Of a stretch of 64,000 bases of DNA, positions 1-64,000 are shown one piece after another. The position numbers were made by a program, and so were the translations under genes. The stretch lies in the NCBI RefSeq assembly GCF_018802605.1, contig NZ_CP069161.1, positions 1,984,001 to 2,048,000 of the forward strand, given 5' to 3'. How positions within the stretch are numbered: the stretch's first letter is position 1; each line of letters begins with the position of its first letter. Origin of the DNA: Paludibacterium paludis. Lineage in GTDB: Bacteria; Pseudomonadota; Gammaproteobacteria; Burkholderiales; Chromobacteriaceae. Below the pieces are notes generated by a model. That model saw only the letters and a program-made list of their open reading frames with translations, was not told the origin of the DNA and did not search any database.

Positions 1-606
1 GTTGAGACTGACGGAATCCTGGAACGGCAGGGCGCTGATGTCGAAGGCGCGGGTTTTCAGTTTGTAAAAGCTGATCTGGCGGCCATCGTAGTCCCAGGCG
101 GCGTGGTAATGCGCGGCGACGTCATCGAGGAACTGGCTCAGAGGGCCGCTGAAGTTGATGCTGTAACCGCCGTCGCCGGCCGGCATGGCGCCATTCGGGG
201 CGGGCAGCGCGCTGCCGGCCGAGATGGTGGCGACCATCGGCAGGGCCGGCGCGGCGTCGGCGCTGTTCTCCACTTCGGGAGCCAGGCGAACGGCGATGCC
301 GGTCAATTGAGTGACGCGATCGGCGACGGACTGCAGGCTGGAGAAGGATCGGTTGAATTCAACACGGTTTTCCAGCGCGGGAATCCGAGCGGGACGCCGG
401 GTGCTCTGGTGATCATCAAGGAACAGGCCGTTCTTGACGCTGACCATGCCGCCCAGCAGAGTGGACGCATCGACCTTGCTTGCCTGGCCTTGCATCAGGC
501 CTTCGGCGGTGCGGGTGTTTTGATCGATCCGCTGTTGCAGGCCCGGTGCGGCGCAGCCGGACAATACGGCGGCGATGAGCGATGCGCCGGCGAGTGAGTA
601 TTTCAT
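1..606 (-). CDS. pilN: PilN-family type IVb pilus secretin lipoprotein (partial, N-terminal part)
   Basis: Reading from 606 downward gives an open frame that continues past the window edge, so only about the first 200 residues are present. It begins with a lipoprotein signal, MKYSLAGASLIAAVLSGC, with an LSGC lipobox. The next part carries a low-homology periplasmic region as in the PilN/BfpB class of outer-membrane secretins, which form the gated channel for type IVb pili. It lies 44 bp after the TcpQ-like gene on the same strand, which fits pilus operon order (PilL/TcpQ then PilN). The secretin core itself is outside the window, so the assignment rests on the lipobox, the position and the N-terminal character. 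Confidence 0.72.
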   Translation of the reverse strand, partial: MKYSLAGASLIAAVLSGCAAPGLQQRIDQNTRTAEGLMQGQASKVDASTLLGGMVSVKNGLFLDDHQSTRRPARIPALENRVEFNRSFSSLQSVADRVTQLTGIAVRLAPEVENSADAAPALPMVATISAGSALPAPNGAMPAGDGGYSINFSGPLSQFLDDVAAHYHAAWDYDGRQISFYKLKTRAFDISALPFQDSVSLN

Positions 607-650
607 GGGTTTCTGTCTCGTGATTCGTCAGGAAAGTTGGCGTGCGCGGG

Positions 651-1070
651 TCATTCCACGAACACGCGAAGAACCTTGTTGCCCTTGTAGAACTGGGCGG
701 CGATCGGGTCGTCCGTCGAATGGACGCCGTCAAGCAGTTTGGCGACCGCTTCGGGCAGCGTGCCCGGCACGGAGGCCGTGGCGTGGATGCTCAGGCTGTA
801 GGGCACGTCCCATTTCAGGGTCCAGCCCGCTTGCCGGGTCCAACTGCCAAGTACGTCTTCCACCGAAACCTGATCGGCGTCGATGGTCCACAGGCGGGAT
901 TGACTCATGTCGATGTCGCCGGCCGTCGCGGGCGCGGCGGGCAGGGCTTGCGCGACCGGCGCGCTCGCCTGGGGCGCGGCGAGAGCCGGGGCGGCTGCGG
1001 CCGTCTGACAGGACAGCGCCAGCCACATGGCGGCGACGGACAGACTGGCCGTAAGTGAATCGGGTCTCAT
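651..1070 (-). CDS. TcpQ/PilL C-terminal-like periplasmic pilus assembly protein
   Basis: A 139-residue protein with an N-terminal signal peptide (about residues 1-26, ending in an Ala-rich cleavage region), a Pro/Ala linker, and a C-terminal domain of about 80 residues. That domain, with WTLKWDVPYSL, an alternating hydrophobic pattern and LPEAVAKLL, is typical of the toxin-coregulated-pilus Q / PilL C-terminal family. In type IVb systems this domain helps place or stabilise the secretin. ATG at 1070 was chosen over a longer upstream frame because it has an AGGAG site 10 nt upstream and is followed at once by the signal peptide. It lies directly before the PilN secretin, and a hairpin separates it from pilR upstream. 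Confidence 0.7.
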   Translation of the reverse strand: MRPDSLTASLSVAAMWLALSCQTAAAAPALAAPQASAPVAQALPAAPATAGDIDMSQSRLWTIDADQVSVEDVLGSWTRQAGWTLKWDVPYSLSIHATASVPGTLPEAVAKLLDGVHSTDDPIAAQFYKGNKVLRVFVE

Positions 1071-1194
1071 GGTGGATGGGCTCCTGAAACTGGGGTTTTC
1101 CGTGATGGTGCTAGTGTCGCGTCGGACAGGGTTGCGTTGAATCGGAGCATTCCTAAACCTGTTTTTCCGGGGTGCGGAATGCGGAAAATGCGAA

Positions 1195-1212
1195 GGCCGC
1201 CCGCGGGCGGCC
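1195..1212 (-). terminator. 18-bp perfect GC palindrome between pilR and the TcpQ-like gene
   Basis: GGCCGCCCG followed directly by its reverse complement sits in the 212-bp gap after pilR. On the minus strand it is followed by TTCGCATTTT, a weak T-rich tail. It could be a partial terminator inside the pilus operon or a simple hairpin in the mRNA. Confidence 0.35.
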
Positions 1213-1282
1213 CGAAAAACAGCTAAGCATGCGTCTGATGATCGATAATCGCGATTCCTTCCGGCTCCGGAGCCCACGCGGG

Positions 1283-2353
1283 TCAATTGCCGGTCAGCGC
1301 CTGCTGAACCTGACGCTGCAGCGCGAACATGCCCAGATACATCAGGCCGATCACGGCGGTCACCACCAGCATGGCCAGGAGGTTGAGCACCTTGCCGATT
1401 TTCTGGATCGAGACGATGTTGTCGTCGATCCAGCGCAAGGCGATCTTTTTCAGCGCTTCGCCCTGCGCGGAGGTCTGGGAATACATTTCCAGCAGGTCGA
1501 CGACTCGGCGGCTGGGAAAGTCATAGCCGCTTTGCATGATCGCCTGACCGAATTCCACGCCGAGCTGGACTTCCCGGCCAATGGCGGACAGGCGCTCGTT
1601 CAGCCATTTCCCGCCGGAGGCCTGGATGATGGTCAGCGCCTCATCGATGGACACCCCGGCTTCCATCAACGCGCTGAGCGACATCAGAAAACTGCAGCCG
1701 AGCTTCATGCGGTAGAACGCCCAGGGCGGGGCATTGTCCAGCGCCTTGCGCACCTTTCCGGTCCAGTGCGGCAGCGTGTAAATGATGATGCCGAGCGTTG
1801 CTCCCATGCCGCCGAGCATCCACCACATGTCCTCGCGGGCGAAGGCGCCCCCGAGCCACAGCGCGCGGGCAAGACCGGTCCACTTGTCCGGCGGCAGCGA
1901 GCTTTCGAACGCGGGGATGACCTGCACACCGTAGAACCACAGCAGCATCATGGCCATGAGAAACAGCACGATCGGGTAAGATGCCGCACCCATGATGGCG
2001 CTGGTCATCCGCGAACTGGAGATGCTGATGTGCGTGAGCATGCGCAAGGTTTCCGGCATGTTGCCCGAGCGTTCGCCGGCCGCGATCATCGCGGTTTCTT
2101 CCGACGGAATCCAGGGTTTGAGCGCCTCGGACAACGGTAGGCCGAGCCGCAGCTTGTCGAGCAGGTCCTGGTACACCATCGCCAGACCCTCACCGGGCTT
2201 CTTGCCGCGGTCGGAGGCCTGCTCCCAGAGCTTTTCCAGCACGGTGGACATCGATACTCCGTCGGCCATGAAGTCGGCGAGCATTTCGTAGAAATCCAGG
2301 CGGATTTTCTTGCCGAACGCCAGTTTGGCGAGCACATAGTTGAATTTGTTCAT
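1283..2353 (-). CDS. pilR: Type IVb pilus inner-membrane platform protein PilR (GspF family)
   Basis: A 356-residue polytopic protein with two GspF-type halves. The first has the segment GLPLSEALKPWIPSEE and the conserved turn IAAGERSGNMPETL; the second has the related GVSIDEAL and LGVEFGQAI. Hydrophobic stretches near residues 125-150, 170-190 and at the C-terminus are the expected membrane anchors. Such proteins form the cytoplasmic-membrane platform that couples the assembly ATPase to pilin insertion. It overlaps the upstream PilV-like gene by 4 bp (ATGA), which implies translational coupling. The ATPase gene normally beside it is not in this window and may lie beyond the left edge. Confidence 0.88.
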   Translation of the reverse strand: MNKFNYVLAKLAFGKKIRLDFYEMLADFMADGVSMSTVLEKLWEQASDRGKKPGEGLAMVYQDLLDKLRLGLPLSEALKPWIPSEETAMIAAGERSGNMPETLRMLTHISISSSRMTSAIMGAASYPIVLFLMAMMLLWFYGVQVIPAFESSLPPDKWTGLARALWLGGAFAREDMWWMLGGMGATLGIIIYTLPHWTGKVRKALDNAPPWAFYRMKLGCSFLMSLSALMEAGVSIDEALTIIQASGGKWLNERLSAIGREVQLGVEFGQAIMQSGYDFPSRRVVDLLEMYSQTSAQGEALKKIALRWIDDNIVSIQKIGKVLNLLAMLVVTAVIGLMYLGMFALQRQVQQALTGN

Positions 2354-4050
2354 TCGTCATATCCTTTGTCGTTCTTCATGCGGACCGGCCACAATGGCGC
2401 GCCTTTGAGGCTCCACAGTTCTTCGTTGGCGGGGGTGCGGCCGGGTATGGCGGCGATCGCGGTGGATGGTTTGGCCAGGAAACCGTCCGGATCAATGCCG
2501 CGGTTGCCGATACCGGTCAGCTGGGAACTGGCCATCCAGCGCACGCCGTCACGCACGTCTTTGCTGTTCAACGGGATGGTGCTCATCGCCAGGAAATACC
2601 AGCGGCCGGTGAGCTGGTTCTTCAGGCTGCCCGCGGTTGGTACCGTGTTCGGCGACAACGACGGCAAACAGATGGCCACCTGCGGTGTGTCCTTGATCGG
2701 CAACAGGGTTCCCCATTCGGAAGTCGGGCAGGGGGCATAGTCCATTTCCATCGCCGAGGCCGGGGTGTCGGTTCTCCAGCGCGCGAGGTCGGTGGCCCGC
2801 ACCTGGTCGTAGTCTTTCCAGACATTGCCGATGGTCAGAATCCGGGTCTTGCCGATGTCACGAAACCCCGAAGCGGGATCCCGTCCCTGCGTTTCCGCCG
2901 GCGCGATGCGAATGCCGGGGTGCACGATCACCACCGGCGGAGTGGCCGGGTTGGCGTTCCCGCCGCGCAACACCAGTGGCTGGTTGCCCCAGGACAATAC
3001 GGCGTTGCTCAACATGGTCAGACCGGATTCCACGGACGAGGTGTCGGTGCTGATCCGCAATCCCCGGTACTGGTCGGCATCGGGGAGGCGAAGCGTGCCG
3101 CCGTTGCCCGGCGAGGTGTCCACGGACAAGAGGTCCTGGGAGTGCAGCTGTGGCGTCCGGCCCGACTCGGGGTGCGTCGCGTCCGGCAGCACCGTGCCAA
3201 GGTCGGTGCTCGCCGTCGCGGTGCCGCTGTCCGGCGCCGTGCCCGGGTAGAACGCCAGTTCTCCTTGTCCGTCCGCATCCGTCCGGACGGTGGTGGTGGT
3301 TAGCAGGGTGTTCTGGTTGGCGCCGGGGGGGGCGGAGGTGTCCTGCACACGCCACAAGGCTTGCGAGGCATTGTCGATGCCCGGGTCGTCGACGGTCAGG
3401 TTGGTGACAAGATCGCCCTGGGCGAGGGTCAGTCGCTGTCCATCGAGCATGGCCGCGCATCCGCCGTCGCTGGCGTCGTTCGCGTAGGCGGGCTGGGTGA
3501 CGGTGATTTGCCAGGTGCCGTCGCCCGCCGTGGCGGTGAAACGGTTGCCGGCAAGCCCGGTGACTACGCCTGTCGATTCGGACATGGCGCGGGCTGCCGC
3601 TTCGGCGAGCGCCCGGTCTGGTGTCTGTCCGTCGGGGCCCCGGGTGATCAGCAGGGCCTTGAGCGGCTGGTTCCCGGCGGATGGAGACATCAACAGGCAA
3701 CTGTTGCGTCCCGCGCTGTTCCGGGCCGGCATCATCGGCGGCAGGTAGCGCGACGGCGCGATGGCGCGCACGGACGGCGCGTTGTCGGTGGCCTCGGTGA
3801 ACGCCGCCATGCCGGAGGAGGCGTGGAGCGCCGCATAGTTGTCCACCATGTAGCGGCGCGCCGCCTTGGCCAGTGTTTGCTGTTGCCATGCCAGCTGACG
3901 CGCCTTGTCATCGTCGCGGCCGGTCGCCAGCATGTGATAAGCGACCGCGGTGACGCCGCAGGTCAGCGCCAGCGCCAGGGTCACTTCCATCAGACTCATG
4001 CCTCGCTGGTGTCGGGAGGGCAGGGAAGGAATCGCAGCCGGTGTCATCAT
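2350..4050 (-). CDS. PilV-like type IVb minor pilin / tip protein, copy 1 (566 aa)
   Basis: The N-terminus has a type IV prepilin signal: a 17-residue leader ending RG, then MSLMEVTLALALT with Glu at mature position 5. The next part (to about residue 250) shares a framework with the two genes upstream: a Cys-Leu segment, LKALLITRG, STGVVTG, a second Cys, GDLVTNL and LWRV. The C-terminal half differs from both. This matches PilV of plasmid R64-type pili, where the C-terminus is the receptor-binding tip. Start and stop overlap neighbours by 4 bp on each side. No recombinase or shufflon repeats are visible, so the C-terminus looks fixed. The name PilV is by family resemblance. Confidence 0.78.
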   Translation of the reverse strand: MMTPAAIPSLPSRHQRGMSLMEVTLALALTCGVTAVAYHMLATGRDDDKARQLAWQQQTLAKAARRYMVDNYAALHASSGMAAFTEATDNAPSVRAIAPSRYLPPMMPARNSAGRNSCLLMSPSAGNQPLKALLITRGPDGQTPDRALAEAAARAMSESTGVVTGLAGNRFTATAGDGTWQITVTQPAYANDASDGGCAAMLDGQRLTLAQGDLVTNLTVDDPGIDNASQALWRVQDTSAPPGANQNTLLTTTTVRTDADGQGELAFYPGTAPDSGTATASTDLGTVLPDATHPESGRTPQLHSQDLLSVDTSPGNGGTLRLPDADQYRGLRISTDTSSVESGLTMLSNAVLSWGNQPLVLRGGNANPATPPVVIVHPGIRIAPAETQGRDPASGFRDIGKTRILTIGNVWKDYDQVRATDLARWRTDTPASAMEMDYAPCPTSEWGTLLPIKDTPQVAICLPSLSPNTVPTAGSLKNQLTGRWYFLAMSTIPLNSKDVRDGVRWMASSQLTGIGNRGIDPDGFLAKPSTAIAAIPGRTPANEELWSLKGAPLWPVRMKNDKGYDE

Positions 4051-5987
4051 TTGAAATCGCCCTTTCGCGCAGGAAAATCCGCCATTGTCCAGTCAAGGTC
4101 GCCCTTTTCGACCAGATCCGGGTTCCGGTTCAGGGCGTTTTCCGAAGCGACGCCGAATTTGGCGCGATCGGTCTGGCTGGATTTCTGGCCATAGCTGATG
4201 GAGTAGTGGTAGGAGCTCTTCTTCGGATCCCACAGGGTTTTCGCGCTGACCGCCGGATCGTTCAATTGGGTGAGCATCCAGCTGATCTGCTCGGGGTTGA
4301 ACGGTTCGCGGCTGACCAGCGGGAAGTACCAAGTCGACGGCGCGGTATCGAGCGGGTCGCGAGACGGGCGCGCGCAATAGGCCAGCGCGGCGGCCGTGTA
4401 GTCAGGGTCCGTCTGCCCCCTGTCCCGGTAGCCGGTCTGGCGACCCGAGGAATCGTCCCGATACTCGCCAAGCAGGGTCAGCAATCCGCTGGGCTGGCAG
4501 GGCACGCCGGAAACGGGCGAGTGGGCGAATGTGGTGTCCGTTCCTGTGATATCCATATTCTTGTCCTTGTAGGTCGGCATGGCGGCCGACTGTTTCTTCG
4601 GCGTATCGAGAATGTCGCTCATGGTGGGCAGGTAATAGGAATTGAAGGCGTAAGGTCCCGCCATGCCTCGCAGGGTGAAGTCGCCCGGCGCGCTCAGGCC
4701 GGCCGGACGCTTGTGGATTTCATTGCGGTTCCACAGGTAGCGGCCATAGTCGTAGTACACATCCGGGTAGTTGTAGAGCGCCAGTTGATCGGCATCGGTC
4801 GGTCCCATCAGCCGCAGCAGGCTGTCGACCCGAACGCGCGGCAAGGTGGCGGTGAGCGGATCCGCGCCGGCGCCGGGCTGGGCAAGATTCAGGGCCGGCG
4901 CGAGAAACGGAATGGCGTCGCCGGGCAGTCCGTCCGCCGCATTGCGGTAGCGGTTGAAATACAGGCCGCCGTTGCCGGTGACGAGCGAACGTGTGCGCAC
5001 GCGCGTGTCGACGCTGCCCGCGGCGTCGCCGGGCTGTGACGAGGCGAAAGGCGCGTCCGGATTGACCAGGGCGAGGGCGAAGTCGGCGATCGCCTGATTG
5101 GCCTTGAGTACGTAATTGCTGGTGGTCAGGGACTGGCCATCAAGGCGCAGTTCGCCGCGCGTGCCCGCGGCGGCATCGCCGTGTTCGACGACGAGGGCGT
5201 TGGCGGCCGGGGCGGAGGCCGTGTCGGCAAGGTATTCGTCGGTCTCGAAGTGGTTGCCGATGTGATGCGCTGTCGGGTCGGTTTCGCGCAGCAGGAAGTC
5301 TTGCGATACCACGTCGCCGTCATCGGCATTGACGACCAGCGGTGTGACCAGGTCGCCCTGGTCCACCGCCAGCGAAGCGTCGCAGCCGCCGGCCGAGGCT
5401 GTGTTCGGGTAGCTGGACGGCGCGATCAGCGTGTCGAGGCTCGCCGCTTTCCAGGCGCCGCCATCGACCGCATTGCGCCCCGTGCCGACACCGGTATTCA
5501 TTCCGGCGATCGCCGCGGCCCGGCGCGCGAGCTCCATATCCGGGGCTGGACCATTGCCGCGCGTCATCAGCATGGCTCTTAGCGGCAATCCCGAGATGGC
5601 CGGCTGAACCATCAGGCAGACCTGGCGGTTTTGCGTATTGCCGCGGCTCAGGCCCGCCAGGCCAGGTCTGCGATCGTCGATGCGGCCCCAGCCGGGGTTC
5701 GCGGCGCTCAGGAACGGCGCTTCGTTGCCCCCGAGTCGCACGGCAACCCAGGTTCCCGGCGCGTTGTGGCGGAAGCGGACATCCTTGATGTGCTGGCGCA
5801 GGTAATCGTTGGCGGCCTCGACCAGCCGGCCCTGCTGCCGGGCGAGGGTCATGGCCTTGTGCTCCCTGACCGAGTCGTGCACCCAGCGCACGCCACCGGC
5901 GAGCATCAGGGATATCAGACTCAGCGATAGTGTCGCTTCCAGCAGGGAAATGCCCGTTTGATTCGAATGCGTGCCCGGCGGTTTCAT
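4047..5987 (-). CDS. PilV-like type IVb minor pilin / tip protein, copy 2 (646 aa)
   Basis: Start chosen at 5987 because this ATG has AGGAG 10 nt upstream and gives a normal prepilin leader of 12 residues (MKPPGTHSNQTG), then ISLLEATLSLSLI with Glu at mature +5. The shared core shows QVCLMVQP, LPLRAMLMTRG, NTGVGTG, GGCDASL and GDLVTPLVV. The C-terminal 350 residues are rich in Tyr, Asn and Pro and do not resemble copies 1 or 3. It may be an alternative pilus-tip adhesin. Both ends overlap the flanking PilV-like genes by 4 bp, so all three are probably made from one mRNA. Confidence 0.77.
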   Translation of the reverse strand: MKPPGTHSNQTGISLLEATLSLSLISLMLAGGVRWVHDSVREHKAMTLARQQGRLVEAANDYLRQHIKDVRFRHNAPGTWVAVRLGGNEAPFLSAANPGWGRIDDRRPGLAGLSRGNTQNRQVCLMVQPAISGLPLRAMLMTRGNGPAPDMELARRAAAIAGMNTGVGTGRNAVDGGAWKAASLDTLIAPSSYPNTASAGGCDASLAVDQGDLVTPLVVNADDGDVVSQDFLLRETDPTAHHIGNHFETDEYLADTASAPAANALVVEHGDAAAGTRGELRLDGQSLTTSNYVLKANQAIADFALALVNPDAPFASSQPGDAAGSVDTRVRTRSLVTGNGGLYFNRYRNAADGLPGDAIPFLAPALNLAQPGAGADPLTATLPRVRVDSLLRLMGPTDADQLALYNYPDVYYDYGRYLWNRNEIHKRPAGLSAPGDFTLRGMAGPYAFNSYYLPTMSDILDTPKKQSAAMPTYKDKNMDITGTDTTFAHSPVSGVPCQPSGLLTLLGEYRDDSSGRQTGYRDRGQTDPDYTAAALAYCARPSRDPLDTAPSTWYFPLVSREPFNPEQISWMLTQLNDPAVSAKTLWDPKKSSYHYSISYGQKSSQTDRAKFGVASENALNRNPDLVEKGDLDWTMADFPARKGDFK

Positions 5988-7867
5988 GGCAGGGGAACTC
6001 CTGTGGTCTGGCTGGGGTGGTTGGTGCAAGACGTGCCGTCGCAAATGTTGTCAAGGGTGTGTTCGCCATCCGGCTCGGCCAGGATGCTGACGAACTTGTG
6101 GTTGAAAATCGCGCTGGTCGCGCCGGCCAGCCAATCGTTTTCGTAGGCATCGTCTTTTTGCGGGCCGCCGTGCTTGCTGTATTGCTCCGGGAGCTTCAGC
6201 GCGGATTCGGTGCCCGGCTCGTCGCGCTCGCCCGGCGAATAGGCCGACAACAACGGCAGCGCCTGACGCTCCTGGCGCGAGGCCCATGTCGACCAGGCCA
6301 GCGCGCGCGGCAGCAGCGACGGGTTGTAGGGGGTGCCCAGCACCAGCATGAATTGCCAGGTCGGTTTGTCGTAATTGCTGGTCTTGGTGTAAGGATAATT
6401 GCTGGTCGAAATGTGGCCGTCCGGCGCTCCGGGCATGCACACGGCGATCTGCGGCGAGTTGGGGAACATCATGATCGAACCGACGCCGGCCTGGTCGCAG
6501 TAGGCATTGGCCGGGTTCAGCGTGGAATCGAGCCCGCGGCCTTCGTTGTAGTCGTTCTGACCAACCACCGTGCGGCCGAGCATGTAAGGCTGCAGATCGG
6601 GGTAGGCGACGGGCTTGGGCGTGCTGCTCCAGTCGGAGGCATAGGTCCAGTTGTTGCCAATGAAGAAGCCGGCCAGCCGCGTGGCGGACAGGGTCGGAAA
6701 CTGGCTGGCGGCCGGCAGCGTGCCCAGCTGCAGGAAGCCGCTGAGCGACAGTCCGGGCAGCGCGCCTTGCGCGCCGGCCGTGTCGGTGGCCCCCGGGAAG
6801 TGATGTCCGCCAAGTCCCTGGGCGGAGCGGGCCGACACGTTGTTGTAGCCGACAAATCCGTCCGCGTAGAGGCTCAGCGGGCCGTCGGGATTCTGGATGA
6901 GATTGCCGCTTCCCCCGTTGTCGGGCAGGAATTGAACACGCTGGTTGCCGGCCGTGGTATTGCCGGCGGTGACGGACTGCGTTTGCAGCAGAGAGCCGAA
7001 AGACGGGATGGCGCCCTGTCCGGTCAGGTTGACGAACCGGGCGTGCTCGATGGCGCTGTCGTCCAGGCGGGCAAGCGCGGTGCCCGGCGATGCCGGATCG
7101 ATGACGGCTAGGCCGCTGTGGTTTTCTCCGGATTCGACCGTGTCGATGGCGTTGTGCTGGGGGCGCGCACCGTCCTTGACACGCCACAGTGCGCTCTCCG
7201 GCGTGCCCATTTCGCTTTGCGTGACCGCGAAGGCCGAAATCAGGTCGCCGGGACTCGCGGAACAGGCGGCCGTGCCGGGCAGGTGCGCCAAATCATCGAG
7301 CGCCCAGCCGCCGGCGCCAGAACTGGCCGAGAGCTTGCCGTGCGCATCCGCATGCACGACGCCCGTGGTGGGCCCGGCCAGACGGGCCGCGAGTTCGAGG
7401 TCGGCGTCGGACGTGGCGTTAAGGTGCGTGATCATGATGCCGCGCAAGGGCAGGTTGGCCGTGGTGTCCGCCCCGAACACCACCATGCACGGCGAAGCGC
7501 CGCGCGGGCCGTTCGCCTGCATGCCCAGCGGCAGGAGGTCCTGGCCGATCCGGGCGATCGCGTTCGGTCCCGTTTGCGGATAGACCGGTGCCGGTGACGC
7601 GGCCTGTGACGGATCGAACCGGACGACCAGGGCGGCGTTCGCCGCCGCGGCGGTCTTCCACACCGGATCGGCGTAGCGGGCGCGCAGGTAGCGGATCATC
7701 GTTTTGCCGGCCTGCTGCTGGTACTGGCCCAGATGCTGAATGGACGATTCATGATGGGCGTCGCCGATCATGTGCCAGGCGGCAACGACGGCCAGACCGA
7801 TCAGGCCGATGGCCAGTCCGGTTTCCAGCAGAATGGAACCCTGCTGTCGCGAAGGTCGGGATTGCAT
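5984..7867 (-). CDS. PilV-like type IVb minor pilin / tip protein, copy 3 (627 aa)
   Basis: Start at 7867 is supported by AGGAG 5-6 nt upstream and by the prepilin leader MQSRPSRQQG followed by SILLETGLAIGLIGL, with Glu at mature +5. The open frame runs further upstream but that part reads across the transglycosylase gene and is not protein-like. The shared core contains SPCMVVFG, LPLRGIMITH, TTGVVHA, GDLISAF and ALWRV. The distinct C-terminal half is rich in Gly, Ser and Asn and has paired Cys residues (ICDGTSCTN) near the end. It is the first of the three PilV-like genes to be transcribed. Confidence 0.77.
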   Translation of the reverse strand: MQSRPSRQQGSILLETGLAIGLIGLAVVAAWHMIGDAHHESSIQHLGQYQQQAGKTMIRYLRARYADPVWKTAAAANAALVVRFDPSQAASPAPVYPQTGPNAIARIGQDLLPLGMQANGPRGASPCMVVFGADTTANLPLRGIMITHLNATSDADLELAARLAGPTTGVVHADAHGKLSASSGAGGWALDDLAHLPGTAACSASPGDLISAFAVTQSEMGTPESALWRVKDGARPQHNAIDTVESGENHSGLAVIDPASPGTALARLDDSAIEHARFVNLTGQGAIPSFGSLLQTQSVTAGNTTAGNQRVQFLPDNGGSGNLIQNPDGPLSLYADGFVGYNNVSARSAQGLGGHHFPGATDTAGAQGALPGLSLSGFLQLGTLPAASQFPTLSATRLAGFFIGNNWTYASDWSSTPKPVAYPDLQPYMLGRTVVGQNDYNEGRGLDSTLNPANAYCDQAGVGSIMMFPNSPQIAVCMPGAPDGHISTSNYPYTKTSNYDKPTWQFMLVLGTPYNPSLLPRALAWSTWASRQERQALPLLSAYSPGERDEPGTESALKLPEQYSKHGGPQKDDAYENDWLAGATSAIFNHKFVSILAEPDGEHTLDNICDGTSCTNHPSQTTGVPLP

Positions 7868-7890
7868 GGCGGCTCCTGAAGCGGGTTGGC

Positions 7891-8403
7891 TCAGAATGGC
7901 CGGCGTTGCCGGATCCATTCGTAGTGAGTGGCGACCTTGCGGATATAGCGGTCGCGCAGACGGCGGCAGGTGGTCTGGTTTTTGCCGCCGCACGACGCGT
8001 TGTAGGCGCCGATCGACTCCCAGACATGGCCGTGTTTCTGGATCAGGCCGGCGAGAATCCACGCGCCGACCCGGATGTTGGTGCATGGCTCGATCAGGCT
8101 GGCGCGGGTGATGCCGTACTTTTGCAACTGCGGCAGCCATCCGCTGTTGATTTGCATGAGGCCCATGTCGAATGAGGCGCGGCGGCCATCGGCGGTGCGG
8201 TTGACATTCACCACGTCCGGGTGCAGTCCGGACTCGGTCTGGGCGATGGCGAGCAACAGATAAGGATCGATCTGGTAGGTTTGGGCCGCCGCCTGAAAAC
8301 ATTCGGCCACATTGGTATCGGCCCGGCACAGGGTGGGCGCGAGCAGCAGCAGGGCGGTTATCAGGGCCCCCATCAGGGATCGGTAGGTGTTGCGTAGTGT
8401 CAT
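7891..8403 (-). CDS. Periplasmic lytic transglycosylase of the pilus operon (SLT fold, PilT/VirB1-like)
   Basis: A 170-residue exported protein. The signal peptide covers about residues 1-29 (hydrophobic LITALLLLAPTLCRA). The catalytic Glu is in LAIAQTESGLHP, followed by the family motifs GLMQINSGWLP and IGAYNAS. Such enzymes open peptidoglycan locally so that pili or secretion machines can pass. Four Cys residues could form disulfides. The start at 8403 overlaps the stop of the PilM-like gene by 4 bp and gives the signal peptide; upstream in-frame sequence belongs to the PilM-like gene in another frame. In conjugative type IVb systems the equivalent gene is pilT, which is not the retraction ATPase of type IVa pili. 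Confidence 0.85.
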   Translation of the reverse strand: MTLRNTYRSLMGALITALLLLAPTLCRADTNVAECFQAAAQTYQIDPYLLLAIAQTESGLHPDVVNVNRTADGRRASFDMGLMQINSGWLPQLQKYGITRASLIEPCTNIRVGAWILAGLIQKHGHVWESIGAYNASCGGKNQTTCRRLRDRYIRKVATHYEWIRQRRPF

Positions 8404-9071
8404 GAGTACTCCTTGACAATCACGATGATGGATTGGCCTGTCCGCACCTCTCCCTGGAACTGGGCGGTCAGTGTCGCCGGCAGTGCGTGCGGGTAGGTGG
8501 CGGAGGCCGGGTCGGAAGCGGGGTCGGCCGTCGGATCGGTCAGCGTGTCGCGATCCGGGTCGTAAATCCCGGCGAACAGGTTCTGTTCGAGTTTCGGTTT
8601 GAGCGCCGCGATCAGGGCGGCGGCATCGGGCACGCCGGAACCTGGTTTGATCGCCGCATAAAAGAAGATTTTGGCGGTTACGCCATCCAGCCCCGGGTAG
8701 GCCTGGGTTGTCCAGCCCAGATCGCCGGGGACGATATTCGGCAGGTGGCACACGGCCTGCCCTCCGGGCAATTGGCCGGGGGCCAGCGATTCGCTCTCGT
8801 GCGCGCAGGCATCGGCGAGCCGTCCGGCAAGCTTGGTCTGTGTGGCGGTGTCGGCGGTGGCGATGCCGGCCGCTTGACCGTTCACGTCGTTGTTGACCCA
8901 TTCCTCATAGCCGTCCAGCACGGTCTGAAAACCGCTGACGAGGGCCTGTTCACGGGCGGTGACGGCGTTCAGATGCGCCGTGGCAAGGCCGCGCTGCGAA
9001 ATCGCGCCGGAAATGATCAGCGCGATGCACAGCACCAGTCCCGAGATACCGGTCGCATAGAGGAAATTCAT
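8400..9071 (-). CDS. PilM-like inner-membrane pilus protein
   Basis: A 223-residue protein with one N-terminal membrane segment (about residues 5-25, LYATGISGLVLCIALIISGA) and a periplasmic remainder. Position, single N-terminal anchor and overall character fit the PilM proteins of thin type IVb pilus operons, although those are usually nearer 145 residues, so this one is long. ATG at 9071 follows AAGGA at good spacing; the longer upstream frame crosses a terminator. Role is not established even in the better-studied systems. Two Cys residues in the central part (DACAHES and AVCHLPN) could pair. Family assignment is moderate. Confidence 0.5.
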   Translation of the reverse strand: MNFLYATGISGLVLCIALIISGAISQRGLATAHLNAVTAREQALVSGFQTVLDGYEEWVNNDVNGQAAGIATADTATQTKLAGRLADACAHESESLAPGQLPGGQAVCHLPNIVPGDLGWTTQAYPGLDGVTAKIFFYAAIKPGSGVPDAAALIAALKPKLEQNLFAGIYDPDRDTLTDPTADPASDPASATYPHALPATLTAQFQGEVRTGQSIIVIVKEYS

Positions 9072-9093
9072 GGTCGGCCGTTCCTTGAAGCAC

Positions 9094-9138
9094 AAAAAAA
9101 CGGCCCCCGCCCCGCCGAACAACTGGCGGGAAGGGGGC
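9094..9138 (-). terminator. Intrinsic terminator directly after the major pilin gene
   Basis: On the minus strand a 12-bp GC stem with a 2-nt bulge on each side (9103-9116 with 9125-9138) and an 8-nt loop is followed by seven T. It lies 9 bp after pilS and before the rest of the operon, so it should let many transcripts end after pilin and only part continue. Confidence 0.85.
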
Positions 9139-9147
9139 GGCGTTGAT

Positions 9148-9726
9148 TTAGATGTTAAAAGCCAAGTCGACGGTATTGTTGGTGGCATCGGTACATCCAC
9201 CAGCAATCGAGCCGGCTTGCAGGTTGCCGTTGGCGTCGACGATGGTTGTCGCGGAACCGACCTTGGAGGCCGCATTCCAGCCACCACCGAGCATCGGAAT
9301 GGCCTTCATGCAAATGTCTTGCGGTACGTTGGCCATGTCCAGGGTCAGCAGAGTGCTGTCGGTGGCGTCCGGGGTCAGGTCGAACTTGACGCCCTTCATC
9401 GGGCCCGCACCAGCGATTTTGGTCGTTGCATCGACCTTCCATTCGGCCGGCAGCGAGGCTTTCAGGTTGTTGAAGCTGGCGCCAGTGTTCACGCCGCTGC
9501 TGAACGCGGTCATCAGCTGGGCCTTGGTGCGGGTCATGCCGTCGGCGATGTTGTTGTAGTCGTTGGACGACTTGGCGACCTGATAGCCGGCCAGGGTGGC
9601 GGCGATGGCCAGGGCGGCGAGACCGGAGTACAGGATGAATTCGTTAAGGCTGACACCGCGCTGGTTTTTCAGCGAAGCGTCGTTGGATTCGATGGCGTGT
9701 TGTACGGCGTTTTTGCGGAAGAACAT
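9148..9726 (-). CDS. pilS: Type IVb major pilin
   Basis: A 192-residue prepilin with a long 24-residue leader ending QRG, then VSLNEFILYSGL with Glu at mature +5 and a hydrophobic helix to about residue 50. The long leader and a first mature residue other than Phe are the mark of the type IVb class. Two Cys residues in the C-terminal part (DICMKA and GGCTDA) can form the usual D-region disulfide. AAGGA precedes the ATG at 9726. It is first in the operon, is followed by a strong terminator, and is divergent from the alcohol dehydrogenase gene across 238 bp. High-level expression relative to the downstream assembly genes is expected. Confidence 0.9.
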   Translation of the reverse strand: MFFRKNAVQHAIESNDASLKNQRGVSLNEFILYSGLAALAIAATLAGYQVAKSSNDYNNIADGMTRTKAQLMTAFSSGVNTGASFNNLKASLPAEWKVDATTKIAGAGPMKGVKFDLTPDATDSTLLTLDMANVPQDICMKAIPMLGGGWNAASKVGSATTIVDANGNLQAGSIAGGCTDATNNTVDLAFNI

Positions 9727-9964
9727 AGTCGTTGGGTTCCTTGGTCTTGGAGAAAAAGCAGATCGGCGAAGAGGTCCGCGATCTGATGTCCGCTACTTTA
9801 GGGGGACTTGGAAACGCAATTAATCGGACGAATCCGAATCAGGAAAGCGAGGGGGGACGGTCGCGAGCGTGGAGACAACTCTTGATGCCGCTCAATATGG
9901 GCGACGGGCGGGAGGCGCACCATCTACCCACAAATAGCTCTGACATTCAAAAAGGAGACTTACC

Positions 9965-11098
9965 ATGACGATTACCGCTTTCTACATTCCCTCCCTGAAC
10001 CTGATGGGCGCCGGCAGCCTCGCGGATGCCGTGGCGCGCATGAAGGATCTGGGGTTCCGACGGGCGCTGGTGGTGACGGACGCCGGCATCGTCAAAGCCG
10101 GGCTGGCCGACAAGGTGGTACGGCTGCTGGCGGATCAGGATATCCGTGGTTTCGTGTTCGACGGCGTCAAGCCCAATCCCACCACCGCGAACGTGGCGGC
10201 CGGGCTTGACCTGCTGCGCGCCAATCAGTGCGACGTGGTGATCTCCCTGGGCGGCGGTTCTCCGCACGACTGCGCCAAGGGCATCGCGCTCGTGGCCGTG
10301 AACGGCGGCAAAATCGCCGACTACGAGGGCGTCGACAAATCGGCCAAGCCGCAATTGCCGCTGGTGGCGATCAATACGACGGCCGGCACGGCCAGCGAAA
10401 TGACCCGTTTCTGCATCATCACCGACGAGTCACGCCACGTGAAAATGGCCATCGTCGACAAGCACACCACGCCCATTCTGTCCGTCAACGATCCGGAAAC
10501 CATGGCCGGCATGCCGCCGGGCTTGACCGCCGCGACCGGGATGGATGCGTTGACCCATGCCGTGGAAGCGTATGTGTCGACGGCCGCCACGCCGATCACC
10601 GATGCCTGTGCGCTCAAGGCGATTTCGCTGATCAGCGGCTATTTGCGCCGCGCGGTGAAGGATGGCGCCGACATGGAGGCCCGCGAGCAGATGGCCTACG
10701 CGCAATTTCTCGCCGGCATGGCGTTCAACAATGCGTCGCTGGGCTATGTGCACGCGATGGCGCACCAGTTGGGCGGGTTTTACGATTTGCCGCACGGCGT
10801 GTGCAATGCGGTGCTGTTGCCGCACGTGCAGGCCTTCAACGCGCGCGCGGCGGCGGACCGGCTCGTCGATGTCGCCGTGGCGCTCGGCGAAACCGAGAAA
10901 TCCTCCGATGCGGCGCTCGCCGCGATCCGCCGCCTGTCCGCCGATGTCGGTATTCCCGCCGGCCTGACCGACCTTGGCGTCAAGGACGCGGATATCCCGG
11001 TGCTGGCGACCAACGCGCTCAAGGATGCGTGCGGGTTCACCAACCCCATCCAGGCCAGTCATGAAGAAATCATGGGGATTTTCCGGTCGGCGATGTAA
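9965..11098 (+). CDS. Iron-containing alcohol dehydrogenase (group III)
   Basis: A 377-residue enzyme of full family length. The N-terminal Rossmann-like part contains the nucleotide-binding loop [13 protein letters not shown]. The C-terminal helical part holds the metal ligands: Asp in [13 protein letters not shown], His in that same segment, then HAMAHQLGG and [13 protein letters not shown]. Family members oxidise primary alcohols or reduce aldehydes with NAD(P); some act on 1,3-propanediol or lactaldehyde. A near-perfect ribosome site (AAAAAGGAG) sits 7 nt before the ATG. It appears to be a single-gene unit with a hairpin after it, divergent from pilS. The exact substrate cannot be told from sequence. 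Confidence 0.92.
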
Positions 11099-11126
11099 GG
11101 TAATGGCGTTTGAGCGCTTTGCCGGC

Positions 11127-11150
11127 GCCCGCGGGTTGGCTCCCGCGGGC
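11127..11150 (+). terminator. Probable terminator after the alcohol dehydrogenase
   Basis: GCCCGCGGG, a 6-nt loop, and the perfect complement, followed by GTTGTCGT. The stem is strong but the T tract is weak. Confidence 0.6.
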
Positions 11151-11177
11151 GTTGTCGTATCGGCGGCCCCGGTTTGT

Positions 11178-12560
11178 TTATCCGGTCGCCTTGAGCATGT
11201 CGGCCAGGTGAAGACCCGCGGGCCGGTCAAGCGCGAACCTGGCGGGATGGGTCAGCAAGGCAACGAGATTTTCGTGGTGCTCGGGTTTGCCGTGTCGTGC
11301 GATCCAGCCGACGAAATGGGCCTTGTTCGCATCATTCATCGCGCCCAGCCGGGTGAGGTCGGTGGAAGGATCATGACTGTTCCACCAGGCGTCCCGGATC
11401 TCCGGGCTGATGGCGGTCGCCCCTATCATCGCCATCAGGAGTCCATACTCGTCGGTGGTCTGGAAAAAGGATTCGCGCTGGGCGGGTGATTGCTCCGTGT
11501 CGCACTGGCCAAGGTAGAGAGTCAGCGTGGTATAGGCCGGGCTGTGTATGACTTTTGCGGGGAAACGGCTTTTGTGGACATGCCCGTCGGTGTCGATGAA
11601 GTTGATCCGTTGCCCGTCAAAGGCGAGGTTTTCCGGTTTGACGTCGGTCAGGTAAAAGCCCTGTCTGTGCAGAGCCCGCAAATCGAGCAGGGCCTGGCGG
11701 AATTCGCCGCTGCCGTGAATGATGTTCCTGGCGATGTCTTCCCACAATTCCCTGCCGGCATTGCGTACGATCATCACGCGATTCTCGACGACCGTCGGCG
11801 AATAGAGGGTGGCCAGCTCCGGTAGCGCGGGTTGCGGACCGGAAAGGTTGAAGGTGTCCCCGGGCGAATTCGGAGCCAGTGCGACAAATCGACGGTCCAT
11901 ACCGGTGACGTGTTTGAATCCGCCCTTCAGCACGGCCTGAGGACGCGTTCCGGGAGCGTAAACGACCCGGCTCTTGGGGGCTAGGGCATTGAAGTAATAG
12001 GTCTTGTTGTCGCTTCCCGTGGTTTTGGCGAAGGTCTCTCCGCGTTTTGCCGCATCCTCGCGCCGTTGGCACAACATGGTGCGGAACGCGCGGAAGCGGC
12101 GCTGGATCCGCATCGCGGCGTAGTGATCGATAAGCGTTTTGACATCGGAGGTTGCCGGCAACGTGCCGTTGTTGCCTTTGTTGGCCAAAAAGGCATGCGC
12201 ATCGATGACGTTTGAGGGAAATGCGTGTTTGAAGACGGTTTTCCCGTCGATCCGGAAATGGGTTGTGTCGCCATCCTGTGTGATGGTGAACGCATCGCGT
12301 TGTTCCGGCGCCGCCAGATCCCGGATCAGGCAGAAACGGACGAGGGGAAGAAAACCGGTATCGCGGTATCCGCGAAAGTCCGCTTCCTTGTGTTCGTGAA
12401 GGGCTTGATAGAGTTTGCCGGCCTGTTCTTTCTTTTCCGCGCTGCGGAACAGGTCGAGAAAACAGCCGAACAGCCCCGTCCGCTCATCGTCGTGCTTGAT
12501 CAGGGAGGCCGCGTCGCTTCGGGCGAGGCGAGTGGGTGGCAAAGAGGATGAAACGGTCAT
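11178..12560 (-). CDS. Protein-kinase-like protein, candidate secreted effector
   Basis: A 460-residue protein without a signal peptide. Residues about 205-390 look like a divergent protein kinase: Lys in PQAVLKGG (212), a catalytic-loop match LTDVKPENLAF with D306, K308 and N311, then NFIDTDG with D323 in the DFG place, and DEYGLLMAM like the helix-F region. Residues 151-165 (RIQRRFRAFRTMLCQ) resemble an IQ calmodulin-binding motif, with the second basic position off-register. The N-terminal 40 residues are Ser/Thr/Ala-rich, as in type III secretion signals. ATG 12560 has AAGGAT 5-6 nt upstream. Base composition looks lower in GC than neighbours, which hints at transfer. The effector role is inference; the substrate is unknown. 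Confidence 0.6.
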   Translation of the reverse strand: MTVSSSLPPTRLARSDAASLIKHDDERTGLFGCFLDLFRSAEKKEQAGKLYQALHEHKEADFRGYRDTGFLPLVRFCLIRDLAAPEQRDAFTITQDGDTTHFRIDGKTVFKHAFPSNVIDAHAFLANKGNNGTLPATSDVKTLIDHYAAMRIQRRFRAFRTMLCQRREDAAKRGETFAKTTGSDNKTYYFNALAPKSRVVYAPGTRPQAVLKGGFKHVTGMDRRFVALAPNSPGDTFNLSGPQPALPELATLYSPTVVENRVMIVRNAGRELWEDIARNIIHGSGEFRQALLDLRALHRQGFYLTDVKPENLAFDGQRINFIDTDGHVHKSRFPAKVIHSPAYTTLTLYLGQCDTEQSPAQRESFFQTTDEYGLLMAMIGATAISPEIRDAWWNSHDPSTDLTRLGAMNDANKAHFVGWIARHGKPEHHENLVALLTHPARFALDRPAGLHLADMLKATG

Positions 12561-12646
12561 GGAGATCCTTGGTGTCGTTGCCCGCATGCGGCGGAATGAC
12601 CCGTGATCCTATGCCGTTACCGTTGAAGCGGACTTTCACTAACCGC

Positions 12647-13831
12647 TCACGCGCGGGGACGCTTGAGGTGCTTCATGGCCCGGTTGATGCCGTCCAGTGT
12701 CAGCGGATAGTGCCGATCCCCCATCAGCTCGCGGATCATTTTCACCGACGGAGTATAGTCCCAATAGCCTTCGGCGACCGGGTTGAGCCAGATCGCGTGG
12801 CGGAAGTGCGCGAGCAGCCGGCCAAGCCAGACCGCGCCGGCCTCTTCGTTCATGTGCTCCACGCTGCCGCCAGGGTAGGCGATCTCGTACGGACTCATGG
12901 TCGCGTCGCCCACCAGAATCAACTTGTAGTCTTCCCCGTAGGTCCGGATCAGCTCCAGCGTGGACAGTGTGTGGCCGTGACGCCGCTGGTTGTCTTTCCA
13001 GACGGTTTCGTAGACGCAATTGTGGAAATAATAGTACTCAAGATGCTTGAATTCGCTGCGCGCGGCGGAAAACAGCTCTTCGCAGACCCGGATGTGATCG
13101 TCCATCGAACCGCCGATATCGAAGAGCACCAGGACCTTGACCGCGTTATGCATTTCCGGACGCAGGCGAATGTCCAGCAGGCCGGCGTTCTTCGCGGTCG
13201 CGCCGATCGTGGCTTCCAGATCGAGTTCTTCTGCCGCGCCGTCGCGCGCGAATTCGCGCAACCGCTTCAGGGCGACCTTGATGTTGCGGGTGCCCAGTTC
13301 GACGCTGTCGTCAAGGTTGCGAAATTCCCGTTTGTCCCAGACCTTCACCGCGCGGCGGTGACGCGAAGTGTCCTGTCCGATGCGGATGCCTTCGGGGTTG
13401 TAGCCAAAGGCGCCGAAGGGGCTCGTGCCACCGGTGCCGATCCAGCGGTTGCCACCCTGGTGGCGTTCCTGCTGCTCCCTGAGGCGTTCGCGCAACGTTT
13501 CCATCAGTTTGTCGTAGCCGAGCGCGTCGATCCGCGCCTTTTCTTCGTCGGTCAGATATTTTTCGATTTGTTTTTTCAGCCACTCTTCGGGCAGTTCGCG
13601 TGCCAGATCCTCGAGATTCAGTTCGGCGCCGTGAAACACATGGCCAAATACGCGATCGAAGCGGTCGAAATGGCGCTCGTCCTTGACGAGGCAGGTGCGC
13701 GCGAGAAAATAAAAGCTTTCCAGGCTGCCGAACGCGACCTGGCGCTTGAGCGCTTCCAGAAGCGTCAGGAACTCTCTGAGCGAAACGGGGATGTCTGCGT
13801 CACGCAAGGCAAAAAAGAAATTGATCAACAT
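12647..13831 (-). CDS. CoxE-like von Willebrand factor type A domain protein
   Basis: A 394-residue protein. The N-terminal half is helical and charged (MLINFFFALRDADIPVSLRE, then Glu/Lys-rich segments). The C-terminal half is a vWA domain with the metal-site motif LFDIGGSMDDH (D-x-G-x-S form) and later LVGDATMSPYE. Family members act with MoxR AAA+ ATPases in metal-cofactor insertion or protein-complex maturation. A matching MoxR ATPase is present at 46151-46999, about 32 kb away, instead of next door. ATG 13831 was preferred because the conserved N-terminus begins there, although the ribosome site is weak. The kinase-like gene follows on the same strand after 86 bp. Confidence 0.82.
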   Translation of the reverse strand: MLINFFFALRDADIPVSLREFLTLLEALKRQVAFGSLESFYFLARTCLVKDERHFDRFDRVFGHVFHGAELNLEDLARELPEEWLKKQIEKYLTDEEKARIDALGYDKLMETLRERLREQQERHQGGNRWIGTGGTSPFGAFGYNPEGIRIGQDTSRHRRAVKVWDKREFRNLDDSVELGTRNIKVALKRLREFARDGAAEELDLEATIGATAKNAGLLDIRLRPEMHNAVKVLVLFDIGGSMDDHIRVCEELFSAARSEFKHLEYYYFHNCVYETVWKDNQRRHGHTLSTLELIRTYGEDYKLILVGDATMSPYEIAYPGGSVEHMNEEAGAVWLGRLLAHFRHAIWLNPVAEGYWDYTPSVKMIRELMGDRHYPLTLDGINRAMKHLKRPRA

Positions 13832-13953
13832 GGCATGATCCGGCGATGACAAATGATAAACGCGATGGTATTCTCGATTAGAGCTTGCGCTCCAAACGTG
13901 TGTTTGCCGTGACGGTAAGACCGACCCTATCCATCTCCTCGAGGATAACACAT

Positions 13954-15381
13954 ATGGATGAACGCCCAGACAACCACGAGGCCGCCATGGCGCTCGAGCC
14001 AGTGCTCGAACGCCTCAGGGCGGGGTTTGCCGCCGATGCGTTTCCGTCGGCGGGAGCGCGCAAGGAGCGGTTGCGCCAGTTGCGCAGTCTCGTACTGGAA
14101 AACCGTCAGGCGCTGATCGACGCGGTCTGCGCCGACTTCGGACATCGCAGCGCCACGGAAACCGAGCTGTCGGAGCTCTTTCCCACGCTCGAGGAAATCC
14201 GTTATGCCTCCGGCAGGCTCAAGGGGTGGATGACACCGCGGCGGCGCCCAGTGTCGCAATGGTTCATGCCGGCCCGCAACCGCGTGATGCCACAGCCTCT
14301 CGGAGTGATCGGCGTGGTGGTGCCCTGGAATTTTCCGCTGTTCCTGGCGTTCGGGCCGCTGGTCGGGGCGCTCGCCGCCGGCAACCGGGTCATGATCAAG
14401 ATGTCGGAATTCACGCCGCGCACCGGGGCGCTTCTGGAACGGTTGTGCCGCCACTATTTCGGCGATGGTCTGGTTGCGGTTGTGAACGGCGGGGTCGATG
14501 TCGCGGAGGCTTTCACCCGGCTGCCGTTCGACCATCTGTTGTTCACCGGCTCGACGGCGGTCGGACGCCATGTGATGCGTGCCGCCGCGGCGAACCTGAC
14601 GCCGGTTACCCTGGAGCTCGGCGGCAAATCGCCGGTGATCGTGTCCCGTTGCGCCGACCTGAAAAAAACCGCGGCATCCCTGGTGCAGGGGAAGTTGCTC
14701 AATGCCGGCCAGATTTGCGTGGCGCCCGATTACGTGCTGGTGCCGCACGAGGAGAGGGCCGCGCTGGTCGCCGAACTCAAGTCGGCCTTCGCCAAGCAGT
14801 ATCCGAGGCGTAACGACAACCCCGATTACACCTGTATCATCAACGATCGCCAGTATCGCCGCCTGGCCGACTGGCTCGAGGAGGCGCGCACGGCGGGCGC
14901 CGATGTGCAGCGCGTCGATCCTGCCGGCGAACCCGACACAGGACGCAAAATGCCCTTGCATCTCGTGCTTGACTGCCCGGATTCGGCGCGGCTGATGCAA
15001 GAGGAGATTTTCGGGCCGATTTTGCCCATCGTCGGCTACGACAGCCTCGACGAGGCGCTCGACTACGTGAACCGGCGCCCCCGCCCGCTCGCCCTCTATC
15101 TGTTCGCCCGGCGCCAGGAAACGGTGGATCGGGTGCTCGCGCAAACCCTCTCCGGCGGCGTGGCGATCAACGATACGGTCATGCAGGTGGCGCAGGACGG
15201 CTTGCCGTTCGGCGGGGTCGGGCCGTCGGGCATGGGCCATTACCACGGTTACGATGGATTTTTGACCTTCTCCAAGCTCAAGCCGGTGTTCGTGCAAAGC
15301 CGTTTGGGCATGACCTGGATGACGCGCGCGCCCTATGGACGGCTTTCCGGCTGGCTGGTGCGCTTGATGGTCGGAGGTTGA
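13954..15381 (+). CDS. Coniferyl-aldehyde-dehydrogenase-like NAD(P) aldehyde dehydrogenase
   Basis: A 475-residue enzyme of the CALDH subgroup of aldehyde dehydrogenases. Visible motifs are VVPWNFPLFL, the cofactor-binding segment GNRVMIKMSEF, FTGSTAVGRHV, the catalytic Glu in LELGGKSP and the catalytic Cys in NAGQICVAPDY. The C-terminus is hydrophobic, which may attach it to the membrane. GAGG precedes the ATG by 9 nt. It is the first gene of a tight operon with a Tat-signal protein (1 bp gap) and a GMC oxidoreductase. That order suggests that an alcohol is oxidised by the GMC enzyme and the aldehyde is then oxidised by this one. The substrate is unknown. Confidence 0.88.
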   Translation: MDERPDNHEAAMALEPVLERLRAGFAADAFPSAGARKERLRQLRSLVLENRQALIDAVCADFGHRSATETELSELFPTLEEIRYASGRLKGWMTPRRRPVSQWFMPARNRVMPQPLGVIGVVVPWNFPLFLAFGPLVGALAAGNRVMIKMSEFTPRTGALLERLCRHYFGDGLVAVVNGGVDVAEAFTRLPFDHLLFTGSTAVGRHVMRAAAANLTPVTLELGGKSPVIVSRCADLKKTAASLVQGKLLNAGQICVAPDYVLVPHEERAALVAELKSAFAKQYPRRNDNPDYTCIINDRQYRRLADWLEEARTAGADVQRVDPAGEPDTGRKMPLHLVLDCPDSARLMQEEIFGPILPIVGYDSLDEALDYVNRRPRPLALYLFARRQETVDRVLAQTLSGGVAINDTVMQVAQDGLPFGGVGPSGMGHYHGYDGFLTFSKLKPVFVQSRLGMTWMTRAPYGRLSGWLVRLMVGG

Positions 15382-15382
15382 G

Positions 15383-15898
15383 GTGGCGACCCGGCGGCAG
15401 TTCATCAAGGCGGGAGCGGCCGGTGCCCTGTTGCTCGCGGGTGTCGCGTTTCTCGCCGCGCCCGAGGCGGAGCGGCATGGGCCCCGCCCGCACGGAGCGG
15501 CATGGTTGACGGCTCGCGACGCGGCCGTGCTGGCCGTCATCGCTCCAGTGATGCTCGGGGTGCCGGGTTTGCCCGTCGCCGCCGTGGTGGAGGGCGTTGA
15601 CGAGGCGGTGCTCGCGCTGTCCGCCCCGGTGCGGGCGGAAGTCCGTCAGCTTCTCGACATTCTGGGTCACCCCTGGGGGAGGCGCTGGCTCGCCGGTATC
15701 GCGAGTCCATGGTCGCTGGCGGGCGCCGCCGATGTTGCCCGCTTTCTGGATGCCTGGCGCGCGAGTCGTTTCGCTTTGCTGCGCGCCGGATACCAGGCCT
15801 TGCATGCCTTGCTTTGCGCCGCCTGGTACGGCAATCCGGCCAGCTGGGCGCGTATCGGTTATCAGCCTCCGGGAACCATCATGGAGTTCATCCGTTGA
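15383..15898 (+). CDS. Tat-signal small protein paired with GMC oxidoreductase
   Basis: A 171-residue protein starting at GTG, with a twin-arginine signal near the N-terminus (TRRQFIKAG, then a long Ala/Leu-rich h-region). After it comes an all-helical domain with no cofactor motif. It resembles in length and place the small subunits or chaperones beside membrane GMC dehydrogenases (gluconate 2-dehydrogenase subunit 3 class). The Tat signal could carry the large subunit, which has no export signal of its own, across the membrane as a complex. Its start lies 1 bp after the aldehyde dehydrogenase stop and its stop overlaps the next start (TTGA). Function is inferred from context. Confidence 0.7.
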   Translation: MATRRQFIKAGAAGALLLAGVAFLAAPEAERHGPRPHGAAWLTARDAAVLAVIAPVMLGVPGLPVAAVVEGVDEAVLALSAPVRAEVRQLLDILGHPWGRRWLAGIASPWSLAGAADVARFLDAWRASRFALLRAGYQALHALLCAAWYGNPASWARIGYQPPGTIMEFIR

Positions 15899-17499
15899 CG
15901 CAGAATCATTTGCCCGATCCCTATCATGCCCCGGCCGCGGGCGCCTGGCGCATTGTCGACGGCGCCACGCTCGACAAGGATCTGCCATTGACCGCCGACG
16001 CGGTGGTGATCGGCTCCGGCGCGGGCGGGGGGACGATGGCCGAGCGGCTGGCGCTGGCCGGGCTAAAGGTGATCCTGGTGGAAGAGGGTGGACTGAAAAC
16101 CTCCCGGGAATTCCTGTTGCGCGAACGGGAGGCCTATCCGTCCCTCTATCAGGAGTGCGCCGCGCGCAAGACCGCCGACAAGGGAATCACCGTTTTGCAG
16201 GGGCGCACGGTTGGTGGCGGAACGACGGTTAACTGGACCAGCTGTTTCCGTACGCCGGCCGACACCTTGCGGCACTGGCGCGACGTCCATGGTCTGTCCG
16301 AACTGACCGATGACGCGCTCGCGCCGTTCTTCGCGAGGGCCGAAGCGCGCCTTGGCGTGACCGACTGGGCGGCCGAACCCAACGTCAACAACGCCCTGCT
16401 GGAAAAGGGCTGCCGGGCCCTCGGCGTTCCCAGCCGGCGCATCCGCCGCAATGTGCGCGGTTGCTGGAATCTCGGGTATTGCGGGATGGGATGCCCGACC
16501 AATGCCAAGCAGTCGATGCTGGTGACGGCGATCCCCGCCGCGCTGGCCCGTGGGGCGACACTGCTGACCCGGGTCAGAATCGAGCGGCTCGAGAGCAATG
16601 CGGCGAATGACCGCGTCAGCGCCGCGCTGGGGGTGGCGCTGGGCATCGATGGCATGCGGCCGACCGGGCGCCGGGTGCGCATCGTGGCTCGCCATTTCAT
16701 CCTGGCGGCGGGATCCGTCGGAACCCCTGCCATTCTGCTGCGCAGCGGGGCGCCCGACCCGTCCGGTCTTTCCGGCGCCCGGACCTTTTTGCATCCGGTC
16801 GCCCTGTCCGGCGCGCTCTTCGATGCGCGCGTCGATGCCTTCAACGGCGCGCCGCAGACTGTCTATTCCGATCATTTTTTGCATCGGGAGCCGATCGACG
16901 GGCCGCTGGGCTTCAAGCTGGAGGTGCCGCCGGTGCACCCGCTGCTGATGGCGGTGACATTGCCCGGGCACGGCGAAGCCTTCGCGGCGATGATGGCGCG
17001 ATTGCCGAATCTGCATGTGCAGCTGGCCCTGCTGCGGGATGGTTTTCATCCCGACAGCCGGGGCGGTCGCGTGCGCTTGCGCGACGACGGCTCGCCGTTG
17101 CTCGACTATCCGTTCAACGATGTGCTGCGCGACGGGCTGCGGCGCAGTCTGCTCGCCATGGCCGAAATCCAGTTCGCCGCCGGCGCGCGCGTTGTTCTTC
17201 CCGTGCATGAACAGGCTCCGCCGCTGCGCAGTTGGCAAGCCGCCCGCGCCCTGATCGCGACCTTGCCGATGGATCCGCTGCGGGTGAGGGTCGTGAGCGC
17301 CCACGTCATGGGCGGGGCGCCGATGGGCCCGTCTCCCGATCGGGGGGTGATCGATCAGGAGGGGCGTCATTGGCAATGGCACAATCTTGTGGTGGCCGAC
17401 GGTTCGGTGTTTCCCACCAGTCTTGGCGTCAATCCCCAGCTTTCCATCTACGCTTTCTCCTTGCGGGCGGCGGATGCCTTGCTGCGGCGCGGCGCGTGA
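15895..17499 (+). CDS. GMC-family FAD-dependent oxidoreductase
   Basis: A 534-residue flavoprotein. The N-terminus has the FAD dinucleotide fold VVIGSGAGGGTMAERLA with VEEGG following, then the GMC signature region GRTVGGGTTVNW. A Cys-rich stretch, GCWNLGYCGMGCPT, is typical of the branch that includes long-chain alcohol and cholesterol-type oxidoreductases. Near the C-terminus are the catalytic His in SAHVMGG and Asn in SLGVNPQ. The start is TTG, overlapping the previous stop, with GGAG 8 nt upstream. It probably works with the Tat-signal small protein before it and the aldehyde dehydrogenase. The electron acceptor is not evident. Confidence 0.87.
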   Translation: MTQNHLPDPYHAPAAGAWRIVDGATLDKDLPLTADAVVIGSGAGGGTMAERLALAGLKVILVEEGGLKTSREFLLREREAYPSLYQECAARKTADKGITVLQGRTVGGGTTVNWTSCFRTPADTLRHWRDVHGLSELTDDALAPFFARAEARLGVTDWAAEPNVNNALLEKGCRALGVPSRRIRRNVRGCWNLGYCGMGCPTNAKQSMLVTAIPAALARGATLLTRVRIERLESNAANDRVSAALGVALGIDGMRPTGRRVRIVARHFILAAGSVGTPAILLRSGAPDPSGLSGARTFLHPVALSGALFDARVDAFNGAPQTVYSDHFLHREPIDGPLGFKLEVPPVHPLLMAVTLPGHGEAFAAMMARLPNLHVQLALLRDGFHPDSRGGRVRLRDDGSPLLDYPFNDVLRDGLRRSLLAMAEIQFAAGARVVLPVHEQAPPLRSWQAARALIATLPMDPLRVRVVSAHVMGGAPMGPSPDRGVIDQEGRHWQWHNLVVADGSVFPTSLGVNPQLSIYAFSLRAADALLRRGA

Positions 17500-17563
17500 C
17501 ATTGACGCGCAGCGGGTTCGCGGGTCACTATCGCAAGATTCCCGTTCTCCAGGAGGCAAAGAC

Positions 17564-18190
17564 ATGGCGCAATCTTCTCGCGGCTGGTTGGCAGGGGTGC
17601 TGGATCGCGTCTACGACCGGGCGGTCGACGGCATCGCGGGATTCGGGTCGGCCGAAGCGTTGGCCCACGAGTATCTGGCCAGGACCGGCACGCTCGACGA
17701 GCGGGTATCCGCGCTGATCCGGCATCAGGACGCGCGCGCCGGCGCCGCCGGTTTTCTGACGGGGCTTGGCGGATTGCCCGCGTTGCCTGTCGCGCTGCCG
17801 GCCAATCTGTTGTCGGTGATGGTCATTCAGGTTCGCATGGTTGCGGCGATCGCCGCGATGGGCGGGCACGACCTGCGGGACACGCGGGTCAAAACGCTGG
17901 TATGCGCATGCCTGGCCGGCGAACTGGCGAGCGACGGTCTCAAGGACGCTGGCATGCTTCTAGGGTCAAGATTCTCAGCGGGCATGGCCCGGGGAGTCGC
18001 GGGGAAGACCGCTTGGGCCGTTAACCGGCGCATCGGCCGAAAGATCGCGGGGCGACTGGGCGGTTCGCGCTTTTTTTCGCCCTGGCGCGGCGCCCCCTTG
18101 TTCGGCGGATTGCTGGGCGGCACGGTCGACGCCGCGGCGACCCATCTGATCGGGCATATCGCCCGGAACACCTTCATTCGCGGGGCGTGA
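17564..18190 (+). CDS. EcsC-domain protein
   Basis: A 208-residue protein with hydrophobic, Gly/Ala-rich helices (residues about 60-105 and 165-200) and the EcsC-like pattern in which a loosely conserved helical domain follows ALIRHQDARAGAAGF. EcsC-family proteins are peripheral or membrane-linked proteins of unclear biochemistry. A perfect AGGAGG site lies 7 nt before the ATG at 17564. It follows the GMC gene by 64 bp on the same strand and could be the last gene of that operon. No catalytic residues can be named. Confidence 0.68.
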   Translation: MAQSSRGWLAGVLDRVYDRAVDGIAGFGSAEALAHEYLARTGTLDERVSALIRHQDARAGAAGFLTGLGGLPALPVALPANLLSVMVIQVRMVAAIAAMGGHDLRDTRVKTLVCACLAGELASDGLKDAGMLLGSRFSAGMARGVAGKTAWAVNRRIGRKIAGRLGGSRFFSPWRGAPLFGGLLGGTVDAAATHLIGHIARNTFIRGA

Positions 18191-18235
18191 AACCCGCCCG
18201 CCGTGGCAGGCCGGACGGCTTCCGGCCGACGGTCT

Positions 18236-18276
18236 TTCATCTGGATCAACTACTGATTGTCATAAACGGGTATCAT
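18236..18276 (+). promoter_or_regulatory. Candidate FNR-type box and -10 element of the ABC exporter operon
   Basis: TTCATCTGGATCAA at 18236-18249 matches TTGAT-N4-ATCAA with one mismatch, although at a strongly conserved G. A good -10, TATCAT, lies at 18271-18276. A start site near 18283 would put the box centre at about -41, the class II activator position. Confidence 0.4.
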
Positions 18277-18287
18277 GAACGTAAGCA

Positions 18288-18301
18288 AACAAACGTTTAT
18301 T
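18288..18301. promoter_or_regulatory. Candidate operator palindrome before the TolC-like gene
   Basis: AACAAACGTTTATT is a 14-bp near-perfect inverted repeat with an AAACGTTT core, 10 bp before the tolC-like ATG and just after the predicted transcript start. A repressor bound here, possibly the TetR protein encoded at the end of the exporter cluster, would block the operon. Confidence 0.45.
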
Positions 18302-18311
18302 AGGGAACCCG

Positions 18312-19646
18312 ATGACACGCAGCCCTATGCCGCTATGCCGAATGGCGTTGCTGGTGGCCGGTTTCGCGGCCGCCATGCCCGTCGCAGCGGAAACCCTTCA
18401 GGACGCCTGGCAGCGCGCGGAAAACGCCAGTCGATCTCTCAAAGCCGAAACCTTGCGGGCGGAAGCCGCTGCCCGCGGCATCGAGGCGGCCGAAGCCGCC
18501 GCCGGGCCCCAGGTCAGCGCGTCGGCGCAATGGCAGAAGCTTGACCGTGAAGTCCGCGCGGTCATGGATACGTCGGCTTTGTCCGCGGCCATGCCCGCCC
18601 CGGTGAAGGCTCTGTTTCCCGGTCGTATTGAAACGCCCCTGACCAATGATCATCCGTTCAATGCCGAAGTGAAGGTCACGTTGCCCGTGTACACGGCCGG
18701 TCGGCTTGACCGGCTCGCCGGGGCGGCTCGCGAGGCCGAGCGCGCCACGCGCCACGGTGTCGAGCGCGCCCGGCAGGATCTGCGTCTCGATGTGGCCGAA
18801 GCGTATGTCAACGTGCTTCGCGCGAACGAGGCCGTCTCGGTGGCCACCCTCTACCTTTCCACCCTGGAGGCTTACCGGCGCGATGTCGGCAACTACTACC
18901 GGCGAGGGCTGGTCTCCCGCGGCGATGTGTCGGGCGCCGATGTGTCGGTGGCCGAAGCCCGTCAGCGGCTGATCGCCGCCAGGGAAGCGCGCGTGGTGGC
19001 GTGCGCCGCGTTCAATCGCCTGACCGGCCGCGCGCTCGATGCCTCGGTAACACTGACCATGCTGGATCTGCCGCGCGAGACGCGGCGTTTCCCCGAACTG
19101 GCCGCACTGGCCCTGCAGCGGCGTCCCGAATTGTCGCAATTGCAATCGATGCAGGCGGCGCTGGCCGAAGAGGCCCGGGGCGTCAAGGCGGAGGCCATGC
19201 CCCAGATGGGGGTTTTCGCGTCCTACACCTATCTGGATAACCCGTACCTGGCGCGCAAAGGGGTTGGCGCGGTCGGCGTCGGGGTGAAGTGGGATGTGTT
19301 CGACAGCGGCCTGGTGCGCGCCCGCGCCGGAGGCGTGGAGCGTCGGGCCGCCGCGCTGTCCGAACAGCGCGATGACGCGGCGACACTGATCCAGCTGGAT
19401 GTGCAGCGCGGGGTCAGTCAGGAAGCCGATGCCGCCGAGCGGCTGAATGTGGCCCGCGCCGCGCTCGAGTCGGCGCAAACCTGGCAGGACATCACCCTGG
19501 ACCGTTATCACAACGGACTGGCCAATCAGACGGAAGTCCTGATGGCGGCCGCCAAGAAGGCCGACAGCCAAAAAAATCTCTATAACGCACGCTTCGATCA
19601 TGCGCTGGCCATCCTCCGCCTCAAGCGCGCGATCGGTGAACTGTAA
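18312..19646 (+). CDS. TolC-family outer-membrane efflux protein
   Basis: A 444-residue exported protein with a signal peptide (about residues 1-26, ending PVAAE) and two repeated helical halves of the outer-membrane efflux family. Typical pieces are VTLPVYTAGRLDRL (a beta-strand/turn region), LDVAEAYVNVLRANEA, RGLVSRGDVSGADV and, in the second half, KWDVFDSGLVRARA and YHNGLANQTEVL. It would form the trimeric outer-membrane channel for the exporter encoded next. The HlyD-like gene starts 15 bp later. The operon has a candidate operator just upstream and is read toward a convergent TetR gene. Confidence 0.9.
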   Translation: MTRSPMPLCRMALLVAGFAAAMPVAAETLQDAWQRAENASRSLKAETLRAEAAARGIEAAEAAAGPQVSASAQWQKLDREVRAVMDTSALSAAMPAPVKALFPGRIETPLTNDHPFNAEVKVTLPVYTAGRLDRLAGAAREAERATRHGVERARQDLRLDVAEAYVNVLRANEAVSVATLYLSTLEAYRRDVGNYYRRGLVSRGDVSGADVSVAEARQRLIAAREARVVACAAFNRLTGRALDASVTLTMLDLPRETRRFPELAALALQRRPELSQLQSMQAALAEEARGVKAEAMPQMGVFASYTYLDNPYLARKGVGAVGVGVKWDVFDSGLVRARAGGVERRAAALSEQRDDAATLIQLDVQRGVSQEADAAERLNVARAALESAQTWQDITLDRYHNGLANQTEVLMAAAKKADSQKNLYNARFDHALAILRLKRAIGEL

Positions 19647-19661
19647 ACGGGGGCCTTGCGC

Positions 19662-20570
19662 ATGAAATGGACCAAATTGCTGATTGTTGCCGCCGTGCTG
19701 GTGGCGGCGGGAACCGCTTTCAAAATCTGGCAGGCACGCCAACATGTGTTGCCGGACGGCCTGATTCAGACTAACGGCCGTCTTGAAGGCGACCAGACTC
19801 TGGTGTCGAGCAAATATCCCGGACGTCTTGCGAGCGTCAAGGTGGGCGAAGGGGACATGGTCGCCGCCGGCCAGGTGGTCGCCACGCTGGACGCGGCCGA
19901 GTTGCAGGCGAGGCGCGATGCGGCGAAAGCCGCGCTGGCCTCGGCCGGAGCCCAAAAAATCCGTGCGGCCGCCCAGCTGGCTCAGGCCCGCCGCGATGCC
20001 GCTCGCTTCGCGGATCTTCTGACGCGCGGTTCGGTCGACCGGGTGCGCGCCGAGCAGATGCAGCTTGCCGCCGTGGCGGCGGGCACGGTGCTCGCCCAGT
20101 CTCAGGAGCAGGAGCGTCAGGCCGCGGCAACCGTCCGGGAGGTCGACGCGATGCTCGCCGAGCAGGCGCTCAAAGCGCCGGTATCCGGTGTGGTGACCTC
20201 GCGCCTGCGATTGCCGGGCGAAGTGGTCGGTGCCGGCGGATCCATCCTGGATATCGTGAACCTGGACACCCTGTACCTGAAAGTCTATGTCCCGGAAAAC
20301 CAGATCGGCCGCGTGCGGCTTGGCCTGCCGGCGCGGATCTATACCGATGCCTTCCCCGGCACCGCGTTCGAAGCCCGCGTGAGCTACATCGCCAGCCGCG
20401 CGGAGTTCACGCCAAAGGAAGTGCAGACACCTGACGAGCGGGTCAAGCTGGTCTACGCGGTCAAGCTCAATCTGGTGGCCAATCCGCAGCATAGGCTGAC
20501 TCCTGGCCTGCCCGCCGATGCCGTCATCCGCTGGAAAGATGGCGTGCAATGGCAAAAACCGCATTGGTGA
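19662..20570 (+). CDS. HlyD/YbhG-type membrane fusion protein
   Basis: A 302-residue periplasmic adaptor. One N-terminal membrane anchor (about residues 5-22) is followed by the first lipoyl half (GRLASVKVGEGDMVAAGQ), a coiled-coil hairpin rich in Ala, Arg and Gln (residues about 90-170), the second lipoyl half (LKAPVSGVVTSRLRLPGEVV) and a beta-barrel domain. It connects the inner-membrane ABC transporter to the TolC-like channel. The ATG at 19662 is preferred to a TTG two codons earlier. It lies 15 bp after the TolC-like gene and 4 bp before the ATPase gene. Confidence 0.9.
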   Translation: MKWTKLLIVAAVLVAAGTAFKIWQARQHVLPDGLIQTNGRLEGDQTLVSSKYPGRLASVKVGEGDMVAAGQVVATLDAAELQARRDAAKAALASAGAQKIRAAAQLAQARRDAARFADLLTRGSVDRVRAEQMQLAAVAAGTVLAQSQEQERQAAATVREVDAMLAEQALKAPVSGVVTSRLRLPGEVVGAGGSILDIVNLDTLYLKVYVPENQIGRVRLGLPARIYTDAFPGTAFEARVSYIASRAEFTPKEVQTPDERVKLVYAVKLNLVANPQHRLTPGLPADAVIRWKDGVQWQKPHW

Positions 20571-20574
20571 GCGC

Positions 20575-22506
20575 ATGAGCGATATCGTGATCGCGGCGGA
20601 TCGCTTCGGAAAACGCTATGAACGCCATGAGGCGGTGCGCGGGGTGTCGCTGGCGGTGCGCCGCGGCGAACTGTACGGCCTGATCGGTCCGGACGGCGCC
20701 GGCAAATCCAGTTTCATGAAGGCGGTGGCCGGGGTGTTGTCTTACGAGGATGGGGCGCTCGAGGTGTTCGGCACCCGCATCGACAGCGAACGCTCCGCCG
20801 AGTCGGTGAAAGGCCGCATAGGGCTGATGCCCCAGGGGCTGGGGCAGAACCTCTACGGCGATCTGTCGATCGAAGAGAATATCGACTTTTTCGCGCGCCT
20901 GCGGCTGGTCGACCCGGAGACGGCCCGGGAACGCAAGGAGCAACTGCTGGCGACAACGCGGTTGGCCGCTTTCCGGTCACGGCCGATGAAAAAGCTCTCC
21001 GGGGGCATGAAGCAGAAACTGGGGCTGGTCTGCACGCTGATTCACGCGCCGGACCTGATCATCCTGGATGAGCCGACCACCGGGGTCGACCCGGTGTCGC
21101 GCCGCGATTTCTGGTCGATTCTTGGCGAGCTCGTGGCGTCGCGGGGACTGACGGCGCTGGTTTCCACCGCGTACATGGACGAGGCCAGCCGCTTTACGCG
21201 CATGAGCCTGATGCATGAAGGCAAGGTGCTGGCCGAAGGCACGCCCGAAGCGATTCTGGCGCGCGTGCCCGGCACCATCGTGCAGTGCGACGCAGCGCCC
21301 CAGATCAAGGCGCTCGGCCGTCTGGCGGCGCGTTTTCCGCAAATCGAGGCGCTGGGCGCGACCGTGCGGCTGTTCGCCCGTGACCGGAACCGGCAAGAGG
21401 CTGAAACCGAAGCGCGCCGGCTGCTCGAAGGCCTCGATGTGAAGGAGGTGGCGCTGCTCGACCCGGAGCTGGAAGACGTGTTCGTGGCGCTGATGGCCGA
21501 ACAGGGCCGCCTGGAAAAGCCCGGGCTGGGCGCCTCCGCCGCCGGTGCGCCTGCCGGGGATGCCGGCCATGCCATCGAGGCGAAGGGACTGACCCGGCGT
21601 TTCGGCGATTTCGTCGCTGTTGGCGATGTGAGTTTTCAGGTGAAGCAGGGAGAGATTTTCGGGTTGCTTGGCGCCAATGGAGCGGGCAAGACCACGGCGA
21701 TCAAGATGCTGACCGGCATTTTGCCGCCCAGCGGCGGGGAAGGGCGTGTCGCCGGCGCCGACATGCGCAAGGCGGGAGCACTGATCAAGTCGCGCATCGG
21801 TTATATGTCGCAGGCTTTTTCCCTGTACCTGGACCTGACCGTCGAAGAAAACATCCGGCTTTATGCCGGTCTTTACGGCCTGTCCCGCCGCGACACGGCC
21901 GAGCGGCTGGCGTGGATCGTCGGCATGGCCGGCCTTGCCGGGCACGAGCACGATCTGGCCGCGACCCTGCCGATGGGCCTGCGCCAGCGTCTTGCTCTGG
22001 GGTGCGCGCTGGTGCACCGCCCGCGCGTGCTGTTCCTGGACGAGCCGACCTCGGGCGTCGACCCGCTCGGGCGCCGGGCCTTTTGGGAAATCCTGTTCCA
22101 TTTGTCGCGTGTCGAAGGGGTCGCGATGCTGGTGACGACGCACTATATGTCCGAAGCCGAGCACTGCGATCATCTGGCCTTGATGTTCGCCGGTCGCGTG
22201 GTCGCCGATGACAGTCCGGCGGGAATGAAGGCCGCCGTGGTGCGGGAGGCGGGCGCCTTGTACGAAGTGGCCGGCGAAGGCGCCCTCGAGGCGCTGCCGG
22301 GGCTGATCGCGGCGGGCTTTGACAGTGCGTCGCCGTACGGCCGGCGGCTGCATGTGCTGACCCGGGATCCTGGCGCGCTCGCCGCCGAACTGGCCGGACT
22401 GGCTCCGGCGGCCCGCATCGAGGCGCGGCCTATCGTCATGGAGGATGTGTTCGTGCACAAAGTCACGCGGCTGGAGGCCGAGGAACGCAAGGGGGGTGGC
22501 GCATGA
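20575..22506 (+). CDS. Duplicated ABC transporter ATPase (YbhF-like)
   Basis: A 643-residue protein with two complete ABC ATPase domains. Domain 1 has Walker A GPDGAGKS, signature LSGGMKQKLGL and Walker B LIILDEPTTGVDP. Domain 2 (from about residue 340) has Walker A GANGAGKT, an altered signature LPMGLRQRLALG in place of LSGG, and Walker B VLFLDEPTSGVDP. The fused two-domain form is that of YbhF, which energises the YbhS/YbhR permeases. The degenerate second signature suggests unequal ATP sites. It overlaps the first permease gene by 4 bp. Confidence 0.92.
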   Translation: MSDIVIAADRFGKRYERHEAVRGVSLAVRRGELYGLIGPDGAGKSSFMKAVAGVLSYEDGALEVFGTRIDSERSAESVKGRIGLMPQGLGQNLYGDLSIEENIDFFARLRLVDPETARERKEQLLATTRLAAFRSRPMKKLSGGMKQKLGLVCTLIHAPDLIILDEPTTGVDPVSRRDFWSILGELVASRGLTALVSTAYMDEASRFTRMSLMHEGKVLAEGTPEAILARVPGTIVQCDAAPQIKALGRLAARFPQIEALGATVRLFARDRNRQEAETEARRLLEGLDVKEVALLDPELEDVFVALMAEQGRLEKPGLGASAAGAPAGDAGHAIEAKGLTRRFGDFVAVGDVSFQVKQGEIFGLLGANGAGKTTAIKMLTGILPPSGGEGRVAGADMRKAGALIKSRIGYMSQAFSLYLDLTVEENIRLYAGLYGLSRRDTAERLAWIVGMAGLAGHEHDLAATLPMGLRQRLALGCALVHRPRVLFLDEPTSGVDPLGRRAFWEILFHLSRVEGVAMLVTTHYMSEAEHCDHLALMFAGRVVADDSPAGMKAAVVREAGALYEVAGEGALEALPGLIAAGFDSASPYGRRLHVLTRDPGALAAELAGLAPAARIEARPIVMEDVFVHKVTRLEAEERKGGGA

Positions 22507-23657
22507 TCTGGCAGAGGGTGTTCGCCATGGCGCACAAGGAGTGGCGCGAAATCGTCCGTGACCGGCTGTTCTTTTCCCTGGCCTTCGTGGTTCCGGCGCT
22601 CTTGATGCTGCTGTTCGGCTACGGCCTGTCGCTCGATGTGGAAAACATCCCGTTCGCGGTGGTGGATCGCGATCATAGCGTGGCGAGCCGTGAATATGCC
22701 TGGCGCTTCATCGGTTCGCGCTACTTCCAGTTTCGCGGCTACAGCACCGATGAGCGGGACGCCTCGCGGCTGATCGCCAAAGGGGATGTCCGTGTCGTGC
22801 TGGTGATCCCCGAGCATTTCGGGAAGAATCTGGCGCGCGGCGAGCCGGCTTCGGTCGCGACACTGGTCGATGGAACCTTTCCCAGCCGGGCGATGACCAC
22901 CAAGGGCTATGTCGCGGCGATCAGCTCGGCGTTCAGTCTGGAGAGCCTGTCCGCGATGATCGCCCGGCAAAGCGGCAGGAGCCTCGATGAAGTGCGCGCG
23001 GGCCTGCAGCCGGTGACGCTCGAAACCCGTTACCTGTACAACCAGAGCGTGAGCAGTATCTGGTCGCTCGCGCCGAAGCTGATCATGGTGATCCTGATGC
23101 TGTCGCCGCCGTTTCTGACGGCCCTGGGTGTGGTGCGCGAGAAGGAGAACGGATCCATTTTCAATGTCTACGCCTCGAACATCACCCGCGCGGAGTTCCT
23201 GATCGGCAAACTGATGCCCTATGTGGCGATCTCCACCGTCAATATCCTGGTGCTGTGGCTTCTGGCCACGCTGTTATACCAGGTGCCGTTCAAGGGCAGC
23301 TTCCTGTTTTTTCTGCCCGCGACGTTGGTCTATGTGCTGTGCACCACCGGCATCGGGCTGGTGGTGTCGGTGCTGGTGCGTACCCAGGTGGCGGCGATGA
23401 TCGTCACCATGATCGTCACGATGATTCCGGCCGTGCTGTACTCGGGGCTGATCATCCCGATCGTGTCTTTGGGGGGCGGCGCGAACTGGGTGGCCCATCT
23501 GATGCCCGCCATGTACTACACCGACATCGTCGTTGGGTGTTTTCTCAAGGGCGTCGGGTTCGATGCCTTATGGCGGCCGCTGGGCGTGCTGGCGGCATTC
23601 GCCACCGTGCTGTTCGCTCTGGGCTATGCCGGGTTTTCCAAGAGGCCGAGAACATGA
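22503..23657 (+). CDS. ABC-2 type permease, first subunit (YbhS-like)
   Basis: A 384-residue membrane protein of the ABC-2 export class. One N-terminal membrane helix (about residues 25-42, FSLAFVVPALLMLLFGY) is followed by a large periplasmic domain to about residue 180 and then five C-terminal helices. The conserved REKENGSIFNVYASNITRAE segment connects them. This topology is shared by YbhS, YhhJ and similar exporters of drugs or cationic compounds. It overlaps both the ATPase gene and the second permease gene by 4 bp, so the subunits should be made in equal amounts. Confidence 0.9.
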   Translation: MIWQRVFAMAHKEWREIVRDRLFFSLAFVVPALLMLLFGYGLSLDVENIPFAVVDRDHSVASREYAWRFIGSRYFQFRGYSTDERDASRLIAKGDVRVVLVIPEHFGKNLARGEPASVATLVDGTFPSRAMTTKGYVAAISSAFSLESLSAMIARQSGRSLDEVRAGLQPVTLETRYLYNQSVSSIWSLAPKLIMVILMLSPPFLTALGVVREKENGSIFNVYASNITRAEFLIGKLMPYVAISTVNILVLWLLATLLYQVPFKGSFLFFLPATLVYVLCTTGIGLVVSVLVRTQVAAMIVTMIVTMIPAVLYSGLIIPIVSLGGGANWVAHLMPAMYYTDIVVGCFLKGVGFDALWRPLGVLAAFATVLFALGYAGFSKRPRT

Positions 23658-24817
23658 CGAACTTTGTGCGCTGGCTGGTGCCGGCCGTACGCCGCTTTCG
23701 GGCCATGCTCGTCAAGGAGCTCAAACAGCTGGGGCGCGACAGGGTGCTGCTGGCGTTCATCCTCTACGCGTTCACGGTCGATATTTTTCTGGCGGCGTCG
23801 GGCGTGTCGCTGTCGCTGAATAATGCGGCGACCCTGGTGCAGGACCATGACCGGACCGCCGCGTCGCGCGAACTGACCGGGCGTTTCCGACCGCCGTATT
23901 TCCGCATTGACGGGCAGGTGGCGCATGATCGGGACGGTCTTGCGGCGCTCGACAGCGGGCAGGCGATGATATTGTTGTCGATTCCCCCTGATTTGCAGAA
24001 GAATCTTGCCACCGGACGGCAAAGCCAGGTGGCGATGCAGGTGGACACGACCAATTCGGTGCTGGGTTTTCTGGCGACCAGCGACGCGCGACAGATTCTG
24101 GCCCGCTTCGGCCTGGAGTCGGCGCTGGCCCGGTTGGGCATGCCCGCCGGCGGAGCGCAAGCGGCGTTGCCGGTCGTGAACAATGAGATCCGCGTCTGGT
24201 ACAACCCCAACCAGGACGACAGCTGGTTCATGGGCATTTCGCAAATGCTCAATATCACCACGGTGTTCTCGGTGCTTCTGCCGGCCGCCGCGATGGTGCG
24301 CGAGAAGGAGCGCGGCACCGTGGAGCAACTGGTGGTTTCTCCGCTCTCGCCCCTGGGCATCCTGTTGCCCAAAGTGGTGTCGATGACCGGCGTGATCCTG
24401 TGCGGAATTGCGCTGAGCCTGTTTCTGATTCTGATCCCGTTGTTCGGCATTCCGGTCAAGGGCAGTGTCGGGCTGTTTTTCGGATTGTCGGCGCTTTATG
24501 TGTTCACCACCGCCGGGCTCGGACTGTTCGCGGCGACCATCGCGCGCAACCTGGCTCAGGCCGGCATGCTGTCCATCCTGATTCTGGCGCCCATGCTCTT
24601 CCTGTCCGGCGCCTGGACGCCACCGGAAGCCATGCCGTCATGGTTGCGCGGATTGATGTTCGCGTCGCCGCTGCACTACTACCTGGACATCGCCTTCGGC
24701 GTGCTGCTCAAGGGGCAGGGGGTCGGGGAGCTGGCGGTGTCGATCGCCGGTATGGGCGGGATCGGCATTCTGGTGTTCGCCGCCGGCCTGGTGCTGTTCC
24801 GGCGGCAGTTCGACTGA
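23654..24817 (+). CDS. ABC-2 type permease, second subunit (YbhR-like)
   Basis: A 387-residue partner of the previous protein with the same layout: an N-terminal helix (about residues 28-50), a periplasmic domain, and C-terminal helices from about residue 195. The conserved REKERGTVEQLVVSPLS segment and the final LMFASPLHYYLDIAFG motif are typical of this permease family. The pair with the duplicated ATPase, adaptor and TolC-like channel should form one export machine spanning both membranes. The start codon overlaps the preceding stop (ATGA). A terminator hairpin follows after about 105 bp. The exported substrate cannot be told from sequence. Confidence 0.9.
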   Translation: MTNFVRWLVPAVRRFRAMLVKELKQLGRDRVLLAFILYAFTVDIFLAASGVSLSLNNAATLVQDHDRTAASRELTGRFRPPYFRIDGQVAHDRDGLAALDSGQAMILLSIPPDLQKNLATGRQSQVAMQVDTTNSVLGFLATSDARQILARFGLESALARLGMPAGGAQAALPVVNNEIRVWYNPNQDDSWFMGISQMLNITTVFSVLLPAAAMVREKERGTVEQLVVSPLSPLGILLPKVVSMTGVILCGIALSLFLILIPLFGIPVKGSVGLFFGLSALYVFTTAGLGLFAATIARNLAQAGMLSILILAPMLFLSGAWTPPEAMPSWLRGLMFASPLHYYLDIAFGVLLKGQGVGELAVSIAGMGGIGILVFAAGLVLFRRQFD

Positions 24818-24922
24818 TCGCCGCGATGGCCGATCGAATCGCCGGAACGGACGAGAAGACTTCGCTGATTCTACGGGTTGCCGGTGGTACGGCCTGTGAT
24901 GCGGAATGTGGCATGCGGCAGG

Positions 24923-24950
24923 CGCCCTCCAGGCCGGAGGGCGTTTGTTC
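24923..24950 (+). terminator. Terminator of the ABC exporter operon
   Basis: CGCCCTCC, a 5-nt loop, GGAGGGCG and then TTTGTT. It lies between the convergent exporter operon and the TetR gene. Confidence 0.8.
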
Positions 24951-24974
24951 ATGCGGCATGGCCGCTGGCGGGCA

Positions 24975-25619
24975 TCAGTTCGCGTGACGCTGGCACAGCT
25001 CGCGGAAGGCTCCGGCCAGTTCCGGCTGGACATAGGGTTTGAGCAGCGCCAGCACCTGGCGCACGCCTCGGCGGCCTGACTCTTCCGTGATCGGGGCCTT
25101 CGGACGGGCGGTCTGTTCGAAAGCGAACCAGAACTTCACCACCAGCCAGATATTGACGCTGAGCGCCTCGATGTCCTCCTCGTCCATTTTCAGGAGCCCG
25201 AGGCGGATGAACTCACGGAAATGCCGGCCAAGAATGTCCTTCATCTCGGTGTTCACGAATTGATGGTACTCGGCCTGCATCTGGGGGTTGCGCGCCAACA
25301 AGCCCGGCAGATCGTAGAACATGAAACGGAATTGCCACATGGCATCGAAGGCCGTGTCCAGATAGTTGACCAGGTCCGGAACCGTCATGGTGCGGTCGGT
25401 CGGAACCGACAGGCGTTCGTTGATGAAGTTACGGTACTGAACGAATATCTGGTAGACGATCTCTTCCTTGTTGCGGAAGTGATAGTACAGATTGCCAGGG
25501 CTGATGCCCAGATGCGCCGCGATATGATTTGTCGTTATATTCCGTTCGCCCTGTTCGTTAAAGAGCTTCAGGCTTTCGAGAATGATCTTGTCGTAGGTCT
25601 TTATGCGCGGTTTGCTCAT
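24975..25619 (-). CDS. TetR/AcrR-family transcriptional regulator
   Basis: A 214-residue protein with an N-terminal TetR DNA-binding domain: ITTNHIAAHLGISPGNLYYHF is the helix-turn-helix (about residues 28-48), followed by RNKEEIVYQIF. The C-terminal helical domain is rich in aromatic residues, with FRFMFYDLPGLL and VVKFWFAFEQ, and probably binds a ligand. It is convergent with the ABC exporter operon, and such a position often marks a local regulator. A palindrome 50 bp upstream of its own start could be its operator. Ligand unknown. Confidence 0.88.
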   Translation of the reverse strand: MSKPRIKTYDKIILESLKLFNEQGERNITTNHIAAHLGISPGNLYYHFRNKEEIVYQIFVQYRNFINERLSVPTDRTMTVPDLVNYLDTAFDAMWQFRFMFYDLPGLLARNPQMQAEYHQFVNTEMKDILGRHFREFIRLGLLKMDEEDIEALSVNIWLVVKFWFAFEQTARPKAPITEESGRRGVRQVLALLKPYVQPELAGAFRELCQRHAN

Positions 25620-25668
25620 GATGGCCTGATTTCCATTTCGTTATTGTGATCATTATGCCATTTATGTG

Positions 25669-25680
25669 GAGCGTTTGCTC
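25669..25680. promoter_or_regulatory. Candidate TetR operator upstream of the TetR gene
   Basis: GAGCGTTTGCTC has perfect 4-bp arms around GTTT. Its reverse complement contains AGCAAAC, a 7-mer that also occurs at 18284-18290 beside the palindrome before the exporter operon. Confidence 0.35.
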
Positions 25681-25703
25681 TATTTTTTGCGGCGTTACAC
25701 AAC

Positions 25704-25739
25704 AACATACCGCCGCGTCCCCTTGCGCGGCGGTATGTT
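25704..25739 (-). terminator. 14-bp perfect hairpin after prfC
   Basis: The arms 25704-25717 and 25726-25739 are perfectly complementary with an 8-nt loop. It lies 6 bp after the prfC stop on the minus strand. The following tail (GTTGTGTAAC) is only modestly T-rich. Confidence 0.65.
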
Positions 25740-25745
25740 CGGGGA

Positions 25746-27356
25746 TCAATCGTTCAGTTTGACGGCGTGTTCCCGGGTTTCGTGGAAGACGATTTGCGGC
25801 CAGCGCTCCTGGGCAAGTTGCAGATTGACCCGGCTGGTGGCGAGATAGGCGAGATTGCCGCCGGCATCGATGGCCATGTTGTTGACCAGATTGTTCTCGA
25901 ACTCTTCCAGCTTCTTGCGATCCTCGCAACTGACCCAGCGGGCGCTCCAGATGCTGGTGGATTCGAATACGGCGTCCACGCCGTATTCGGCCGCCAGGCG
26001 CGCCGCCACCACGTCGAACTGCAGTACGCCGACGGCGCCGAGGATCAGGTCGCCGCCATTGTGCGGCTTGAAGACCTGCACGGCGCCTTCCTCGCCCAGC
26101 TGCTGCAAGCCCTTTTGCAATTGCTTGAGCTTGAGCGGATTGCGGATGCGCACCGTGCGGAACAGTTCCGGCGCGAAGAACGGAATGCCGGTGAACTGCA
26201 GAAGCTCGCCATCGGAAAAACTGTCGCCGATCTGGATGTTGCCGTGGTTGGGAATGCCGATGATGTCGCCGGCGAAGGCTTCCTCGACGGTTTCCCGCTC
26301 GTGCGCCATGAAGGTTACGACGCTGGAGGCGGCGATGTCCCGGTTCAGACGCAGGTGCTTCATTTTCATGCCGCGCTCGAAGCGGCCCGAACACACGCGC
26401 AGGAAGGCGATGCGGTCGCGGTGCTTCGGATCCATGTTGGCCTGGATCTTGAACACGAACCCGGAAAACGCCGCTTCGGTCGGTTCGACGTCGCGCAAGG
26501 TGGCGTGACGCGCCGACGGGGCGGGCGCCCAGTTGATCAGGGCGTCGAGAATCTCGCGGATGCCGAAGTTGTTGATCGCCGAACCGAAGAACACCGGCGT
26601 CAGTTCTCCGGCGAGGAACTCGTCCAGATTGAATTCGTTGGAAGCGCCCTTGACGAGTTCGATTTCCATGCGCAGCTGTTCCATTTCCAGCGGGAAGAGC
26701 TCGTCGAGGCGCGGGTTGTCGATGCCGTTGACGACTTCGACATCGGTGATGAGCTTGTCGCTGCCGGCTTCGAACAGGATGACCTTGTCGTCGAGCAGGC
26801 TGTACACGCCCCGGAACACCTTGCCCATGCCGATCGGCCAGGTGACCGGCGCGCAACGGATGTTCAGGACATTTTCCACCTCGTCGAGCAGCTCCAGGGA
26901 GTCGCGCACCTCGCGGTCGTACTTGTTCATGAACGTGACGATCGGCGTATTGCGCAAGCGGCAGACGTTCAAGAGCTTGATGGTCTGCGCCTCCACGCCC
27001 TTGGCGGCGTCGATCACCATCAGCGCGGAGTCGACCGCGGTCAGCACGCGATAGGTGTCTTCCGAGAAGTCCTGGTGGCCCGGTGTGTCGAGCAGGTTCA
27101 CCGTATGGTCGCGATACTCGAACTGCATGACCGAGGAAGCGACGGAAATGCCGCGCTGCTTCTCGATCTCCATCCAGTCGGAAGTGGCGAACTTGCCGGT
27201 TTTTTTGCCTTTTACGGTACCGGCATTCTGGATGGCGCCCGAGAACAACAGGAGCTTTTCGGTCAGCGTGGTTTTGCCCGCGTCAGGGTGGGAAATGATG
27301 GCGAAGGTGCGGCGGTGCGCCACTTCGTCGGCAATGCGGCTCAATTCTGCGGACAT
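25746..27356 (-). CDS. prfC: Peptide chain release factor 3 (GTPase)
   Basis: A 536-residue translational GTPase of normal RF3 length. The G1 loop is [11 protein letters not shown]2/switch I surrounds [12 protein letters not shown]3 is [13 protein letters not shown], and G4 is [11 protein letters not shown]3 removes RF1 and RF2 from the ribosome after peptide release. The C-terminal domains end with the usual basic region. It is divergent from the riboflavin genes across 155 bp and appears to be a single-gene unit ending in a hairpin. Confidence 0.97.
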
Positions 27357-27511
27357 GGATGCGTCTGGTTGAATGCTAAAAGGGTTGATTTTACTCTGTA
27401 ATCGGTTTTTTGGGCAGTCTTTGCCGTCGGCCGGGGCGGCAGGGCGCGCGGTTTTTGGTTATGATAATGGCCATCGTGTCGTAGAACGACGTTAGCGCGA
27501 AAGAAATCTGC

Positions 27512-28123
27512 ATGTTTACAGGTATTGTCAAGGGGACGGCCGCCGTCGTGTCCATCACCGAACGGCCGGGTTTTCGCACCCATGTCCTGACGTTTCCCGA
27601 GCCGTGGCTCGAGGGGCTGGAAGTCGGCGCCTCGGTCGCGCACAACGGCTGCTGCCTGACGGTTACCGGCATCGACGGCTGCCGCGTGTCGTTCGATCTC
27701 ATGCAGGAAACCCTGCGGGTGACCAATCTTGGGCGGGTCAGGGAAGGCGATCGCGTGAACATCGAGCGCGCGGCCCGCTTTGGCGACGAGATCGGTGGGC
27801 ATCAGATGTCCGGGCACGTCATGGCCATGGCCGAGGTGACCGACGTCATCGAGACGCCCGACAATCGCACCCTCTGGTTCCGCGTGCCCGAGTCGCTCGC
27901 CCGCTATGTCTTCACCAAAGGCTACATCGGCGTCGACGGCGCGAGTCTGACGGTCGGGGAGGTGCGCCAGGCCGAGTTCTGCGTCCATCTCATTCCCGAA
28001 ACGCTCGCGCGCACCACGTTGTCCGGACGCCGTCCGGGCGACCGGGTCAATATCGAGATCGACCCGCAAACCCAGGTCATTGTCGATACCGTGGAACGGC
28101 TGCTCGCGGCCCGTTCGCTCTGA
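27512..28123 (+). CDS. ribE: Riboflavin synthase alpha chain
   Basis: A 203-residue protein made of two similar beta-barrel lumazine-binding repeats. The first starts MFTGIVKGTAAV and contains VAHNGCCLTVTG; the second contains GYIGVDGASLTVGEV and LIPETLARTT. It dismutates two 6,7-dimethyl-8-ribityllumazine molecules to riboflavin. It is first of ribE-ribB-ribH-nusB. A -10-like TATGAT is at 27460-27465. No FMN riboswitch pattern was recognised in the 155 bp upstream. The RibBA-like gene follows after 48 bp. Confidence 0.95.
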   Translation: MFTGIVKGTAAVVSITERPGFRTHVLTFPEPWLEGLEVGASVAHNGCCLTVTGIDGCRVSFDLMQETLRVTNLGRVREGDRVNIERAARFGDEIGGHQMSGHVMAMAEVTDVIETPDNRTLWFRVPESLARYVFTKGYIGVDGASLTVGEVRQAEFCVHLIPETLARTTLSGRRPGDRVNIEIDPQTQVIVDTVERLLAARSL

Positions 28124-28171
28124 CGCTTCGCGCCAAACCGGGCCCGGTGGCCCGGATGCAAGGAAAACATC

Positions 28172-29281
28172 ATGGTCATTTCTCCGATTCAAGACATCGT
28201 CGCCGATATCCGTGCCGGTAAAATGGTTGTCCTCGTGGACGCCGAAGACCGGGAAAACGAGGGCGATCTGGTGATGGCGGCCGAGTTCGTGACGGCCGAC
28301 GCCATCAACTTCATGGCAAAGCACGCGCGCGGACTGATTTGTCTGACACTCACCGAGGATCGTTGCCGGCAATTGAACCTGCCGCTGATGGTCTCCCAGA
28401 ACGGCACGCCGCACGGCACCAACTTCACCGTTTCCATCGAGGCGGCCAGCGGTGTCACGACCGGCATTTCCGCGGCCGACCGCGCGCGCACCATCCAGGT
28501 CGCCGCGGCGCGCGATGCCCGCCCGGAGGATCTTGTTCAGCCGGGGCACGTGTTTCCGCTCAAGGCTCGCAACGGCGGAGTGCTGGTGCGCGCCGGCCAT
28601 ACCGAGGCGGGGTCGGATCTCGCGCAGCTGGCCGGGTTGGAGCCGGCATCGGTGATCTGCGAGGTGATGAACGACGACGGCACGATGGCGCGCCTGCCCG
28701 AGCTGATGACCTTCGCCGCCGAACATGGCCTGAAGATCGGCACCATCGCCGATCTCATCCAGTACCGCAGCCGTACCGAATGCCTGGTCGAACACGCCGG
28801 GGAGCGCCCGGTGGAAACTCCGTTCGGTCATTTCACGCTGCACGTGTTCCGCGACGTGACGTCGCGGGCCACCCATCTTGCGCTGGTGGCCGGAGAAATC
28901 CGTCATGACCATGAGACGCTGGTGCGGGTGCACGAGCCCTTGTCGGTGATGGATTTCATCGATCCGCTGGGTGCCTCGCACACCTGGTCGCTGCCTTCGG
29001 CGATGGAGGAGATCCAGGACGCGGGCGCCGGGGTACTGGTGATGCTGCATCGCGACGAGAGCGGCGACGATCTTCTGGCCCGGGCGCTGCCGCAAGGCGA
29101 TGGCGAACCGCGCAAGTGGGACGGCAAGACCTTCGGTATCGGCGCGCAGATGCTGCGCCGGCTGGGCGTGGGCAAGATGCGCCTGATGGCGGGGTCCGTC
29201 AGCCTGCCGAGCATGGCCGGATTCGATCTTGAAGTGGCGGGTTTTCGTTTGCCCGAACACGGGGTGCCGGAAATCGGGTAA
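28172..29281 (+). CDS. ribB: 3,4-dihydroxy-2-butanone-4-phosphate synthase with degenerate GTP cyclohydrolase II domain
   Basis: A 369-residue two-domain protein. Residues 1 to about 200 are a full RibB domain: [28 protein letters not shown] and [12 protein letters not shown] carry the acidic and His active-site residues. It makes the four-carbon unit of riboflavin from ribulose 5-phosphate. The C-terminal part (about 205-369) has RibA length, but where RibA has the zinc-binding Cys cluster it reads [15 protein letters not shown], without any Cys. GTP cyclohydrolase II activity is therefore unlikely. This is the RibBX type known in many proteobacteria. A separate ribA would be needed elsewhere. 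Confidence 0.93.
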
Positions 29282-29319
29282 ACTTACGCCCCCCGAAACA
29301 GATTTCTGCGAGGAAAAGC

Positions 29320-29787
29320 ATGCTGGAAGCCATTGAGCGTATCGAGCCGGACCTGAACGGACGCGGCCTGAAGATCGGTGTCGTGATGAGCCGGTTCAAC
29401 GAACCCGTTTGCCACGGACTGCGCGATGCCTGTCTGTCCGAACTGTCCCGGCTTGGTGTCGATGGCGCCGATGTCGTGCTCGCCACCGTTCCCGGCGCGC
29501 TGGAGATCCCTCTTGTGCTGCAGACCATGGCCAAAAGCGCACGCTTCGATGCCCTGATCGCGCTGGGGGCGGTCATCCGCGGAGAAACCTATCATTTCGA
29601 ACTGGTGTCCAATGAATCGGGCGCCGGGATCACCCGAGTCGGACTGGATCACGGCATCCCCGTGGCCAATGCCGTGCTCACCACCGAAACCGACGAGCAG
29701 GCCGAGGTGCGCATGACCGAAAAAGGTCGCGATGCCGCCCGTGTCGCCGTGGAAATGGCCCGACTGCATGCCGCCTTGCGCGGCTGA
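29320..29787 (+). CDS. ribH: 6,7-dimethyl-8-ribityllumazine synthase
   Basis: A 155-residue lumazine synthase. Family motifs are [13 protein letters not shown] near the N-terminus, VPGALEIPL in the substrate pocket, and [14 protein letters not shown] with the catalytic His. Later come [21 protein letters not shown] and the Arg/Lys-bearing C-terminal helix. It condenses the RibB product with the ribitylamino-pyrimidine to give the substrate of RibE. It lies 38 bp after ribB and 36 bp before nusB on the same strand, the widespread proteobacterial order. Confidence 0.96.
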
Positions 29788-29823
29788 GGCGTGGCCGCGA
29801 TCTTTATCCAAGGAAGTGACTGA

Positions 29824-30270
29824 ATGAAAACTGCACGTCGCCGCGCGCGCGAATTCGCCATGCAGGGCATCTACGAATGGCAGCTGAACCCGGATCGGGT
29901 CGCGTCGACCATCGAGAAGCACCTGCGCGAAAACGACTATTTCGCCAAGGCCGATGAAGCCCTGTTCCGGACGATCCTGTTCGGCGTGCTCAAGGACGTC
30001 GAAACCCTGTCCGCGATGCTGGCCCGCCATTACGAGCGTTCTCCCGACGATGTCAGCCCCGTGGAGCGCGCCGTGCTGCTGATGGCGGCGCTGGAGCTGA
30101 CCCAGCACCAGGAAACTCCGTATCCGGTGATCATCAACGAAGCCATCGAGATCGCCAAGACCTTCGGCGGCACCGACGGCCACAAGTTCGTCAACGGCGT
30201 GCTGGACAAGCTGGCCGCCGAGGTGCGCCCCGAAGAGTTCGCCTCCGGGCGTACCCGCCGCCAGTCGTAA
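29824..30270 (+). CDS. nusB: Transcription antitermination factor NusB
   Basis: A 148-residue helical RNA-binding protein. The Arg-rich N-terminus (MKTARRRAREFAMQGIYEWQ) is the box A RNA-binding part, and the C-terminal motif VIINEAIEIAKTFGGTDGHKFVNGVLD is the family hallmark. NusB with NusE loads on box A to support antitermination of ribosomal RNA operons. It ends the ribE-ribB-ribH-nusB unit. A strong terminator follows about 24 bp after the stop. Confidence 0.97.
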   Translation: MKTARRRAREFAMQGIYEWQLNPDRVASTIEKHLRENDYFAKADEALFRTILFGVLKDVETLSAMLARHYERSPDDVSPVERAVLLMAALELTQHQETPYPVIINEAIEIAKTFGGTDGHKFVNGVLDKLAAEVRPEEFASGRTRRQS

Positions 30271-30293
30271 GGGGCCGCGGCAAACCGGTGACG

Positions 30294-30320
30294 ACACCCG
30301 CCCTTGGGCGGGTGTTTTTT
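30294..30320 (+). terminator. Terminator after nusB
   Basis: ACACCCGCCC, a 2-nt loop (probably opened in practice), GGGCGGGTGT and a run of six T. It separates the riboflavin/nusB unit from thiL. Confidence 0.9.
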
Positions 30321-30335
30321 CGTATGGATACGCTC

Positions 30336-31289
30336 ATGAACGAATTCGACCTGATTCGGGAGTTTTTCACGCACCGCGCCGATAGCGTGGTACTGGGAGT
30401 GGGGGACGATGCGGCGATTTTGGCGCCGTCGCCCGGTCACGAATTGGTTGTCTCGGCCGACATGCTGGTCGAGGGACGGCATTTTTTTGCCGATGTGGAT
30501 CCGGCGCGTCTTGGGCATAAGTGCCTGGCCGTGAATCTGTCCGATATGGCTGCCATGGGTGCCAGGCCGCGCTGGGTGTTTTTGTCGCTGGCGCTGCCGA
30601 ATCTCGATCGCGACTGGCTGGCCGGATTTTCGGCGGGGTTCATGGGGCTTGCCGGGCGGCACGGCGTTGCTCTTGCCGGCGGCGATACGACGCGCGGGCC
30701 ATTGACGGTTTCGGTCACCATCATGGGCGAAGCGCCGGACGGCACTGCGCTTCGCCGCAGCGGCGCGCGGGCCGGTGACGAGATTTGGGTGAGCGGACGG
30801 CTAGGCCTCGCGGCCGCGGCGGTCAGGCACCGCCTTGAGGGTGTGGCGTTGCCGGCGGAGGTGCTCGACGCGGCGCTTGCCGATCTTGAGCGGCCCGAGC
30901 CGCGCGTCGCCTTGGGGCTCGCCTTGCGTGGTATCGCCAGTTGCGCCATCGATATCTCGGATGGGCTGCTGGCCGATGCCGGGCATCTGGCCGACCGTTC
31001 GGGCGTCGGGATCGACCTGTTGCTGGAGAGTGTGCCGACGCACCCGTGGCTTGCCATGCGGCGCCTGGCGTGGCGTGACTGCCTGGCTGCCGGGGGGGAC
31101 GATTATGAGTTGTGTTTTGCCGCGCCGGCCGCGCAGCGCCAGCGCATCGAAGCGTTGTCCACGCCGACGTGCCCGCTCACCCGTATCGGACGGGTCGTAT
31201 CGGGAGAGGGGGTGCGGTTGCTCGATGCCGGCGGCAATCCGTTGACTATGGGGAGGCAGGGATTTGACCATTTCGAATGTAAAGCCTGA
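30336..31289 (+). CDS. thiL: Thiamine-monophosphate kinase
   Basis: A 317-residue kinase of the PurM-like fold. Motifs seen are EFDLIREFF at the start, GVGDDAAIL (metal and ATP binding), VSADMLVEGRHF, KCLAVNLSDMAAMGARP, LAGGDTTRGP, and near the C-terminus CAIDISDGLLAD and AAGGDDYELCFAAP. It phosphorylates thiamine phosphate to the diphosphate. ATG 30336 gives the usual MxEFDLI start; an ATG at 30324 in the same frame is also possible. It follows the nusB terminator and overlaps pgpA by 26 bp. No thiamine riboswitch was seen. Confidence 0.95.
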   Translation: MNEFDLIREFFTHRADSVVLGVGDDAAILAPSPGHELVVSADMLVEGRHFFADVDPARLGHKCLAVNLSDMAAMGARPRWVFLSLALPNLDRDWLAGFSAGFMGLAGRHGVALAGGDTTRGPLTVSVTIMGEAPDGTALRRSGARAGDEIWVSGRLGLAAAAVRHRLEGVALPAEVLDAALADLERPEPRVALGLALRGIASCAIDISDGLLADAGHLADRSGVGIDLLLESVPTHPWLAMRRLAWRDCLAAGGDDYELCFAAPAAQRQRIEALSTPTCPLTRIGRVVSGEGVRLLDAGGNPLTMGRQGFDHFECKA

Positions 31290-31764
31290 CTGGCGATTGA
31301 TTACCCGGCATCCGGCATATTTTGTGGCTTTTGGTTTCGGTAGCGGTCTGTCGCCATGGGGGCCCGGCACGCTGGGCACACTGGTGGCCTACCCGCTGTA
31401 CTTTCTGCTGCAATGGGCCGGTGTGACGTGCGGCTGGCTGGCGTTGCTGTGTCTGCCTCTGTTTGTCGCGGGGGTGAAAATCTGCGATATGGCCGACGCG
31501 GTGCTGGGCACGCACGACCATAGCGGTGTCAATTTCGACGAAATCGTCGCCATGCTGCTGGTGCTCGCCTTCGTGCCGGCGACACTGTCGGCGCTCATCG
31601 CGGCATTCGTCGCATTCCGCGTGTTCGATATCGTCAAGCCATGGCCGATCGGCTGGCTCGATCGGCGCGTCAAAGGCGGATTCGGCGTCATGATCGACGA
31701 TATCCTCGCCGCCGCGATGGCGCTTGCCGTGCTGCGCGCCGCGATGGCGGCGGGGTGGCTCTAG
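31264..31764 (+). CDS. pgpA: Phosphatidylglycerophosphatase A
   Basis: A 166-residue membrane phosphatase of the PgpA family. The first conserved block is FGSGLSPWGPGTLGTLVAYPL and the second is VNFDEIVAMLL; the third is FRVFDIVKPWPIGWLDRRVKGGFGVMIDD, in which acidic residues hold the metal. Hydrophobic helices lie at about 45-65, 90-110 and 140-160. It makes phosphatidylglycerol by removing a phosphate. The start is TTG with a GGAGG-like site upstream, and the gene overlaps the end of thiL. The thiL-pgpA pair is common in proteobacteria. Confidence 0.95.
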   Translation: MTISNVKPDWRLITRHPAYFVAFGFGSGLSPWGPGTLGTLVAYPLYFLLQWAGVTCGWLALLCLPLFVAGVKICDMADAVLGTHDHSGVNFDEIVAMLLVLAFVPATLSALIAAFVAFRVFDIVKPWPIGWLDRRVKGGFGVMIDDILAAAMALAVLRAAMAAGWL

Positions 31765-31859
31765 GCGGCTGTGAGCCATCACGGGGCGGGGCATACCGGT
31801 CTTCGGCAAGTTGTGGTATGCTTGCGCCCCCTTGTTACTGTGTCCTGTCACTAAATCGC

Positions 31860-32222
31860 ATGCGAGACCCCTGCGACCACTATACCTACGACCTGATCGG
31901 CGGTACCCCGAAAAAGCCGGGGCGCAAGCCGTTGGGCGAGCGCGCCATGACGGCCGCCGAGCGCAAGCGTCGCAGCAGGGAAATCCGCCGCAACCGGTTG
32001 CAGGAGTTGTCCGTGACCGTGGAGCTGACCCGGGATGCGCAAAAATCCCTGGACAAGCTGATCGAATGGTGGGGCGTCAGCAAGAAGGAAGCCATCAATC
32101 GCGCCATTCTGATGGCGTCGCAATTGCAGACGGGCCGGACCGGCAACCTGTTCGAGCCGGATCCCGACCTATTGTTGTCGGGTGCGCGACGGCGCAAGTC
32201 GTCCGGCCCCCGCAAGCTTTGA
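31860..32222 (+). CDS. Small basic regulator, ribbon-helix-helix-like (YbfE-type)
   Basis: A 120-residue basic protein. The N-terminal part has a PKKPGRKPLGER segment like an AT-hook, then a Lys/Arg-rich helix. The C-terminal part reads LSVTVELTRDAQKSLDKLIE then GVSKKEAINRAILMASQL, the strand-helix-helix pattern of ribbon-helix-helix DNA-binding proteins. In layout it resembles the LexA-regulated E. coli protein YbfE. No LexA box was found upstream. It is separated by 2 bp from the KfrA-like gene, so the two DNA-binding proteins are probably made together. The target is unknown. Confidence 0.6.
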   Translation: MRDPCDHYTYDLIGGTPKKPGRKPLGERAMTAAERKRRSREIRRNRLQELSVTVELTRDAQKSLDKLIEWWGVSKKEAINRAILMASQLQTGRTGNLFEPDPDLLLSGARRRKSSGPRKL

Positions 32223-32234
32223 ATATGGATATTC
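32221..32234. promoter_or_regulatory. Palindrome overlapping the start codon of the KfrA-like gene
   Basis: GAATAT-GG-ATATTC is a perfect 6+6 inverted repeat that includes the ATG at 32225 and the stop of the preceding gene. KfrA-type proteins are known to repress their own genes at inverted repeats, so this is a candidate autoregulatory site. Confidence 0.45.
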
Positions 32235-33118
32235 ACCACCGCATCCGCGAAGCCGCCGAGGCACTGGTTGCCGAGGGCGTCTGGCCGACCGTTGCCGATA
32301 TCCGCTCCCGCCTTGGCACCGGCTCGAACACCACCATCAATAGCACACTGAAAACCTGGCGTCAGGACTTTCTCGCCGGCCATGTCCGGCGAGCCACCTT
32401 GCCGGGCATTCCCGCGCCGCTGCAGGCGCTGTTCGATCAACTTTGGACGCTCGCGTGCGCCGAGGCCTCCGAGCGCTTCGCTCAGGAGCTGCGCCGGTTC
32501 GAGGAGGAGCGCTCCGGGTGGGAGTCGGCGCGCAGTTCGCTGCAGGCGAGAATCTCCGAACTCGATGCGCGGGATGCGCGGGTTCAGGAGGAGGTCAACG
32601 AGTTGCGGTCGCGCCTGGAATCGGCGGCGGAGCGCATGGATGGCGCGCAGGCCGAATCGCTGCAATTGCGCAGTGAGTTGGCCGCCTTGCGGGAGCAGGC
32701 GGAGCGCCAGAACGAACTCGTGCTGTCCGTGCAGCGAGCGGCCGAACTGCGGGTCGAAGAGGTGGAGTCCCGCGCGGCAAGACAGGTCGCCGACGCGCGC
32801 GAGGAGGCCATGCGGCGGGAATCGCTGGCGTACGAGCGCCTGGAGGGGTTGCGGCTGGCTCTGTTCGAGCAGATCGAAGAAGAGCGCCGGGCGGCGCGGG
32901 CCGCCCGCGATGAAGCCCAAGCGCGTGAGCAGGAGCTGATTCGTGTCGCCGCGAGAAAGCAGGAGTCGGCGCAGGAGCGGCTTTTGTTGCTTGAGCGGGA
33001 GCGCGGCCGGCTGGAGTCGCTGGTCGAGTCGATGACGGAGCGTTTGGCCCGTATGGCGGTAGAACCCCGGGAGGGTTCGGATGAACGTCGGGCGGAGGCG
33101 CCGTTCTCCTCGGTTTGA
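32225..33118 (+). CDS. KfrA-like DNA-binding coiled-coil protein
   Basis: A 297-residue protein. Residues 1-65 match the KfrA N-terminal DNA-binding domain (IREAAEALVAEGVWPTVADI, then GTGSNTTINSTLKTWR). From about residue 80 to the end it is a continuous heptad-rich coiled coil, full of Glu, Arg and Ala. KfrA was defined on broad-host-range plasmids, where it aids stable inheritance and represses its own gene. Here it sits among chromosomal housekeeping genes after a small basic regulator. A nucleoid-organising or segregation role is possible. No plasmid replication or partition genes are nearby. Confidence 0.78.
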   Translation: MDIHHRIREAAEALVAEGVWPTVADIRSRLGTGSNTTINSTLKTWRQDFLAGHVRRATLPGIPAPLQALFDQLWTLACAEASERFAQELRRFEEERSGWESARSSLQARISELDARDARVQEEVNELRSRLESAAERMDGAQAESLQLRSELAALREQAERQNELVLSVQRAAELRVEEVESRAARQVADAREEAMRRESLAYERLEGLRLALFEQIEEERRAARAARDEAQAREQELIRVAARKQESAQERLLLLERERGRLESLVESMTERLARMAVEPREGSDERRAEAPFSSV

Positions 33119-33715
33119 GGCCCCCCTGTTTGATGGCCGTGCTCGTCGCCGCGTCCTGTTCCCCATTCTCCATCATGCCCTTGACCGCCGATCGGGCCGC
33201 GGCTATTCGCTCGCGCTCCCGAGATGGTCGTCCGGTATGGCATTGCACCGATCCGAGGCGAGGCGGGGTGTTCTCCGTTGCTTGGGCGGTGAACTATATC
33301 TCGCGCCATATTAGTATTCGCGGGCAACGGTCTGCCAGAAAACCGAAGCCACGTGTCTTCACGGCCAAGGCCGCCCATGCGGCGGCTTGGTCCACCCTCA
33401 CTACCTTTTGAGCGCGGGTCAGGCCAAGTCCGGGTTCCTTTTGTGCCCGCGGCTCATCCCGAACGCTTTTTCTCGCGCAGCGCCTGATTGTCATGGCCGC
33501 AATCTGCCGTCGTCGCTTCGCCTCCAGGTGTGGGGGGGGCTAAAACCAGGAAAGGGATACGGAATGGAGCGGGGAGGGTTCATGATCGCCGGCAAACCGG
33601 ATACGCAAGGAGTGGGGGCTGGCCGCCATCGCTTCCCAAGGCGGATTTTTGGTAGCGCCTGTCGGGGTTCGGAGAGATTCTTGGGGTCTTATGAATTAGG
33701 TGTGAAGGTAGAGTT
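33119..33715. other. 597-bp stretch without a recognisable gene
   Basis: Open frames on both strands here are short and have no recognisable motif or good ribosome site. Composition is mixed, with local AT-rich spots near 33290-33310 and 33680-33715 before the cysteine-protease-like gene. It could hold that gene's promoter, gene remnants or a small RNA; nothing specific is supported. Confidence 0.5.
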
Positions 33716-34540
33716 ATGTTTGTCGATATCTCGAGCAGAAACATAGCGCATGGCGCGGCGGCGGGTGCCGGTTCGCGGGTGGTTCCCTTGTTGGAACGCC
33801 TGCTGTCCAAATTGAAGGGGTGTTTCCGTGCTGGCCATCAGCGGCCGACACCGCTCGGTCAACGCAATGAGCCGGTTCGTGACGGAGTGGATGCCAAGCG
33901 GTGCGCATACCGTCAGCGCTACCTCAACTCATGCGGAGCCGCGGCGTTGCTGTGCGCGGCCAATGAGATGGGTGTCAAGAGTTTTCCTTCTTTGCGAGGC
34001 GGAGAGCGTGGCGGGGCGCTGGCCGCGGATCCGGCGTCGGAAACGTGGATCTACCGCATCACGTCGGGGGCGACAACGGGGCCCGGTGCCGGTCAGCGGA
34101 GCCGGAACGGGTTGGCCGCAGAAGGGTATTCGCTGCCGCACAATCTGGTGTTCGCGGCACGGTTGCTGGGGCTGGAGGGGGTATTCTATTGCGGCCGCGC
34201 GTGGCTGGGGCGTCTGATTGTCCATCGCTACCCCGGCGCTGTCAGTATGGCCAAGGGCTCGGGGGTGTCTGTCCGTTATGATAGGGCCCCACCGCCAGCC
34301 AATGGGCAGCGGGTGCTGCGGGTCGTGGTGTCGGGAGGCGGTTTGCATTGGTTGCTGGAACGTCCGGACGGATCGGTCATGGATCCCGGCCCGGGCCGCG
34401 ACTATCCGAGTCTGGCGGGCACCCTGCGTGCCAATCGCTACAGGGATACGGGCTTATGTCTGTTGCTCGAGGGGAGCAAGCCTGCCGGGCCGGTTCAGAT
34501 GGCTGCGGAGCCTCTGTCTCTTGCGTCAGTCGAGCGTTAA
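33716..34540 (+). CDS. Papain-like cysteine protease/deamidase-like protein, candidate effector
   Basis: A 274-residue protein without signal peptide or membrane segment. Three separated pieces fit a papain-like Cys-His-Asp site: YLNSCGAAALLCAA with C73, GGLHWLLE with H211 and SVMDPG with D223. The order and spacing are like C39-like or OspI-type enzymes, some of which are type III effectors that cut or deamidate host proteins. The N-terminal 70 residues are Ala/Arg/Ser-rich and low in complexity. It stands alone after a 597-bp gene-poor stretch. The stop overlaps the convergent msrC end by 15 bp. Family and function are inferred from motif geometry only. Confidence 0.5.
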   Translation: MFVDISSRNIAHGAAAGAGSRVVPLLERLLSKLKGCFRAGHQRPTPLGQRNEPVRDGVDAKRCAYRQRYLNSCGAAALLCAANEMGVKSFPSLRGGERGGALAADPASETWIYRITSGATTGPGAGQRSRNGLAAEGYSLPHNLVFAARLLGLEGVFYCGRAWLGRLIVHRYPGAVSMAKGSGVSVRYDRAPPPANGQRVLRVVVSGGGLHWLLERPDGSVMDPGPGRDYPSLAGTLRANRYRDTGLCLLLEGSKPAGPVQMAAEPLSLASVER

Positions 34541-35005
34541 CGACGCGATCAGCATGTCGAGGTAGGTCGCGTCGACAACATCGAAGCAGGTTTTTCTGTC
34601 CGCGTCGACGTCCAGTACGCCGATCACGGCGCCGGTACGGTCGCGCAGCGGAACCACGATCTCGGATCGGGCCAGACTCGAGCAGGCGATGTGGCCGGGG
34701 AATGTTTCCACATCGTCGACAATCAGCGTGCGGTTTTCCTTCCACGCGGTTCCGCATACCCCTTTGCCGAACGGGATGCGTGTGCAGGCGATCGGCCCCT
34801 GAAACGGTCCGAGTACGAGCTCGGACCCCTTGACCAGATAAAACCCCACCCATAGCCAATCGAAAGTCATATTCAGGGCGGCCGCCAGATTGGCCAGCAA
34901 GGCGATCCTGTCGGTTTCTCCGGAACACAGTGCCGTTACTTGCGGCAGCAGGGTCCGGTAGCGTTCTTCCTTGTTGTTTCCTTTGATGATCAGCGACTCG
35001 GCCAT
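34526..35005 (-). CDS. msrC: Free methionine-R-sulfoxide reductase (GAF domain)
   Basis: A 159-residue GAF-domain enzyme. It contains FDWLWVGFYLVKGSELVLGPFQG and the three Cys residues of the family: one in PIACTRIP, one in GKGVCGTAW and one in GHIACSSLARSEIVVPL. These carry out the reduction of free methionine-R-sulfoxide, with recycling by thioredoxin. The C-terminal GVLDVDADRKTCFD completes the fold. ATG 35005 was chosen; an in-frame TTG four codons earlier is the alternative. It is divergent from the cytochrome bd regulator. Confidence 0.93.
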   Translation of the reverse strand: MAESLIIKGNNKEERYRTLLPQVTALCSGETDRIALLANLAAALNMTFDWLWVGFYLVKGSELVLGPFQGPIACTRIPFGKGVCGTAWKENRTLIVDDVETFPGHIACSSLARSEIVVPLRDRTGAVIGVLDVDADRKTCFDVVDATYLDMLIASLTLD

Positions 35006-35091
35006 GGCATTTTTCAAGCTATTTCATTAACAATTCCAAACCTTACCATACAAATCGGGCTCGGTCTGTCTAGTATGCGAAACGGGCGACA

Positions 35092-35105
35092 TTGATCTGG
35101 ATCAA
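35092..35105. promoter_or_regulatory. Perfect FNR/Anr box before the gbsR-like/cyd operon
   Basis: TTGAT-CTGG-ATCAA is an exact match to the FNR/Anr consensus. It lies 52 bp before the GTG start of the regulator. Centre-to-start distance of 41.5 would give a transcript start near 35140, right after the 20-bp palindrome. Confidence 0.8.
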
Positions 35106-35119
35106 CTTTTTGTTCTATC

Positions 35120-35139
35120 ATTTCAGAAATTTCTGAAAT
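35120..35139. promoter_or_regulatory. 20-bp perfect palindrome, candidate operator of the GbsR/MarR regulator
   Basis: ATTTCAGAAA is followed by its exact reverse complement. It lies 18 bp before the regulator start codon and between the FNR box and the likely transcript start, where a dimeric winged-helix repressor would block transcription. Confidence 0.7.
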
Positions 35140-35157
35140 AACGGGACGGAGGCGTCC

Positions 35158-35715
35158 GTGAATCTTACACCTCTCGCGGAACGTTTTGTTCTGCATTTCG
35201 GGGAAATGGGAAGTCGTTGGGGCGTGAACCGGACGGTCGGGCAGATTTATGCGTATCTGTTCATCTCGCCCGCCCCGCGCAACGCCGATGATATCGTCGA
35301 GGCGCTGGGAGTGTCGCGCTCGAATGTCAGCATGGGGCTCAAGGAGCTGCAGTCCTGGCGCCTGGTGAAGCTGGTTCATCAGGCGGGGGACCGGCGCGAT
35401 TATTTCGAGACGCCGAAGGATGTGTGGGAGATTTTCCGGACGCTCGCCGAAGAGAAACGCAAACGGGAGATCGAACCGACCCTGAGTTTTTTGCGGGATG
35501 CGCTGATGGACGCGCCGCTTGACGAGGATGAGAGGCATGCCCAGGCGCGCATGAAGGAAATGCACGAATTGATCGACCTGGCCAATGGGTGGTTCGACGA
35601 TGTTCAGTCGCTGTCGCCGGAGACTCTGGAAGGCCTCATGCGTATGGGCTCCCGTGTGTCGCGGGTGCTTGAATTCGCCAACCAGCTGCGCGGCGCGGGC
35701 CGCGGCAGGGGGTGA
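35158..35715 (+). CDS. GbsR/MarR-family transcriptional regulator
   Basis: A 185-residue winged-helix protein with GTG start. The segment GVNRTVGQIYAYLFISPAPRNADDIVEALGVSRSNVSMGL is the helix-turn-helix of the GbsR branch, followed by the wing (VHQAGDRRDYFETP). The C-terminal half is helical and likely dimerises. It lies 2 bp before cydP, so it is cotranscribed with cytochrome bd and probably controls it. A perfect palindrome just upstream is the likely target, together with an FNR/Anr box. Signal sensed is unknown. Confidence 0.85.
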   Translation: MNLTPLAERFVLHFGEMGSRWGVNRTVGQIYAYLFISPAPRNADDIVEALGVSRSNVSMGLKELQSWRLVKLVHQAGDRRDYFETPKDVWEIFRTLAEEKRKREIEPTLSFLRDALMDAPLDEDERHAQARMKEMHELIDLANGWFDDVQSLSPETLEGLMRMGSRVSRVLEFANQLRGAGRGRG

Positions 35716-35717
35716 TC

Positions 35718-35936
35718 GTGAAAAAACGGATGAAGCGCTGGCGGGACGGCCCCTTGTGGCGCGACATCCTGCTGGTGCTGTTGATCAAGAGTGTGATGCT
35801 GTACGGACTTTGGAAAGCGTTCTTCTCGCACCCCCTGGCGGAGCACATGACCGTGCCGCAAAGCGTGGTGGAGTCGCATCTGACCGCGGGATCCGGGTCC
35901 GGAAACGAAGGAGGAAGTCATGTTGCCCGACCTTGA
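35718..35936 (+). CDS. cydP: Cytochrome bd oxidase small subunit CydP
   Basis: A 72-residue protein with one membrane helix (about residues 15-35). The segment PLWRDILLVLLIKSVMLYGLWKAFFSHP fits the CydP pattern of a WRD turn, a Lys inside the helix and the ending FFSHP. CydP is a small accessory subunit found before cydA in betaproteobacteria. GTG at 35718 was chosen because it has a GGGGG site at usable distance; a GTG at 35712 overlapping the previous stop is the alternative. It overlaps cydA by 17 bp. Confidence 0.85.
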   Translation: MKKRMKRWRDGPLWRDILLVLLIKSVMLYGLWKAFFSHPLAEHMTVPQSVVESHLTAGSGSGNEGGSHVARP

Positions 35937-37500
35937 TGTCGTAGAGTTGTCGCGCCTGCAGTTCGGCCTGACGGCGATGTTTCATTTTCTGTTCGTGCCG
36001 CTGACGCTGGGCATGGCGTGGTTGCTGTTCATCTGCGAATCGGTGTTCGTGATGACCGGCAAGGAAGTCTACCGCGACATGACGCGTTTCTGGGGGAAAC
36101 TGTTCGGCATCAACTTCGCGATGGGCGTGACGACAGGACTGACCCTGGAGTTCCAGTTCGGCACCAACTGGGCCTATTATTCCCATTATGTCGGAGATAT
36201 TTTCGGTATACCACTCGCGCTGGAAGGCATGATGGCGTTCTTTCTCGAGTCGACCTTCATTGGCCTGTTTTTCTTCGGGTGGGACCGGCTGAGCCGCGTG
36301 CAGCACTTGATGGTGACCTTTCTGGTGGCGCTGGGTTCGAGCCTGTCCGCCTTGTGGATTCTGGTGGCGAACGCCTGGATGCAGAATCCTGTCGGCGCCG
36401 AATTCAATTACGAGACGATGCGCATGGAGCTGACGAGCCTGTCCCAGGTGTTCTTCAATCCCGTGGCGCAAGTCAAATTCGTGCATACCGTGGCATCCGG
36501 CTACGTGGCCGCTTCGATGTTCGTGCTGGGGGTCTCCGGCTGGTACCTGCTCAAGGCGCGGGATACCGGTTTCGCCTTGCGCTCCTTCGCTGTGGCGACG
36601 GGGTTCGGTCTGGCCTCCGTTCTGTCGGTGCTGGTGCTGGGCGATGAATCCGGCTATACGGCCGGGGAAGTCCAGAAGGTCAAGCTCGCCGCGATAGAGG
36701 CGGTTTGGGAGACGGAGCCCGCCCCGGCGTCGCTGACGCTCATCGGCTGGCCCGACCAGAAGGCGGAAACAACGCGCTATGCTGTTCGTATTCCGTGGCT
36801 GATGGGGCTTATCGCCACGCGCAGTCTCGATACGCCGGTGGTGGGGATCAAGCAGTTGAAGGTTCAGTACGAGCAGCGCATCCGTAGCGGACAGGTCGCT
36901 TACGATGCCCTCGTCAAACTGCGTGGCGGCGACCGCTCGTCGGCGACGCACGCGCAATTCGATGCGCACAAGGCGGATCTGGGGTACGGCCTGCTGCTCA
37001 AACCATATACGACGCGTGTCGTCGATGCGAGCGAAGCGCAGATCCGAGCCGCTGTTGAGGATACCATCCCGATGGTGGCGCCGATTTTCTTCAGCTTCCG
37101 CATTATGGTCGGTCTGGGTTTGCTGTTCCTGTTTATTTTCGCGACATCCGCCTGGTTTCTATGGCGCCGCAACCTGGCTCCGCAGCGCTGGTTGTTGCGT
37201 CTGGCCGTGGTCTCGATTCCATTGCCATGGGTAGCCATCGAATGCGGCTGGTACGTGGCGGAAGGCGGTCGCCAGCCGTGGACCATATCCGGCATCCTGC
37301 CGGTCCGGCTGTCCGCTTCATCGCTGGATGCCTCTCAGTTGCACTTCAGCATGGCGGGATTGCTTATCATGTACACAGCGCTTTTCATCGTGGAGATGTG
37401 GCTGATGATCAAGACGATTCGCAAGGGACCGGCCAGTCTTGGAACGGGACGTTATCACGGAGAGGCCGCGGCGCGGGGCGAGGAGAACCGTCATGCCTGA
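35920..37500 (+). CDS. cydA: Cytochrome bd ubiquinol oxidase subunit I
   Basis: A 526-residue, nine-helix haem protein. The N-terminus shows [22 protein letters not shown] with the haem b595 His, and [18 protein letters not shown] carries the acidic residues of the proton path. [19 protein letters not shown] holds the b558 His, and the quinol-binding Q loop ends in a Met-containing helix. GRQPWTISG is a family signature. It has the full E. coli-like length. A GGAGG site precedes the ATG. It reduces oxygen to water at low oxygen tension with ubiquinol as donor. Confidence 0.97.
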
Positions 37501-38617
37501 TTACGCAACGGTGCAAGTGATTTGGTGGGGCATTATGGCCGTGTTGGTTATCGGCTATGTGCTGACCGACGGATGGGATTTGGGCGCCACCATGCTGCTC
37601 CCCTGGCTTGGGCGGAACGACGAGGAGCGCCGTCTGGTCATCAATGCGGTGGGGCCGACCTGGGAGGGCAACCAAGTGTGGCTGGTGACGCTGGGTGGCG
37701 CGGCGTTCGCCGCGTGGCCAATGGTTTATGCGGCGGCGTTCTCCGGGTTCTATGCGGCCATGATGCTGATTCTGTTCGGGCTTTTTCTGCGGCCGGTGGG
37801 TTTCGATTACCGAAGCAAGCTGGAGTCGCCGCGCTGGCGCACGGCTTGGGACTGGGCTTTGTTCATCGGCGGGCTGGTGCCGTCACTGCTGCTGGGCATC
37901 GCGCTGGGCAACCTGTTTGTCGGCTTGCCGTTTCGCTTCGACGCGGATATGCGCATTTCCTACGCGGGCACGTTCTTCGACTTGCTTCATCCCTTCGCTC
38001 TGTTGTGCGGGGCGGCGTCGGTGGCGATTTGCCTGATGCACGGCGCGGGCTTTGTCGCCCTGAAAACCGAAGGGCAGATGCGCGCGCGCGCCGCGCGTCT
38101 GGCGTTGCCGCTCTCCCTGGTCGTCGCTGTTCTGCTGGCGCTGGGCGGCGCAATGCTGTCCGGCATGGAGGGGTGGGTGCTGGTGGGGGCGGCCAAAAGC
38201 GGCGTGCCGCTGGCCAAGACCGTGGCGCGGGATGCTTCGGGCTGGCTGGTGAATTACCGGCACTGGCCGGCGCTCTGGCTGTTGCCGGCCGCGGCCGCGG
38301 CGGGGTGCGCGGTGTCGGCCTTCGGCGGCGTCAGGCGCTCCGCGTGCCTGGCTCTGGCGGGCAGTTCCCTGACGATCGCGGCATCGCTGCTGATGGCCGG
38401 CGCGGCCCTGTTTCCCTTTGTGTTGCCATCGCGGATCGATCCGGTCTCGAGTCTGACGCTGTGGGACGCGACATCCAGTCATTTGACGCTGATGGTCGGT
38501 GCTGGCGTGGCGATGGTGATGCTGCCGGTGATTCTACTCTATACCCGCTGGGTATATGCCGTGCTGAAGGGGCCCGTGACGCCGGCCCGCCTGAAGAACG
38601 ACACTTTCACATATTGA
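37493..38617 (+). CDS. cydB: Cytochrome bd ubiquinol oxidase subunit II
   Basis: A 374-residue membrane protein of CydB length. The start region [23 protein letters not shown], then [23 protein letters not shown] and [13 protein letters not shown], are clear family motifs. Near the end come [13 protein letters not shown] and the TM helix. It forms a heterodimer with CydA. The ATG at 37493 overlaps the end of cydA by 8 bp. CydX follows after 10 bp. Confidence 0.97.
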
Positions 38618-38627
38618 GGGCGCATGC

Positions 38628-38774
38628 ATGTGGTACTTTGCCTGGATTCTGGGATTGGGGTTCGCCTTGGCGATGGGAATTATCAGTCTTCTCTGGCTGG
38701 AAACCCATTTCGCCTTCGGCAAACGCGATGAAACAACATTGCGGGAGCGCTTCGAGGCATACCGGAAGCGGTGA
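38628..38774 (+). CDS. cydX: Cytochrome bd small subunit CydX
   Basis: A 48-residue protein: MWYFAWILGLGFALAMG is the hallmark CydX N-terminus, one membrane helix, and the C-terminal tail is charged (RDETTLRERFEAYRKR). CydX binds the CydAB dimer and is needed for stable haem insertion and activity. It starts 10 bp after cydB and ends 16 bp before a terminator. It is easily missed because of its size. Confidence 0.93.
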   Translation: MWYFAWILGLGFALAMGIISLLWLETHFAFGKRDETTLRERFEAYRKR

Positions 38775-38790
38775 ATCCGCCGAAAACGTC

Positions 38791-38812
38791 AACGCCCGCA
38801 TGCGCGGGCGTT
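38791..38812. terminator. Bidirectional terminator between cydX and phaB
   Basis: AACGCCCGC, a 4-nt loop, and GCGGGCGTT, then TTGTGTGTTT-like sequence on the plus strand. It sits between the convergent cyd and phaB units. Confidence 0.75.
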
Positions 38813-38835
38813 GTGTGTTTCATGGCGGGCAACGG

Positions 38836-39573
38836 TCAGGTGGTGTGCTGTCCGCCGTTGATCGCCAGGTTGGCGCCGGTCATGAAGCCCGCCATGTCCG
38901 AAGCGACCCAGACGACGAGCGATGCGATCTCCTCCGGCTTGCCGAGCCTGCCGATCGGGATCTGGGCGATGATTTTGTCGCGGTACTCCTGGGGGACGGC
39001 CATGACCATGTCTGTGGCGATGTAACCGGGTGAGATGGTGTTGACGGTCACGCCCTTGCGGGCCACTTCCTGTGCCAGCGCCATGGTGAATCCGTGCATC
39101 CCGGCCTTGGCGGCGGAATAGTTGGTCTGACCGAATTGCCCCTTCTGGCCGTTGATCGACGAGATATTGATGATGCGGCCGAAATTCTGCTCGACCATGC
39201 CGTCGATGGCCGGCCGGGTGACGTTGAACACCGAATCGAGGTTGGTGGAAATCACCTGGCGCCAGTCCTCGACGGTCATCTTGCGCAAGCTGCCGTCCCG
39301 CGTGATGCCCGCGTTGTTGACGAGAACGCTGATGGTGCCGATTTCCGCCGTGACCTGCGCGATCATGTTCGCACACTGTTCGCCGTTGGTGACGTCGCAC
39401 TGATAGGCGTGGACATCGTAGCCCAAGGCTTTCATGTCGGCGGTCCAGGCGGCTTCCTTGCCTGGCTTGCTATAGGTGGTCACGATGATATGGCCTGCGG
39501 CGGCGAGCGCTTTGCAGATCGCCGTGCCAATCCCCCCCATGCCGCCTGTCACCAGGGCGATTCGCTTCGTCAT
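38836..39573 (-). CDS. phaB: Acetoacetyl-CoA reductase (short-chain dehydrogenase)
   Basis: A 245-residue short-chain dehydrogenase. The nucleotide fold is VTGGMGGIGTAICKAL, then NNAGITRDG, catalytic Ser in NISSINGQKGQFGQTNYSAAK with the YxxxK pair, and SPGYIATDMV. The sequence fits PhaB/PhbB, which reduces acetoacetyl-CoA with NADPH to 3-hydroxybutyryl-CoA for polyhydroxybutyrate. The synthase and thiolase genes are not in the window. A FabG-type function is the alternative, but GQKGQFGQTNY favours PhaB. Confidence 0.9.
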   Translation of the reverse strand: MTKRIALVTGGMGGIGTAICKALAAAGHIIVTTYSKPGKEAAWTADMKALGYDVHAYQCDVTNGEQCANMIAQVTAEIGTISVLVNNAGITRDGSLRKMTVEDWRQVISTNLDSVFNVTRPAIDGMVEQNFGRIINISSINGQKGQFGQTNYSAAKAGMHGFTMALAQEVARKGVTVNTISPGYIATDMVMAVPQEYRDKIIAQIPIGRLGKPEEIASLVVWVASDMAGFMTGANLAINGGQHTT

Positions 39574-40009
39574 AGTGCTGCTCCTCTTGTGTGGAACTCC
39601 AGGATTCTGCGCTGTTGCTGTGCGATTGATCGTGTTGCGATACGGCTAAGAATTTACGTTGTACATGTTAACTACTCATGACATCTTACCCATTGGGTTA
39701 TTTAAAATAAATATGCCCCAAATACCAGCTTGCGCCAAGCGCGGGTTTGTGAATGACCCGCTGTTTTGCGCGTTTCATGGGTGCGTCAGACCGTCGGGTG
39801 ATATCGTCGACGTGCATTTACTCTAACCCTATTTCCGGTAGTGTTAAAGAGGGTTCGACATCGCGACGATAATCCGGGTGAGGGTTCGGACGCCTGCCGC
39901 CGGAGAAATCGCCATGCGGAAAAGTGCCATCGAAGTCCCCGGTGGGGGGTGAACGGTGGGCGGCCGCGCGAAATGCGCGGGTCGCCTTCGGTGTGGTGAC
40001 TCCGGCGCG
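39574..40009. other. 436-bp intergenic region between phaB and rsgA
   Basis: Both flanking genes are on the minus strand, so this holds the phaB promoter on its left side and the rsgA 3' end on its right. An AT-rich block at about 39645-39720 is the likely promoter region for phaB. Near 39958-39992 there is an imperfect GC hairpin that may end rsgA transcripts. No gene was recognised. Confidence 0.5.
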
Positions 40010-40876
40010 CTATCGGGTCAGTTCGTCCGTGAGCTTTTGCAGCAGGGCCAGGCGGGAAGGGCGCACCTTTCCGTCTTGCCCGGCCTGTTTGACCGCGCAG
40101 CCGGGTTCGGCGCGGTGCGAACAGTTGTGAAAACGGCACTGGCCGATCAGGTCGCGCATTTCCGGAAAGTAACGGATCAGATCGGGGGCGGCCAGATGTT
40201 TCAGTCCGAATTCCTGCAGGCCCGGCGAATCGATCAAATGGCTGTCCCGGTCCAGATGGAACAGTGTGGCATGGGTGGTGGTGTGGCGTCCCGAGTCGAG
40301 CGCCTCGGAGATTTCCCCGGTGCGCGCGCGGGCCTCGGGCAGCAAGGCATTGGTGAGTGTGGATTTGCCCATGCCCGATTGGCCGACAAAGACGCTGGTC
40401 TGTCCGGTCAGCCATGGCGCGAGCGTCGCGGCGCCTTCCAGTGCCGACACGCTGACCAGGGTGTAGCCGAGTTGCCCGTAGGGCTCGAGCGTATCGAGCA
40501 GGGCGCGGGTCTGCGGCAGGTCGGTCTTGTTGACGACGATCACCGGGTCGATGTCGGCCGCCTCGGCGGCGATCAGGCAGCGGTTGAGCAGTTCTTCGCT
40601 CGGGCTCGGGACGGCGGCGATGACAAAAAGAATGCGCGTCACATTGGCCGCGATGACTTTTGATTTCCAGTCGTCCTGGCGATACAGCAGGCTGTGGCGC
40701 TCGCGTTGCCGTTCTATGACCGCCTGGCGGTCGTTCTGGATCAGGATGTCCACCCAGTCGCCGCAGGCGAAGTCGACGCGCTTGCCGCGCGCCGTGCAGT
40801 CGTATTCGCGGTCCCGGGTCTCGACGATGAAGCGTCGCCCGTGACTGCGGATCACTTGTCCGATGGCGTCCGTCAT
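40010..40876 (-). CDS. rsgA: Ribosome small subunit-dependent GTPase A
   Basis: A 288-residue circularly permuted GTPase. An N-terminal OB domain is followed by the GTPase motifs in the order G4 (VVNKTDLP), G5 (SVSAL), G1 (GQSGMGKST) and G3 (DSPGLQEF). The zinc site is at the C-terminus: CRFHNCSHRAEPGCAV. RsgA acts late in 30S subunit assembly. It overlaps phhB by 4 bp; the order M48 protease-phhB-rsgA is on one strand and looks like an operon. Confidence 0.96.
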   Translation of the reverse strand: MTDAIGQVIRSHGRRFIVETRDREYDCTARGKRVDFACGDWVDILIQNDRQAVIERQRERHSLLYRQDDWKSKVIAANVTRILFVIAAVPSPSEELLNRCLIAAEAADIDPVIVVNKTDLPQTRALLDTLEPYGQLGYTLVSVSALEGAATLAPWLTGQTSVFVGQSGMGKSTLTNALLPEARARTGEISEALDSGRHTTTHATLFHLDRDSHLIDSPGLQEFGLKHLAAPDLIRYFPEMRDLIGQCRFHNCSHRAEPGCAVKQAGQDGKVRPSRLALLQKLTDELTR

Positions 40877-41205
40877 GCGCGTCCGGCCATCAGGGCTTCG
40901 GCCTTGGCGGCGCAGATGAAATCATTGAGCGTCAGTCCGCCGGCGTCGTGCGTCGAAAAGCGCACGTGAACCCGGTTGTAGTGCACGGACAGGTCGGGGT
41001 GATGATCTTCCCGGTGGGCGATCCACGCCAGCGCGTTCACGAACGCCATGGTTTCGTGATAATTCCCGAAATGGAACCACTTGCTCAATTCGATGCCTTC
41101 GATCTGCCATCCCGGAAGGTGGGAGTGCAGCTGTTCGCGCGTCGAGGGCGCAAGCGGGCTCATGCCGTGCTGGGCTTCGCAGGAGAGTTCCAGAAGGTGC
41201 TTCAT
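40873..41205 (-). CDS. phhB: Pterin-4a-carbinolamine dehydratase
   Basis: A 110-residue protein of normal PCD length. LPGWQIEGIELSKWFHFGNYHETMAFVNALAWIAHREDHHPDLSVHYNRV is the family core in which the His-His-Pro motif (EDHHPD) is catalytic. It recycles the pterin cofactor of aromatic amino acid hydroxylases, or acts as a side-product remover. It overlaps both the M48 protease gene and rsgA by 4 bp. No phenylalanine hydroxylase gene is in the window. Confidence 0.94.
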   Translation of the reverse strand: MKHLLELSCEAQHGMSPLAPSTREQLHSHLPGWQIEGIELSKWFHFGNYHETMAFVNALAWIAHREDHHPDLSVHYNRVHVRFSTHDAGGLTLNDFICAAKAEALMAGRA

Positions 41206-42449
41206 TGTTCCTGTTCCTTGAGGTGTTGGATGCGCAGCGCGGCTGGCGGATGCGAATCGTAAAACAGGGAGTATACCGGGTCGGGCGTCAGGGTCGAGGC
41301 GTTGTCGCGATAGAGCTTGACGAGGGCCCGGATCAGGTTGTCCGCGGCGCTGTGCCTTGCCGCGAACTGATCCGCTTCATACTCGTGCCTGCGCGACAGG
41401 TGGCTCGCCAAGGGCGTCAGAATGAAGGTGAACGGCGGTGCGGCGAGGAAGAATAGCAGGAAGCCGGCGGCATGCCCCGGCGTGTTGACGCCGAGGGCGC
41501 GATAAAAATCCGGGCTGTCGATCAGTTGCGCGAGAACGAACAGGAAGGCGAGGCTGGTCATGAATGTGGTCAGCATGCGCTTGCGGATATGCTTGCCATG
41601 AAAGTGGCCCAGCTCGTGGGCGAGCACCGCTTCGATCTCGTCGCCGTCCAGTTGTTTGAGCAGCGTGTCGAAGAACACGATGCGCTTGGCTTTGCCCAGT
41701 CCGGTGAAATAGGCGTTGCTGTGGCGCGAGCGGGTCGAGCCGTCCATCATGAAAATGCCGCGGCTCTCGAAGCCGCAACGCGACAGCAGGGCGTCGATGC
41801 GCGCCTTGAGATCGGGGTCGTTCAGCGGGGTGAAGCGGTTGAACAGCGGCGCGATGACCGTGGGGTAGAGCAGCAGCAGGGCGAGGCTGGTGCCCGTCCA
41901 GGCGAGCCAGGTCCATAGCCACCAGGCCTGCCCGCCCGCGTCGACCAGCCAGAGGGCGAGACCGGCCAGAGGCAGTCCGATGGCCGCCGTGAGCAGCGCT
42001 CCCTTGATCTGGTCGAGCGCATAGAGACGCAAGGTCTGGGTGCGGAAGCCGAAGCGCGTTTCGATTCCGAAAATCGCGTACAGCGAGGCGGGCAGGGAAA
42101 CCAGCCAGGAGACGGCCGCGAACAGGGTGAACAGGCATAAACCGGCCGCCAGCGGCGGCGCGCCGGTCGAGGCGACGAATGTCTGCATGGCGCCGATGCC
42201 GCCGCCGAGCGTCAGCGCCAGGGTCAATAGCGTGTCCACGCCCGCGCAGATCAGGGCGAGGCGGGTTTTTGCGATCGTGTAGTCGGCGGCCTTGCGGTGC
42301 TCGTCGAGGGTGATGGCGACGCGAAAATCCCCCGGCACCTCGTCGCGGTGGGCTCCGACGTGGCGCATATGCCTTGTCGCGAGCCAGGCGCGAAGCAGGA
42401 AGGACGCCGCCAGGGCGGCAATAAACAGCAGGGTCAACACGGGGGTCAT
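41202..42449 (-). CDS. M48-family (Ste24-type) membrane metalloprotease
   Basis: A 415-residue polytopic protease. About seven membrane helices surround the zinc motif HELGH in [18 protein letters not shown]; the third ligand is in the [11 protein letters not shown] segment. The sequence [16 protein letters not shown] and [15 protein letters not shown] are typical of the Ste24/CAAX-protease branch. In bacteria these act in membrane protein quality control. ATG 42449 begins the first membrane helix and a longer frame upstream overlaps orn. Divergent from orn by 78 bp. Confidence 0.92.
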
Positions 42450-42527
42450 GGGCCGAAAATTGTCATGGGTTTGCGAGAGTGGCCGCAACAAGCGAAAATA
42501 GCGGCATCTATCGAAAGAAAACACAGT

Positions 42528-43073
42528 ATGGCACAAGATCAGAATTCCCTCATCTGGCTGGACATGGAAATGACCGGCCTGAATCCCGACACCGACCGCA
42601 TCATTGAGGTGGCGGCCGTGATCACCGACAGCGCGCTCAATGTGATCGCCGAATCGCCGGTGTATGTCATTCATCAGCCCGATGCCGTGCTCGACGCGAT
42701 GGACGACTGGAACAAGTCGACGCACGGGCGCTCCGGCCTGATCGGCCGTATCCGCGAGTCGACACTGGGCGAGGCCGACGTCGAAGCCGGCATGCTGGCG
42801 TTTCTGGCGGAGCATGTGCCGGCGCGCACGTCGCCGATGTGCGGCAATTCGATCTGCCAGGATCGCCGTTTCATGGCTCGCTGGATGCCCCGCCTCGAGG
42901 CGCATTTCCACTACCGCAATCTGGATGTCTCGACGCTGAAGGAGTTGTGCAAGCGCTGGAAGCCGGAGATCGCCCGGGGTGTCGTGAAAAAGGGCCGCCA
43001 TCAGGCGCTGGCCGACATTCACGAATCCATCGAGGAAATGCGTTACTATCGCGAGCACTTCATCAAGCTCTGA
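42528..43073 (+). CDS. orn: Oligoribonuclease
   Basis: A 181-residue DEDDh 3'-to-5' exonuclease. The motifs are [16 protein letters not shown] (first D and E), [17 protein letters not shown] (second D), and [20 protein letters not shown] with the catalytic His and last Asp. It degrades two- to five-nucleotide RNA, including pGpG from c-di-GMP breakdown. This is relevant because an HD-GYP protein is also encoded in this window. The start at 42528 gives the usual MxQxxNLIWxDxEMTGL form. Confidence 0.97.
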
Positions 43074-43104
43074 TCCTGTCCTTGCCTTTGCCTTGGAGAT
43101 CTCT

Positions 43105-44790
43105 TTGACCGCCCGCCACTTTTCCGATTTTCGCCCGGTCGTCACCCGGCAGCGCGATATCAATACCACGCCCGCCTGGGCGCGCCTGCACCAGCATCAG
43201 CGCGCGACGCGGCACATGCACATGAAGGAGCTGTTCGAGCAGGATCCGACCCGTTTCGAGCGGTTCTCCGTGCGTCTTGACGGCATGTTGTTCGACTACT
43301 CCAAGAATCGGGTCACCGATCGCACCATGGAGCTGCTGTTCGACCTGGCGCATGTGGCGGACCTGTCTGGCTGGATGCGCAAGATGCGCCAGGGCGAGCT
43401 TATCAATGTCAGCGAAGGACGGGCGGTGCTGCATACCGCGCTGCGCCTGCCGCCGGGGGCGAAGCTGGAGGTGAATGGCCGAGATCTGGCCGGCGATGTC
43501 CATGCCGTGCTCGCCCGGCTCCGGGATTTCACCGACGCGGTTCGCGGCGGAGCGTGGAAGGGGTTCACCGGCAAGGCGATCACCGATGTGGTGAACCTTG
43601 GGATTGGCGGGTCGGATCTTGGTCCACTCGTCGTGGCCGAGGCGCTCGCGCCTTACCGGAAGAGGGATCTGCGAGTTCACTTCGTCTCGAATGTCGACGG
43701 CCAGCAGATCGCCCGGACGCTCGAGTCGCTATCGCCCGAGACGACGCTGTTCGTGATCGCGTCCAAATCCTTTTCGACACCCGAAACCCTGCTCAATGCC
43801 GGCGCGGCGCGGCGCTGGTTCCTGTCGGCCGGCCGCGAGTCCGATATCGCGCGTCATTTCGTGGCGGTGTCGACCAACGAGCCGGCGGTGCGGAAGTTCG
43901 GCATCGATCCGGCCAATATGTTCGAGTTCTGGGACTGGGTCGGAGGACGTTATTCGGTGTGGTCGGCGATTGGCCTGCCGGTGATGCTGGCGATCGGTTT
44001 CGACGCTTTTCGCGGCTTGCTCGATGGCGCGCACCGGATGGACGAGCACTTTTTCTGCGCGCCCTTCGAAAAAAACATTCCGGTGATCATGGCGCTGCTG
44101 GGCGTGTGGTACAACACCTTTTATCGCGCGCACACCCATGCCATCATGCCGTACGATCACGGGTTGCGCCGTCTTCCCGCCCATATCCAGCAGCTGGACA
44201 TGGAGTCCAATGGCAAACGTGTCGGCCGCCACGGCGAACGCCTCGACTTCGACACCGGCCCGGTGATCTGGGGCGAGGAGGGCGTCAACAGCCAGCACGC
44301 CTTCTTTCAGTTGCTGCACCAGGGTACCCGTCTGGTGCCGTCCGATTTCATCGTGCCGATGAACAGCCACTACCCGCTCGAGGACCAGCACAAGGTGCTG
44401 GTCGCCAACTGTTTCGCCCAGACCGAAGCGCTGATGCGCGGCAAAACCGAAGCGGAGGTGATGCGCGAGCTGACGGATGTCAGTGGCGACCGGCTCGACG
44501 TGTTGCTGCCGCAGAAGCTGTTTCCGGGCAATCAGCCCTCCAATACCCTGGCGCTTGACCGGGTGACGCCGCAGACGCTGGGGATGCTGCTGGCCGCGTA
44601 TGAGCACAAAGTGTTTGTTCAGGGCGTGATCTGGGGAATCAATTCTTTCGATCAGTGGGGGGTCGAGTACGGCAAGCAGCTGGCCAGCCGGATCCTGCCC
44701 GAATTGTCCGGCGCGTCGGGGTTCGGTCACGATTGTTCGACGGAAGGGCTGATCCGCCACTTCCTGGTGCACCACGATGCGTCGCACTGA
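43105..44790 (+). CDS. pgi: Glucose-6-phosphate isomerase
   Basis: A 561-residue enzyme of the PGI family with full-length signatures: [12 protein letters not shown], the second family motif around [22 protein letters not shown] and catalytic residues in [18 protein letters not shown] and [15 protein letters not shown]. It interconverts glucose 6-phosphate and fructose 6-phosphate. The start is TTG at 43105 with GGAG six bases before it; a TTG at 43093 is possible but has no ribosome site. It overlaps pncC by 14 bp. Confidence 0.97.
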
Positions 44791-45262
44791 GCTGCCCGCG
44801 ACGCTCGGCGCGGCCCTGGCGGCGCGAGGCGAAACCCTGGCGACCGCCGAGTCGTGCACCGGCGGCATGGTCGCCGCCGCGCTGACCGACATCGCGGGCA
44901 GTTCGGCCTGGTTCGGGTTCGGTTGGGTGACGTATGCCAACGAAGCCAAGATGCGCCAGCTTGGCGTGTCGGCGCGAACCCTGTCCGAGTGCGGAGCCGT
45001 CAGCGAGGCGACGGTCGGCGAGATGGCGCGTGGTGCCCTTGCGGCCTCCGGCGCGCACTGGGCCGTCGCGGTGTCCGGCATTGCCGGGCCGGGCGGCGCG
45101 GTGCCGGGCAAGCCTGTCGGCACAGTGTGGTTCGCGGTGGCGCGCGCCGGAGGCGGCGTGGCCTGCCGCTTGCGGCATTTTTCCGGGGACAGGGCCGCCG
45201 TGCGCGACGCCGCGGCCTCCGAGGCGCTGGCGTTCGTACTGGAGTGCCTTGCCGCCTCCTGA
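44777..45262 (+). CDS. pncC: Nicotinamide-nucleotide amidase (CinA C-terminal domain)
   Basis: A 161-residue stand-alone CinA C-terminal domain protein. Motifs are [23 protein letters not shown] with the nucleophilic Ser/Thr region, VTYANEAK, and [22 protein letters not shown]. It deamidates NMN to NaMN in NAD recycling. The start overlaps the end of pgi. It is convergent with xerC with 10 bp between stops. Confidence 0.94.
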
Positions 45263-45272
45263 GGCGGGCCGG

Positions 45273-46154
45273 TTACTTCTTTCTGGCGCGTGGGTGCGCG
45301 GCGTCGTACACGCTGGCCAGATGCTGGAAATCGAGACTGGTGTAGATCTGGGTCGTCGACAGGTTGGCGTGGCCCAGCATCTCCTGGACGCTGCGAAGAT
45401 CGCCGGACGATTGCAGCACATGCGACGCGAAGCTGTGGCGCAGCATGTGCGGATGTACGTGACGATCGCAGCCTCCCGCCACCGCCCACTGCGCGAGGCG
45501 CTTTTCGATCTGTCTTCCCGTCAGTCGCTTGCCACTGCGGCTGCCCACGAAGACAGCCGCTTCGCCCTCCGCCGCCATCCTGACGCCCAGCCAGTCGCTC
45601 AAGCGCCGGAGCGCTTCCGCGCCGACCGGCACAAGGCGTGTCTTGTTGCCCTTGCCGTGCACGGTGACCAGCGCATCGCCCAGATCCAGGTCCTTCAGCT
45701 CCAGATTGGCCAGCTCCGACAGCCGTAGTCCCGATGAGTACATCAGCTCATACATCGCCCGATCGCGTAACGCCAGCGGACCGTCCGGTTCGATGCCCTC
45801 GAGCAGGGCGCATGTCGCGTCCACCGGCAGTGCGCCTGGCAGTCGTTTGGGTGATTTGGGCGCGCGCAAACCCAGGCAGGGGTTGGTGTCGAGCCGGCCC
45901 TCCCTGCAGAGCCAGTCGTAATAGCGGCGCCAGGCGGACAGCGCGCGGGCTATCGAGCGGCCGGACAGCCCCTTGGCGTGGAGTCTGGCGAGTAATTGCC
46001 GGATGCGCCTCGTGTCGGCTCGCTCGGGTGTGTCGCCGTCCAGTTGGGCGGTGAGCAGCGTCAGATCCTGGAGGTAGGCTTCGATGGTGCGCGGACTTCG
46101 GCCCTCTTGCGCGAGTGTCGCGGCGAACGGAGCGAACATGGCGGCGTCGTTCAT
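45273..46154 (-). CDS. xerC: Tyrosine recombinase XerC
   Basis: A 293-residue tyrosine recombinase. The N-terminal SAM-like domain (LAQEGRSPRTIEAYLQDL) is followed by the catalytic domain with Arg in LMYSSGLRLSELANL, Lys in HGKGNKTR, HxxR in HPHMLRHSFASH, His in EMLGHANLSTTQ and the nucleophile Tyr in TQIYTSL. With XerD it resolves chromosome dimers at dif. No attachment site or phage genes are nearby, so it is the housekeeping enzyme. It overlaps moxR by 4 bp. Confidence 0.96.
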   Translation of the reverse strand: MNDAAMFAPFAATLAQEGRSPRTIEAYLQDLTLLTAQLDGDTPERADTRRIRQLLARLHAKGLSGRSIARALSAWRRYYDWLCREGRLDTNPCLGLRAPKSPKRLPGALPVDATCALLEGIEPDGPLALRDRAMYELMYSSGLRLSELANLELKDLDLGDALVTVHGKGNKTRLVPVGAEALRRLSDWLGVRMAAEGEAAVFVGSRSGKRLTGRQIEKRLAQWAVAGGCDRHVHPHMLRHSFASHVLQSSGDLRSVQEMLGHANLSTTQIYTSLDFQHLASVYDAAHPRARKK

Positions 46155-46999
46155 TTTCGGGTCTTGAGGCGGACCATCAGCCGCTCCAGAAGGTGCAGGT
46201 CCTGCTCGTTCTTGAGGAGGGCGCCGGCGAGGGGCGGGGCGGCTTCGCCCTGCCTGACCGGCGCGAGCTCGGCCGGTGTGATGTTGCCCGCGGTCAATAG
46301 CCGGATCCAGTCGAGCAGTTCCGAGGTGGTGGGTTTTTTCTTGAGGCCGGGCAGTTCGCGCAGCGAAAAGAAAATCTCCAGCGCCTCGCGCACCAGCGTG
46401 GTCTGCAATCCCGGATAGTGCACGTCGACGATGGCCTGCATGGTGGACGCGTCCGGGAAGCGGATGTAGTGGAAGAAGCAGCGGCGCAGGAAGGCGTCGG
46501 GCAACTCCTTTTCATTGTTGGAGGTGATGACGATCACCGGGCGTTGCCGCGCCTTCACGAATCGCTGCAGTTCCGGCACGAAAAACTCCATTTGATCCAG
46601 TTCGCGCAACAGATCGTTCGGGAATTCGATGTCCGCCTTGTCGATCTCGTCGATCAGCAGTACGGGCGGGTTGTCGGCCTCGAAAGCTTGCCATAGTTTG
46701 CCCTTGACAATGTAGTTGGCGATGTCGGCGACGCGCGCGTCACCCAGTTGCGAATCGCGCAGCCGCGAGACGGCGTCGTATTCGTACAGCCCGTGCTGGG
46801 CCTTGGTGGTCGATTTGACGGGCCAGACGATCAGCTCTCGCGACAGGCTGCGCGCGATCTCTTCGGCGAGCATGGTTTTGCCCGTGCCCGGCTCGCCCTT
46901 GATCAGCAAGGGGCGCTCGAGGGTGATGGCGGCGTTGACGGCCATCATCAGGTCGTCGGTGGCAACGTAACGGTCGGTTCCGGTGAAGCGGGTTGTCAT
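46151..46999 (-). CDS. MoxR-family AAA+ ATPase
   Basis: A 282-residue AAA+ ATPase. Walker A is GEPGTGKTML, Walker B is VLLIDEIDKAD, sensor 1 is ITSNNEKELPDAFLRRC, and an arginine finger and C-terminal lid follow. MoxR proteins remodel or load cofactors into targets with a vWA partner. The partner of the CoxE type lies 32 kb away at 12647-13831. It is the first gene of a two-gene unit with xerC (4 bp overlap). Confidence 0.92.
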   Translation of the reverse strand: MTTRFTGTDRYVATDDLMMAVNAAITLERPLLIKGEPGTGKTMLAEEIARSLSRELIVWPVKSTTKAQHGLYEYDAVSRLRDSQLGDARVADIANYIVKGKLWQAFEADNPPVLLIDEIDKADIEFPNDLLRELDQMEFFVPELQRFVKARQRPVIVITSNNEKELPDAFLRRCFFHYIRFPDASTMQAIVDVHYPGLQTTLVREALEIFFSLRELPGLKKKPTTSELLDWIRLLTAGNITPAELAPVRQGEAAPPLAGALLKNEQDLHLLERLMVRLKTRK

Positions 47000-47053
47000 G
47001 GCGCGGTTCGGTGTGTCGTTCGTGTCGGAAGATGGGGCAGAGTATAAATGATC

Positions 47054-47074
47054 AGGCCGCCGTCATGGCGGCCT
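47054..47074 (-). terminator. Possible terminator after the TerB-like gene
   Basis: AGGCCGCC, a 5-nt loop, and GGCGGCCT lie 22 bp after the TerB-like stop. On the minus strand they are followed by GATCATTTAT, only weakly T-rich. Confidence 0.45.
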
Positions 47075-47095
47075 TCTGGCGGGTTGTGTTCCGGT

Positions 47096-47515
47096 TCACG
47101 ACTTGGCGAAACGGGCCTCGATGTCCTCGAGGCTGATGTGCCATTTTTGCATCATGTAGCGCAGCAAGGCGATTTCCGGGTCGCTGATTTCGCCGTCCGA
47201 TTTTGACAGGTCGATGGCGATCGCGCAGGTCAGAATGCGCTTGCCCTGGTCGGTGATGTCCTCGAGCAGGGTATCGACCCGTGCCTTGTCGATCAGGCGG
47301 ATGGTGCCGTCCGCCTCGTCCGCTTCGTCGGAGATGTCGTCGCAGTAGTCGGTCAGGATCTGCGTGAAGCGGCGCCGGTCAAGGCCGATCAGATCGTAAG
47401 TGTGCAGCTTTTCCAGGGCGTCCAGCTCGCGTTCGTCCATGTTGCCGTCGGTGATCATGAACATGGCCAGTATGCGGGCGATGGCTTCCGGGCTGTTGCG
47501 TTGATATGTTCTCAT
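47096..47515 (-). CDS. TerB-like tellurite-resistance family protein
   Basis: A 139-residue, acidic, helical protein of the TerB-like fold. Two repeats of a metal-binding type are visible: MFMITDGNMDERELDALEKLH and IDLSKSDGEISDPEIALLRYM. TerB-like proteins are found with many membrane and stress systems; most are not tellurite-specific. ATG 47515 has AGGGAGG at ideal spacing, better than an upstream in-frame start. It follows the thioesterase gene after 17 bp on the same strand. Confidence 0.82.
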   Translation of the reverse strand: MRTYQRNSPEAIARILAMFMITDGNMDERELDALEKLHTYDLIGLDRRRFTQILTDYCDDISDEADEADGTIRLIDKARVDTLLEDITDQGKRILTCAIAIDLSKSDGEISDPEIALLRYMMQKWHISLEDIEARFAKS

Positions 47516-47532
47516 GGGTAGCCTCCCTGTTG

Positions 47533-47958
47533 TTATCGGCAAAATCGTGCTGCAAAAGACTCCGGAATGGGAACGACCTTGCGGTGCCCGTAATCGAAGA
47601 ACACGATGCCTGTCTTCAATCTTGCCACTTCTTTTCCGGTTCTGTCATCGGTTGCCTGATAAATGAGTTCCAGGCCGCAGCGGGAGAGGTCGCCGATGCC
47701 GATCCGGAAGCGCAGGCGGTCGCCATGCCTGGCCTCGGCGATGTAGCGGATGGCTGCGTCGGCCATGATGATGCCGACTCCGTCGACGTCCATCTCCGTG
47801 TAGCCGCTTTGCCGCAGGAAACGGATGCGGGCTTCCTGGGCGAGCGTGAGAATGGCGTCGTTTCCCATGTGGCCTCCGTAATTGATGTCGCCGACGCGGA
47901 TGTCGAGTGCGGTTTCGAAAAGGAAGGTATCCGGGAGGGGGATTTCAACGCGTGCCAT
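47533..47958 (-). CDS. Hotdog-fold acyl-CoA thioesterase
   Basis: A 141-residue single hotdog domain protein. The active-site type region is LDIRVGDINYGGHMGNDAILTLAQEARIRFL, with the Asp-to-His spacing of 4-hydroxybenzoyl-CoA-thioesterase-like enzymes. LELIYQATDDRTGKEVARLKTGIVFFD follows. It likely hydrolyses an acyl-CoA or acyl-ACP; the substrate is unknown. It is divergent from the universal stress protein gene and upstream of the TerB-like gene. Confidence 0.82.
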   Translation of the reverse strand: MARVEIPLPDTFLFETALDIRVGDINYGGHMGNDAILTLAQEARIRFLRQSGYTEMDVDGVGIIMADAAIRYIAEARHGDRLRFRIGIGDLSRCGLELIYQATDDRTGKEVARLKTGIVFFDYGHRKVVPIPESFAARFCR

Positions 47959-48001
47959 CGGGTGGGTGTCCTGAAATGATTGTCAACCCGGCTTCAAGTA
48001 T

Positions 48002-48042
48002 TTAATCTGCATCAACCGTGGGCCAGTCGATTTTGCTAGACT
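48002..48042 (+). promoter_or_regulatory. FNR/Anr-like box and -10 of the universal stress protein gene
   Basis: TTAAT-CTGC-ATCAA (48002-48015) has one mismatch to the FNR consensus. TAGACT at 48037-48042 is a plausible -10. A start near 48049 would put the box at about -41, as for class II activation. Confidence 0.5.
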
Positions 48043-48079
48043 GGTCCTGTAGAGGCTAACTTCAAGAAGAGGGCGCAAA

Positions 48080-48529
48080 ATGTACAAGAAAATCTTTGTT
48101 CCGGTGGATGATAGCGAATCTTCCAATGTGGCGCTCGCCGAAGCGAGCAAGCTGGCCGCCGCGCTGGGCTCCGAACTGCGTCTTGTGCATGTGGTCGATC
48201 TGGCTCAGTTCGGTTGGGGCGGTACCGAGTTTCTTGATGCGGCGGAATTGCAGAAATCGGTCAAGGAATCCGGCGAGCAGGTGCTGGCGGCCTGCTGCGA
48301 AACGGTTCGCGCGGCGGGGCTTTCGGCCGAAAGCAAGATTCTGGAAAGCTGGGGCGACAAGATCGCCTCGGTGCTGATCGCCGATGCCACCCAGTGGGGG
48401 GCCGATCTGGTCGTGATGGGTACGCACGGCTGGACGGGGTTGATGCATCTTTTGATGGGCAGTGTGGCCGAAGGGGTGCTCAAGACGGCGGACATTCCTG
48501 TGCTGCTGTTGCGCCATCCGGGCGACTGA
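48080..48529 (+). CDS. Universal stress protein, UspA family
   Basis: A 149-residue USP domain. It starts MYKKIFVPVDDSESS and ends with the ATP-binding type loop GTHGWTGLMHLLMGSVAE followed by PVLLLRH. Presence of the G-2X-G-9X-G-S pattern suggests ATP binding. Proteins of this group help survival under oxygen limitation and starvation. An FNR-like site lies 65 bp upstream, in line with an anaerobic role. An IS110-family element now begins 28 bp after its stop and separates it from a plus-strand terminator at 51822-51846. Confidence 0.93.
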   Translation: MYKKIFVPVDDSESSNVALAEASKLAAALGSELRLVHVVDLAQFGWGGTEFLDAAELQKSVKESGEQVLAACCETVRAAGLSAESKILESWGDKIASVLIADATQWGADLVVMGTHGWTGLMHLLMGSVAEGVLKTADIPVLLLRHPGD

Positions 48530-48557
48530 ACCGGTTTTCGGCGCGTCAATGAAATCT

Positions 48558-48573
48558 ATGGTCAGCCTGACCT
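48558..48573. repeat. IS110 inverted repeat, left copy
   Basis: ATGGTCAGCCTGACCT. It is exactly complementary to the copy at 51800-51815 and contains an internal dyad GGTCAG/CTGACC. Confidence 0.85.
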
Positions 48574-48788
48574 TTGCAAGAACAGAGTGCTGATGAATAA
48601 TGACGGGGTAGGCTTGCTCTAATCTATCCGGATTCTTGGTGGGCAGCTATGCCCGATCCATGATGTGAGCCGCTCCTGCAGGTCCCTAAAAAACCCTCAG
48701 TCTCTCATGACTGTTTTCATTGTCGGGGGGTTCTGCAGGCCGTGGGCCGGTTGTCGTCATCAGTGTCTGTCTTGGCAAAAGCAGGCTT
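48574..48788 (-). ncRNA. Candidate bridge/seek RNA region of the IS110-family element
   Basis: This 215-bp non-coding end lies between the transposase stop and the inverted repeat. In IS1111-type members of the IS110 family the guide RNA that picks target and donor DNA is encoded after the transposase. The region has several hairpin-forming segments (for example CTGCAG-flanked arms at about 48676-48740). Exact RNA ends and loops were not resolved. Confidence 0.4.
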
Positions 48789-49684
48789 CTACTCGCCGCC
48801 TTTCGCGAGTACCGCCCACACGACCCGTGCCAGTTTGTTGGCCAGTGCGCAGGCCACGATGTTCGAGTGGCGACGCTGCATCAGCGCCATCGTCCACGCT
48901 GCCATCGCACTCTTCCCGCGCGGCGCGTTCTGCATGATCACCCGGGCACATTGCACCAGCGGGCGGCGCAGGCTTTTGTCTCCCCGTTTGCTGATGCCCA
49001 GCAGCTTGGACTTTCCACCCGTCGAGTACTGTCGCGGCACCAGACCCAGTGATGCCGCAAAGTCACGCGCGTTGCCGTAGTCCTTGGCATTGCCGGCGTC
49101 TGCCGACAACTGGCTGGCGGTGATCGGGCCGATGCCGGGTATCGTCATCAACCGCAGGGCGACATCGTCCTGCCGGGCCTCTGCCGCGATCTCGCGCTCC
49201 AGTTCTTCGACCTCCGCCTTGAGCAAGCGGTAGTGCTCCAGCTGTCGTTGCAAGATCTGCCGGGCCTTGACGGGCAAACCGTTGGTCTCGTCCATCAGCT
49301 GCATCGGCAACTGCGTGATCCCCCGCACCCCGACGGGAAGCGCGATACCGAATTCCAGCAGCAGCGCATGGATCTGGTTGTTGGTCTGTACCCGTTCGGC
49401 AATGCGGGCCTCACGCAAGCGATGCAGTGCGGACAAGGCTTGCTGTTCGGCGCTCTTGGCGGCCACGTAACGCATGGTCGGACATGCCGCCGCCTCGCAA
49501 ATGGCCTGGGCATCGATGAAATCGTTCTGGTTGCCGGAGACGAACGGACGGATGTACTGCGGCGCAATCAGTTGCACGGTATGGCCGAAGCCCGCCAGCT
49601 TGCGTGCCAGCCAATGGGCGCCACAGCAGGCTTCCATGGCGATGCGGCAGGGAGGATGCTTGGCGAGGAATGCGATGAGGCTGC
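48789..49684 (-). pseudogene. IS110-family transposase, C-terminal fragment
   Basis: Reading from the IS21 junction this gives LIAFLAKHPPCRIAMEACCGAHWLARKL and continues for about 295 residues to the stop. It contains the rest of the DEDD domain (MEACCG; NDFIDAQAI) and the C-terminal transposase_20 domain (TIPGIGPITASQL, LVPRQYSTGGKSKLLGISKRGD with the conserved Ser). The first catalytic Asp, in LDIGKHSF, is on the other fragment at 51638-51740. An apparent start at 49736 lies inside the IS21 end and is not a real start. The gene is disrupted. Confidence 0.88.
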
Positions 49685-49713
49685 TGTCAACGACAACCGA
49701 AATCTGACCCACC
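49685..49713. repeat. IS21 terminal inverted repeat, left
   Basis: Begins TGTCAACGACAACCG and ends CTGACCCACC; 23 of 29 bases match the right end. A further CTGACCCACC copy is at 49738-49747. Confidence 0.75.
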
Positions 49714-49754
49714 ATTCCCTCACATCGACATTTCAACTCTGACCCACCCGGGTC

Positions 49755-51547
<1,793 letters not shown>

Positions 51548-51603
51548 AATCGGCGGCGCAAAGCCACCACGTTACCCCAGGTGGGTCAGTTTTGGTTTGT
51601 CTA

Positions 51604-51632
51604 GGTGGGTCAGTTTTACATTGTCGCTAACA
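51604..51632. repeat. IS21 terminal inverted repeat, right
   Basis: Read on the minus strand it begins TGTTAGCGACAATGT and ends CTGACCCACC. Another CTGACCCACC copy follows inward at about 51580-51589. Confidence 0.75.
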
Positions 51633-51637
51633 GCAGC

Positions 51638-51740
51638 GATTGAACTGTTTCTTGAGGACCGGATTGCCGCGCGGGTCGTGCCCGATCAGAGGAAAACTGT
51701 GCTTGCCGATATCCAGGCCGATCCGTGTGACGGTTGCCAT
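51638..51740 (-). pseudogene. IS110-family transposase, N-terminal fragment
   Basis: ATG at 51740 starts MATVTRIGLDIGKHSF, the typical IS110 N-terminus with the first catalytic Asp, then LIGHDPRGNPVLKKQFNR. The frame then enters the IS21 end and stops after two codons. Joined across the IS21 element (one flank removed) it reads on in frame into LIAFLAKHPPC of the C-terminal fragment. Confidence 0.88.
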
Positions 51741-51758
51741 GATGCTCTCCCCGAAGAA

Positions 51759-51799
51759 GAAAAAATGCCTCAGCAGGTTTGACGCCTGCTGAGGCATTT
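51759..51799 (-). terminator. Intrinsic terminator just upstream of the IS110 transposase start
   Basis: On the minus strand a perfect 15-bp stem (51763-51777 with 51785-51799, 7-nt loop) is followed by a run of T. It lies about 20 bp before the transposase ATG and would stop outside transcripts from entering the transposase gene. Confidence 0.8.
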
Positions 51800-51815
51800 A
51801 GGTCAGGCTGACCAT
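51800..51815. repeat. IS110 inverted repeat, right copy
   Basis: AGGTCAGGCTGACCAT, exact complement of 48558-48573. Confidence 0.85.
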
Positions 51816-51821
51816 CACATT

Positions 51822-51848
51822 AAACCCCGGCAAGTCCGGGGTTTTGTC
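51822..51848 (+). terminator. Plus-strand terminator, probably the original terminator of the usp gene
   Basis: AAACCCCGG, a 5-nt loop, CCGGGGTTT and TTTGTC. The only plus-strand gene before it is usp at 48080-48529, now 3.3 kb away because of the IS insertion. Confidence 0.7.
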
Positions 51849-51869
51849 ATGCCTGCCGCCGAAAAGAAC

Positions 51870-51894
51870 AAAACCCTGTTTTTGGCAGGGTTTT
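51870..51894 (-). terminator. Terminator after the XRE regulator
   Basis: AAAACCCTG and CAGGGTTTT around a 7-nt loop. On the minus strand a GTTCTTTTC tail follows. It is 40 bp after the regulator stop and could work in both directions. Confidence 0.75.
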
Positions 51895-51934
51895 GCTCGG
51901 CGGGCTATCGGCGCGATGGCGCCGCAGATCCGTC

Positions 51935-52258
51935 TTAGCCGGCGATGGCCTCGGTGGTGCCTTCCTGGGATTCCAGCTTGGAGCGTACGGCCTTGCGCAG
52001 GCTTTTGTACAGATCCGGGTGGGTTTCCTTCAGGTATTCCACGATTTCGAAGTCTTCGCGGCGTACGCGCGCCAGGTCGATCTGTTCAACGTGAACCAGG
52101 CGCAGCAGTTCGCGAACCGGCTTGGGCATGTTGCGCCCGCTTTCATAACGGGAGCCACCGGATTGGGTGACGCCGATACGGCTCCAGAACTCTTGCTGGT
52201 TCAGGCCCAGCTTGCGGCGGATTTCGCGCGGATTGGCGATCTTTTCAAACAGTTTCAT
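51935..52258 (-). CDS. XRE-family helix-turn-helix regulator
   Basis: A 107-residue protein with a single HTH domain near the N-terminus (REIRRKLGLNQQEFWSRIGVTQSGGSRYESGRNMPKPV). The C-terminal half, with EIVEYLKETHPDLYKSLRKAV, is helical and charged. ATG 52258 has AGGAA at good distance, preferred to an in-frame start 5 codons earlier. It is monocistronic, ending in a terminator. Two inverted repeats about 180-205 bp upstream may be its own operator. Target unknown. Confidence 0.85.
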   Translation of the reverse strand: MKLFEKIANPREIRRKLGLNQQEFWSRIGVTQSGGSRYESGRNMPKPVRELLRLVHVEQIDLARVRREDFEIVEYLKETHPDLYKSLRKAVRSKLESQEGTTEAIAG

Positions 52259-52273
52259 GAGTGTTCCTCTCAT

Positions 52274-52563
52274 CGATAGGGTAATCGGTGCTATTGGTGT
52301 CTTGTGTTGTACGTCCCGACACTCTCAAAATAGCAAATTAATTCAATGGGATATTTGAATCTTGTTAAGAGAAATAGTTCCCCGGACTTGCCAATAGCGT
52401 ATCAAGTTTTGCTTATGTTAGCGTCTTCTAATTGTCAAGGACAATGGTATTTGTCAATGTTGACGCCAAATGAAAAAACAGTGTCGCATTTCGAACATTT
52501 CTGGATGTGAAAAGGCAAATCCGGACAACATGGCAATTTTCAGCAAGACAAGAGGGGAAGGGT
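52274..52563. other. AT-rich intergenic region between the XRE gene and the 4.5S RNA gene
   Basis: The lowest-GC stretch noticed in the window. It holds the promoter and leader of the XRE gene on the minus strand and two inverted repeats listed separately. No open frame with a ribosome site was recognised. Confidence 0.55.
52432..52464. promoter_or_regulatory. Pair of TTGTC-type inverted repeats upstream of the XRE gene
   Basis: TTGTC-AAG-GACAA at 52432-52444 and GTCAA-TG-TTGAC at 52453-52464 have centres about 20.5 bp apart, close to two DNA turns. They look like a two-dimer operator. Confidence 0.4.
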
Positions 52564-52659
52564 GGCGAGCCTGACCCCCGGCACTTGCACTAAGTAACTG
52601 TGGCTGCTTCCTTCCGGACCTGACCAGGTTGGCTACCGTGCAATGCGGGGAGACCCGCC
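52564..52659 (-). ncRNA. ffs: 4.5S signal recognition particle RNA (small bacterial type)
   Basis: The minus strand holds the diagnostic apical loop and Ffh-binding core, AGGTCCGGAAGGAAGCAGCC, preceded by CCTGGTC. The 5' GGCGGGTCT and 3' AGGCTCGCC ends pair to close a 96-nt hairpin. It forms SRP with Ffh and guides membrane proteins to the translocon. A good promoter lies just upstream; the primary transcript may start a few bases before 52659 and be trimmed. Confidence 0.96.
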
Positions 52660-52672
52660 GTTGAAGAAGTGT

Positions 52673-52701
52673 ATTCTACATGGACAGGCGTGGTTTGCCA
52701 A
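52673..52701 (-). promoter_or_regulatory. Promoter of the 4.5S RNA gene
   Basis: Minus strand TTGGCA (52696-52701), 17 bp, then TAGAAT (52673-52678). The -10 ends 13 bp before the predicted mature RNA 5' end. Confidence 0.75.
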
Positions 52702-52825
52702 GCGATGAAGTCGGTCTTGCCGGACTGGCCGCGCCGGGGGATTTCTCCGGGGTGGCGTTGTGTGCCGGAGCAAGGCTGGATTATGCTGTGAGTTCCAAAT
52801 CAGCGACCTTCGGAAGGATGCCGTG

Positions 52826-54022
52826 ATGCCCCAAGCCCCGATCGATATCCTGGCCCGGCTGGTGGCCTTCGATACCACCAGCCGGCTTTCCAATCTGGCC
52901 TTGATCGAGTGGGTCAGCGATTACCTGGCCGGCTTGGGTGTGTCGTCGCATCTGACGTTTTCCGATGCGGGGGACAAGGCCAATCTTTTTGCCCGGGTCG
53001 GGCCGGTCGACGGTCCCGCTCTGGTGCTCTCCGGCCATACCGACGTGGTGCCGGTGGATGGGCAGAGCTGGGATACGGATCCGTTCGAGCTGTCCGTCCG
53101 GGACGGCAGGGCCTATGGCCGCGGCGCGGCCGACATGAAAGGCTTTATCGCCTGCGTGCTGGCCTGGATGCCCGGGCTTGTCGAGCAGGCGCGCGCCGGC
53201 CGGTTGTGCCGGCCGGTGGGGATCGCGCTCTCTTATGATGAGGAGGTGGGGTGCCTGGGCGTCGGGCGGCTGATCGAGGATCTGGCGCGGCGCGGCGAGT
53301 CCGTTTCCGGGTGCGTGATCGGAGAGCCGACGGGTATGCGGCCGGTGATCGCGCACAAGGGCATTGCCCACTACCGGTGCGTGGTGACTGGCCGCGAGGC
53401 CCATTCTTCATTGACACCCCAAGGCGTCAATGCCATCGAGTTCGCCGCGCGGTTGATCACCCATATCCGCAAGCTGGCCGATGCCGAGGCGCAGTTCGGG
53501 CATCGCCACGCCTTGTACGATGTGCCGTTCGCCACCTTGCAGACCGGTGTGATCCGCGGCGGGGTGGCCGGCAATATCGTGCCCAAGTCCTGCGAGTTCA
53601 TTTTCGAGTGCCGCTGGCTTCCAGGGGATCGCCACGAACGTTTCATCGATTCGGTTCGCGAGTACGCCGGGGTGTTGGAACGGGAGATGCGCCAAGTGTC
53701 CGGAGCGGCGTCGATTCTGTTCGAGCCGCTGGTCAATTGCCCGCCCTTCGAGGCGGTGAATGGCAGCGAAGTGTTGCATTATGCCTGCGAGCTGGGTGGT
53801 TGCCGGGAGTCGGAGGGGGCGGCGGTGGCGTACACCACCGAAGCCGGGCGTTTCAGCGAGGCGGGGATTCCCTGCGTGGTCTTCGGTCCGGGGCATATCC
53901 GCGAGGCGCATCGTCCTGACGAATTCATCGAACTTGAACAGCTGGATGCGTGCATGAACTGGCTGGAAAAGCTCGGGCATTGCCTGGTGGATGGAAAAAT
54001 CCGCGATGACACCTTTGCCTGA
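52826..54022 (+). CDS. argE: Acetylornithine deacetylase
   Basis: A 398-residue M20-family metallohydrolase. The metal sites are SGHTDVVPVDG, GRGAADMKGFIA, the catalytic Glu in ALSYDEEVGCLG, EPTGMRPVIAHKG and the last His in GPGHIREAHRPDEFI. ArgE removes the acetyl group from N-acetylornithine in arginine synthesis. The length and the VAFDTTSR N-terminus fit ArgE better than DapE. ATG 52826 has AAGGA upstream. It reads away from ffs. Confidence 0.93.
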   Translation: MPQAPIDILARLVAFDTTSRLSNLALIEWVSDYLAGLGVSSHLTFSDAGDKANLFARVGPVDGPALVLSGHTDVVPVDGQSWDTDPFELSVRDGRAYGRGAADMKGFIACVLAWMPGLVEQARAGRLCRPVGIALSYDEEVGCLGVGRLIEDLARRGESVSGCVIGEPTGMRPVIAHKGIAHYRCVVTGREAHSSLTPQGVNAIEFAARLITHIRKLADAEAQFGHRHALYDVPFATLQTGVIRGGVAGNIVPKSCEFIFECRWLPGDRHERFIDSVREYAGVLEREMRQVSGAASILFEPLVNCPPFEAVNGSEVLHYACELGGCRESEGAAVAYTTEAGRFSEAGIPCVVFGPGHIREAHRPDEFIELEQLDACMNWLEKLGHCLVDGKIRDDTFA

Positions 54023-54118
54023 CGGATTTCAGCCCTTAAAATGGGTGCGGCAGGTTGCCCGTCTTCCGCGAACAAGGATAGACGGGTTTGTTTTTTTCAG
54101 GTGATGCGAGAACAATAA

Positions 54119-55483
54119 ATGACTCAAGAGAAAAAAAAGGCCAGGGACGGCTTTAGTTCAAGTTTTGGTGTGTTGGCGGCCACGCTGGGTTCCGCGGTGG
54201 GATTGGGGAATATCTGGTTGTTCCCTTATCTGACCGGTTCCAGCGGTGGCGCGGGGTTTCTGATCGTGTATCTCGCGGCCACCTTGCTGGTCGGTTTGCC
54301 GGTGATGATTTCCGAGATCACCCTTGGCCGCCAGGCGAAGGCCGATGCCGTCAGTGCCATGATCAAGCTGGCGCCGAAAGGGCGACCGTGGTGGCTGGTC
54401 AGTGTGTTCGGCGTGCTGGCTGCGCTGATGATCATGGCTTTCTATACCGAAGTGGCCGGCTGGGTGTTCGCCTATGTCTTCAAGGCGATTGGTGGCAGTT
54501 TGCTGTCCACCGACCCGAAGGTGACCTCGGCGGCGTTCGACAGCATGGTGTCCGACCCGGTGCAGGCGCTCGTCTGGCAGTGGGTGGTGCTGGTGGTGAT
54601 CGGCGGCATTTTGCTGATGGGCGTGTCCAAGGGGATCGAAGCCGTGACCAAGCGGCTGATGCCGCTGCTGTTCCTGCTGTTGATCGTGCTGGGCGTGCGC
54701 AGTCTGATGCTGCCGGGCGCCGCGGCCGGGATCAACTTCCTGTTTCACCCCGACTTTTCCAAAATCACCGCGCAGGTGTTGCTCAGCGCGATGGGGCTCG
54801 CGTTTTTCAAGCTGTCGATCGGCATGGCGACAATGATGACGTACGGTAGCTATTTCCGTGATGACCAGAATATTCCCGTCACGGCGTTCCGTGTGATGAG
54901 CGCCGACCTGTTCGTGTCGCTGCTGGCGGGTATCGCGATTTTTCCCGCTGTGTTCGCCTATGGTTTCGCGCCGGGTTCCGGTCCCAAGCTGCTGTTCATC
55001 ACCATTCCCGCCGTGTTCGCCAATATGCCGTTCGGCAATGTGTTCATGGTGGCCTTCTTCCTGCTGGCGTCGATCGCGGCGATCGGGGCGATGTTGTCGC
55101 TGCTCGAGGTGCCGGTTTCGGTGATGAGCGAGCGGTTTGGCTGGAAGCGTCCGGCGACAACCGTGCTGAATCTTGTGCTGCTTGCCGTGCTGGGGTCGGG
55201 TTGCGCGCTGTCCGCCAGTCTCACGTCCGATGTCGAGTTGTTCGGGATGACGTTGTTCGATCTCTTCGATTTCGTGTCGACCAAGTTGCTGATGCCGATC
55301 GGCGGTATCGCGCTCAGTCTCTTCGTCGGCTGGGTATGGGGGCGCGACCGCTTCGCCGCCGCGCTGAGTAATGGCGGAACGCTGGATAACGGCCGGCTCG
55401 TGGGCGTGGTGTACACGGTGCTGCGCTATGTGTCGCCGTTGTTGATCCTTGTGGTCATGCTCAAGGGGCTCGGGGTCTTCTGA
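54119..55483 (+). CDS. Sodium-dependent transporter, neurotransmitter:sodium symporter (NSS) family
   Basis: A 454-residue transporter with about eleven membrane helices. The N-terminal signature SSFGVLAATLGSAVGLGNIWLFPYLTGSSGGAGFL is the unwound TM1 region that binds Na+ and substrate. ISEITLGRQ in TM2 and FFKLSIGMATMMTYGSYF in the middle are also family typical. Bacterial members import amino acids such as tryptophan, tyrosine or leucine. The lack of a twelfth helix is common in bacterial NSS. It follows argE after 96 bp. Confidence 0.92.
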   Translation: MTQEKKKARDGFSSSFGVLAATLGSAVGLGNIWLFPYLTGSSGGAGFLIVYLAATLLVGLPVMISEITLGRQAKADAVSAMIKLAPKGRPWWLVSVFGVLAALMIMAFYTEVAGWVFAYVFKAIGGSLLSTDPKVTSAAFDSMVSDPVQALVWQWVVLVVIGGILLMGVSKGIEAVTKRLMPLLFLLLIVLGVRSLMLPGAAAGINFLFHPDFSKITAQVLLSAMGLAFFKLSIGMATMMTYGSYFRDDQNIPVTAFRVMSADLFVSLLAGIAIFPAVFAYGFAPGSGPKLLFITIPAVFANMPFGNVFMVAFFLLASIAAIGAMLSLLEVPVSVMSERFGWKRPATTVLNLVLLAVLGSGCALSASLTSDVELFGMTLFDLFDFVSTKLLMPIGGIALSLFVGWVWGRDRFAAALSNGGTLDNGRLVGVVYTVLRYVSPLLILVVMLKGLGVF

Positions 55484-55500
55484 GACGGGGTGCGCAATAA

Positions 55501-55529
55501 AAAGCCGCCGGGCCTCGCCTGGCGGCTTT
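55501..55529 (+). terminator. Terminator after the NSS transporter
   Basis: AAAGCCGCC, an 11-nt loop, GGCGGCTTT and then a weak T-rich tail (GTTATGTTTC). Confidence 0.7.
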
Positions 55530-55554
55530 GTTATGTTTCTTGCGGACAAAACAA

Positions 55555-55587
55555 AACAGCCCGGGGTTCGCCGGGCTGTTTTTTTAC
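55555..55587. terminator. Bidirectional terminator between the NSS transporter and cspA
   Basis: AACAGCCCGG and CCGGGCTGTT with a 6-nt loop. Plus strand: followed by TTTTT. Minus strand: followed by TTGTTTTG. It ends cspA transcripts and blocks read-through from the transporter. Confidence 0.88.
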
Positions 55588-55604
55588 ATCGCTTGCCGTG
55601 TAAA

Positions 55605-55808
55605 TTACAGCGGCTGGATGTTGGAGGCTTGCTTGCCTTTCGGGCCGATGGTCACATCGAAGGAGACCTTCTGGTTTTCGGCCAGGGTCTTGAAGCCGTT
55701 GGATTTGATCTGGGAGAAGTGAGCGAATACGTCTTCGCCGCCTTCGTCCGGAGTGATGAAGCCGAAGCCTTTGGAGTCATTGAACCATTTAACGGTACCG
55801 GTAGCCAT
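55605..55808 (-). CDS. cspA: Cold-shock family protein (RNA chaperone)
   Basis: A 67-residue single cold-shock domain. RNP1 is KGFGFITPD and RNP2 is DVFAHFSQI, within [17 protein letters not shown]. These proteins melt RNA secondary structure. AAGGGAAG is the ribosome site. The upstream leader is long, and cspA leaders often act as RNA thermosensors. Ends in a bidirectional terminator. Confidence 0.97.
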
Positions 55809-56133
55809 AATACTTCCCTTAGGGGTAAGAAAATTGAAAAGTGCAGGAAATCAAGGGAAATGACGAATTTGTGGTACGGACTCGCGTCACTACGACAACT
55901 ACAGCATCCACGACTTGAAAATCTTGCAACGCAGATATTGCGTGCTTTATCGAGGCTTGGCAAGTGTTTTTTTGCACATGCCGGGAAAATCCCCCCTATT
56001 TTGGAAGGAGTCCTGACGGATAACGATGATATTGCTCATGTAATATCAATGATTATTGGTTTAGAATAATTTCCGGCCGGAACGCGTTGGGCGGTCGGCC
56101 TGGCTTATTCCTTCCCATTGGGGGAGTCCTGTT
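55809..56133. other. 325-bp divergent region between cspA and the HPt-HD-GYP gene
   Basis: The left part is the cspA 5' leader and promoter. On the minus strand TTGCCA, 17 bp, then CAATAT (near 55937-55966) is a weak candidate. The right part, AT-rich near 56020-56070, holds the promoter of the HPt-HD-GYP gene. No gene was recognised here. Confidence 0.5.
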
Positions 56134-57243
56134 TTGGAACACGATTTGAATGAAGCGCTGGATGCGCTTTGGCTTGACGACCCGGATCTGTTCCGGGACT
56201 TTTGCGATGCGTTCTCCGATCACGCCGTGGAGGCGGAGGCGCTGATCGACGCGCTGCTCCGCGCGCCGGCCGACGGTTCGCTGGTCGACAAGCTGTTTCG
56301 CGCGTTTCACAGCATCAAAGGCGATGCGGCGATGTGCCGCCTGACGCGCATTGTGGATCTGGTGCATTCCGTGGAATCTCTGCTTTCCCGTCTGCGCGAC
56401 GGCGAGCTGGCGTTTTGCGAGTCCTTCGGCAATGTGCTGCTGCTGGTGCTTGGTCGGCTCGAACTGGTGCTCGATGCCCGCCGCAAGGGGCAGTCGGCCG
56501 GCATGGCGGGCCTGGTCGCCGTTTGGCGCGGCATCGATGCGCTGGCCGGACTGCCTCCCGCGGGGGTCTATGCCGGGTTTTCACGCCTGGTGGATGTCAT
56601 GAGCGGCCTTGCGGTGCAGGAGGCGGTGCCGTTGCATGGCGGTCCGATCGGTGGTGCGCCGAAAACGGCCGGGCAGGAGGGGGATCTGGCCCTGTTTCGG
56701 GAACTGGCCATGCAACTGGAGCACCGTTCGGCGCTGTTTCTGGGGCGAACCGAACGCAATCTGCGGTTGGCGCTGGAAACCAATCGGCTGGCCGGAGGGT
56801 GGATCGATGCCGTGCAGCTGGAGGCCGCCGTATATGTCCACGATATAGGAATGATGCTGCTTCCCGAGCGCATCTGGCTGGGCGATGCCCCGCTGGAAGA
56901 CGGAGACCGGCGTCTGTTGCAATCCCACCCGCGCTGGGCGTCGGAGTGGCTGGCGCGGGTGCCGGGCTGGGAGGCCGCGGCGCAGATGGTGTTGCAGCAT
57001 CACGAGAAGCCCGATGGTGGAGGGTATCCGGCCGGGGTGCGCGGCGGGGAAATCGTGCCCGGAGCCAAGATCCTGTCGCTGATCGATACCTTCGAGGCGG
57101 TGATGCTCAGGCAGCTTCGGCGCGGTCATCCCCGCTCGCTATTGCGTGCCGCGGCCGAGGTCAATGCTTCGGATCTGCAGTTCGACAAGGCCTGGGTCGA
57201 GCCTTTCAATCGGGCGGTGCACGCCATTCGCGACGGCGATTGA
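56134..57243 (+). CDS. HPt-HD-GYP fusion protein (signalling phosphodiesterase-type)
   Basis: A 369-residue cytoplasmic protein. Residues about 1-115 form an HPt domain with phospho-acceptor H59 in LFRAFHSIKGDAA. Residues about 185-365 form an HD-GYP domain: VHDIGMMLLPE (H236, D237), LQSHPRWASEWL, HHEKPDGGGYPAG (H289-P299) and LIDTFEAV, where the usual second Asp is Glu. HD-GYP domains hydrolyse c-di-GMP. The start is TTG with GGGGGAG 8 nt upstream. There is no receiver domain, so phosphate probably comes from a separate response regulator or kinase. It sits just before the fliD genes. Confidence 0.85.
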   Translation: MEHDLNEALDALWLDDPDLFRDFCDAFSDHAVEAEALIDALLRAPADGSLVDKLFRAFHSIKGDAAMCRLTRIVDLVHSVESLLSRLRDGELAFCESFGNVLLLVLGRLELVLDARRKGQSAGMAGLVAVWRGIDALAGLPPAGVYAGFSRLVDVMSGLAVQEAVPLHGGPIGGAPKTAGQEGDLALFRELAMQLEHRSALFLGRTERNLRLALETNRLAGGWIDAVQLEAAVYVHDIGMMLLPERIWLGDAPLEDGDRRLLQSHPRWASEWLARVPGWEAAAQMVLQHHEKPDGGGYPAGVRGGEIVPGAKILSLIDTFEAVMLRQLRRGHPRSLLRAAAEVNASDLQFDKAWVEPFNRAVHAIRDGD

Positions 57244-57284
57244 GCGGAGCGGGCTGTCCCGGATTTCACCCCTGTAAGAAAATG

Positions 57285-57311
57285 TAAAGACTCCCGTGAA
57301 ATTGCCGATAT
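57285..57311 (+). promoter_or_regulatory. Sigma-28 (FliA) promoter of the first fliD
   Basis: TAAA, exactly 15 bp, then GCCGATAT: an almost perfect match to the flagellar sigma-28 consensus. It lies 80 bp before the fliD start codon. Confidence 0.85.
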
Positions 57312-57391
57312 AATGGAGGAGATTCTTATTTGCCTGTCCTGAGTTCCGCCAGTGCCGGGGGTGTGGGGCAAGCGTTGCGAGGAGAGTGGAG

Positions 57392-58762
57392 ATGCCATCA
57401 ATTACGAGTCAAGTGGGCCAGCTGGATGTGCAGGGGCTGGTCAGCCAACTGATGACCGTCGAGCGTCAACCGCTGGATGCGCTCAAGAAAAAAACGTCGA
57501 CGTATCAGTCACAGCTGTCGGATCTGGGCAAGCTCAAGTCCGACCTGTCGGCCCTGCAGTCGTCGATGCGCGAGCTGGCGTCCGGTACCTTTCTGAATGC
57601 CGCCAAGTTCACCAGCAGCAGCACCGAAGTGCTGACCGGCACCACCAACAACTTCGCCCTGGCCGGGGTGTACAACATCGAAGTGACCCAGATCGCCAAG
57701 GGGCAGAACGTGGCGTTCGCCAATATGGGGGCGCGTGACGCCAAGCTCGGCAACGCGGCCGACGAGCTGGTCTTTACCTTCCAGGACGGCACCTCTCCGG
57801 CCAAGATCGCCATCAAGGCGGACAGCTCCCTGCAGGATATCGCGGCGGCGGTCAACGGAGCCGGCGCCGGCATCAACGCCACCATTGTCAATTCCGGGGA
57901 TCCGGCCAATCCGAGCAAGCTGGTTTTTACGTCGACCAAAACCGGCAATGGCAAGGCCTTTACCACGACCCTGACGAACGACGACGCTAAACTGCAGTTC
58001 ATGAAGTTCGATCCCTCGGTCGCCAACGATCCGCGTATGACCAGCAAGGCGCAGGATGCGATCGTCAAGGTCAACGGTGTCGAGATGCACAATGCCACCA
58101 ATACCTTGACCGAAGGAATCACCGGAGTCACGCTGAACATCTCCAAGACCGGCACATCCAATGTCACGGTGGCGCGCGACGATGAAGCCATCCAGAAAAA
58201 ACTCCAGGATTTTGTCGATGCCTACAACAAGGTCCGTTCGACCGCCGAATCGCTGCGCAAGGGCAGCATGAGGGGGAACGCCGCGATGCTGTCTGTGAAG
58301 GAGGCTCTGTCCGGAGTGCTGTCGGCGCCGATTGGCGGGGTCGATCCCACCAAGGGACTGGCCTATCTTGCGCAGATCGGCATCACGTCCAACGGCACCA
58401 CCAAGCAGGCGGACGGATCCACCCAGCTTGACGGCTCCCTGAAATTCGATGCGAAAATCTTTAAAGAGGCGCTGGACAAGGATGTCGGCGCCGTGGCGCG
58501 GGTGCTGGGCAATACGGCCGGCGACGGGGTGGCCGACCGCTTGAACAAGCGGGTCAACGAACTGCTGAACCCGGACGGCGTGCTGGAAACGGCGACATCC
58601 TCCGTGACGCGTCGTTCGCAGGACGACAAGATCAAGCAGGATCGCCTGGAGGCGCGGATGGCCATCATCGAGAAGCGCTACCTGACCCAGTTCTCCAGTC
58701 TCAATACGGCGCTGACCCGCATCGCCAAGACCAGTGACTACCTGTCCCGTACCCTGCGTTAA
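57392..58762 (+). CDS. fliD: Flagellar hook-associated protein 2 (filament cap), copy 1
   Basis: A 456-residue FliD. The N-terminal D0 segment is GQLDVQGLVSQLMTVERQPLDALKKK, the coiled region TYQSQLSDLGKLKSDLSALQSS follows, and the C-terminal FliD domain ends RLEARMAIIEKRYLTQFSSLNTAL...TSDYLSRTLR. FliD forms the cap at which flagellin folds at the filament tip. ATG 57392 with GAGGAG upstream is preferred to a GTG two codons earlier. A sigma-28 promoter lies 80 bp upstream. A paralogue of equal length follows. Confidence 0.93.
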   Translation: MPSITSQVGQLDVQGLVSQLMTVERQPLDALKKKTSTYQSQLSDLGKLKSDLSALQSSMRELASGTFLNAAKFTSSSTEVLTGTTNNFALAGVYNIEVTQIAKGQNVAFANMGARDAKLGNAADELVFTFQDGTSPAKIAIKADSSLQDIAAAVNGAGAGINATIVNSGDPANPSKLVFTSTKTGNGKAFTTTLTNDDAKLQFMKFDPSVANDPRMTSKAQDAIVKVNGVEMHNATNTLTEGITGVTLNISKTGTSNVTVARDDEAIQKKLQDFVDAYNKVRSTAESLRKGSMRGNAAMLSVKEALSGVLSAPIGGVDPTKGLAYLAQIGITSNGTTKQADGSTQLDGSLKFDAKIFKEALDKDVGAVARVLGNTAGDGVADRLNKRVNELLNPDGVLETATSSVTRRSQDDKIKQDRLEARMAIIEKRYLTQFSSLNTALTRIAKTSDYLSRTLR

Positions 58763-58772
58763 GATCTGACGG

Positions 58773-58794
58773 GCGGCGGGGATCTCCCCGCCGC
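58773..58794 (+). terminator. GC hairpin between the two fliD genes
   Basis: A 22-bp perfect palindrome, GCGGCGGGGA/TC and complement, 10 bp after the first fliD. The following sequence (GCCGGCCTCTTT) is only weakly T-rich, so termination may be partial. Confidence 0.5.
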
Positions 58795-58938
58795 GCCGGC
58801 CTCTTTACCCGGATTTACACCTCTCTTGCCCGGGGTGCCGTCCAGAAACCTCGTATAGTGACGATAAGAAACTGTACGGTAGTGGACGGATGGATCGGCG
58901 CATTGCCCGCGCCGTGATCCGCGGCAGGAGGGAAGGTG

Positions 58939-60309
58939 ATGTCAAACATAACGACGCAGGTGGGGCCGCTGGATGTGCAGGGGCTCGTTAGCCAACTGAT
59001 GACGGTGGAGCGCCAGCCGCTCGTGGCGCTGCAAAAGAAGGCCTCCACTTACCAGAGCCAGTTGTCGGATCTGGGCAAGCTCAAGTCGGACATTTCCAGT
59101 TTGCAATCCACCTTGTCGGAGCTGTCGTCCGGCACGTTCCTCAATGCCTCGAAATTGACGAGCAGCAGTCAGGATGTGCTGACCGGATCCTCGACGAGCT
59201 TCGCTCTGGCCGGCGTGTACAATGTCAATGTGCAGCAAATCGCCCAGGGACAGAGCGTGGCGTTCGCCAATCAACCGTCCGCCAGCAATCCGCTGGGCAA
59301 CGCCGCCGATTCGCTGCTCTTCCACTTTCAGGACGGTTCGCCCGCGGCCAATGTCGCCATCAAGGCCAACGCCTCGCTCAATGACATCGCCTCGGCGGTG
59401 AACGCGGCGGGCATCGGCATCAATGCGACCATTGTCAATTCCGGCGATCCTGCCAATCCCGGCACCCTGGTGTTCAGTTCGACCAAGACCGGGAACGGCA
59501 AGGCGTTCACCACCTCGCTGCAGACGGACGATGCCGCGCTGAATTTCCTGAAATTCGACCCTTCCGTGGCCGATGATCCGCGGCTGACGGCCAGGGCCCA
59601 GGATGCGATTGTTCAGGTCAACGGTGTGACCATGCACAACGACACCAATTCGCTGACGTCCGGCATTACCGGGGTGACGCTGACCCTGTCCAAGCCGGGT
59701 ACCTCCAGTGTGACCGTGTCGCGCGACGATACGGCCATTCAGGCGAAAGTGCAGGCGTTCGTCGATGCCTACAATAAGGTGCGCGCCACGGCCGAGTCGC
59801 TGCGCAAGGGCAGCATGAAGGGCGACGCGTCCATCCAGTCCGTGGAAAGCATGTTGCAATCGGTGTTGACCACGCCGATTTCCGGTGTGGATCCGACCCG
59901 GGCGATCGGTTATCTCGCCCAGATCGGTATTACCCAGAACGGCACCAGCGCCGGCGCCAACGGCTCGACGGTTCTGGACGGCTCGCTGAAATTCGACGCC
60001 ACCGCCTTCATCAACGCGCTCAACGGCAACCTGGCCGGTGTGGCGCATGTGTTCGGCAATGCCAATAACGATGGCGTGGCGGACCGGCTCAACCGAAGCA
60101 TCAACGACCTGCTCGGGCCGACCGGGGTGCTGGAAACGGCGACGTCGGCGGTGAACAGCACTATGCAGGATGAAAAGCTCCAGGAGGATCTGCTGAATAC
60201 CCGTCTGGATAGCATTCAAAAAGCGTATCTGACGCAATTCACCAATCTCAATGCTTCTCTCGCCCAGATCCAGAAAACCAGCGATTACCTGACCCGTTCG
60301 TTGGCTTGA
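58939..60309 (+). CDS. fliD: Flagellar hook-associated protein 2 (filament cap), copy 2
   Basis: A 456-residue FliD clearly duplicated from the gene before it. Shared stretches include LDVQGLVSQLMTVERQPL, TYQSQLSDLGKLKSD, INATIVNSGDPANP, STKTGNGKAFTT and VDAYNKVR.TAESLRKGSM. The centre (surface-exposed D2/D3 region, about residues 90-330) diverges more. AGGAGG-like sequence precedes the ATG at 58939. No clear sigma-28 promoter was seen in the 176-bp gap. No fliC, fliS or fliT gene is in the window. Confidence 0.92.
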   Translation: MSNITTQVGPLDVQGLVSQLMTVERQPLVALQKKASTYQSQLSDLGKLKSDISSLQSTLSELSSGTFLNASKLTSSSQDVLTGSSTSFALAGVYNVNVQQIAQGQSVAFANQPSASNPLGNAADSLLFHFQDGSPAANVAIKANASLNDIASAVNAAGIGINATIVNSGDPANPGTLVFSSTKTGNGKAFTTSLQTDDAALNFLKFDPSVADDPRLTARAQDAIVQVNGVTMHNDTNSLTSGITGVTLTLSKPGTSSVTVSRDDTAIQAKVQAFVDAYNKVRATAESLRKGSMKGDASIQSVESMLQSVLTTPISGVDPTRAIGYLAQIGITQNGTSAGANGSTVLDGSLKFDATAFINALNGNLAGVAHVFGNANNDGVADRLNRSINDLLGPTGVLETATSAVNSTMQDEKLQEDLLNTRLDSIQKAYLTQFTNLNASLAQIQKTSDYLTRSLA

Positions 60310-60417
60310 GGCTCCGGGCACGATTTTTGCTGCAAGGCACCATGAGCCACCGCTCAACGCGAGCGGCGCCGGCCACAAGCCGGTTCCGCCGTTTCACCTT
60401 CTCTACCGGGAAAGTTC

Positions 60418-61341
60418 ATGGTGTCGTATTCTTTCGCGAGGCCTTATCTGGCGGGCCTTCTCGCGGCCCTGTTGTGGGCCGGAAACTTTGTCGTGGGCAA
60501 GAGCGCCCGCATGGATTTGCCTCCCTTCACCCTCGCCTTGTGCCGCTGGCTGATCGCATTTGTCGTCCTGACGCCTTTCGTCTGGCCTGGATTGGTCAAT
60601 AAACTTGCCCCATTTCGGCGCAGCAAAGGCACCATTCTGGTGCTTGCTCTTAGCGGTATCACCTTGACCAATACCCTTGTCTATATCGGGCTGGGCTCGA
60701 CCTCGGCGGGCAGCGCGGTTCTGATCAACGCCGGAACGCCGGCCTGCGTCTTTGTCCTGGCTTACTGGTTGAGCGGAGCCCGAGCCACGATGCCCGCGTT
60801 GCTTGGCATGCTGCTATCCGCCTGCGGCGTGGTTTTCATGGTGACGGGTGCGTCCCGGAGCGCGGGTGCGCCGGTTCTGTCCGGTGGCGACGCTTGGGTG
60901 ATGCTGGCGGTGGTATGCTGGGCGGTGTATACCGTCTGGCAGCAACGCCTGCCCGCGGGGACGGATCGTCTGGCATTGCTGTGGCTGCTGATGGGGGTGG
61001 GGCTGCTGCCGCTGCTTCCCTTCGCGGTACTGGAGTGGGCGACGATGCCGGTGCATCCCGGGGCGCGGGCGCTGTGGTCGGTGGCGTATCTCGCGCTGGG
61101 CCCGTCGCTCGTCGCCATGCTGGCTTACGACCGCGCGATCCGTTCATTGGGTCCCGGACGGGCCGGGCTGTTCCTCAATCTCATCCCGGTGTTCGGCCTG
61201 CTGCTTTCCTCCCTGATGCTCGGCGAGCGGCCGGGCTTCGGGCAGGGTGTGGCACTCGCCGTGATCCTCGCGGGGCTCGTGGTCGCGAATCTTCCGCCGG
61301 CGGCGCTGTTCTGGCGCGCCTCCGGCCGCGCCGGGGCGTGA
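60418..61341 (+). CDS. EamA-type (DMT superfamily) transporter
   Basis: A 307-residue protein with ten predicted membrane helices in two EamA repeats. The first repeat starts LAGLLAALLWAGNFVVGKSARMDLPPF; the second begins GDAWVMLAVVCWAVYTVWQQRLP and ends LNLIPVFGLLLSSLMLGERPG. Such proteins export metabolites or amino acids; the substrate is not predictable. It ends one base before the convergent nudC stop. Confidence 0.88.
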   Translation: MVSYSFARPYLAGLLAALLWAGNFVVGKSARMDLPPFTLALCRWLIAFVVLTPFVWPGLVNKLAPFRRSKGTILVLALSGITLTNTLVYIGLGSTSAGSAVLINAGTPACVFVLAYWLSGARATMPALLGMLLSACGVVFMVTGASRSAGAPVLSGGDAWVMLAVVCWAVYTVWQQRLPAGTDRLALLWLLMGVGLLPLLPFAVLEWATMPVHPGARALWSVAYLALGPSLVAMLAYDRAIRSLGPGRAGLFLNLIPVFGLLLSSLMLGERPGFGQGVALAVILAGLVVANLPPAALFWRASGRAGA

Positions 61342-62127
61342 TCAGCGCGCGTTGATGCGGTCGATCGTATGGCGGATCAGCCAGGCGGCGATACTGGCCG
61401 GGGGCGGCAGTGTCGGCAGCGCGTCGATGGAGAACCAGCGGGCGTCGGCGATTTCGCCTTCCTGCGGAACGATGTCGCCGGACAGATACTCCGCCGTGAA
61501 CGCCAGCATCAGGGAGTGGGGGAAGGGCCATTGCTGCGAACCCGCGTAGGCGAGATTGCCGATGCGGACGCCCACTTCCTCGAAGGTTTCCCTGTGCACG
61601 CACTGCTCGAGCGTCTCGCCCGGTTCGACGAAACCCGCCAGCGCGCTGTACATCCCTTCGGCGAAATGCGGGGCACGCGCCAACAGGATTTCCCGGCCGC
61701 GCGTGACGGTGACCATCATCGCGGGGGAAATGCGCGGATAATGCACGGCCCCGCAACTGGGGCAGCCCTTGCCGCTGTCGTGGGCGTGGGGCACGAGCGG
61801 ACTTGCGCAATGCGAGCAGAAGCGGTGGCTGCGCTCGAAATGGATCAGCTGCCAGGCGCGGCTCAATGCCTGTTGCAGGGGACGCGGCGCATCGAGCAGG
61901 GCATGCCTGAGTGTTCGCCATTCCGCGCCGCGCGGCGCGTCGCCGACCAGCTCGGCGGTGCGGCAGTCGCGATCGCCCAGCGAGGCGACATGACGCTCCA
62001 GTGTCAGCGGGGAGTCGGGCCGCGCCTCGGGCAGCCGGCCGTCGATGTGCAAAATGAGGTTGCCGTTCCAGATAATCCAGAGTGCCGGCCCGTTCGCGCG
62101 GGCCGGTGCGTCAAGCGTAAACATCAT
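61342..62127 (-). CDS. nudC: NAD(+) diphosphatase / RNA deNADding enzyme NudC
   Basis: A 261-residue Nudix hydrolase. A four-Cys zinc site (RFCSHCASPL and KGCPSCGAVHYPR) precedes the Nudix box AGFVEPGETLEQCVHRETFEEVGV. SQQWPFPHSLM is the NADH-specific signature after the box. It cleaves NAD(H) to NMN(H) and AMP and can remove NAD caps from RNA. ATG at 62127 or at 62124 is possible. It follows ybdK by 24 bp on the same strand. Confidence 0.95.
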   Translation of the reverse strand: MMFTLDAPARANGPALWIIWNGNLILHIDGRLPEARPDSPLTLERHVASLGDRDCRTAELVGDAPRGAEWRTLRHALLDAPRPLQQALSRAWQLIHFERSHRFCSHCASPLVPHAHDSGKGCPSCGAVHYPRISPAMMVTVTRGREILLARAPHFAEGMYSALAGFVEPGETLEQCVHRETFEEVGVRIGNLAYAGSQQWPFPHSLMLAFTAEYLSGDIVPQEGEIADARWFSIDALPTLPPPASIAAWLIRHTIDRINAR

Positions 62128-62151
62128 GGTGTGTGTCGTTCTGTGGCCGGG

Positions 62152-63300
62152 TCAGGAGAGCATTGTAGCGCCCGGCGTGTCGCTGGCATACATCCAGAGC
62201 TGGCTTTGGCGGCGAACCACTTCGGAGAGCGATCCGGTTTCCCGGTAAATATCGCGCAAATCGTGGCTGTCGGTTCTGCGCTTGAGCGCGCGGTCGCGCA
62301 GCCGTTTGTGCCAGTGGGCAAGGCCGAGCGTATCGGCCGATTCCTGCACCTGGCCCAATGTCGCGAGCAGATCCTCGAGCAACAATGTCTGTCCCGCGCC
62401 GTCGGGGATCACCACCACGCCATCGTAACCGAAGCGGCAGGCCTGGAAGCGGTTGTAATTGTAGGTCAGGGCGAGACGCTCGTCCGGGAAGGGGGCGTCG
62501 CTGGCAAAGAAATGGTGGGCCAGCATCTGGGCGTAGGCGGCCAGCATGGCGGCCGTGTCGATGGTCAGCGGCGTGTCGCAGATGCGGATTTCCACCGTGC
62601 CGTATTCGGGTTTGGGGCGGATATCCCAGTAAAAGTCCTTGATGGACGCCACGATGCCCAGCGACTGCATCTGTCCGAAATAGTCGTTGAAGGCGCCCCA
62701 GTTCTCCACGGGAGGCATGGTGCCGGACAGGGGGAAGGCGTTGATGCTGGTCAGCCGCGATGACTGGAAGGCCGTGTCCACACCCTGGTAGAACGGCGAG
62801 GAGGCCGACAGCGCGACAAAGTGCGGCATGAAGCGGGCCAGGTGGCGGGTCAGCCGGACGGCCCAGTCGCCATTCGGGCAGCCGACATGGATGTGCTGCC
62901 CATAGACGGTGAACTGCTTGGCTAGGTAGCCATAAAGCTCCGATACCAGACGATAGCGCTCCTTGGGGTAGATGCGCTGGTCGTCCCAGTGCTGGAACGG
63001 ATGGGAGCCGCCGCCCGCGAGGCCGAGATTGAGCTTCTCCGCGGCGGTGACCAGGCACTGGCGTATGGCCTGCAGTTCGTCCAGCAAGGTGTCGGGCGTC
63101 TCGTGGACGGCGGTGGCGATTTCGATCATGCCCTGGGTGATTTCGGGCTTGATGTCGAAACCATGCTGTTTGCGGTCAAGCAGGGACAGCAGGTCATCGG
63201 AGCCGCGCGTCAGATTGTAGTCGCGCCGGTTGAGGATCATCAGTTCCAGTTCGACGCCCAAGGTCAGCGGGCGGCTAGGCGTAAAGTCGAGCATGGTCAT
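62152..63300 (-). CDS. ybdK: Carboxylate-amine ligase YbdK (GCS2 family)
   Basis: A 382-residue protein of the glutamate-cysteine ligase 2 family. Conserved segments are LTLGVELELMILNRRDYNL, KPEITQGMIEIATAVH, GGGSHPF, YGQHIHVGCPNGD, SSPFYQGVDTAFQSSRL, and EYGTVEIRICDTPLT with metal- and ATP-binding acidic residues. YbdK has weak gamma-glutamyl-cysteine ligase activity in E. coli; its real substrate is uncertain. It overlaps the antiporter gene by 4 bp and is followed by nudC after 24 bp. Confidence 0.92.
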   Translation of the reverse strand: MTMLDFTPSRPLTLGVELELMILNRRDYNLTRGSDDLLSLLDRKQHGFDIKPEITQGMIEIATAVHETPDTLLDELQAIRQCLVTAAEKLNLGLAGGGSHPFQHWDDQRIYPKERYRLVSELYGYLAKQFTVYGQHIHVGCPNGDWAVRLTRHLARFMPHFVALSASSPFYQGVDTAFQSSRLTSINAFPLSGTMPPVENWGAFNDYFGQMQSLGIVASIKDFYWDIRPKPEYGTVEIRICDTPLTIDTAAMLAAYAQMLAHHFFASDAPFPDERLALTYNYNRFQACRFGYDGVVVIPDGAGQTLLLEDLLATLGQVQESADTLGLAHWHKRLRDRALKRRTDSHDLRDIYRETGSLSEVVRRQSQLWMYASDTPGATMLS

Positions 63301-64000
63301 TCCCGTTCATGTTGCAGTGGGCGCGCTTCGCCGGTTCGGGCGAGCGCGAGACGGGTGAGGGCGGGGCCCAGCAGTTCGGTCAGGCAGCACGCGCCAAGGG
63401 CGATCATGCCGAGTCGTGCCGCATCGGCGGGCAGCGCGTCCGAGGCGAGGTTCAAAAGGCCGAAGGACCAGATCGGCACCGGCAGGAGGCCCGCGCCAAG
63501 CCAGGCGCCCTTGCGCCATGGAAGTCCGTTGGGGCGTGCCGCCAGGGCCCAGGTGGCGACCAGGACGGCGAGCCGGAGCAGCACGACGGCGACGATCAGC
63601 GCGCCGTCGCTGGCGAACGGCGCGGCGCTGAAGTGGGTGCCGACCGAGACGAACAGGGCGACGTAAAAAAGGTTGCCCTGCTTGACGAGTCCCGGCGCGC
63701 CGACGATGGCGTCGCGGCCGAAGTTGCGCATCGCGAGACCCAGCACCAGCATGGCCAGGGACGGGATCATCGTGAGCATGCTGGTCAGGCCGAGCGTGAG
63801 CGCGATCACGGCATAGAACAGCACCGATTGCGGTTCGGGATGGCGGGCGCCGAGCCATCCCCCGAGGCGGCTGGCGAGAAAACCGATGGCCAGGCCGAGC
63901 AGCGCCGAGCCGGCCAGCAGCCAGCCTGGCAGCATGATCGAGTAGCCGGTCTCGTGCGCGGAAGACAGGTGCCCCCAAGAGAGCGATACGGCGAACAGGC
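63297..64000 (-). CDS. Cation/proton antiporter (KefB/CPA-type), C-terminal part
   Basis: The frame is open to the right edge, so only the last 234 or so residues are present. They form about seven hydrophobic helices, with VLFYAVIALTLGLTSMLTM, LAMLVLGLAMRNFGRD and GNLFYVALFVSVGTHFSA typical of CPA monovalent cation:proton antiporters. An internal ATG at 63933-63935 is not the start. It overlaps ybdK by 4 bp. Ion specificity is unknown. Confidence 0.78.
   Translation of the reverse strand, partial: LFAVSLSWGHLSSAHETGYSIMLPGWLLAGSALLGLAIGFLASRLGGWLGARHPEPQSVLFYAVIALTLGLTSMLTMIPSLAMLVLGLAMRNFGRDAIVGAPGLVKQGNLFYVALFVSVGTHFSAAPFASDGALIVAVVLLRLAVLVATWALAARPNGLPWRKGAWLGAGLLPVPIWSFGLLNLASDALPADAARLGMIALGACCLTELLGPALTRLALARTGEARPLQHERE

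Follow-up and report, generated by a model that had tools for sequence, protein, structure and literature searches.

The chromosomal type IVb pilus operon of Paludibacterium paludis contains three linked, apparently fixed PilV-like genes, V1, V2 and V3, in place of the usual one, and a second such triplet exists in another lineage of the order (g50). Heterotrimeric tips are already known in other pilus classes; it is the three linked genes and the second triplet that are new, and no description of a three-gene PilV set of a type IVb pilus was found in the excerpts available from the open-licence literature. Gene count and conservation suggest to us, with a chance a little short of even, that V1, V2 and V3 may be three subunits of one heterotrimeric tip complex that primes the pilus; it is the assembly that we infer.

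The pilus operon and its three PilV-like genes

The window, meaning the whole stretch of DNA analysed (64 000 nucleotides), comprises bases 1984001–2048000 of the 4.07-Mb single-contig host chromosome. A search of genome contigs with the PilR pair returned three loci, namely a Pseudogulbenkiania MAG, which is the window's nearest named relative, and two distant T2SSF proteins. The genes lie on the minus strand in the order pilS, PilM-like gene, lytic transglycosylase gene, V1, V2, V3, pilR, TcpQ-domain gene and secretin gene, as follows.

9148..9726, minus strand: PilS, major pilin, 192 aa (PF08805, 22.4 bits, cut-off 22)
9097..9113, minus strand: terminator-like hairpin plus T-run, between pilS and the minor-pilin genes
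8400..9071, minus strand: small membrane protein, 223 aa, PilM-like by position and N-terminal hydrophobic segment alone, without a significant family match
7891..8403, minus strand: lytic transglycosylase (PF01464)
5984..7867, minus strand: V1, PilV-like minor prepilin, 627 aa, with its own tail of about 100 residues beyond the shared core
4047..5987, minus strand: V2, PilV-like minor prepilin, 646 aa, 4-bp overlap with V1
2350..4050, minus strand: V3, PilV-like minor prepilin, 566 aa, 4-bp overlap with V2
1283..2353, minus strand: PilR, platform protein (T2SSF; PF00482), 4-bp overlap with V3
651..1070, minus strand: TcpQ-domain protein (PF10671)
1..606, minus strand: start only of the secretin PilN, which extends beyond the window's left edge

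By gene order, the lytic transglycosylase (7891..8403) is presumably the counterpart of R64 PilT. Beyond the window's left edge the genes encode, in turn, PilO, PilP, the ATPase PilQ, a second ATPase, a TPR protein, a prepilin peptidase, a regulator of the LuxR type and a hybrid kinase. PilO matches PF06864 with 63.7 bits, TIGR03021 is matched with 37.3 bits (cut-off 34.65), and PF00437, PF00482, PF01464, PF01478 and PF00263 are all above cut-off in this operon. The PilN model TIGR02520 is the top NCBIfam match to the secretin, yet reaches 251.4 bits against 287.65; the closest family to the second ATPase is PilT, although its 128.1 bits fall short of the curated 319.1, and the TPR protein is His/Ala-rich, with weak TPR matches. 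V1–V3 sit within a chromosomal R64-type type IVb pilus operon, and the chromosomal type IVb pilus of the original prediction is borne out by PilO, PilS, PilR, peptidase and ATPase family matches above their cut-offs. A reading of the flanking open frames, some of them also searched against families, revealed no recognisable conjugation gene. A terminator-like hairpin lies 3' of pilS both in the host and in a second species with the same genus code (G040); the hairpin at 9097..9113 is weak on its own, since the terminator scan overall found 10 against 8.2 expected (sd 2.7). An alcohol dehydrogenase gene, traced across six genomes of the genus, adjoins pilS.

V1, V2 and V3 are type IV pilins. 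Each has a short leader, a Gly cleavage site (QG/SILLE, TG/ISLLE and RG/MSLME, respectively, the slash marking the cut), Glu at +5 and a hydrophobic helix. Their adjacency on the minus strand and the 4-bp overlaps (V1/V2, 5984–5987; V2/V3, 4047–4050; V3/pilR, 2350–2353) were verified, together with the prepilin signal and Glu+5 first noted in each.

The shared framework of about 250 residues also stands. Smith–Waterman scores of residues 1–250 exceeded those of 200 shuffles by 15.2 SD (V1/V2), 21.3 SD (V1/V3) and 24.7 SD (V2/V3), and the corresponding hhalign probabilities for the shared first 250 residues were 97.0, 98.1 and 99.2. The tips, which had been called unrelated, proved to be so in part: the C halves of V1/V2 and V2/V3 are at background (0.8 and -0.2 SD over shuffles; hhalign probabilities, with species-pair profiles, of 1.9 and 2.0), but those of V1/V3 are related (5.6 SD; 75.2), and blastp aligned residues 3–525 of V1 with 9–505 of V3 (23%, E 4e-21). 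Furthermore, all six proteins (V1–V3 and the three G040 orthologues) contain WxFx6PxN and then a Trp, preceded by a Cys pair; the motif was chosen after the alignment had been seen, and its frequency is 7 to 28 per 20,000 shuffled C halves. In the V1/V2 and V2/V3 comparisons the best local match falls on this same late stretch, as read from column numbers. The C half of V2 is without significant similarity to V1 or V3 except in the late core, and the middle portions of the three C halves are strongly different. Wholly unrelated tips are thus ruled out for V1/V3 by the C-half similarity and for all three by the late core. As judged from these alignments, the tips are diverged relatives with differing middles and ends and a common late C..C..WxFx6PxN..W core, which falls at about residues 450–530 of V1, 495–575 of V2 and 435–510 of V3.

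The PilV-like nature of the framework, as first proposed, is supported by V3, which matches Shufflon_N below its cut-off (E 6e-5, 23.1 bits; cut-off 27.5) and whose front matched three plasmid pilV genes over 23–32% of its length in a plasmid search. Shufflon_N had no match in V1, V2 or the three G040 orthologues, and plasmid searches with V1, V2 and g50 protein b gave zero matches. Alignment and tree join the V front domains to PilV front domains, with a common Cys pair and common LxR..N..T positions. A profile of the six V proteins, compared with PDB sequences for a relationship to TcpB and CofB, had zero matches up to E 1. AlphaFold models of V3 and V2 are of low confidence (mean pLDDT 44 and 42, with the C halves below 50 nearly throughout) and consist of a long N-terminal helix plus strands; Foldseek found zero matches to them in the PDB at E 0.001 or better.

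Apparently fixed genes, conservation and a second triplet

The variants appear to be fixed as separate genes, as originally predicted: exact repeats are not above chance, an invertase is absent nearby and the gene order is kept in G040. The longest exact repeats within 2350–7867 are 13 nt (direct) and 12 nt (inverted), against means of 13.1 and 13.7 nt in 40 dinucleotide shuffles. Imperfect repeats of at least 16 nt in 1–12000, counted without a shuffle control, form 17 direct families (one three-copy, the rest two-copy) and eight inverted pairs. Five tyrosine recombinase matches exist in the genome. The closest of them, at window 45321–45806 and around 40 kb from the V genes, is XerC-like, reaching 330.8 bits where the cut-off is 335.15; the remaining four are >230 kb away from these genes. 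A serine recombinase search gave zero matches in the host genome, which is without a resolvase, and was positive in 10 of 14 control genomes. Neither shufflon repeats at the variable end nor an Rci-type recombinase was found at the V locus.

The genome of G040 has the same three genes in the same order, with the same tips, and the V1/V2/V3/pilR overlaps are kept in both species, from which alone the V set is known. Identity between host and G040 is 61% for V1 (front 170/250, 68%; C half 211/372, 57%), 64% for V2 (158/250, 63%; 252/391, 64%) and 66% for V3 (164/249, 66%; 208/314, 66%), so that the C half is clearly less conserved than the front only in V1. The V proteins change faster than the pilus machine, since identity between the two species is 92% for both PilR and the second ATPase.

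PilV-like genes are sparsely distributed. With the host included, a V2 search found 2 of 61 genomes of the family and a V3 profile 6 of 300 genomes of the order. Shufflon_N matched 18 of 399 genomes of the order and 4 of 369 of the class, the latter including G583 (70.7 bits) and G389; a further profile search found 16 of 369 genomes, in which matches outside the host and G108 span 41 to 78 profile positions. Viral contigs gave zero matches. Of the 17 other order genomes with Shufflon_N, 11 were taken in and six left out (G068, G081, G156, G208, G291 and G767). In total, 21 loci were scanned with a PilV-like front-domain profile; the host stretch held V2 and V3, to which V1 was added from the window. 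Ten pilus-operon loci have room on both sides. Three large genes are present in five of these (host, G040, G100, G760 and G817), two in one (G221 L022, in g50) and one in four (G234, G108, G272 and G093). Eight loci lie near a contig end and show three genes (G144 L122), two (G341 L128 and G810 L092) or one (L093, L094, L097, L099 and L125), and in three cases (G275 L019, G221 L126 and G221 L127) the PilV-like gene lies apart from pilus genes. L021 (G097) was left out of all counts because its match sits among small prepilin genes that resemble, by eye, a type II secretion cluster. Because the g50 set was collected by searching with one of its own proteins (7 of 23 g50 genomes matched), the sample is not random.

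Four species of g50 (G100, G760, G817 and G144) carry three large PilV-like prepilins, a, b and c (483–725 aa), behind PilS. The order in all four loci is platform protein, PilS-like pilin, PilM-like gene, a, b and c, and the PilR-type platform genes that adjoin PilS all have T2SSF above cut-off. There is room beyond the third gene in G100, G760 and G817, and the G144 contig begins 657 nt past it; in G760 a further set is apparently split between contigs C213 (a and a platform gene) and C237 (b, cut, and c). PilS of the g50 locus L095 matches PF08805 with 72.6 bits. The genes a, b and c do not overlap, as other genes intervene, some of them lipoprotein-like by eye, and PilO (PF06864) was recognised in none of the six g50 genomes examined; with separated genes and PilO unrecognised, the g50 system is less clearly R64-type than the host operon. 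Between G100 and G810, b is 60% identical, as is the visible part of c. In G100, a is 725 aa long: residues 8–503 match a of three other species (37–38%), and residues 496–725 match a separate protein of 250–261 aa that adjoins a in those three species (44–52%) and a 195-aa piece at the G810 contig edge (59%). The fusion of tip protein a to its neighbour in this one species hints that the pair act jointly.

A tree of 33 front domains (268 columns, unrooted, with long inner branches) places the six V proteins of both species in one clade (bootstrap 99, SH-aLRT 98) and seven single PilVs in another (100, 98), whereas a, b and c of g50 form three separate 100/100 clades away from the V clade. All nine constrained groupings of V with a, b or c were rejected (p 4e-7 to 0.002). 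Composition flags fell on the host's V1, V2 and V3, on V3 of G040 and on one single PilV; both the V clade and the g50 side persist after six-class recoding, with bootstrap/SH-aLRT values of 99/94.6 and 99/98, respectively. Glu+5 is present in all 20 triplet proteins of the tree. The simplest account, on this unrooted tree with long inner branches, is that two separate expansions to three PilV-like genes took place. Two such expansions from one to three would serve as evidence from nature on how many seats a pilus tip has.

A proposed heterotrimeric tip and its alternatives

TcpB and CofB form homotrimers, their placement at the tip coming from models and reviews (PMC9565799, PMC10191384, PMC5207764), and TcpB starts pilus assembly (PMC5207764). 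As these proteins are homotrimeric, three different paralogues would match three seats, and the homotrimers, taken together with separate triplets in two lineages, are why we read V1–V3 as one putative heterotrimeric tip. The overlapping V1/V2/V3 genes would yield proteins in similar amounts, which the prepilin peptidase would process. If PilV has three seats, each paralogue could fill one, with V1, V2 and V3 binding one to one to one at the tip. Their pilin domains would pack as the first three subunits and prime PilS assembly, the C-terminal regions would stand at the tip as three different binding surfaces, and the hairpin after pilS would keep the minor pilins scarce.

Several observations count against such a heterotrimer. 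The AlphaFold C halves, mostly below pLDDT 50, offer neither contact nor structure; TcpB is estimated at about one copy per pilus in purified pili, not three (PMC5207764); and the C half of V2 is unlike the others apart from the late core. In g50, the L022 operon has two PilV-like genes despite having room, the genes are non-overlapping and PilO is unrecognised. Three in two lineages could also be a coincidence. The wider proposition, that R64-like pili exchanged the homotrimeric tip of a single PilV, on two or more independent occasions, for an obligate heterotrimer with one seat per paralogue and a fixed three-faced tip, is conceivable but somewhat doubtful.

The original prediction left room for several tips or for a hetero-oligomeric one. 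The second triplet lends support to the hetero-oligomer, and the one-to-one conservation of tips in two species makes separately displayed free variants less likely. Three alternative adhesins, in which each PilV-like protein would make its own tip on different pili of one cell as a standing repertoire replacing a shufflon, are nevertheless the best-surviving alternative, though an unlikely one. PilV variants of TP114 are described as alternative adhesins (PMC9045228, PMC10654706), Myxococcus keeps four alternative tip complexes (PMC12075869), and the homotrimers of TcpB and CofB (PMC9565799, PMC10191384) and the strongly different middles of the V C halves would fit. However, the tips are conserved and not replaced, the number three recurs in g50 with its own orthologous series, and overlapping genes of one operon offer no evident means of choosing one tip.

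It is rather improbable that the paralogues divide labour outside any common complex, one priming the tip and the others acting along the shaft or in retraction, secretion or secretin gating. Glu5 of TcpB is reported to be needed for retraction and not for assembly (PMC5207764), Glu+5 occurs in V1–V3, the operon has a second ATPase nearest to PilT, and BfpI, BfpJ and BfpK all become part of BFP (PMC4810605). Against this, proteins of 566–646 aa would be awkward inside a filament of the 192-aa PilS, and all three V proteins keep the same architecture. We regard as very improbable a non-adhesive priming complex of the HIJK type, known from type IVa pili and type II secretion, that arose convergently from PilV-type proteins. 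Since BfpJ goes undetected in pili that lack BfpI or BfpK (PMC4810605), interdependence among type IVb minor pilins is possible; but the cap subunit of the HIJK complex is described as without Glu5 (PMC10191384), which all of V1–V3 have, and the large V C-terminal regions would stay unexplained. A shufflon-derived or still-switching locus, for which the PilV-like framework would speak, is scarcely credible and was rejected in view of repeats at chance level, the distant XerC-like recombinase and the same order and tips in G040.

Comparison with known pilus tips

For the heterotrimeric tip proposed here, precedents are offered by the tips of Streptococcus sanguinis (PilA/PilB/PilC) and Myxococcus (KilL/KilM/KilN), each a heterotrimer of three different modular minor pilins, the latter known from structure predictions (PMC12075869). 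Those belong to type IVa and Tad pili, unlike the present system, and the likeness is not claimed as homology. BfpI, BfpJ and BfpK of BFP resemble V1–V3 in being three minor pilins of a type IVb pilus with a retraction ATPase, the detection of BfpJ depending on the other two; all three are dispensable for assembly in cells without the retraction ATPase (PMC4810605).

TcpB of TCP and CofB of CFA/III are likewise large minor pilins with a long C-terminal region, and TcpB has Glu+5. In contrast to V1–V3, each is one homotrimer-forming gene, and the V profile is without a PDB sequence match. In the present operon each presumed seat of the tip could be removed or tagged singly, making a direct test possible.

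V1–V3 also resemble PilV of the R64, TP114 and PAPI-1 thin pili, in operon type, in the PilV-like front domain and in the setting of PilS and a transglycosylase. PilV tips of TP114 and PAPI-1 recognise LPS (PMC10654706, PMC5297154), and for TP114-type pili the choice between adhesion at the tip only and along the whole fibre is described as still to be unravelled (PMC9045228). The C halves of V1–V3 have no PilV match, and conjugation genes are unrecognised in the flanks as read. Those systems have a single pilV, as in the PAPI-1 gene list (PMC5297154), with a shufflon in R64 and TP114, whereas three fixed paralogues exist here; if our reading is true, these would be an alternative to the shufflon for broadening the binding range of a single pilus tip.

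A second triplet in a related lineage

In four species of g50, another lineage of the same order, three large PilV-like prepilins are encoded behind PilS (L095, L122, L123 and L124), with other genes interspersed among them. This triplet is a second set, which appears to have evolved separately. The first tip protein of one species, G100, is a minor pilin fused to a protein that is encoded by a separate adjoining gene in three other species.

First-tip-protein fusion and split counterparts
L095:13740-15917
L122:6328-8557
L123:8958-11269
L124:7477-9674

In G144, the stretch that separates the second gene from the third contains a frame of 162 aa similar to the front part of the third gene (L122:3250-3738). 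In G810, the third gene is divided over two open frames, one of 348 aa and one of 232 aa (L092:4260-5970), so that its reading frame looks broken in that assembly.

PilV-like genes at other loci

Two small genes, judged by eye to resemble a toxin-antitoxin pair (ribbon-helix-helix and PIN-like), lie between the two PilV-like genes of the pilus operon in G221 (L022:11578-12224). This genome also carries two additional PilV-like prepilin genes remote from any pilus operon (L126:8761-10509 and L127:8201-9676), each adjoined by a lipoprotein-like gene. At several loci with a single PilV-like gene (L093, L094 and L096-L099), the N-termini of the proteins, in the frames as read here, show no obvious prepilin signal with leader and Glu+5.

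Other features of the pilus operon

Downstream of pilS, both Pseudogulbenkiania species (that of the window and G040) have a hairpin rich in G+C together with a T-run (window 9072-9147; L009:17777-18053). Beyond the left edge of the window, one operon gene (L002:6955-8448) encodes a product that contains long repeats rich in His and Ala and gives weak TPR matches; masked bases cover part of its G040 counterpart. The operon ends with genes for a LuxR-type response regulator and a hybrid sensor kinase (L002:2829-6272), and the LuxR-type regulator shares 87% identity with its G040 counterpart, far above the identity of the tips.
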